From contig VFKY01000297.1 in NCBI GenBank assembly GCA_009885275.1, forward strand, positions 1 to 15,926: 15,926 bases of DNA. The letters are read 5' to 3'. Below, piece after piece: positions 1-15,926 of the stretch. How positions within the stretch are numbered: the stretch's first letter is position 1; the number at the start of each line of letters is the position of its first letter. The notes under the pieces are model-generated. The model searched no databases, had not been told where the DNA came from, and saw only the letters and a list, made by a program, of their open reading frames with translations. This DNA is from Verrucomicrobiota bacterium (lineage in GTDB: Bacteria > Verrucomicrobiota > Verrucomicrobiia > Verrucomicrobiales > Verrucomicrobiaceae). The translations under genes were made by a program, and so were the position numbers.

Positions 1-276
1 AAGACCGGTCAGCGCTTCATAAACGGCTCCGGAGTCGGGCACGAAGCCGAGAAGACGTTTCGCGGCAATGGGATCAGCGACCACATCCACACCACAGATC
101 AACGCTGTTCCGGCATCAGGTTTCAACATGCCCGTAAGCATCTTGAGCGTAGTGGTTTTCCCCGCACCGTTGGGCCCTAGTAGGCCAACGATCATGCCCG
201 ATGGCACATCTAGCGTGAGTCCGTCCACGGCTTTTTGTGTGCCGTAGTATTTGGTGAGGCCCTGAATGGAAATCAT
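1..276 (-). CDS. ABC transporter ATP-binding protein, N-terminal part (cut by window edge)
   Basis: This is the nucleotide-binding subunit of an ABC transporter, expected to hydrolyse ATP on the cytoplasmic face of the inner membrane and drive a partner permease. The 92 codons in the window start MISIQGLTKYYG, the usual beginning of this family, followed by a Walker A motif at residues 34-42 (GPNGAGKTT). The Q-loop region reads LGFVPDSGAVYEALTG, with Asp where many relatives have Gln; this variant is common in ATPases of ABC-2 type exporters. The signature motif, Walker B and H-loop lie beyond base 1. The ATG at 274-276 is the natural start because the family begins directly there. It is divergent from the isomerase-like gene at 416. 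The substrate cannot be told from this fragment. Confidence 0.93.
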   Translation of the reverse strand, partial: MISIQGLTKYYGTQKAVDGLTLDVPSGMIVGLLGPNGAGKTTTLKMLTGMLKPDAGTALICGVDVVADPIAAKRLLGFVPDSGAVYEALTGL

Positions 277-415
277 GGAATGAGCAGTCTAGGGAGTCCC
301 TGATGCAAGCGTCAATACCCCATCATGGATTATCTATTCTTTTGACGTGATTTTTTCTACCACCTCTTTACACTCGCCGCTCAGAAATTCTCAATTTAAA
401 TCAAACTCAGACAAT

Positions 416-1444
416 ATGGCTCATACCTATCCAAAATTACACAATGCCATGTGGCCCGGCCTCGTTGGCAAGGGCGACGGACCTGATCAAGAACCACCGA
501 TCAGTCTTGAACGCATGCTCGAACTCACTGCTCAAGCAGAGGTGAACGGACAAAAATTCGAGGGAGTAGACTACTTCCTCTTTCATCCGCATACAAATCC
601 TGAGGCGAGTGAAGATGAGCTAAAGGGCATTGCTGACCTTATTGCCAGCAAGGGCTTCAGTGTAGGATCTCTTGTGGCTCCAGTTTGGCAGGGCACTGTT
701 GGGGACTCCGCGATGGGAGACGATGTCGCGCAAGAAAAGTTCCTAAGTGCGGTGAAGATGGCCTGTCGTATTGCGGGTATTTTTAACAAGCACGGCGTGC
801 GTAAGGGGGGAGTCATTCGCGTTGATTCCGCTGAGTTCGGTATTGCAAAATGGCGTGAGAACCCCAAGGCAAACACCTCACGTATTGCGGACACTTTCAA
901 GAAAGCGGCAAAAATTGCAGCCGATCATGGGGAACGTCTTGCCGCAGAAGGTGAAATCTGTTGGGCTGGCATGCACTCTTGGAAGGATATGCTGGATGTA
1001 TTGGAAGAAGTAGGGATGCCGGAGTCATTTGGCTTTCAAGCGGATCTGGCCCATACATACCTATATCTTTTAGGCTACAATGCCCCTGAGCATGGTCTTC
1101 TTAAAGATGGTTACAGCGATGCTGAGTTCTGGGCTGCTTACGAACAAATGACGGACAAGCTGCGTCCATGGACCATTGATTTCCATGTCGCTCAGAATGA
1201 CGGCACGGTTCATGGAGCAGGCGCTCATGACAAAACAGGCAAGCATTGTCAAGCTGACGATCCGAATGGTAAGCTCGACATCACCAAGTGCGCTGGCTAT
1301 TGGCTCAAAGACGCTGCCAGCCGTGGCATCCAGCACATTTGCTGGGATGGTTGCATGTTCCCTAACGCCGTGTTGGAGAAGCCTGAAACCTGGAACACCA
1401 TCCTTGCCTCCATGATCAAGGTGCGCGATGCGCATGGTTGGTAA
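416..1444 (+). CDS. Sugar phosphate isomerase/epimerase-like TIM-barrel protein (xylose isomerase-like family)
   Basis: A 342-residue protein of the xylose isomerase-like TIM-barrel superfamily (AP endonuclease 2 fold). These soluble cytoplasmic enzymes interconvert sugars or inositols using a bound divalent metal. Possible metal ligands are visible at E178 or E180 (AAEGEICW), D210 (FQADLAHTY), H257 (DFHVAQNDG) and D311 (CWDGCMF), the order expected for the barrel. The [13 protein letters not shown] stretch around 266-278 is rich in His and may add to the site. The frame is open further upstream to a GTG at 347, but the ATG at 416 gives a normal start; the 23 extra residues are Ser/Asn-rich and unlike the family. 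It stands alone and is followed by a strong terminator. The exact substrate is not recognisable. Confidence 0.85.
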
Positions 1445-1458
1445 TAGAGTTCTCTAGC

Positions 1459-1478
1459 GAGGAAGGTATACTTTCCTC
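1459..1478. other. Stem-loop just upstream of the terminator
   Basis: An inverted repeat pairs 1459-1466 with 1471-1478 (eight pairs, one of them G-T) around a TATA loop. There is no T-run directly after it on either strand, so it is not itself a typical terminator. It sits 9 bases before the terminator stem and may protect the mRNA 3' end or form a tandem hairpin with it. Confidence 0.45.
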
Positions 1479-1482
1479 AATC

Positions 1483-1518
1483 AAAAAGCCTCATCGCCAT
1501 GTGCGATGAGGCTTTTTT
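1483..1518. terminator. Bidirectional intrinsic terminator
   Basis: A perfect 10-bp stem (1488-1497 with 1503-1512) encloses the loop CATGT. It is flanked by five A on the left (1483-1487) and six T on the right (1513-1518). Read on the plus strand it terminates the isomerase-like gene; read on the minus strand the A-run becomes a U-run and it terminates the Prc protease gene, whose stop codon is about 40 bases away. The A and T runs extend the stem further. Confidence 0.93.
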
Positions 1519-1559
1519 ATGCAATCGATTGATCACTGCACTGTTGTTAAAATGGAGAA

Positions 1560-3935
1560 CTAAGAACCTGCGGGCTTTTTAGGTTCACCAGTGTTAGCGG
1601 TCTGTGGTTGGTGGCCGGATAGTTCAATGAGGTCAGTTAAAATGTTCAGCGTTTCTAACTTCACGGGTTCAATGCCGTAGGGGAATTGATTGCTGAGTTC
1701 AGCGCTTGTGTCATCATCATCTGAACTCACTGCGGCGGTTCTCATGCCGGAAGTTTGTTCCTTAGTAAAGGTGGATTCTTTAACCAACTGCGGTGAGTCA
1801 ACATTGTCGAGTGTGAGTCGAAATTGGGTGTAGCCTTCCTTACTTAGTTCTGCGGTTTGTTTTACTCGATTTTTACGCTCATCCTTGCGTGCATCGAATC
1901 GAACTTTATTATCATCGATCTCCTTTTGACGTTCCTTTTCATTGAGGCTGACTGTATTCTTGTCGATGCGTTCTTTGAAGCGCTTTGTATCCTCTAGGAT
2001 GTATTGGAATTCAGGATTGGTTTCCATACGGCTTTTGACGCGTGAGCTCAACTCGCTTAATGGGAGAGGGGTTACGGTCGCATAAGTGAAGGTACGTGGA
2101 GGAATAGTGTCATAGGGGAGGGCGTTGGGTAACGCGTCTTCACCAATCTCCATAACATCGCGAACAGAAGGTAAAATGATTTCAGGAACGACGCCCTTAA
2201 GTTGAGTGGAGCCACCAGCGATTCGGTAGAATTTTTGAATGGTTACCTTGAGTGCCCCAGCACGTGATTTGTCACTGAAGAAGGGCATGTAGCGTTCTAC
2301 GGGCAAAATGGTCTGTACAGTACCCTTACCGAAGGTGGATTTTTCGCCAACGATGATAGCGCGACGATAATCCTGAAGGGCTGCAGCAAAAATTTCACTG
2401 GCTGACGCACTGGCTTTATCAGTAAGAACAATGAGGGGGCCTTCATATACCGCACGTTCATTTTCACAATCGCGCCACGTGATATTATCTTTCCAGTCCT
2501 TCGCTTGCACAACGGGACCCTTAGGGACAAAGAGACCGGTGAGCTTGATGGCTTCTTCAAGTGAACCGCCGCCATCACTCCGGAGATCGATCACGAGCCC
2601 TTCAATTTTTTCGGCCATCAGTCTTTTGAGTAAGCGGGCGACATCGGCAGTACAGCTTACTTTTCCATCTTCCATATCTGCGTAGAAAGAAGGCAGGGTA
2701 ATCCAGCCTAGCTTGCTGCTTTTTCCGTTTACGGGTGGTGTAAGAAGCAATTCAGCGTTGGCGAGCTTTTCCTTCAAGTCCACATTGCCACGCACAATGG
2801 AAATAATCTTAATTTCTGAAGGATCATCAGCTGAGGCGGGATTTACTTTCATACGTACGACGCTTCCGGCTTTGCCGCGGATCATCTCGACAATTTTTTG
2901 GAGCTTCATGTATTTGGTATCAACCCAATCACTATCACTGCCACTGCCTTCACCCTGACTGACGGACAAAATCTTGTCTCCCACCTTAAGTTCACTTTGT
3001 TTGTCAGCGGGGCCACCAACGACAATTCCCTGAATTTCAGCAACATTATCTTTGGTGCTGAGAAGGGCGCCAATACCTACGAGAGAATGATTCATTTGAA
3101 TCTTGAAATTATCCGACTCTTGCTGACTCATGTATTCCGTATGAGGGTCGTAAGTCGTAGCAAGACAGGATAGGAAGTAATTCACGATATCCTCCTGATC
3201 GTTCTCAGCTAATTGCTCCAAAAGACGTTCATAACGTTTTGAAACCCGTTTTTCCGGTGGGTCTTCCGCTTCTTCAGGCTTAGCAGGTTTTACGGCAACT
3301 TTGGCCTCAATTTTCTCATCAGGCTTTGCGGCGGCATCAGTTTTTGGAGCATCTGGTTTTACTTCAGAAGCTTTTTTGGCTTTTGCTTCCGCCTTCTTTT
3401 TCTGAGATTCGGCACGCGCCTTGTCTGAGAGGTATTCTGCTAGTAGATCACCTTCGATAAGATCACTCCACAGCTTGTCTGCGGCCGCTTCATCTTTAGG
3501 CCAAGGGGCTTTTTCCCGTTTGATATCTAGGCTTCGAGTAGAATCAAAGGTGAATTTTTTTGTCTCCAGTGTTTTCTTGGCAAAAGCGACGTGTTGTTTT
3601 ACCCGTTCTTCATATTTGTAATAGATATCAAGTGCCGGACTGATGTTCCTAGTGAGCACATGCTCGTCTAGACTGGTTTCGTATTCGGCCTTAAATTTAT
3701 CCACATCTTGTTGAGTGAAGTAAATGTGGCTGTAATCCAGAAAGTTCAGGTAACTATCGAGCAGCTTTTTGGAAACTTTATCATCAAACTCCTGTCGCGC
3801 GTAATGCTGGTTTTGAAGCATGTAAGCCACATGCATGGCGACCTGACCGAAGTTGGTTTCAGCAGGTGATGGGGTGGCTGCCGTCAGTGATAATAGTATC
3901 GCAGCAGAGAGGAATCGCGATGTAGCCTTGCGCAT
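1560..3935 (-). CDS. prc: Carboxy-terminal processing (tail-specific) protease, Prc type, peptidase family S41
   Basis: A 791-residue exported serine protease of the Prc/Tsp group, which cleaves periplasmic proteins from their C-termini and in E. coli trims cell-wall enzymes and misfolded proteins. A signal peptide is visible at residues 1-25 (hydrophobic core AAILLSLTAA, cleavage near PAE). The order is: N-terminal helical region (about 28-170), Lys/Ala/Glu/Pro-rich linker (about 171-232), RYERLLEQL segment leading to DPHTEYMS, PDZ domain (about 275-385), protease core, and a charged C-terminal region resembling the Prc-specific C-terminal domain (about 620-780). The Ser/Lys catalytic dyad is S511 in ASASASEIF and K537 in TFGKGTVQ, by match to S430/K455 of E. 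coli Prc. It is longer than E. coli Prc (682 residues), partly because of the linker. The ATG at 3933-3935 directly begins the signal peptide. Confidence 0.95.
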   Translation of the reverse strand: MRKATSRFLSAAILLSLTAATPSPAETNFGQVAMHVAYMLQNQHYARQEFDDKVSKKLLDSYLNFLDYSHIYFTQQDVDKFKAEYETSLDEHVLTRNISPALDIYYKYEERVKQHVAFAKKTLETKKFTFDSTRSLDIKREKAPWPKDEAAADKLWSDLIEGDLLAEYLSDKARAESQKKKAEAKAKKASEVKPDAPKTDAAAKPDEKIEAKVAVKPAKPEEAEDPPEKRVSKRYERLLEQLAENDQEDIVNYFLSCLATTYDPHTEYMSQQESDNFKIQMNHSLVGIGALLSTKDNVAEIQGIVVGGPADKQSELKVGDKILSVSQGEGSGSDSDWVDTKYMKLQKIVEMIRGKAGSVVRMKVNPASADDPSEIKIISIVRGNVDLKEKLANAELLLTPPVNGKSSKLGWITLPSFYADMEDGKVSCTADVARLLKRLMAEKIEGLVIDLRSDGGGSLEEAIKLTGLFVPKGPVVQAKDWKDNITWRDCENERAVYEGPLIVLTDKASASASEIFAAALQDYRRAIIVGEKSTFGKGTVQTILPVERYMPFFSDKSRAGALKVTIQKFYRIAGGSTQLKGVVPEIILPSVRDVMEIGEDALPNALPYDTIPPRTFTYATVTPLPLSELSSRVKSRMETNPEFQYILEDTKRFKERIDKNTVSLNEKERQKEIDDNKVRFDARKDERKNRVKQTAELSKEGYTQFRLTLDNVDSPQLVKESTFTKEQTSGMRTAAVSSDDDDTSAELSNQFPYGIEPVKLETLNILTDLIELSGHQPQTANTGEPKKPAGS

Positions 3936-3961
3936 ATGCTTAGAGTAGTTGAAATATAAAC

Positions 3962-3991
3962 GAATCTCAGATTCAAATCGTTCGTAGATTC
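3962..3991. promoter_or_regulatory. Inverted repeat in the prc / hydrolase divergent promoter region
   Basis: GAATCT-C-AGATTC (3962-3974) is a perfect 6-bp dyad with a one-base centre, and a third AGATTC lies at 3986-3991. It falls in the 97-base gap between the divergent starts of prc (3935) and the metallo-hydrolase (4033), where an operator would be expected. No convincing -35/-10 pair could be fixed around it, so the role is a guess. Confidence 0.3.
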
Positions 3992-4032
3992 TCGCTTTTT
4001 TGCATTTAAATGTCCAACGCTTTCCCGCTCAA

Positions 4033-4662
4033 ATGGCCTCTATATCTCAAATTTCATGTTATACAGGCGGAATTGCCGAAACGAATGGCTACTTGGTGGA
4101 GACAACAGAGGGTAATTTCGTGGTAGATGCACCGGAAGGCATGGCTGACTGGCTTCGCAATAATGGCAAAAAAGTGTCTGCGGTTCTGCTGACTCACCAG
4201 CACTTTGATCACGTCCTGGATGCTGCTGCTATTCAAAAGGAGCATGGTGCTAAAATTTATGCGCACTCACCCTTTTCACGTGAGCTGACTCTCGAGTTCC
4301 TCATGGGCTTTGTCAGCGGAACAAGTTTTCAAGTTCAGGAGTTTCAGGTAGATGAACTGCTTGCTGGCAAAGACACACTTGAGCTGATGGGGTTGACCTG
4401 GCAAACCGCATCTATTCCAGGACACTCCGTCGATAGTATTGCATTTTATCAAACAGGGAAAAATCTCCTATTCGGCGGTGATGTTCTATTTCAAGGAAGC
4501 ATTGGACGCACTGACTTCCCTAATGGCAGTCAAACTCTCTTGCTGCAAGGGATTGCGCGACACATGATGACTCTTCCCGATGAAACACATGTCTTGTCGG
4601 GGCATGGTCCCGCTACCACGATAGGAAACGAGCGTCTCAATAACGCGTATCTGGAAGGCTAA
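4033..4662 (+). CDS. Metallo-beta-lactamase-fold hydrolase, glyoxalase II-like
   Basis: A 209-residue soluble hydrolase with the full metal-binding set of the metallo-beta-lactamase fold: H55-x-H57-x-D59-H60 (THQHFDH), H131 (PGHS), D150 (FGGD) and H191 (SGHGP). The closing segments FQGSIGRTDFP and SGHGPATTIGNER are typical of the short glyoxalase II-like group, which usually hydrolyses thioesters or related esters. It lacks the C-terminal helical substrate domain of classical hydroxyacylglutathione hydrolase, so glutathione thioesters are not assured. The ATG at 4033 is preferred; the frame runs up to a TTG at 4000 but the 11 added residues look non-conserved. It ends 5 bases before the stop of the convergent halogenase-like gene. 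Confidence 0.92.
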   Translation: MASISQISCYTGGIAETNGYLVETTEGNFVVDAPEGMADWLRNNGKKVSAVLLTHQHFDHVLDAAAIQKEHGAKIYAHSPFSRELTLEFLMGFVSGTSFQVQEFQVDELLAGKDTLELMGLTWQTASIPGHSVDSIAFYQTGKNLLFGGDVLFQGSIGRTDFPNGSQTLLLQGIARHMMTLPDETHVLSGHGPATTIGNERLNNAYLEG

Positions 4663-4667
4663 AGTTA

Positions 4668-5957
4668 CTAAACTCCCGCCAGAGTGGGGGGCACTTGTTC
4701 TTGATTGCGGGCGCCCGTCTTCCCGTAATCGATTTCCACAGGCAGGGTCGCAATGTTACTGATGGCGTCAAAGAGGTTTTGAAATTTTTGCTTCATATCG
4801 CCTATGAGACAATCCGTGAGGTTGCCTCTGACTTCTGGATTGGATTTAATCAGCTTACCGAAGCTGAAATTATCATCGTAAAATGCATAGACGATTTTAC
4901 GCATGGTCTCGATATGGCTGCATAATTCGGTGCCATATGCATCGAACTGATCTGCCGTGAAAACGCCTTTTTTTAAGGCTTGATCGACTGCTTCGGCCAC
5001 CATTTCACCGCTTTTCAAAGCGAGAAAAACACCACTGGAGAAGACGGGGTCAAGAAACGCAAAAGCATCACCAGCCAGCACAATGCCATCTGCAGCACAG
5101 TGTTTGGAGCGATAGGAGAACTCACCCGTCACCCAATATTCACCTAGGGATTCACCAATGCTGAGATGGTCCTGAATCCAAGCATTGTTTTGGATCTCAC
5201 GGTTGAAGATCGTCCCGATGTCTCGGGTGTCGCGGTAAAGATAATCACGCTCGGCAACGATGCCGACACTGACGATGTCATTCGTGAGTGGAATATACCA
5301 GAACCAGCCTTTCCCTGGAAGGTAAGCGACGGTCGTCGAGCCGGCATCAAGCCCGGTGTCACGCTTTGCGCCTTTCCAATAGGTCCAAACAGCGATCTTG
5401 TTGAGCTCAGGGTCGCGCATTTTCCATTGATTTTTTGATAGCCAGAAGGAATCCCGCCCTGTGCAATCGACTGTGATCGGGGCATGAAAGCATGCTTCAT
5501 CTCCTTCCGCATTTTCCGCACAGACTCCAATTACACCGCCGGTTTCATCGTGCAGCGTGCGCAGAACTTTGGTCTCATCTATGGCAACGACGCCCTTACT
5601 GATGGCATTTTTCCAGAGCATTTCATCAAAACGGGAGCGCTCTACCTGCCATGAATAAGAGGAAGGATGATCGTTGTGCTGGAAGAAATAGAAGGGCCGT
5701 GATTGTTGTCCGTCTTGATTAACAAATTGCACGCTGAGTTTTTGTACAAACCCGAGACGTTGCATTTCTGGCAGCACTCCCAAACGTTCCAGTGAGTACC
5801 AACAAAATGGCATCAACGATTCTCCAATGTGGTAGCGTGGGACTTTGCTTTTTTCTAATAGCAGAACACGATGCCCCTTCTCCGTGAGCAAGGTTGCAGT
5901 GGCACAGCCTGCGGGACCGCCGCCGATGACGATAGTGTCGTAATGATTCGATGACAT
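4668..5957 (-). CDS. Flavin-dependent halogenase-like FAD oxidoreductase
   Basis: A 429-residue flavoprotein, last gene of the four-gene block. Residues 12-17 (GGGPAG) form the FAD dinucleotide-binding turn and E35 of LLLEKS is the likely ribose-binding acid. RYHIGESLMP follows at 41-50 and AGDAF near 295 is the second FAD motif. Two signatures described for FADH2-dependent halogenases are present: W-x-W-x-I-P at 218-223 (WFWYIP) and F-x-x-P-x-x-S-x-G at 301-309 (FLDPVFSSG). K73 in GFVQK falls where I would expect the catalytic lysine of phenol and pyrrole halogenases. The protein may therefore halogenate an aromatic compound with a partner flavin reductase, but the same fold includes geranylgeranyl reductase-like and hydroxylating relatives. 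I chose the ATG at 5957; a TTG at 5966 has an AGAGG ten bases ahead and would add three residues. Confidence 0.85.
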   Translation of the reverse strand: MSSNHYDTIVIGGGPAGCATATLLTEKGHRVLLLEKSKVPRYHIGESLMPFCWYSLERLGVLPEMQRLGFVQKLSVQFVNQDGQQSRPFYFFQHNDHPSSYSWQVERSRFDEMLWKNAISKGVVAIDETKVLRTLHDETGGVIGVCAENAEGDEACFHAPITVDCTGRDSFWLSKNQWKMRDPELNKIAVWTYWKGAKRDTGLDAGSTTVAYLPGKGWFWYIPLTNDIVSVGIVAERDYLYRDTRDIGTIFNREIQNNAWIQDHLSIGESLGEYWVTGEFSYRSKHCAADGIVLAGDAFAFLDPVFSSGVFLALKSGEMVAEAVDQALKKGVFTADQFDAYGTELCSHIETMRKIVYAFYDDNFSFGKLIKSNPEVRGNLTDCLIGDMKQKFQNLFDAISNIATLPVEIDYGKTGARNQEQVPPTLAGV

Positions 5958-5996
5958 AGGATTCAACGTAAATACGCCTCTGATAGCGGTCTCGCG

Positions 5997-6557
5997 CTAA
6001 TTTGCTTTGGGTAACACTTCAACGACTTCGGCCAGTGGTGCCCCATTGCTGTGTCGGAGTTCGTTGCAGCGACCATAAAGTATTTGGCCTTCACTGGCTC
6101 CGAGAAGGTTCGCGAGACGGTGATCAATCTCAATGCGAAAATACCCACTAGGATGGCTGGTGTGAGCGACGGAATGGTCCATTAGCAGCCCGCCCAATGG
6201 CTTTTTACATTCAAGAATGTCCAGACGCGCTTGTTCGCTAAAGCCTTCCAAATGAATGCCGATAGCTCCAAACTCAATAGGGCTCTCATCCGTTTTTTTC
6301 TTCAAGACGGAAGCCCGAACCAGATAGTTTCCAAGTTGGGATTTGGCGTGAACATCCAGAATGATCTCACATCCGTGATGTTCTGCCAGACGCGGAGTCA
6401 TATCACTTTCGTGAACCAATAAGACGCGCTCTGTGTCTGGCATCTCTTCCGCTTGAATGAAGGTTACTTTAGGGCTCTCACTGGCGAGACCATAAAAGAA
6501 ACGAAGCGGTGCGAGAATGTCGGTTCTCGTTGTTTCTTGTTCAATAGTGGGTGGCAT
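5997..6557 (-). CDS. Chorismate lyase-like protein (chorismate to hydroxybenzoate plus pyruvate)
   Basis: A 186-residue protein with the layout of the chorismate pyruvate-lyase fold, closest in style to the Rv2949c/DUF98 branch rather than E. coli UbiC. Visible landmarks are LLVHESDMTPRL (46-57), YLVRASVL with R81 (position of UbiC R76), IEFGAIGIHL (94-103), PLGGLL (120-125), ILYGRCNEL (159-167) and PLAEVVEVLP with E180 (position of UbiC E155). The family cleaves chorismate into 4-hydroxybenzoate and pyruvate in the cytoplasm; the E. coli enzyme feeds ubiquinone and the mycobacterial one phenolic glycolipids. It lies 39 bases upstream of the halogenase-like gene and 42 bases downstream of the radical SAM gene, so it probably supplies an aromatic precursor to that block. 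No Shine-Dalgarno is seen. Which hydroxybenzoate isomer is made cannot be told. Confidence 0.8.
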   Translation of the reverse strand: MPPTIEQETTRTDILAPLRFFYGLASESPKVTFIQAEEMPDTERVLLVHESDMTPRLAEHHGCEIILDVHAKSQLGNYLVRASVLKKKTDESPIEFGAIGIHLEGFSEQARLDILECKKPLGGLLMDHSVAHTSHPSGYFRIEIDHRLANLLGASEGQILYGRCNELRHSNGAPLAEVVEVLPKAN

Positions 6558-6599
6558 GACGGAAGTAAGGGTTGATTATCTTTCGCAGTGAGATGCTGA

Positions 6600-7946
6600 C
6601 TAGGTGTATCTGGCTGAGCGGTGGTGAGGCATGAAAAACTCATGAAGCAATCGGTCGATCTGAAGCAGCCCTTCGCGTGTGAGTTTAATTTCATCATTCC
6701 CGAGCGAGGCAAAGCCCTCATCACGCATCCAACCAAGCTGTGAGGCAAAGCGAGTCATGACATCCTCACCGAACTTATTTTTATAATAGGAAGGCTTCAC
6801 GCTGCCCAGTTTCATTTTGAGAATGAACTCGCGGACAAATCGCTCATCAGGGCTCGTGGCGTATGCCCGAAAGATAGCGCTCTCCCCGCGTTCTATGGTT
6901 TCAATATAAGGCACAATGTCTGCCTGATTTTGCAGATGAATGCCGCCGAGATGTCCGAAGGAGGCAACCCCAATGGGGAGCAAATCTGCCCCATCCCACA
7001 AGGCGTCACGATAGACGAACTTGATCTTGTTCGGGTCTTTGACCACGGTATAGGCACTGGTCACGGTGTAGCCCACTTTTTCAAATTCATCGAAAGCGTA
7101 ACTCACCCATTCACGCTTGGTTTCCCAGTCGGCAACAGGGGCGGTCTCTTTGCCTTCTGTCTGCATTTGTTTGTAAATGCCGGTGTTGTAGGGCACTTCC
7201 ATTTGATAAATGGTCACGCAGTCAGGCTGCATGGTGATGGCCTTTGCAACAGCGGCTCTCCACAACTCCGTGGTGTCGTTCATCATCCCGGCGATGAGGT
7301 CAATATTGATGTGTTCAAAACCAAGACCGCGGGCAAAATTATACGCCCGAGCCACTTCGCCACTGCGGTGAGCCCGACCATTGGATTCTAGAATATGGTC
7401 ATCGAAATGCTCGACACCAAGGCTCAAACGGGTGACTCCGATTTCGCGAAGTGCTTCGAGTTTTTTCTCGTTGAGAGTGCCTGGTTCCGCTTCAAAGGCG
7501 ACCTCTTCCGCTTCATCCCATGGCATGAGTTCTTTCATGCGATTGGTCAGCTCTTGAAGCTGTGGCACACTAAGATAAGAGGGGGTGCCACCGCCAAAGT
7601 AAACGAACTTAGGCTTTCTTCCCGCGAGGTAGGGGCGTTTGGCATAGCGCTCAAACTCCGTAGTTGCGGCATGGATATAGGCGCGAATTTCACTGGCGTT
7701 CTTGTCGGTATAAACGCGGAAGTAGCAGAAGTGACAGCGTTTCCGGCAGAAAGGTATATGCATGTAAACCCCTAGCGGGATGTCATGCGGCGCTGGTGAA
7801 TCGAGTAATTTCTCTACGGCGAATACCTGTTCCTTTTGCCAGAAAGAAAAAGGGGGATAGTTCGCAACAAAGTAATTTCCGGCTTCCGTAACGTGCTTCT
7901 TGGCAATCTTTGCGTCTGTAGAGGGAGTATCTGTAACGGTGGACAT
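6600..7946 (-). CDS. HemW/HemN-like radical SAM enzyme
   Basis: A 448-residue radical S-adenosylmethionine protein. The 4Fe-4S-binding motif is C67-x3-C71-x2-C74 (CRKRCHFC), preceded by YMHIPF as in coproporphyrinogen oxidase relatives. YFGGGTPS (116-123) is the SAM-binding GGE-like segment, EAEPG (152-156) and RLSLGVEHF (173-181) follow, and a HemN-type C-terminal domain spans about 375-440. The residue after the third Cys is Tyr-Phe, so the extra Cys of true HemN (CxxxCxxCxC) is missing; this points to the HemW-like or radical SAM methyltransferase side of the family. N-terminal NYPPFSFW is typical of a less-studied branch. Context next to chorismate lyase-like and halogenase-like genes suggests a role in a secondary aromatic product rather than haem synthesis, but a haem chaperone role cannot be excluded. 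Confidence 0.88.
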   Translation of the reverse strand: MSTVTDTPSTDAKIAKKHVTEAGNYFVANYPPFSFWQKEQVFAVEKLLDSPAPHDIPLGVYMHIPFCRKRCHFCYFRVYTDKNASEIRAYIHAATTEFERYAKRPYLAGRKPKFVYFGGGTPSYLSVPQLQELTNRMKELMPWDEAEEVAFEAEPGTLNEKKLEALREIGVTRLSLGVEHFDDHILESNGRAHRSGEVARAYNFARGLGFEHINIDLIAGMMNDTTELWRAAVAKAITMQPDCVTIYQMEVPYNTGIYKQMQTEGKETAPVADWETKREWVSYAFDEFEKVGYTVTSAYTVVKDPNKIKFVYRDALWDGADLLPIGVASFGHLGGIHLQNQADIVPYIETIERGESAIFRAYATSPDERFVREFILKMKLGSVKPSYYKNKFGEDVMTRFASQLGWMRDEGFASLGNDEIKLTREGLLQIDRLLHEFFMPHHRSARYT

Positions 7947-8002
7947 GGATGATGAAGGGGGATGGGCTGACAGATATGTGGAATGGACTTCGGTTATATT
8001 AC

Positions 8003-9169
8003 TTATTTTGCGGGTGCTGGGATATTACTTTTTCCATTCTTAAAACAGTAAACACTTCCGTCATCAGCGCCGATGAGGATAAAGTCTCCAGCCACTGCAG
8101 GGGCGGATTTGACAGGGGCGCCTATCTCATAACGCCATTTTTCCTCACCTTTGGACAGATCAATTGCATAAAAATAGCCATCATTACTGCCGAAAATGAC
8201 ATGGGCGTTGGCGCAGATGATGGGGGAGCTGTCAACGTCACCCTTGGTACGGAATTGCCATTTCGCTTCGCCTTTACTGCGATCAAGCCCATGCACACGC
8301 TTATCTCTTCCGCCTGCGATGACCCACTGATCATTCACGGCTGGGGCGGCATAATAGGGGAATTCGCGTTCTCCGTACTCCCAAAGTCTTGCTCCATCGC
8401 CAAAGGAAAAGGCCGCGACACGATTCCCGTAATGGGCCACGTAGGCAACACCCTTATCGGTCACCACATTGTTTCCCATGTAGGCTCCTACTTCGATCTT
8501 TTTCGTTTCCTTACCTGTGGCCATGTCCAACACATAGAGCGTGCCGTCGCATCCACCGAAGATGACTTGGTTTTCATAAATTGCCGCTGCCCCATTGATG
8601 TAATTAGTTGTTTCATAGTCCCATAGTTTTACCCCTGTGACTGCATCGAGACAGTAAAGCTTGTTGTCGTAACTGCCGATCAGGACGCGCAATTTGCCAT
8701 CAGGTGCGGTCCAGATGTTCACGCCCCCATGAATTTCCCCTTGGGTCTCGAATTTCCATACTTCCTTGCCAGTGGAGGCATCGAAGGCATAAACAAAAGC
8801 ATCCCCGCATCCCACGATGATCAGGTCGCCCGCAAATCCGGCATTCCCTTCAAAGAAGCTCTTCTTTTCGACTTTCCATATTTCCTTGCCCGTGATCAGG
8901 TCAAGACAAGCAAAATTGCCAGTTTGCGATCCCACATAGATTTTACCAGCACGCACGACGGGAGTGGCAATAACGCCTTCACGTTTGGTTTTGTTGCCAA
9001 GCTCTGTTGACCAAGCCAACTCCAGAGGGAAGTTCAGAGCGGTGGATGAAAGACCAGTCATTGCCGCATTGCCACGAGCGAAAGTCCAATCTTGGGTCGG
9101 CGATACCTGTGCGTCACATAGAACAGGTGAGAGGGCTAGTATAAAAGATAGAAAACAGGGGTGATTCAT
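8003..9169 (-). CDS. Secreted PQQ-type beta-propeller repeat protein
   Basis: A 388-residue exported protein made almost wholly of beta-propeller blades of the PQQ-enzyme/BamB type. An N-terminal signal peptide (core FLSFILALSP, likely cleavage after CDA at 18-20) sends it to the periplasm. Seven blade-closing motifs of the form (T)GKEIW-K are visible, at about 94-99, 134-139, 179-184, 219-224, 259-264, 300-305 and 341-346. Some have lost the Trp (GKETKKIE). There is no catalytic domain of a quinoprotein dehydrogenase and no clear lipobox, so it is more likely a binding or scaffold protein than an enzyme. It is the first gene of the minus-strand block, 56 bases ahead of the radical SAM gene. 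Its partner or ligand is unknown; the other three products look cytoplasmic, which makes its place in the block unexplained. Confidence 0.88.
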   Translation of the reverse strand: MNHPCFLSFILALSPVLCDAQVSPTQDWTFARGNAAMTGLSSTALNFPLELAWSTELGNKTKREGVIATPVVRAGKIYVGSQTGNFACLDLITGKEIWKVEKKSFFEGNAGFAGDLIIVGCGDAFVYAFDASTGKEVWKFETQGEIHGGVNIWTAPDGKLRVLIGSYDNKLYCLDAVTGVKLWDYETTNYINGAAAIYENQVIFGGCDGTLYVLDMATGKETKKIEVGAYMGNNVVTDKGVAYVAHYGNRVAAFSFGDGARLWEYGEREFPYYAAPAVNDQWVIAGGRDKRVHGLDRSKGEAKWQFRTKGDVDSSPIICANAHVIFGSNDGYFYAIDLSKGEEKWRYEIGAPVKSAPAVAGDFILIGADDGSVYCFKNGKSNIPAPAK

Positions 9170-9280
9170 GAGTGTTTGGCTTGCGGAGACGATATTTGTT
9201 TCATTGAAAACTTGGTGTCATCGTTACTTTATGGTTTGATGGAAACGAAACATAATCTCATCCTGTTTCACTGACACCGC

Positions 9281-9967
9281 ATGAAAGACGAATCGCAACC
9301 CCCAATCATTCCTCGTGAATTCCATTCTGAATACGAAGATCGCGCGTTTCAGAACTGCTCGCGCTGTGGGGAAGCGTTGAATGTTTTTGACAACTACCAG
9401 ATCAATAAAGCCTTCCGCAATGGCGAGTGCGTCTTCGAATATGCTTTCTGTGCACCGTGTCGCGATGCCATGATGGATGAGTTCTCAGAAGAGTCCAAAA
9501 AGAATTTGATGGAGCATCAACAGACTCATTTGCGTGAAACGCATGGCATCGGCGAATGCGCATTCTGTGGTCAATCACAAGCGGAAACCCCCATGAAAGA
9601 CTTTGTGATTACGGCGCTTTGCCGGAGTGATCGCATGTTGGACAGCCTCATGATTTGTGAATCCTGTCAGATGAGTGCCCATGAATTACTCAGTGAAAAA
9701 ACCCGCGATGTCCGCCGCCGTTTCTTTGAGGAACTGCCCGGAGTACCTCCTGACTGGGAAGTGTGGGATCATGAAGAAAAAGAAAAGACGCTTACGACTG
9801 CCAGTCCGAATCAGGGGCCGTCAACCACGGTGATCCCGCAGGTTACGCATCAGTTGCAGACCGAAGTGAAAGTGGAAGTGGCCACCGAGAAATTACTGAA
9901 AAAGACCGTGAAACATCATGGCGCCTTTCTGGATTGCGGTCTTGAGCTGATCTGGATAGGTCGGTGA
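9281..9967 (+). CDS. Hypothetical protein with two zinc-ribbon-like Cys4 modules
   Basis: A 228-residue protein that I do not recognise. It has four CxxC pairs: C26/C29 (CSRC), C57/C60 (CAPC), C93/C96 (CAFC) and C126/C129 (CESC). Pairing first with second and third with fourth gives two Cys4 sites with similar inner spacing (27 and 29 residues between pairs), each with one more Cys inside (C50, C114) and each followed by an acidic helix-like stretch. This suggests an internal duplication of a zinc ribbon. Residues after about 165 are Thr/Gln/Lys/Val-rich and look disordered. No signal peptide or membrane segment is seen, so it is likely cytoplasmic; binding to nucleic acid or protein is plausible but unproven. 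The stop codon lies within a short tandem repeat. It is divergent from the propeller gene. Confidence 0.75.
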   Translation: MKDESQPPIIPREFHSEYEDRAFQNCSRCGEALNVFDNYQINKAFRNGECVFEYAFCAPCRDAMMDEFSEESKKNLMEHQQTHLRETHGIGECAFCGQSQAETPMKDFVITALCRSDRMLDSLMICESCQMSAHELLSEKTRDVRRRFFEELPGVPPDWEVWDHEEKEKTLTTASPNQGPSTTVIPQVTHQLQTEVKVEVATEKLLKKTVKHHGAFLDCGLELIWIGR

Positions 9968-9982
9968 GACGGTGAGTCGGTG
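9959..9982 (+). repeat. Three tandem octamers across a stop codon
   Basis: GGTCGGTG, AGACGGTG and AGTCGGTG follow one another without a gap, and the TGA of the zinc-ribbon gene (9965-9967) lies across the first junction. The GACGGTG at 9968-9974 also has an exact inverted partner CACCGTC at 10004-10010, so this stretch can fold back on the sequence after it. Confidence 0.6.
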
Positions 9983-10033
9983 TGTGTCGACAGAGATGTG
10001 CGCCACCGTCTTCCGTTGCCTGGGCATTATTAA

Positions 10034-10102
10034 AGCACCGTAGGTGCGACATCTTTGTAGAAAACGAGAGTGTTGAAATATGAGCCCCGTAGGGTGCGAC
10101 AT
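10034..10102. repeat. Pair of REP-like palindromic repeats
   Basis: Two direct near-copies lie 30 bases apart: AGCACCGTAGGTGCGACAT (10034-10052) and AGCCCCGTAGGGTGCGACAT (10083-10102). The first contains a perfect hairpin, GCACC-GTA-GGTGC; the second contains CCC-GTA-GGG. Between them is CTTTGTAGAAAACGAGAG. Short hairpins with a GTA centre followed by GCGACAT are, in my recollection, a dispersed repeat of REP type in several verrucomicrobial and planctomycetal genomes. They fill most of the 156-base space between two convergent genes and may act in 3'-end processing or termination. Confidence 0.6.
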
Positions 10103-10123
10103 ACTGAGTCATTCCCTACCTGA

Positions 10124-11287
10124 TTAAAAAGCCTCCATCCGATCCCATCCAATCTTGTCGAGATACCACGCCAGTATAGGCGGTCCGTAGAAGAGCCAGA
10201 TCATGGCACCCCCAGCGAGATAAGGGCCGAATGGAATCTTTGCGGTCCATTCAGTCTTGCCAAAAATACGTGGCACGATGGCGAAGAGGCTGGCCAGAAG
10301 CGATGCGGCGAAAACGGTAAAAATGATCGCCTTCCAACCGAGAAAGCTGCCGATCATGGCTAACAATAACACGTCACCAAATCCCATGGCTTCACGGGGA
10401 ATCACGATCTCAGTCGCTTTGCCTTTAAGGGTTGTGACATCTTCCAATTTAAAGGATTGTTCAGCACCTTCCAACGGCATCACTTTCATGGTTTCCATTT
10501 TAATTTCCGTCTTGGACTGATTGAAAACACTCTGGTTCACCGTGATCTCCGTGCCCTGAATAATAAGGCGATCACTGGGGCGAGTGAAGATGTCATCCCA
10601 CGAAAGTGCATCTCCGGCGACTTTGAGAAGAGGTGGTTCATCTTCATTCGTCTGTGTGATGCTCCAGTCTTCGGGCTGTTCAAAGCGATGGCGCAATCGA
10701 CCAAATGCTAGTTTACCAAGTTCCACCACCGTCCAGAGTAAACCAAGTCCAAAGCAAGCGCTGACAAAGGAAAATACAATGCCGAGCCCACGATCTTTTT
10801 CCCCCATGATTTCAGGGGCGATATAGCTTCCGAGTAGTCCCACAAACAATCCACCCAGAGTGATTTGATGGGGGAGGATGTAGTGATCAATATCAATGTA
10901 GGTGCCAGCAATCAATAAAGCGGTGAAAATCCAATAGATCAGCACCACGCTTCCCCAGTCGCTGACATGAAAGAGAGAGCCGGAGAATTTTAAAAACACG
11001 ACATAAAAAAGACCCGCCGTAAGCAGTTCGACGAAGAAATAACGGAAGGGAATATTACCCTTGCAGTAGGCGCATTTACCTCGCAGCGAGAGCCAACTCA
11101 GGAGAGGGATGTTGTGATACCAAGCGATCTGATGCTTGCACTTAGGACAGAAGGAGCGCTTGGGATTGCTCACTGACATGTTGAGTGGCAAGCGATAAAT
11201 CACGACATTTAAGAACGACCCAATTCCCGCACCGAGCAGAAGGATCATGATGTGTAAAATGACTTCGAGGATCAAAAAGGGATTCAT
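10124..11287 (-). CDS. pilD: Prepilin peptidase (type IV leader peptidase, A24 family)
   Basis: A 387-residue inner-membrane aspartic protease that cleaves, and in bifunctional members N-methylates, type IV pilin or type II secretion pseudopilin precursors. The N-terminal domain has the zinc-binding Cys pairs C47/C50 (CPKC) and C72/C75 (CAYC) around WYHNIPLLSWL. The catalytic aspartates sit in TYIDIDHYILP (D132 or D134) and in the GFGD motif (D305). Several hydrophobic segments are visible, at about 8-32, 85-100, 112-130, 143-157, 168-190, 305-335 and 352-375. A hydrophilic insert of about 100 residues (196-297) separates the two aspartate regions, making the protein longer than typical PilD (about 290 residues). 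It stands alone, with no pilin genes beside it, so substrates must be encoded elsewhere. Confidence 0.95.
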   Translation of the reverse strand: MNPFLILEVILHIMILLLGAGIGSFLNVVIYRLPLNMSVSNPKRSFCPKCKHQIAWYHNIPLLSWLSLRGKCAYCKGNIPFRYFFVELLTAGLFYVVFLKFSGSLFHVSDWGSVVLIYWIFTALLIAGTYIDIDHYILPHQITLGGLFVGLLGSYIAPEIMGEKDRGLGIVFSFVSACFGLGLLWTVVELGKLAFGRLRHRFEQPEDWSITQTNEDEPPLLKVAGDALSWDDIFTRPSDRLIIQGTEITVNQSVFNQSKTEIKMETMKVMPLEGAEQSFKLEDVTTLKGKATEIVIPREAMGFGDVLLLAMIGSFLGWKAIIFTVFAASLLASLFAIVPRIFGKTEWTAKIPFGPYLAGGAMIWLFYGPPILAWYLDKIGWDRMEAF

Positions 11288-11399
11288 GAATTAATTTGAG
11301 AAGTGTAAACAAATGCGGCGGTGTGAAAAGGAGAAGTGCAGAATACCTTTATCTTTGACAACACTTGCCAAAGACTGACTGCCCGACAAGTTCCATATC

Positions 11400-12092
11400 G
11401 TGCGTATTTTCTCCAAGACCATCTTGGCTATTCCATTTTTCTTTCTTAGCGCCTGCGCTTCATCGCAACGGATGTCCCATGACGTTATTCAACGGGCTGC
11501 AACCCATGATCTCATTGAGGTGAGCAGTGTCTGCCCTGATATCACCATCGAACTTCGATACATGACTGCGAAGAATGTCGCCTACACAAAGGTGTATCCG
11601 AAAGACATGCCCTGCCTTCTTTATCGTAGCACGATGGGGAAATTGCAGAGAGCTCAGGCGATATTTAAAGAGAGTGGGTACCGCTTAAAAATCTTTGATG
11701 CCTGGCGTCCCGCAGAAGTGCAGAGAACACTCTTTGATCATGGTAGCTATACAAATATGTTCACTGACCCGAGCATCATGTGGTCGAAGCATTGCTCAGG
11801 GGTTGCGGTTGATGTAACGCTGATCAATAAGCAGGGCAGGGAAGTGAAAATGCCCTCACCCTTTGATGATGGTGGCTCTCGAGCTGCTGCTATTTACATG
11901 GGAGATGACCCTGAAGTTCGACAGAATCTCTTGCTTCTTCAATCGGTCATGACGCAATGTGGTTTTAACATTCTTGACATTGAATGGTGGCACTTCGGTG
12001 ATGCTGATTTTGAGGATGCACCACCACCGCCCATTGTATATGCTTCAGAGCTTGGTATTATACTTCCGATTGTGAAAAAGAAAGCACTTTGA
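11400..12092 (+). CDS. ddpX: D-alanyl-D-alanine dipeptidase (VanX/DdpX-like, peptidase M15D), lipoprotein
   Basis: A 230-residue zinc dipeptidase that splits D-Ala-D-Ala. The catalytic set matches VanX: R103 (DAWRP), H131 and D138 in SKHCSGVAVD, and E195/H198 in EWWHF, with MPSPFDDGG in place of the usual MGTPFDxF. Unlike cytoplasmic VanX it begins with a lipoprotein signal: MRIFSKTILAIPFFF followed by lipobox LSAC (C19), so it is probably anchored in the periplasm and would act on peptides released from the wall. This signal supports the GTG start at 11400; the first in-frame ATG (residue 25) would remove it. It precedes cca by four bases and is likely co-transcribed with it. Turnover or scavenging of peptidoglycan peptides is more likely than glycopeptide resistance, as no vanH or vanA-like gene is present. 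Confidence 0.9.
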   Translation: MRIFSKTILAIPFFFLSACASSQRMSHDVIQRAATHDLIEVSSVCPDITIELRYMTAKNVAYTKVYPKDMPCLLYRSTMGKLQRAQAIFKESGYRLKIFDAWRPAEVQRTLFDHGSYTNMFTDPSIMWSKHCSGVAVDVTLINKQGREVKMPSPFDDGGSRAAAIYMGDDPEVRQNLLLLQSVMTQCGFNILDIEWWHFGDADFEDAPPPPIVYASELGIILPIVKKKAL

Positions 12093-12096
12093 CGAT

Positions 12097-13416
12097 ATGA
12101 GAGAATCCGCCATCCGCGTCGTGCAAACTCTAGTAAATGCTGGCTTCCAAGCCGTATTTGCCGGTGGGTGTGTGCGTGATGCTCTTTTGAAAGTAGTGCC
12201 CAAGGACTATGATATAGCCACGAATGCACGTCCCGATGAGGTGCAGAAATTGTTTCCAAAATCGGTCGCCGTGGGTGCGCACTTCGGTGTCATTATTGTG
12301 AGAGAAAATGGGCATCAGTTTGATGTCGCTACGTTTCGCCGTGATGGCAATTATTTGGATGGCCGCCGCCCTGATTCGGTCGAATTCACAAGTGCAGAGG
12401 AAGACGCCAAGCGACGCGATTTTACCGTGAACGGTATTTTCTATGATCCATTGACGCAGCAACACCTTGATTACGTGGGTGGTTGTGATGACCTCAAAGC
12501 TCGCAAGCTATGTGCGATTGGCGATGCCAAATCGCGCTTCCAAGAGGATCATCTTAGGCTCCTTCGAGCTGTGCGTTTTGCCACTGTATTGGGGTTTGAT
12601 ATTGAGACCAACACCTGGCAGGCAATCTGTGAGCTCAGTGCGGAAATCAAGTTGATTAGTCCAGAGCGAGTGAGGGAGGAGTTGGTGAAAATATTTCTGC
12701 ATCCTCAACGAGTCCGTGGGTTTGATCTGCTTGTGGACAGCGGCTTGATGGATGCCGTGCTCCCGGAAATTCTCGTGCTCAAGGGCTGCGAACAACCACC
12801 GCAATTTCATCCTGAAGGTGATGTTTTTGTTCATACTCGTATCATGTTGGGACTGCTTCCTTCAGAGGTTTCACTGCCGCTCGTGCTTGCCGTTTTGCTG
12901 CATGACATCGGCAAGCCTGCGACCTTTCAAATTGATGATACGGGGCGCATTCGCTTCAACACGCATGACAAGCTTGGAGCAGAGATGACTGGAGAGATAC
13001 TGCGTCGACTCAAGTTTCCCAATCACGTGATCGAACCTGCTGTAGAAGCGGTGGCGAATCACATGGTTTTCAAGGACGTGCAGAAGATGCGAGTCTCCAA
13101 GCTCAAGCGTTTCATGGCTCGCCCCATGTTTGAGGATGAAATGGAGCTGCACCGTGTCGATTGCACCAGCAGTCATGGCATGCTTGATAACTATGAATTT
13201 ATCCGAACCAAGCAGGAAGAGTTTGCTGCGGAGACGGAGCCCTTAATACCTACGCCATTAATTAATGGTCATGATCTCATGAAGCGTGGGATTGCGCCTG
13301 GACCGAAACTAGGGGAGTTACTTACCGCAATTCAAAATCTACAACTGGAAGGCACACTGCACACGCAAGAAGAGGCATTGGACTGGCTTAAAGGACAGGG
13401 TTTAATACCTCCGTAA
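12097..13416 (+). CDS. cca: CCA tRNA nucleotidyltransferase / poly(A) polymerase family protein with HD domain
   Basis: A 439-residue class II nucleotidyltransferase, expected to add or repair the 3' CCA end of tRNA in the cytoplasm. The N-terminal head has FAGGCVRD (21-28) and the catalytic pair D37/D39 in DYDIATNA. RRDFTVNG (106-113) and the EDHLRLLRAVRF segment (150-161), the nucleotide-selecting neck region, follow. An HD phosphohydrolase-type domain is present (H269-D270 in LLHDIGKP, with a preceding HPEGDVFVHT). Poly(A) polymerases share the head domain, so some uncertainty remains, but the HD domain and lack of a basic C-terminal tail favour CCA addition. The ATG at 12097 is four bases after the dipeptidase stop, and no Shine-Dalgarno is present, so translational coupling is possible. 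Confidence 0.9.
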   Translation: MRESAIRVVQTLVNAGFQAVFAGGCVRDALLKVVPKDYDIATNARPDEVQKLFPKSVAVGAHFGVIIVRENGHQFDVATFRRDGNYLDGRRPDSVEFTSAEEDAKRRDFTVNGIFYDPLTQQHLDYVGGCDDLKARKLCAIGDAKSRFQEDHLRLLRAVRFATVLGFDIETNTWQAICELSAEIKLISPERVREELVKIFLHPQRVRGFDLLVDSGLMDAVLPEILVLKGCEQPPQFHPEGDVFVHTRIMLGLLPSEVSLPLVLAVLLHDIGKPATFQIDDTGRIRFNTHDKLGAEMTGEILRRLKFPNHVIEPAVEAVANHMVFKDVQKMRVSKLKRFMARPMFEDEMELHRVDCTSSHGMLDNYEFIRTKQEEFAAETEPLIPTPLINGHDLMKRGIAPGPKLGELLTAIQNLQLEGTLHTQEEALDWLKGQGLIPP

Positions 13417-13469
13417 GTTTGGTCTCAAATATTTATCACCTTCGATCGGCCGTCTGAACAAGTGCTGTA

Positions 13470-13892
13470 TTATGGATTTTCTGGATTGCTTTGAGGTTTG
13501 AGAATGCCGTTTTTGTCGGTTGGCCAGAAAGCACCATCCTCGATCCATTCCCGTAACATGCCAATTTGATCATCTGTTAGACTGATGTCAGTACGAGGCA
13601 TTAATTTTAAGTGCGCCCCTGAACGTTGGACAGCCGTAACAAGCAAGCTCTGATCAGGTCGCCCGGGTAGGATATAGTTCTGTCCTCTGGAGTTGCGTTT
13701 AAAGGCGTCGTCTTTACTGGTAAGATTGAGTGCGGGAGATGGCATGGTGCCATTGTGACAACGCAAACAATTTTGCTGAAGCACGGGTTTCACTTCGGTG
13801 AGGAAATATTGTTCTTTAACATTACTGTGATTGGGAATGGTGGAACAAGATGCGGCGATGAAAAAAACGCCAAATAATAGAAGTCGATTCAT
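13470..13892 (-). CDS. Small c-type cytochrome lipoprotein, planctomycete-type
   Basis: A 140-residue single-haem cytochrome. Haem attachment is at C42-x-x-C45-H46 (CLRCH), with M98 (KLMPR) the likely sixth ligand. The order VKPVLQQNCLRCHNG, LNLTSKDD, GRPDQSLL and LTDDQIGMLREWIEDGA follows the Planctomycete cytochrome c (PSCyt1-like) family. In that family the domain is often fused to large DUF1549/DUF1553 proteins; here it is solitary. The N-terminus has a hydrophobic signal followed by IAASC (C16), a passable but not ideal lipobox, so a membrane-anchored periplasmic location is likely. The ATG at 13890-13892 begins the signal. It would pass electrons between periplasmic partners, which are not identified. 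It is divergent from msrP with 194 bases between, and no dehydrogenase is adjacent. Confidence 0.87.
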   Translation of the reverse strand: MNRLLLFGVFFIAASCSTIPNHSNVKEQYFLTEVKPVLQQNCLRCHNGTMPSPALNLTSKDDAFKRNSRGQNYILPGRPDQSLLVTAVQRSGAHLKLMPRTDISLTDDQIGMLREWIEDGAFWPTDKNGILKPQSNPENP

Positions 13893-14086
13893 GGAGAGAT
13901 TCTAGCCGTAATTGATCACTGAACCAAGCATTGATTGCGCAGTTCAAGGCTGAATCTGCTATAGAGTTTGAGGTTAAAGGTGTGATTTAGACTTTTGCGA
14001 GTTGTCGATGGACGAACAAATCAAATATTTATGGGAATATCCTTCTTACTTGCACCTCTGACGAATAATCCTATGATTTCTCTTCG

Positions 14087-15052
14087 ATGAGCGGCAACTC
14101 CCACATTCCTTCCAGCGAGATCACCCCCGAGGCGACCTTCCTTAATCGACGCTTCTTCATGAAGAGTTCCATATGGGCTGGATCAACCCTCGCTACGGCA
14201 GGACTCTATAATGCTTTTACGCCAAGCTCCGAGGTTAAGGACATCGGCACTGCAATCGTCACAATCAAGGAGCCCTCGATGGAGACCGTTCTGGCGGCCG
14301 ATGAGAAGGTCAATACATTCAAAGAGATTGCGAGCTACAACAACTTTTATGAATTCTCTACCGACAAGTCATCCGTTGCTTTAGCGGCGATTGGTTTTGT
14401 CACCGATCCTTGGTCGGTGCAAGTTGGGGGACTGGTGCAAAAGCCGCGCACTTTCGATCTTTCAGACCTGCACAAGATCGAATCTGTTGAGCGCACCTAT
14501 CGCTTCCGCTGTGTGGAAGGTTGGTCCATGGTTATTCCTTGGGTGGGATTTCCGTTGTCTCGTTTGCTCAGCATGGTCGAGCCTATGAGTAGCGCCACGC
14601 ACGTCGCGTTCGAGACCTACTATGACATTAAACAGATGCCCAACTCTGATTCAGCAGGCTTTGATTTACCGTATGTCGAAGGGTTACGACTCGATGAAGC
14701 CATGCACCCGCTCACGCTCATGGCTACTGGACTGTATGGTAAAACGTTGCCCAATCAAAACGGTGCCCCTATTAGACTTGTTGTCCCTTGGAAGTATGGT
14801 TTTAAAAGCATCAAATCTGTGGTGAAAATTACGCTGACAGACAAAGAGCCACCGACGACATGGAACATTGCCAATGCCCGTGAATATGGTTTTTACTCCA
14901 ACGTAAATCCTGCGGTGAGCCATCCCCGGTGGACACAAGCCAATGAACGTCGCATCGGCGAAGGTGCGAGACGCGAGACACTCATGTTCAATGGCTATGC
15001 GGAACAAGTTGCCCATCTTTATAAAGGCATGGACTTGGAAAAATATTTTTGA
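14087..15052 (+). CDS. msrP: Protein-methionine-sulfoxide reductase, molybdopterin catalytic subunit MsrP
   Basis: A 321-residue periplasmic molybdoenzyme (YedY type, sulfite-oxidase fold) that reduces methionine sulfoxide in oxidised envelope proteins. A twin-arginine signal is visible: [11 protein letters not shown] (20-30) with the hydrophobic stretch [13 protein letters not shown], so the folded protein carrying its molybdenum cofactor is exported by Tat. C142 in [11 protein letters not shown] is the expected molybdenum ligand. [47 protein letters not shown] and a C-terminal [12 protein letters not shown] are typical of the family. The ATG at 14087 keeps the conserved leader [13 protein letters not shown]. 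The gene is followed after six bases by msrQ, its membrane electron donor. No promoter could be fixed in the 194 bases upstream. Confidence 0.96.
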
Positions 15053-15058
15053 TTCACC

Positions 15059-15667
15059 ATGACCTTCAGCTCAGACTCTCGTTTCCATCGACAACTCGTT
15101 TTTATCAACGGCATCTTGCCTGCGTTGCTCATTATCATTGATGGGTGGCGGGGCAAGCTCGGAGTGAATCCGGTAGAATTCATCACTCGAGCCACCGGGG
15201 TGCTCACACTGGTTTTTCTAGTGATCAGCCTGATGGTGACCCCGTTACGAAAAACATTCGGGTGGAGCTGGCTGCTCAAGCAACGTCGCCTGATCGGGCT
15301 TTACGCCTTCTTTTACGGTGTCGCCCATTTGCTTACCTACCTCGCCTATGATCGCGGCTGGGAGTTACAAACAGTGATTGGCGATGTCTATAAACGCCCC
15401 TTCATTGCTATCGGTATGTTCGGTTTCCTTTTGATGGTACCCCTGGCTGTCACTTCTACGAATGCCATGATCAAGAAGCTCGGTGGGAAACGCTGGAATC
15501 AACTGCATCGTCTGACATACATCATCGCCATCGCCGGAGTGGTGCACTACTACATGATCGTCAAATCTGACATCACGTATCCTTTATTCTTCGCTATCGT
15601 GGTGTCGCTTCTCCTAGGTTATCGTGTGGTGGCTAACCTCAAGAAGCCAGTTAAAACGGTACCGTGA
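15059..15667 (+). CDS. msrQ: Haem-binding membrane subunit MsrQ of the methionine sulfoxide reductase system
   Basis: A 202-residue inner-membrane b-type cytochrome (YedZ family) that takes electrons from the quinone pool or a flavin reductase and passes them to MsrP. About six hydrophobic segments are visible: 13-29, 45-61, 78-97, 114-133, 150-167 and 172-191. Histidines H90 (YGVAHLLTYL), H150 (WNQLHRLTY) and H163 (GVVHYYM) are the likely haem ligands, at the usual positions. Other family marks are TPLRK, RRLIGLYAFFY and LGGKRWNQLHRL. The length is near that of E. coli MsrQ (211). The ATG at 15059 is six bases after the msrP stop, so the two form an operon and probably share translation. Confidence 0.96.
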   Translation: MTFSSDSRFHRQLVFINGILPALLIIIDGWRGKLGVNPVEFITRATGVLTLVFLVISLMVTPLRKTFGWSWLLKQRRLIGLYAFFYGVAHLLTYLAYDRGWELQTVIGDVYKRPFIAIGMFGFLLMVPLAVTSTNAMIKKLGGKRWNQLHRLTYIIAIAGVVHYYMIVKSDITYPLFFAIVVSLLLGYRVVANLKKPVKTVP

Positions 15668-15670
15668 AGA

Positions 15671-15714
15671 GTTAGCATATGGCGGCACAAGGATGAGCTC
15701 TAGGGGTTGCTAAC
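15671..15714. other. Inverted repeat downstream of msrQ
   Basis: GTTAGCA (15671-15677) and TGCTAAC (15708-15714) are exact inverted copies separated by 30 bases, starting three bases after the msrQ stop. There is no T-run behind the right arm, so it is not a standard terminator; it may be a 3'-end hairpin or chance. The rest of the 182-base gap up to 15849 shows nothing I can name. Confidence 0.3.
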
Positions 15715-15849
15715 AGACCTGATGATGCGCCATTTATGGAAGTGGTGAATTAGAGTTGCGTAATTGTCACGGGGGCGATGGCATCCTTGATCGAAAGTCG
15801 TATCGAGTACGCACTTGATTAGGTAATGGCACAAGTTTAGCCTTACTAC

Positions 15850-15926
15850 ATGACCAGAATCAATCTAAATGAGGTCAAGTCGCGTCTCTCTTTCTACGCT
15901 AAGTTGGTCAAGTCTGGTGAGACTAT
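15850..15926 (+). CDS. Phd/YefM-like antitoxin, N-terminal part (cut by window edge)
   Basis: The first 25 codons read MTRINLNEVKSRLSFYAKLV followed by KSGET. This matches the start of Phd/YefM-family antitoxins, where a short strand is followed by a helix of the form L-x-E-x-K-x-x-L-S-x-x-x-x-x-V-x-x-G-E and then a second strand. These proteins bind the promoter of their own operon through this N-terminal part and neutralise a toxin, often a VapC/PIN or RelE-like protein, with the C-terminal part. The toxin gene would lie to the right of the window. Only a fragment is visible, so the family call rests on pattern alone. Confidence 0.65.
   Translation, partial: MTRINLNEVKSRLSFYAKLVKSGET

Follow-up and report, generated by a model that had tools for sequence, protein, structure and literature searches.

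The window, i.e. the whole stretch of DNA that was analysed (15,926 nt), carries a block of four genes at 4668-9169, all on the reverse strand and in the order PROP, RSAM, UBIC, HAL. A sequence-only reading had described four same-strand genes with tight gaps, flanked by one divergent and one convergent gene, and the ORF map confirms this layout. The genes and the sites discussed below are:

9281..9967, (+): zinc-ribbon-like ORF, divergent neighbour
8003..9169, (-): PROP, 388 aa, PQQ_2/BamB-like beta-propeller
6600..7946, (-): RSAM, 448 aa, HemN-fold radical SAM enzyme
7725..7748, (-): codons C67-C74 (CRKRCHFC) of RSAM, [4Fe-4S] site
5997..6557, (-): UBIC, 186 aa, chorismate-lyase-like protein
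4668..5966, (-): HAL, 432 aa, FAD-dependent halogenase-family protein, start TTG at 5966 or ATG at 5957
5739..5741, (-): Lys76 codon of HAL, facing the lysine of 8zop and CndH
5286..5309, (-): GWFWYIPL of HAL, WxWxIP motif
4000..4662, (+): metallo-beta-lactamase-fold hydrolase (PF00753), convergent neighbour, outside the gene set

The intergenic gaps comprise 56 bases (PROP/RSAM), 42 bases (RSAM/UBIC) and 30 bases (UBIC/HAL), the last being 39 if HAL starts at the ATG at 5957. The convergent hydrolase ORF ends 5 bases from the HAL stop, and no match to it was found in 70 other mapped loci (one-sequence profile, 150 bits). The divergent ORF is present in 7 other loci of the window's family and in none of the 47 loci outside it. 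A scan of the block for promoters and terminators returned sites no commoner than in shuffled sequence. This result is uninformative as to whether the block forms one transcript, and the idea of a single operon based on the promoter scan was dropped, since nothing exceeded the shuffles.

Gene neighbourhoods were mapped in 71 loci: 24 of the family, 26 other verrucomicrobial and 21 planctomycetal ones, the latter being L091 and 20 stretches picked from 35 carrier genomes. Nine repeat-record loci (L070, L071, L073, L074, L076-L079, L082) and the short loci L001-L040 were left out. Each stop-to-stop frame was assigned to its best family, and unclassified genes between members were tolerated (L063, L086, L093). 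The loci are partly non-independent, with L083, L084 and L099 near-identical and likewise L062 and L065, and contig ends truncate several of them, e.g. L046, L072, L081 and L096. The complete order recurs in 12/26 other verrucomicrobial and 7/21 planctomycetal loci and is found within the family in the window only (1/24). The RSAM-UBIC pair is more widespread, with 23 of the 24 family loci (the sole exception is cut by a contig end), 18/26 other verrucomicrobial and 9/21 planctomycetal loci; fused UBIC-HAL frames were here scored as HAL alone, and with them the latter counts become 19/26 and 10/21. Such single-frame fusions of UBIC and HAL occur once in each phylum (L066, 597 aa; L167, 695 aa). 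Ten loci have RSAM with few or no partners nearby, five of them planctomycetal (L176-L180) and five verrucomicrobial (L089, L092, L094, L095, L097). As the same order is kept outside the window's family, in a second phylum too, the arrangement of the block is not due to chance. That the four genes are chance neighbours with unrelated roles, for which one could cite that HAL stands behind UBIC in only 2/24 family loci, thus deserves practically no credence; it is contradicted by the natural fusions, by an order held across two phyla and by identical sets of carrier genomes (16/337).

These sets were obtained under uniform settings from a sample of 337 Verrucomicrobiota genomes, all at least 85% complete except the window's own genome (77%), which is included. 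RSAM was detected in 16 of the 337 genomes (E≤1e-60), which represent six families. The aldehyde dehydrogenase described below (E≤1e-40) and the halogenase (E≤1e-70, weakest match 6e-116) were detected in the identical 16 genomes, and the lyase profile in 15 of the same carriers and in no other genome (E≤1e-8); these limits were self-chosen, that for the halogenase being fixed after earlier halogenase results from carrier genomes had been seen. Per genome, at most ten candidates were scored for the lyase, four for the aldehyde dehydrogenase and five each for RSAM and the halogenase. All four genes are missing from G244, although it is congeneric with two carriers. The parts are retained even though they are often unlinked, the halogenase in 26/27 and the aldehyde dehydrogenase in 27/27 carriers. 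A joint pathway is therefore strongly supported by recurring gene order, natural lyase-halogenase fusions and identical carrier sets.

Within the window's family, the cluster is split into separate loci and the predicted pathway is kept. The RSAM gene is found in 64/68 family genomes (E≤4.5e-74); G030, G051, G055 and G057 have no match, G057 containing a fragment at a contig end. Among 20 other family genomes with a halogenase-free block, 19 carry a halogenase elsewhere and one (G063) has none, which rules out that the halogenase was lost from the rest of the family. In a tree, nine unlinked halogenases of the family group with clustered halogenases of other Verrucomicrobiota, and the HAL of the window groups with G005, L080 and families f2/f5. 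According to the sequence-only reading, genes lying singly in close relatives would refute a joint pathway. HAL and PROP do lie scattered in this way, but the joint pathway is not refuted, since across the phylum these genes continue to occur in company even where they are dispersed. The earlier suggestion that the block might contribute to a pathway encoded elsewhere agrees with these observations, as further parts are found away from it in the family genomes. A lone sporadic biosynthetic cluster can be ruled out, given the RSAM count in the family and the recurrence of the set in another phylum.

The four-gene order is often embedded in a longer stretch with members of about 15 gene families. 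The partners comprise an EhpF-like adenylating enzyme, an aldehyde dehydrogenase, an Fe-alcohol dehydrogenase, a GT4 glycosyltransferase, a 4HBT thioesterase, a PaaK-like ligase, an ABC exporter of the LolD/FtsX type and a symporter. Synteny, and for several of them also fusion or co-occurrence, shows on genomic grounds that the four genes belong with the enzymes and the exporter among these families. The adenylating partner matches EhpF at 2.5e-41 in a PDB search, and in L100 the EhpF-like gene adjoins an ALDH-family gene, the arrangement of an aryl-carboxylate reductase pair. Some plasmid relatives are annotated as 'arylcarboxylate reductase', one of which adjoins an aldehyde dehydrogenase. 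A 'LuxE/LuxC' label for the pair was rejected, as there is no LuxE or LuxC Pfam match and the PDB search returns EhpF and general aldehyde dehydrogenases. GT4 was found in 12/13 carriers vs 0/4 non-carriers and a full-length PaaK-like gene in 11/13 carriers; no copy of either turned up in the genome that the window comes from, which is 77% complete. On the PaaK-like gene, a flexirubin ligase model reaches 106 vs 520 bits. Among the cluster families scanned, mainly the recurring ones, there is no ketosynthase, ACP or ketoreductase, and an aryl-polyene, flexirubin or dialkylresorcinol cluster was rejected for this reason.

For UBIC, no Pfam or NCBIfam match was obtained at E≤0.1. Its AlphaFold model shows the chorismate-lyase/UTRA/DUF98 fold, in agreement with the earlier label 'chorismate lyase-like', and a profile comparison with UbiC reaches an E-value of 8e-5 only. 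M53, R81 and E180 are invariant and residue 121 is L or F among the alignment rows listed; the ligand residues of UbiC are Met34, Arg76, Leu114 and Glu155. The glutamate of UBIC lies one column away from Glu155 of UbiC, yet level with the glutamate of 2nwi, and a full residue-for-residue equivalence with UbiC was dropped on account of this shift. UTRA sensor domains fit the UBIC model slightly better than UbiC does, a point counted against the explanation preferred here. That UBIC is a UTRA-like ligand-binding sensor of the pathway product instead of a lyase, we consider very unlikely. UBIC was not found in six planctomycetal loci retaining other parts (L166, L168, L171, L173, L174, L175; the absence was rechecked for all but L175), it is broken in G285 and it was not found in G371. 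It is therefore possibly replaceable.

HAL matches the Pfam family Trp_halogenase (PF04820) with 103.6 bits at a cut-off of 21, and its best PDB matches are halogenases (8zop, 8.6e-54; CndH, 3e1t, 1.4e-50). It combines the features of flavin-dependent halogenases, namely the FAD motif, WxWxIP and an active-site lysine. Lys76 aligns with a lysine of these PDB halogenases, presumably the catalytic one; the position is K in 42/43 aligned HAL sequences. WxWxIP is likewise present in 42/43, the remaining one reading NWFWYLPL, and FLDPVFSSG is exact in 37/43. Halide incorporation by HAL is a prediction from these motifs. HAL might instead be a member of the halogenase/geranylgeranyl-reductase superfamily with oxidase, hydroxylase or reductase activity, acting in the same pathway and leading to a halogen-free product. 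This would agree with the missed cut-off of the curated halogenase equivalog CmlS in NCBIfam (173.7 vs 900 bits) and with the scores of QhpG (120 bits) and geranylgeranyl reductase (110 bits) on HAL; in view of the top PDB matches and the retained motifs, we regard it as unlikely.

RSAM carries the signature HIPFCR[KR]RCxFCY, with an HV variant in few sequences; C67, C71 and C74 are invariant in a 33-row alignment (A3). The CxxxCxxC motif together with a HemN fold along the full length places it among HemN-type proteins. All curated NCBIfam cut-offs are missed, those of HutW (180.5/400 bits), HemN (174/325), STM4012 (173.2/380), HemW (163.1/205.4) and HemZ (147.3/321.4), and HemW or HemN proper can thus be ruled out as its identity. 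Of the earlier label 'HemW-like radical SAM', the radical SAM part holds; by fold and by PDB sequence match (HemN 118 bits, NocN 104 bits), RSAM is closer to HemN than to HemW. NocN is a class C radical SAM methyltransferase. RSAM has the HemN fold and the cysteine motif in common with HemN and the class C methyltransferases, but differs by its own signature CR[KR]RCxFCY and by its scores below the NCBIfam cut-offs. Transfer of a methyl or methylene group with two SAM is a prediction from the 104-bit similarity to NocN.

PROP matches PF13570 (189.8 bits, cut-off 133) and PF13360 (150.6 bits) and misses the NCBIfam cut-offs for curated BamB (167.6 vs 285.2 bits) and PQQ dehydrogenase (98.1 vs 480 bits). 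It is the next set member upstream of RSAM in 10/24 family, 17/26 other verrucomicrobial and 12/21 planctomycetal loci. Judged by eye, the protein apparently has an N-terminal signal peptide.

Taken together, the block is probably part of a larger pathway, conserved in Verrucomicrobiota and Planctomycetota and comprising about 15 gene families, for which we propose an exported, halogenated, carboxyl-reduced 4-hydroxybenzoate derivative as product. UBIC would convert chorismate to 4-hydroxybenzoate and pyruvate, and HAL would halogenate the ring, using reduced FAD, O2 and a halide (chloride or bromide). The HemN-fold RSAM would form a carbon-carbon bond, most likely by methyl or methylene transfer. 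The carboxylate would be reduced to the aldehyde by the adenylating enzyme and the aldehyde dehydrogenase, and the aldehyde to the alcohol by the Fe-alcohol dehydrogenase. Loading or conjugation by ligase, thioesterase and glycosyltransferase would be followed by export through the LolD/FtsX-type transporter, and the propellers would have an extracytoplasmic role. The earlier proposal of an aromatic compound made from chorismate and modified jointly by these genes stands as to the joint pathway, given order, fusions and carrier sets; its chemistry is read from fold, motifs and partners only. On these grounds, a chorismate-derived halogenated aromatic is the best-supported chemistry, while product identity, halogenation, radical step and propeller role are predictions.

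The near-universal presence of RSAM in the family is unusual for a secondary-metabolite gene, and two or three propeller proteins accompany the gene set. Both would agree with a cell-essential redox cofactor, quinone or structural glycolipid, bound or used by the propellers, in place of an exported metabolite. The set is, however, patchy across the remaining phylum, exporter and glycosyltransferase belong to it and no redox enzyme dependent on a novel cofactor was seen, so that we judge this to be rather improbable.

Several known systems resemble parts of the proposed exported-metabolite pathway. In the bmp and ambigol pathways, a chorismate lyase gene adjoins that of an FAD halogenase, as observed here, and coupling is performed by a P450; among the cluster families scanned there is no P450, and radical SAM and carboxyl reduction are found instead. 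EhpF/EhpG and GriC/GriD are aryl-carboxylate reductases that pair an adenylating enzyme with an aldehyde dehydrogenase and act on aromatic acids. The partner set contains such a pair, located outside the window and, unlike these examples, accompanied by lyase and halogenase. In the mycobacterial phenolic glycolipid/p-HBAD route, a DUF98-type lyase makes 4-hydroxybenzoate, which is glycosylated later. A DUF98-like lyase and a glycosyltransferase are shared with this route, whereas no polyketide synthase occurs among the families scanned and halogenase and carboxyl reduction take its place.

No description of the gene set was found in the literature searched, mainly at abstract level and with most subscription papers beyond reach. 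According to a 2025 review, which lists five compounds or compound classes from planctomycetes, halogenated products of 4-hydroxybenzoate type are known from these bacteria (PMC12078418), a point in favour of the proposed product. One of them, 3,5-dibromo-p-anisic acid from strain 10988 (Panter et al. 2019, as given in PMC12078418), is a halogenated acid of this type; pathways or candidate genes are described there as postulated, and neither a radical SAM enzyme nor carboxyl reduction or glycosyl transfer is mentioned in the description used for our comparison. In alichondrichlorin from Alienimonas chondri (Vitorino et al. 2025, as given in PMC12078418), 4-hydroxybenzoic acid is linked as an ester to a chlorinated fatty acid; the chlorine thus sits on the fatty acid, and its genes are unknown as stated in the review.

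Few planctomycetal and verrucomicrobial small molecules have assigned genes, and for both phyla the gene set provides a concrete candidate for chemistry that yields halogenated hydroxybenzoates. RSAM represents a HemN-fold family with a recurrent chorismate-lyase partner, a well-defined target in the search for new radical chemistry. The scattering in one family illustrates that searches for clusters only can miss pathways which co-occurrence reveals. Tentatively, we also put forward a PVC-wide pathway of about 15 genes for a halogenated, carboxyl-reduced, radically alkylated 4-hydroxybenzoate glycoconjugate that would belong to the permanent make-up of the cell, be it as envelope constituent, redox cofactor or signal, rather than being an antibiotic made on occasion. 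If true, this would account for the near-universal retention in the family despite the scattered genes.

Four compact genes on one strand had been described by the sequence-only reading, and this is confirmed by open frames between 9169 and 4668 on the minus strand with gaps of 56, 42 and 30 bases (the last is 39 if the halogenase starts at ATG 5957). Its two flanks were also found as described, one divergent and one convergent; the first is a zinc-ribbon-like frame, the second a metallo-beta-lactamase-fold gene.

Genes of the block and the divergent neighbour
9169-8003, minus strand, PQQ_2/BamB-like propeller, open frame
7946-6600, minus strand, HemN-fold radical SAM protein, open frame
6557-5997, minus strand, chorismate-lyase-like protein, open frame
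5966-4668 (alternative start ATG 5957), minus strand, FAD halogenase family, open frame
9281-9967, divergent from the propeller gene, cysteine-rich zinc-ribbon-like frame, no family above cut-off

Among the 71 loci mapped, the zinc-ribbon-like frame occupies the same place in seven others, all of Verrucomicrobiaceae, and the metallo-beta-lactamase-fold gene is absent from all 70 other loci; therefore neither looks like a member of the set. Further along the window, positions 14087-15667 hold an MsrP-type molybdopterin reductase (436.8 bits, cut-off 207) followed by a 202-aa frame, presumably its membrane partner MsrQ.

In the synteny map, centred on the radical SAM gene, 12 of 26 verrucomicrobial loci from other families show propeller, radical SAM, lyase and halogenase in that order, as do 7 of 21 planctomycetal loci but only 1 of 24 family loci, namely the window; genome G005 has this order minus the propeller. 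In many loci beyond the family, the block is embedded in a longer run of 15 families. Propeller 2, an SSF symporter, an EhpF-like adenylating enzyme, an aldehyde dehydrogenase and an Fe-alcohol dehydrogenase precede it, and GT4, a 4HBT thioesterase, a membrane protein, a PaaK-like ligase, a LolD-like ATPase and an FtsX permease follow the halogenase. All 15 occur together in four of 20 planctomycetal stretches (L163, L164, L165, L169). At locus L063, an 864-residue frame with repeated units and FNDGS and DGDGD stretches (6731-9322) separates the radical SAM gene from the lyase gene.

Parts of the set co-occur across Verrucomicrobiota: radical SAM, aldehyde dehydrogenase and halogenase mark an identical set of 16 genomes in a sample of 337, drawn from six families, and the lyase profile matches 15 of these and no other genome. 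One such identical set would arise by chance about once in 10^27 if genomes were independent, which they are not. In G244, congeneric with two carriers, none of the four was found. GT4 was present in 12/13 carriers versus 0/4 non-carriers. The PaaK-like gene is full length in 11/13 carriers (a fragment in G005, none in G000), with a weak 28% match in one of four non-carriers. Aldehyde dehydrogenase was detected in 27/27 carriers and, in a second search, in 10/10, seven of them new. Neither GT4 nor a PaaK-like gene was found in the window's own genome, which is 77% complete. The best reading of these patterns is that the set forms one pathway, scattered in the window's family.

Within Verrucomicrobiaceae, 64 of 68 genomes carry the radical SAM gene (E<=4.5e-74), followed by the lyase in 23 of 24 loci; the single exception is cut by a contig end. 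That the block may feed a pathway elsewhere, as had been supposed, fits the other parts of the set at separate loci. Contig C228 (locus L100) of the window's genome carries three of them: EhpF-like, aldehyde dehydrogenase and Fe-ADH. Two further propeller proteins (3070-5544 and 5581-7206) stand there before the EhpF-like gene (7258-8304), and therefore up to three propellers accompany the pathway. The single-contig congener G067 holds the parts at five separate places.

Loci of the set in G067
L043, propeller, radical SAM, lyase
L101, propeller 2, EhpF-like, aldehyde dehydrogenase, ADH
L188, thioesterase, membrane protein, ligase, ABC, FtsX
L187, GT4
L102, halogenase

In a halogenase tree of 43 rows, the window's copy groups with G005, then L080 (97/93), then families f2 and f5 (96/95). 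Nine other family genomes contribute unlinked copies, and these fall among the clustered copies of Pedosphaera-type genomes, a placement that points to a role in the same pathway. Unlinked family halogenases often lie near an ABC transporter ATPase-like frame (L104, L106, L107, L109, L110).

In Planctomycetota, 35 of 147 genomes carry the radical SAM gene (E<=1e-60). Few or no partners lie within the mapped flanks of five planctomycetal (L176-L180) and five verrucomicrobial loci (L089, L092, L094, L095, L097). Scattering as in the window's family may account for this, or else an additional function of the radical SAM gene.

From gene families, linkage and the predicted folds of two proteins we infer a route, the sequence of its steps being a guess. 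The lyase would convert chorismate to 4-hydroxybenzoate, and the halogenase would halogenate the ring, although membership in this family does not guarantee halogenation. The most direct evidence linking halogenation to the lyase is given by two fusions, single open frames of 597 aa (L066, Verrucomicrobiota) and 695 aa (L167, Planctomycetota), since fused enzymes usually act in succession or together. HemN-like class C radical SAM enzymes perform methyl or methylene transfer; by analogy, a carbon-carbon bond step, probably of this kind, may follow. The EhpF-like/aldehyde dehydrogenase pair, with the Fe-ADH, would reduce the carboxyl group, and this pair says most about the central steps. Aromatic acids are the substrates of the reductases EhpF/EhpG and GriC/GriD, and the adenylating enzyme has a match to EhpF at 2.5e-41. 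Some of its plasmid relatives, at 31-33% identity, carry the name arylcarboxylate reductase, and another adjoins aldehyde dehydrogenase, DAHP synthase and pabB. Ligase loading or glycosylation, and export, would come last.

Six planctomycetal loci that hold other parts of the set (L166, L168, L171, L173, L174, L175) yielded no lyase. At L062 and L065, it is broken by two stops in the single-contig genome G285 and was not found in G371, with the halogenase and remaining cluster still detected. Some lineages may therefore obtain 4-hydroxybenzoate from a different source or start from a different compound.

The pairing of chorismate lyase and flavin halogenase is already known from the bmp and ambigol pathways. 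In the present set it is joined by the HemN-fold radical SAM protein, carboxyl reduction and GT4. Neither this combination nor its occurrence in two phyla and dispersal within a single family turned up in the literature searched.
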